A model generated the notes under the pieces. The model saw only the letters and a list, made by a program, of their open reading frames with translations, searched no databases and was not told the origin of the DNA. The translations under genes and the position numbers were made by a program. DNA of 5,058 nt from a bacterium (lineage in GTDB: Bacteria > CG2-30-53-67 > CG2-30-70-394): contig JAJRSX010000134.1 of assembly GCA_024278555.1 (NCBI GenBank), positions 1 through 5,058 of the forward strand. The letters are read 5' to 3'. Shown here piece by piece: positions 1-5,058 of the stretch; the stretch's first letter is position 1; each line of letters starts with the position of its first letter.

Positions 1-43
1 CCCTGTAGGGCGCGTTCGGCGGCCCTCCCCATCGACTCCGTCG

Positions 44-185
44 CGGGGGACACGGGGGGGCAAGTCACGTCCGGGAAGCGGCTGGTTCCTGGCGGCGCCG
101 TCGTGAGATCACGAGAGCCGCCCTTCGCGGGGGTGTGTGGAGAGCCGCCGCCCTCCTCCGCCCCCAAGTCCCCCCGTGTCCCCCG
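44..185. repeat. 16-bp perfect inverted repeat downstream of holA
   Basis: CGGGGGACACGGGGGG at 44-59 is the exact reverse complement of 170-185, with about 110 nt between the arms. The right arm belongs to a periodic phrase (CCCCCCGTGTCCCCCGTGG) starting 18 nt downstream of the holA stop. The spacer holds a direct repeat of GAGAGCCGCC (113-122 and 140-149) and a small palindrome TCGTGA-GA-TCACGA (101-114). No U-tract follows either arm, so an intrinsic terminator is not supported, although a long-range stem in the holA 3' end is possible. I find no convincing gene in 1-203. An ATG on the minus strand at 32 opens a frame that runs off the window, but it encodes only about ten unrecognised residues. 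Confidence 0.6.
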
Positions 186-203
186 TGGTGAGCTGTTTCC
201 GTC

Positions 204-1235
204 TCAGCCGCACAGGTCGTGGACGAAGGCCTCCAGGGTGAGGCGGTCGTCGAGGCCGCGCCCCTTGAGCTCCTGGTCCGCCTGCAGGAGGCGGGTGTGG
301 GCGGTGAGGAGGTCTCCCTCGGTGAAGCGGGCGGCGCGCTGGAAGAGCTGGTTGGCGCGGTTGCCGTAGAGGCGCAGCTCCTTGGCGAGCTGCTGTCGCG
401 ACCGGCCGCGGTCGAGGCCGGCGCGGGCGCGGAGGAGCTGGCGGAGCTGCCAGGCGATGAGGCCGAGGAGGCGGATCGGCGCCTCGCCGCCGGCGATGAG
501 GTCGTGGAGGGTGGTGAGCGCCTTGGCCCGGTCGCGGGCGGCAAGGTGGCCGATGAAGGCCCAGGCGTCCGGCAGGGCCGCGGCGGAGACCGCCTCGGCG
601 GTCGCCATCTCCACGGTCCCCCCCTCCTCCACCGCCAGGGCGAGGCGCTGGACCTCCGTCTCCAGACGCGACAGGTCGGTCCCCAGGAGCTCCACCAGGA
701 GCTCGGCGACGCCCCCCCCCAGCCGCACCCCGGCCTCGCCCGCCATCGCCCTGCACCAGGTGGTGGCGTCGCCGCGGCCCACCGCCGTGCACTCCAGGCA
801 GAGGCAAAACTTTTTTAGCGCCTTGGTGAGGCGGGCGCGGCCGTCGAGCTTGTCGGCCACCAGGGCGAGGGTGGTGGTCGGGTTGGGGTCTTTGAGGTAG
901 GCGAGGAGGGGGTCGATGGGGTCGGCGGCGGGCCGGCCGGGCTTCACCTCCTCTTCATCTTCATCGCGTTGCTGCGGCAGCCAGGCGGCCACCCCCTCCA
1001 CCACCACCACCAGGCGCGGGGAGAGCATCGGCAGCGACTGGCAGTGGCCCACCACCTCCGCCGGCTCCACCTCCGCCGCGTCGAGGCGGAGATAGGCGAG
1101 GTCGTCCATCCCCTCCAGGGCGGCGCGGAGTCGGTCGACCGCCCGCCACGCCAGCCGCCGCTCCTCGCCGAGAAGCAGCAGGAGCGGCGGCTCCTTGGGC
1201 TCCTGGTCGCGCAGCCATTGGATCACCGAGGCCAT
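204..1235 (-). CDS. holA: DNA polymerase III, delta subunit (clamp loader)
   Basis: Predicted HolA, the delta subunit of the DNA polymerase III clamp-loader complex. It opens the beta sliding clamp and helps load it on primed DNA. The product is 343 aa from the chosen ATG, the usual family length. Family-like features are the N-terminal strand plus degenerate P-loop region LLLLLGEERRLAW (about 18-30), the PRLVVVVEG strand (73-81), the LGTDLSRLETEVQRLAL helix (184-200), and the C-terminal collar-type helical domain (about 224-343, including AWAFIGHLAARDRAKAL). An upstream ATG at 1307 would add 24 residues, but they do not resemble the family and overlap the DUF4197 relic. The ATG at 1235 places GEE at residue 23, as expected, though its GGGAGG is 16 nt away and is a poor ribosome binding site. 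The gene is separated from pyrC by the relic, so co-transcription with pyr is uncertain. An A AAA AAG heptamer lies at codons 140-142. Confidence 0.86.
   Translation of the reverse strand: MASVIQWLRDQEPKEPPLLLLLGEERRLAWRAVDRLRAALEGMDDLAYLRLDAAEVEPAEVVGHCQSLPMLSPRLVVVVEGVAAWLPQQRDEDEEEVKPGRPAADPIDPLLAYLKDPNPTTTLALVADKLDGRARLTKALKKFCLCLECTAVGRGDATTWCRAMAGEAGVRLGGGVAELLVELLGTDLSRLETEVQRLALAVEEGGTVEMATAEAVSAAALPDAWAFIGHLAARDRAKALTTLHDLIAGGEAPIRLLGLIAWQLRQLLRARAGLDRGRSRQQLAKELRLYGNRANQLFQRAARFTEGDLLTAHTRLLQADQELKGRGLDDRLTLEAFVHDLCG
810..816 (-). other. A AAA AAG slippery heptamer within holA
   Basis: Within holA the codons CTA AAA AAG TTT TGC (818-804) contain A AAA AAG exactly in the zero frame. 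This is the heptamer used for the programmed -1 frameshift in E. coli dnaX. CTA, AAA and TTT stand out in a gene otherwise dominated by G/C-ending codons. An AAGG lies a few nucleotides upstream. Downstream, an imperfect GC-rich stem can form (UGCAC with GUGCA, and GGUGG with CCACC inside it), but it begins about 18 nt after the heptamer, farther than in dnaX. The -1 frame stays open to 109-111 and would give a long Arg/Pro/Gly-rich tail. The motif is directly seen; its use is not shown. Confidence 0.35.
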
Positions 1236-1305
1236 GGGGAGATTGTGCCCGCCTCCCGGCGTGGGTGCCACCGCGACCGGATTCCCCAGAGAGGGCCGCG
1301 TCGCC

Positions 1306-1487
1306 ATGATGAGGCGTCATCAACGGTGTGCCTTCGTCCCCGACGTGAAGGCGAACCTCACCGACTACGTGGTGCAAAAGGGGATGGACGGCATCTTCCT
1401 CTACCTCGTCAACGAGGAGGCGCGATTCGCAAGGACCCGGCACGGCAGACCACCGCCCTGCTGAAGCGGGTCTTCGGCGCCCAGTAG
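1306..1487 (+). pseudogene. DUF4197 protein, frameshifted C-terminal relic
   Basis: Frame 1 encodes FVPDVKANLTDYVVQKGMDGIF (1333-1398) followed by LYLVNEEA, matching the C-terminal segment of DUF4197 proteins, whose function is not known. At about 1423-1424 one base appears to be missing. Continuing in the frame starting at 1425 gives IRKDPARQTTALLKRVFGAQ and a TAG stop at 1485-1487, which is the typical family ending. The two frames together restore an NEEARIRKDPAR-like junction, so this is a single-base deletion or a sequencing error. The much longer N-terminal part of a DUF4197 protein (usually over 150 residues, with a signal peptide) is absent: upstream of about 1306 the sequence is the holA 5' region. 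The relic points away from holA and towards the 3' end of pyrC. Family assignment is from recalled motif similarity. I consider the gene dead even if the frameshift is an error. Confidence 0.7.
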
Positions 1488-1503
1488 CCGGCGGGCGCGC
1501 GGG

Positions 1504-1530
1504 GAGGTGGGCGCCCGGCACCGTCACCTC
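1504..1530 (-). terminator. Possible hairpin at the pyrC 3' end
   Basis: GAGGTG and CACCTC (1504-1509 and 1525-1530) form a 6-bp stem. An inner GGTG/CGCC stem makes a 10-bp imperfect hairpin overlapping the pyrC stop codon. It sits between convergent pyrC and the DUF4197 relic and reads symmetrically on both strands. No T-run follows on either side, so it is not a classical intrinsic terminator. It may stabilise the 3' end or simply reflect high GC. Confidence 0.3.
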
Positions 1531-2810
1531 GCGTCTGTCACCGCCCCATCGCGGCACACGACCCGGCCGCCGGTGATCGTGTGCAGGGGGCGGCCGGTGA
1601 GCTCCCTGCCCGCCCATGGGCAGTTGCGCGACTTCGAGTAAAACCGCTCCGGCTCCACCCGCCACCGCGCCTCCGGGTCAAAGCAGCAGAGGTCCGCCCG
1701 CGCCCCGACACCGAGGTGGCCTCCGTCGAGGCCGAAGAGGCGGGCGGGGCCGGCGGTGAGGCGGTGGATGAGATCGGCGAGCGAGATCCGTCCCTCGCGC
1801 ACCAGGGCCAGGACCACGCCCAGGCAGGTCTCCAGGCCGATCACCCCGAAGGGGGCGTCGTCGAAGGGGCGCTCCTTCTCCTCCGGCGCGTGCGGCGCGT
1901 GGTCGGTGGCGATCGCCTGGATGGTGCCGTCGGCCAGCGCCGCCACCACCGCCTCTCGGTCGGCGGCGGAGCGCAGGGGCGGGCTCATCTTCCAGTCGGG
2001 GTCGTAGGCGGGCATGTCGGTATCGGTGAGGAGCAGGTGGTGGGGGGTCACCTCGGCGCTCACCAAGAGCCCTGCCCCCTGCGCCCGCCGCACCAGCTCG
2101 ACGCCGCCGGTGGTGGAGAGGTGGGCCACGTGGAGCGGCGTGCCGGTGAGGGCGGAGAGGCGGATGTCGCGGTCGATCTGTACGTCCTCCGCGGCGCTGG
2201 GGATCCCGGCGAGGCCGAGCTCGGTGGCCCGCCACCCCTCGTTCATCACCCCGTGGCCGAAGAGATGGTCGTCTTGCGGATGGATGACCACCGGAATCTC
2301 AAAGGGTTTTGCGTACTCCATCGCGCGACGCATGAGGTGGCTGTCCTGGACGCCGCAGCCGTCGTCGGAGATCGCCACCGCCCCGGCGGTGACCATCTCG
2401 CCGATCTCCGCCAGCGCCTCGCCGGCGAGACCGCGGGTGATCGCCCCCACCGGGAGGATGCGCACCGGGCCGTCGGCGGCGCGCTCGACCATGTCGCGGG
2501 TGATCGCGCCGGTGTCGTTGGTGGGCAGGGTATTGGGCATGCAGCAGACGGTGGTGAAGCCGCCCGCCGCCGCCGCCCGGCCGCCGGAGAGGAGGTCCTC
2601 CTTCCACTCCTGCCCCGGATCGCGCAGGTGGACGTGGAGGTCGATCAGGCCGGGGCAGACCACCAGGCCGGTACAGTCGATCGACTCGGCGCCGTCGAGG
2701 CCATCGCCGAGGGCGGCGATGCGGCCGTGGCGGATGGCGATATCGGTGGTGGCATCAATGGCGTGGGCCGGGTCGATGACGCGGCCGTTCTTCAGGACAA
2801 GGTCAGGCAT
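1524..2810 (-). CDS. pyrC: Dihydroorotase, type I (catalytic)
   Basis: Predicted cytoplasmic zinc amidohydrolase that cyclises N-carbamoyl-L-aspartate to dihydroorotate, the third step of UMP synthesis. It is 428 aa, the normal type I length. The signature DLHVHLRDPG (57-66) supplies metal ligands H59 and H61. SDDG (148-151) carries the conserved Asp, H177 lies in VIHPQDD, H230 in HVAHLS, and D303 in ATDHAPHAPEEK (301-312), the second dihydroorotase signature. All ligands are present, so this is not the inactive PyrC' paralogue that pairs with PyrB in pseudomonads. The usual HxED around the third ligand reads HPQD here. The ATG at 2810 begins with the expected MPDLVLKNGRVIDP; only a weak GCGAGC-type ribosome binding site precedes it. 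It is the third gene of the pyr cluster, 185 nt after pyrB, probably reached by read-through, although an internal promoter in the gap is not excluded. Confidence 0.95.
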   Translation of the reverse strand: MPDLVLKNGRVIDPAHAIDATTDIAIRHGRIAALGDGLDGAESIDCTGLVVCPGLIDLHVHLRDPGQEWKEDLLSGGRAAAAGGFTTVCCMPNTLPTNDTGAITRDMVERAADGPVRILPVGAITRGLAGEALAEIGEMVTAGAVAISDDGCGVQDSHLMRRAMEYAKPFEIPVVIHPQDDHLFGHGVMNEGWRATELGLAGIPSAAEDVQIDRDIRLSALTGTPLHVAHLSTTGGVELVRRAQGAGLLVSAEVTPHHLLLTDTDMPAYDPDWKMSPPLRSAADREAVVAALADGTIQAIATDHAPHAPEEKERPFDDAPFGVIGLETCLGVVLALVREGRISLADLIHRLTAGPARLFGLDGGHLGVGARADLCCFDPEARWRVEPERFYSKSRNCPWAGRELTGRPLHTITGGRVVCRDGAVTDAR

Positions 2811-2831
2811 GGGGGGGCTCGCTTCGCTCGC

Positions 2832-2853
2832 CGGTGGGCGGTGGGCAGTGGGA
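2832..2853. repeat. GGTGGGC heptad repeat in the pyrC-pyrB gap
   Basis: Plus-strand CGGTGGGCGGTGGGCAGTGG repeats a 7-nt unit (GGTGGGC, GGTGGGC, AGTGGGA) about three times. Its complement (CCCACTGCCCACC) resembles the ACTG-based repeat at 2982-3009 in the opposite orientation, so the gap is flanked by a loosely inverted pair. No function is evident. Confidence 0.5.
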
Positions 2854-2897
2854 GGAGGGCCGCGAGGATGGCGGGTTCGAGCACTTTCCGAGGGGAC

Positions 2898-2927
2898 GCC
2901 GGCGGTTGCCGGCGGCTGCCGGCGGGC
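2898..2927. repeat. 10-bp tandem repeat, three units
   Basis: Three consecutive units GCCGGCGGTT, GCCGGCGGCT and GCCGGCGGGC fill most of the centre of the pyrB-pyrC gap. They directly follow a 17-nt stretch (2881-2897) that matches the RNase P RNA segment at 4982-4998 at 15 of 17 positions. The units are self-complementary (GCCGGC) and could form small stems in the polycistronic RNA. Confidence 0.6.
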
Positions 2928-2981
2928 TCCATGGCGTGGTTTCGTAGTGCGTACGCGAATGGGTTTCAGGATCTAGATTGG

Positions 2982-3009
2982 CTACTGGCCACTGTCTACT
3001 GGCGACTGC
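2982..3009. repeat. 14-bp tandem repeat overlapping the pyrB stop
   Basis: CTACTGGCCACTGT (2982-2995) and CTACTGGCGACTGC (2996-3009) match at 12 of 14 positions. The second unit contains the pyrB stop codon and encodes the last residues of PyrB, so an intergenic low-complexity repeat appears to have supplied the protein's C-terminal tip. Similar ACTG heptad phrases are common in bacterial intergenic DNA, to my knowledge without a named function. Confidence 0.55.
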
Positions 3010-3964
3010 CGTGTTGCTGCCAGAAGAGGTAGAGGACCGCCATCCGCACCGCCACCCCGGCGGTGACCTGGTCGAGGATGCGCGACTCGGGGCCGTCGGC
3101 CAGGTCGTGGGCGAGCTCGACGCCGCGGTTGATCGGGCCGGGGTGGAGGACCACGCAGCCGGGGGCGGCGAGCGCCAGGTGGCTCCGGGTGAGGCAGTAG
3201 TTGTGGGCGTACTCGCGCAGGGAGGGGAAGGCGCCGCCGCCCTGCCGCTCGCGCTGGATGCGCAGCATCATGATCGCATCGACCCCCTCGATGGCGTCGG
3301 CCATCCGGTAGAAGACCCGGCAGCCGTAACGCTCCACCGCCGCCGGCAGGAGGGTGGGGGGGGCGCAGACGCGGGTCTCGACCCCCAGGGTTCGCATCGC
3401 CAGGAGGTTCGAGCGGGCGACCCGCGAGTGGGTGATGTCGCCGACGATCGCCACCTTCAACCCGGAGAGCCGCCCGAGGGCGCGGCGCAGGGTGAAGAGG
3501 TCCAGGAGGGCCTGGGTCGGGTGGGCGTGGCAGCCGTCGCCGGCGTTGATCACCGGCACCTCCAGCTCGTGCGCCAGGTAGGCGGCGGCGCCGGAAGCCG
3601 GGTGGCGCACCACGATCAGGTCGGTCCCCATCGCCGCCAGGGTGCGGGCGGTATCGCGCAGGGACTCGCCCTTCTTCAGGGACGACGCCGCGGCGGAGAA
3701 GTTGATCACGTCGGCGGAGAGCCGCTTCCCCGCCAACTCGAAGGAGGAGCGGGTGCGGGTGGAGGGCTCGAAGAAGCAGTCCATGATCGTCGCGCCGCGC
3801 AGGGTCGGCACCTTCTTCACCTGCCGCTCATTGATCTCGTGGAACGACTCCGCCTGATCAAGGAGGAAGCGGATCTCCTTCGCGGTCAGCTCCGCCGTGT
3901 CGAGGAGATCGGTGTGGGCGAAGGGGAGCGCCTTGGGGGCAGGGGTATCGATTGTCTCGGCCAT
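2996..3964 (-). CDS. pyrB: Aspartate carbamoyltransferase catalytic chain
   Basis: Predicted cytoplasmic enzyme joining carbamoyl phosphate and L-aspartate to give N-carbamoyl-aspartate, the committed step of pyrimidine synthesis. It is 322 aa, normal for the family. Motifs in order are FFEPSTRTRSSFE (64-76), whose STRTR binds carbamoyl phosphate; SLKKGES (95-101) with the mobile-loop lysine; RHPASGAA (120-127); NAGDGCHAHPTQALLDLFT (140-158); DITHSRVARS (176-185) and MLRIQRER (233-240) for aspartate binding; and LHPGPINRGVE (273-283). The ATG at 3964 is chosen because AGGAGG lies 5 nt upstream. An upstream in-frame start at 4030 would overlap pyrR by about 43 nt and add an unlikely Gly/Arg-rich leader. 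pyrR ends 23 nt upstream. No pyrI follows, so the UTP/CTP control of the E. coli enzyme is not expected. A PyrB-PyrC holoenzyme (class A-like) is possible from the linkage but is inference. Confidence 0.95.
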   Translation of the reverse strand: MAETIDTPAPKALPFAHTDLLDTAELTAKEIRFLLDQAESFHEINERQVKKVPTLRGATIMDCFFEPSTRTRSSFELAGKRLSADVINFSAAASSLKKGESLRDTARTLAAMGTDLIVVRHPASGAAAYLAHELEVPVINAGDGCHAHPTQALLDLFTLRRALGRLSGLKVAIVGDITHSRVARSNLLAMRTLGVETRVCAPPTLLPAAVERYGCRVFYRMADAIEGVDAIMMLRIQRERQGGGAFPSLREYAHNYCLTRSHLALAAPGCVVLHPGPINRGVELAHDLADGPESRILDQVTAGVAVRMAVLYLFWQQHGSRQ

Positions 3965-3969
3965 TTCCA

Positions 3970-3975
3970 CCTCCT
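3970..3975 (-). promoter_or_regulatory. Ribosome binding site of pyrB
   Basis: AGGAGG on the minus strand, followed by TGGAA and the ATG at 3964. It is the strongest Shine-Dalgarno sequence in the cluster and fixes the pyrB start inside the 23-nt pyrR-pyrB gap. Confidence 0.8.
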
Positions 3976-3987
3976 GGGTCACCACGA

Positions 3988-4563
3988 CTACGCCCCGCCC
4001 TCGCCCGCCTCCGGCAGGGCCATCACGCACACCGCATCCTCGGCCTCCCCGTCCTCGACGAAGCGGACCCGGATCGTCTCGGTCGTGGTGGTGGGGAGGT
4101 TCTTGCCCACATAGTCGGCCCGGATCGGGAGCTCGCGATGGCCCCGGTCCACCAACACCGCCAGCTCGATCCGCGCCGGCCGCCCCAGGGCCATGAGCCC
4201 CTCCAGGGCGGCGCGCACCGAGCGGCCGGTGTAGAGCACATCGTCCACCACGACCACCACCGCCCCATCCATGTCGATGGGGATCTCGGTGCGCACCAGC
4301 TCGGGGTAGTCGGAGCGGTCGCGTAGATCGTCACGGTAGAGGGTGATATCCAGCGTCCCCACCGCCACCGGCGTCTCGGCGATCTCCCCGATCCGCGCGG
4401 CGAGCCGGTGGGCCAGGTGGCTGCCACGCTGGCGGATCCCCACCAGGACGACCTTGGTGAGGACCTCGTGCGCCTCGACGATCTCGTGCGCCATCCGCGA
4501 GATCGTGCGGCGGAAGGCCGGCCCGGCAAGGGGCCGGGCGATCTCGACGCGCGGCTCCTCCAC
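3988..4563 (-). CDS. pyrR: PyrR: pyrimidine operon regulator / uracil phosphoribosyltransferase
   Basis: Predicted PyrR, an RNA-binding member of the type I phosphoribosyltransferase fold. When bound to UMP/UTP it recognises a hairpin in pyr mRNA; many homologues also convert uracil and PRPP to UMP. It is 191 aa, slightly longer than the usual 170-185. The PRPP loop VVVDDVLYTGRSV lies at 104-116 and the PyrR hallmark LVDRGHRELPIRADYVGKNLP at about 137-157. The N-terminal helix FRRTISRMAHEIVE (17-30) also fits the family. The only start codon available before this helix is GTG at 4563: the frame is open back to a TGA at 4657-4659 but has no ATG, GTG or TTG. The GTG lies 2 nt after the stop of a leader ORF and lacks a strong ribosome binding site, which suggests coupled translation. 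A PyrR-binding-loop hairpin sits 80 nt upstream, so autoregulation of pyrR-pyrB-pyrC is likely. Confidence 0.93.
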   Translation of the reverse strand: MEEPRVEIARPLAGPAFRRTISRMAHEIVEAHEVLTKVVLVGIRQRGSHLAHRLAARIGEIAETPVAVGTLDITLYRDDLRDRSDYPELVRTEIPIDMDGAVVVVVDDVLYTGRSVRAALEGLMALGRPARIELAVLVDRGHRELPIRADYVGKNLPTTTTETIRVRFVEDGEAEDAVCVMALPEAGEGGA

Positions 4564-4565
4564 CC

Positions 4566-4637
4566 CTACCGCCCCCCCGAGAACAGCTCCCCCCTGCGCA
4601 CCGAGACCCGGGGAGGGGAGAGGAGAACCACCTGCAT
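4566..4637 (-). CDS. Possible 23-aa leader peptide upstream of pyrR
   Basis: A short ORF starts with ATG at 4637, encodes a peptide beginning MQVVLLSPPRVSV and ending FSGGR, and stops with TAG at 4568-4566, 2 nt before the pyrR GTG. AAGGG (4649-4645) lies 7 nt upstream of the ATG, a good ribosome-binding distance. Those bases form the 3' strand of the lower stem of the predicted PyrR-binding loop, so bound PyrR could hide the site. The peptide has no recognised family. Its role would be to carry ribosomes to the weak pyrR start. The inference rests on spacing and arrangement only; chance is possible in GC-rich DNA with few stops. Confidence 0.4.
   Translation of the reverse strand: MQVVLLSPPRVSVRRGELFSGGR
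4587..4620 (-). promoter_or_regulatory. Possible secondary hairpin in the pyrR leader
   Basis: CTCCCCTC (4620-4613) can pair with GGGGGGAG (4594-4587) to form an 8-bp stem, including one G-U pair, around an 18-nt loop. No U-tract follows, so it does not look like an attenuator terminator. The same C-rich strand could instead pair with the G-run just before the pyrR GTG, which would give competing folds that hide or expose the pyrR start. Confidence 0.25.
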
Positions 4638-4642
4638 GGACA

Positions 4643-4679
4643 CACCCTTTCGGGCCTCACAGGACCCAGTTGAAGAGTG
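4643..4679 (-). promoter_or_regulatory. PyrR-binding loop (RNA hairpin) in the pyr leader
   Basis: Read on the minus strand, the RNA has a lower stem CACUCUU (4679-4673) paired with AAGGGUG (4649-4643), an internal bulge of CAACU on the 5' side and GA on the 3' side, an upper stem GGGUC (4667-4663) paired with GGCCC (4656-4652), and a terminal hexaloop CUGUGA (4662-4657). The hexaloop fits the CNGNGA consensus known for PyrR-binding loops in Bacillus and relatives, and UCCNGNGAGG is intact. Both stems are fully paired if G-U pairs are allowed. It lies at the predicted 5' end of the transcript, 80 nt upstream of pyrR itself. With UMP/UTP, PyrR would bind here. Because no clear terminator follows and the lower stem holds a Shine-Dalgarno-like AAGGG, translational repression, as described in mycobacteria, fits better than attenuation. 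Confidence 0.78.
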
Positions 4680-4684
4680 GCGCG

Positions 4685-4713
4685 ACGCTACGACCGGGGT
4701 AAGGCGGTGTCAA
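4685..4713 (-). promoter_or_regulatory. Sigma70-type promoter of the pyr operon
   Basis: On the minus strand, TTGACA (4713-4708, perfect -35) is followed by a 17-nt spacer and TAGCGT (4690-4685), a weak -10 that keeps TA and the final T. The expected start is A4678, seven bases after the -10, essentially the first bases of the PyrR-binding loop. The -35 is embedded in a small inverted repeat, GCGGT/ACCGC (4704-4708 and 4713-4717), which could be an operator or coincidence. Confidence 0.6.
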
Positions 4714-4749
4714 CCGCGGCCCGGGGGGCTGGGGCCTGGGGGGCAAAAC

Positions 4750-4776
4750 CACGAAGGGCACGAAAGGCACGAAGGG
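4750..4776. repeat. 9-bp tandem repeat CACGAAGGG, three units
   Basis: CACGAAGGG, CACGAAAGG and CACGAAGGG follow one another, flanked by AAAAC on the left. The reverse complement reads CTTTCGTGCCCTTCGTGG, a phrase type I recognise as scattered in intergenic DNA of many bacteria. It lies upstream of the pyr promoter. The CGTG core also occurs in the inverted repeat near position 180. The GC-rich DNA between here and 4840 shows nothing else I can name. Confidence 0.6.
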
Positions 4777-4838
4777 GAGGGGTTCGGCGGATGGGTCTCC
4801 AACGCGGCGCGGGGAGGGGGGGGCGCGGGAGGGAGATG

Positions 4839-4970
4839 AACGTAGCCTTGGGGTCAGGAACGGAACGTAGCCTTGGGGTCAGTTCTTTATTTTATAGCGT
4901 ATAGCCTTGGGGTCAGTTCTTTATTTTATAGCGTAGCCTTGGAACGCAGCAGAACGTAGCCTTGGGGGTC
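4839..4970. repeat. AT-rich array of GTAGCCTTGGGGTCAG repeats
   Basis: The core GTAGCCTTGG occurs at 4842, 4867, 4933 and 4956, with a variant (ATAGCCTTGG) at 4901. Two copies extend to an identical 32-bp unit (4868-4899 and 4902-4933) running from TAGCCTTGGGGTCAG through an AT-rich TTCTTTATTTTATAGCG. The others are truncated and preceded by AACG. The AT-rich tails contrast with the surrounding GC-rich DNA. Read on the other strand, the unit contains AAAGAACTGACCCC. To my recollection similar phrases accompany REP-associated Y1 transposase genes, but no transposase is in the window, so that link is inference. The array abuts the RNase P RNA fragment exactly where its homology ends. Confidence 0.8.
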
Positions 4971-5058
4971 TACTCTCTGTGGCACTTTCCAAGGGGTCAC
5001 CCCCGGCTGCCGTTAGCAGCCATCCTGCCCTGTGCAGTCCGGACTTTCCTCCCGTTCC
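4967..5058 (-). ncRNA. rnpB: RNase P RNA (class A), 5' segment only, interrupted
   Basis: On the minus strand the sequence shows the conserved RNase P RNA block GAGGAAAGTCC (5051-5041), the start of the core P4 region. It continues with ACTGCACAGGGCAGGATG, a P8-like hairpin GGCTGC-TAAC-GGCAGCC (about 5022-5005), a P9-like GGGG/CCCC hairpin (about 5003-4993), and AAAGTGCCACAGAGAGTAGACC down to 4967. RNase P RNA is the ribozyme that trims tRNA 5' leaders. In intact genes the next bases are GCCGATGG-like, followed by P12 and the 3' core including the second P4 strand, over 200 nt more. Here the repeat array follows and no 3' part is found in the window. The first 60-70 nt lie beyond the window edge. 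As it stands the RNA would be inactive; it may be a relic, a copy broken by the repeat, or an assembly junction. Confidence 0.85.

Follow-up and report, generated by a model that had tools for sequence, protein, structure and literature searches.

A probable PyrR-binding RNA loop at the 5' end of a pyrRBC cluster in a small bacterial lineage related to Nitrospirota

The DNA analysed here (the window: 5,058 nucleotides, the entire contig of a 3.06-Mb, 211-contig genome) encodes on its minus strand, at positions 4643–4679, a hairpin that is very probably a real PyrR-binding loop, its binding of PyrR being predicted from sequence. The switch belongs to a known type; its host here is a small bacterial group with kinship to Nitrospirota, outside the Proteobacteria. 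As to how it works, we lean towards a reading in which the loop gates translation of a 23-codon leader ORF and pyrR follows by translational coupling.

The hairpin, its gene context and its protein partner

The gene cluster runs pyrR–pyrB–pyrC, and the hairpin lies 80 nt upstream of the pyrR start, in the 5' leader of the pyr operon. pyrR (3988–4563, minus strand) has a GTG start and encodes 191 aa; its product matches NF003549 with E 1.7e-63 and 213.4 bits, above the curated cut-off of 138, and its relatives in the PDB are PyrR proteins, the best match having a value of 1.1e-52. pyrB (aspartate carbamoyltransferase; 2996–3964, minus strand; NF002032, E 6.2e-122) and pyrC (dihydroorotase; 1524–2810, minus strand; TIGR00857, E 6.2e-122) also score above their cut-offs, and holA (204–1307, minus strand; curated family match) comes after pyrC. 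The first-pass annotation had placed a PyrR loop upstream of pyrR, and the gene is indeed a genuine pyrR at the head of a pyrRBC cluster.

Read from 4679 to 4643, the minus-strand RNA forms a lower stem of 7 bp (CACUCUU with AAGGGUG; 4679–4673/4649–4643), an asymmetric 5/2 internal loop (CAACU and GA; 4672–4668/4651–4650), an upper stem of 5 bp that includes the conserved U-G (GGGUC with GGCCC; 4667–4663/4656–4652) and the hexaloop CUGUGA (4662–4657), which fits CNGNGA. The isolated 37-nt loop folds in this way at -15.1 kcal/mol, and 5 of 200 shuffles fold equally well. The two stems, asymmetric bulge and hexaloop described in the first-pass annotation are thus borne out by both sequence and fold.

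The scan with the Rfam model RF00515 that had been proposed as a check gave a divided answer: the model aligns over its full length at 4680–4579 (minus strand), but with 30.1 bits against a gathering score of 54. This model includes the Bacillus-type terminator half, and 54 bits is one model's score threshold, not a structural feature; hence we claim membership for the binding loop and not for the whole RF00515 attenuator. Because whole genomes of the window's phylum contain many scattered RF00515 matches of 18–28 bits, we set this model aside as evidence on its own. With the Bacillus pyr attenuators that RF00515 describes, the window shares the CNGNGA hexaloop, the upper-stem U-G, an asymmetric purine-containing internal loop, the AAGG of the 3' arm and the position 5' of pyrR; it differs in the lack of a demonstrable antiterminator or U-tract terminator, in a leader ORF that begins 8 nt past the 3' arm, and in its sub-threshold score. 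The core consensus published for PyrR sites is ARUCCAGAGAGGYU (PMC7430163). Matches in the window to RF03033, RF01549 and RF01274 have E of 2–7 and are attributed to chance.

A model of the loop alone (R1) was built from 59 ungapped loops at PyrR loci in named genomes of other phyla, none of them from the window's phylum; the loop was found upstream of most of the PyrR loci gathered there. In its alignment 93.6% of cells are paired (85.0% in shuffles), and 61 cells show two-sided changes (20 in shuffles). Over the whole genome of the window, R1 has a single match with E<=10, at 4680–4642 on the minus strand (33.3 bits, E 0.0023), directly 5' of pyrR. Over the only other genome of the genus it again has a single match, of 31.3 bits, at the equivalent place. 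A lone genome-wide match exactly 5' of pyrR in each of two genomes cannot be put down to chance. At the pyrR genes of the sister family, R1 finds no loop in 6 of 6 genomes.

The PyrR proteins of the two congeners are 86% identical, and their loops differ at four stem positions, where the changes from the window to the same-genus genome (A-U to G-U, U-G to C-G, U-G to U-A and G-C to G-U) all preserve pairing (4/4, with only two genomes of the genus). The single hexaloop change, CUGUGA to CCGUGA, falls at the first N of CNGNGA. Both checks proposed with the original claim, compensatory stem changes and conservation of the hexaloop, therefore came out in its favour; pair-preserving changes between two genomes are support, not proof, and they agree with the consensus built on other phyla.

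The protein is consistent with the same reading. In Bacillus subtilis numbering, inferred via the aligned B. paralicheniformis protein, the window's PyrR retains R15, R19, H22, H140, K152 and N153 (6/6), which we take, after Savacool and Switzer 2002, to belong to the RNA-binding surface. The full set R19, H22, K152 and N153 occurs in all 42 PyrRs that have a loop and in 6 of the 24 for which no loop was detected (Fisher p 2e-11, uncorrected for phylogeny), and R15 and H140 show the same trend. In the sister family, which lacks the loop, R15, H22 and N153 are gone from 6/6 genomes and R19 and K152 from 5/6, and the set of four occurs together in 0/6. The consensus-loop reading thus finds its presumed RNA-contact residues kept in the window. 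That the sister family lost particular PyrR residues along with the loop provides a natural experiment on which residues recognise the RNA. According to a published report, PyrR contacts RNA with a concave, basic surface (PMC7430163).

Upstream of pyrR, the six sister-family loci have a short leader ORF in place of the loop. In 5/6 the end of this leader, ..RPSC and a stop codon, falls within a strong intrinsic terminator (AGGCCTTCTTGCTGAT..GCAAGAGGCCTTTTTT), an arrangement that accompanies the loss of the PyrR RNA-contact residues and is reminiscent of pyrBI-type translation-coupled attenuation.

The leader ORF and competing mechanisms

The likely pyr promoter has an exact -35 box TTGACA (4708–4713, minus strand), a 17-nt spacer and, by inspection, a putative -10 box TAGCGT (4685–4690, minus strand; TAGCTT in the same-genus genome, which has the same layout). 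A consensus promoter scan passes over the TTGACA promoter because its -10 matches at only 3/6 positions. Transcription would start at about 4680–4677, at the foot of the hairpin.

The AAGG at 4646–4649 (minus strand) lies in the lower stem, as part of its 3' arm, and doubles as the candidate Shine–Dalgarno sequence of a leader ORF, whose AUG follows 8 nt later in both the window and the same-genus genome. It is a weak Shine–Dalgarno sequence as well as a structural part of every PyrR loop, and in the predicted 5' RNA its mean unpaired probability is 0.09. The ORF (4566–4637, minus strand; 23 codons, MQVVLLSPPRVSVRRGELFSGGR and a stop) is open in both congeners and is putatively coding. Its stop lies 2 nt before the pyrR GTG; the same-genus leader (MAVLLSPPRVVVRTGEVFPAGRS and a stop) ends on GTGA and overlaps the pyrR start. 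The two leaders differ by an in-frame 3-nt indel, and the stop adjoins pyrR in both regardless. Base changes in the leader fall at third positions in 5 of 13 cases, which is not clearly the pattern of a coding sequence, and ORFs of 23 codons are nothing unusual where DNA is G+C-rich; coding status is judged on a small sample, since only two genomes carry this exact leader. pyrR itself has no convincing ribosome-binding site.

In the mechanism we favour, the pyrRBC mRNA would begin with the PyrR-binding loop. At high UMP/UTP, PyrR–UMP would bind and lock the hairpin and hide the AAGG; because this AAGG of the leader ORF lies in the 3' arm of the loop, leader translation would be blocked. Translation of pyrR would then fall through lost translational coupling, since the leader stop abuts or overlaps the pyrR GTG and pyrR has no convincing ribosome site of its own, and the untranslated pyr mRNA may also terminate early. 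At low UMP, the leader would be translated and ribosomes would pass on to pyrR. Of this scheme, the loop with its position, uniqueness and conservation, the spacing from AAGG to AUG, the leader ORF in two genomes and the kept PyrR residues are observed. We infer that PyrR–UMP binds, that the leader is translated and coupled to pyrR, and which way regulation runs, binding and sign from what holds for the family. Folding lends no structural support to the coupling step: the complete leader gains nothing in fold stability over shuffles (z +1.37), and a shuffled leader body occludes the pyrR start equally well, which leaves leader-specific occlusion of that start unsupported. Translational repression by PyrR was reportedly described by Fields and Switzer in 2007 for Mycobacterium smegmatis and actinobacteria. 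There, as here, the ribosome-binding site overlaps the 3' arm of the loop, so that PyrR binding would block translation, but it belongs to pyrR itself, whereas in the window a leader ORF intervenes.

The output could instead be transcriptional. For Thermus strain ZO5, Van de Casteele et al. are said to have proposed in 1997 that leader translation decides pyr expression, a translating ribosome preventing a terminator from forming. The order pyrR–pyrB–pyrC and a PyrR site upstream of a leader are common to that system and the window. On this model PyrR would again block leader translation, with an intrinsic terminator in the leader ORF as the output; the leader ORFs of Nitrospirota and Methylomirabilota do cross a terminator-typical U-run (peptides ..GEEVFLC.. 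and ..RFFCAF..), and at the equivalent place the window's leader has a strong C/G stem, a G+C-rich, terminator-like hairpin at 4585–4618 (minus strand; CUCUCCCCUCCCC.../...GGGGGGAG) apparent from the RF00515 alignment and from folding. The Thermus proposal needs a terminator, however, and this stem has no U-tract: it is followed only by CUGUUCUC / GUGUUCCC, no run of five T occurs between loop and pyrR in the window or the same-genus genome, and a terminator scan of the window returned 0 intrinsic terminators. We regard this alternative as unlikely, and the lack of a U-run in the window's genus favours blocked leader translation with lost coupling over intrinsic attenuation.

The same lack weighs on classical Bacillus attenuation, in which the PyrR-stabilised loop would be an anti-antiterminator, pairing between the loop and downstream sequence would otherwise prevent the terminator, and the leader ORF would be incidental. 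RF00515 aligns through the terminator stem, and in the window's genome the loop segment GAGGCCCG can pair with downstream CGGGUCUC, 80–90-nt transcripts folding into such an alternative. A possible competing pairing is therefore present, but its downstream complement is reduced in the same-genus genome (5 bp by inspection) and the RF00515 score is below gathering; with no U-tract terminator to complete the attenuator, we consider this model distinctly improbable. It is harder still to credit that the hairpin is a chance structure or a decayed relic with no role. Two scores speak for it, since R1 reaches no better than E 0.0023 over the whole genome and RF00515 stays below its threshold. But the match is the sole one in the genome, lies exactly 5' of pyrR and is kept in the congener with pair-preserving changes, and residues that are lost from loopless PyrRs are retained in that of the window.

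Lineage, distribution and leader geometry in other phyla

The genome had been called probably proteobacterial, which does not hold. A search of its phylum covered 8 genomes, a number that excludes Pseudomonadota, and in an RpoB tree the window's lineage and the sister family group beside Nitrospirota, with E. coli outside. PyrR loops are common in Nitrospirota and in Methylomirabilota: at E<=0.01, R1 has matches in 76 of the 118 Nitrospirota genomes sampled and in 49 of 60 from Methylomirabilota, nearly always one per genome, and pyrR lies downstream of the loop in 28 of the 30 Nitrospirota loci whose neighbouring DNA was examined. Loops also occur at named loci of Omnitrophota, Armatimonadota, Chloroflexota, Ignavibacteria, Actinomycetota and Bacillota. 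In a 2013 survey with Rfam models the PyrR motif already counted as moderately distributed (PMC3766115). A paper on Geobacter from 2009 lists a 35-nt conserved sequence 5' of pyrRBC-carAB (PMC2700814), which may be identical in kind to the PyrR loop. Since the loop is common in Nitrospirota and Methylomirabilota, that of the window extends a known system. The idea that it would carry RNA-based PyrR control into a new lineage stands for one small lineage, with less novelty than was supposed. The result does place such control in a phylum that stands beside Nitrospirota and has received little study. It also shows the loop to be common among uncultured phyla, to whose loops an Rfam model tied to the Bacillus terminator gives low scores.

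We scored leader geometry as a start codon 6–10 nt after the AAGG of the loop. This holds for 25 of 30 Nitrospirota loci (p 2.7e-18) and 11 of 15 Methylomirabilota loci (p 1.2e-10), both far above chance when shared ancestry is ignored, and for 0/6 in Chloroflexota and 0/9 in Actinomycetota; in Streptomyces the pyrR AUG is 13 nt after the AAGG. In Nitrospirota and Methylomirabilota the ORF that follows the loop is pyrR at some loci and at others a leader, which for the most part crosses a U-run terminator; this leader-ORF design resembles the proposal for Thermus. These loops resemble the window's in number (about one per genome), in the AUG or GUG 6–10 nt after the AAGG and in what follows it, leader ORF or pyrR; they differ in that their leader ORFs usually cross a U-run, and the leader peptides are unrelated in sequence. 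The geometry suggests that a leader-ORF form of PyrR control is widespread in the two phyla, and that leader-peptide gating may be a widespread mode of PyrR action.

Where a leader is present at these loci (L169–L213), it mostly encodes FF or VFL at the terminator U-run, as in GEEVFLCPEVV and SGGRFFCAF. At loci L203, L204, L207–L209, L212, L182, L184 and L196 (Methylomirabilota and Nitrospirota), the pyrR start itself is 7–10 nt after the AAGG with no T-run, and direct translational repression of pyrR is likely in this part of both phyla.

A wider history can be offered tentatively, with slightly less than even confidence. In Nitrospirota, Methylomirabilota, Omnitrophota and the window's phylum, PyrR would mainly gate a leader ORF that has its ribosome site within the loop; the window's genus would have dropped the terminator and come to rely on coupling from the leader stop to pyrR; and the sister family would have lost the loop together with the RNA-contact residues and moved to a PyrR-independent leader-peptide attenuator.

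Flanking DNA

Beyond the promoter, a 9-bp repeat, CACGAAGGG, occupies 4743–4780 of the window, and about 30 nt of it recurs on contig C22 of the same genome at 97% identity. A tandem array with a 34-bp period (CGTAGCCTTGGGGTCAGTTCTTTATTTTATAG) lies at 4844–4942 on the plus strand; AGCCTTGGGGTCAG is present in three copies in this array and once elsewhere in the genome (contig C198). At the contig end, 4967–5058 on the minus strand is a partial second copy of rnpB, 92 nt long, which matches the 5' part of the complete gene (contig C48:11483–11862) at 97.8% identity; it breaks off into repeats and may be a duplication or an assembly artefact.
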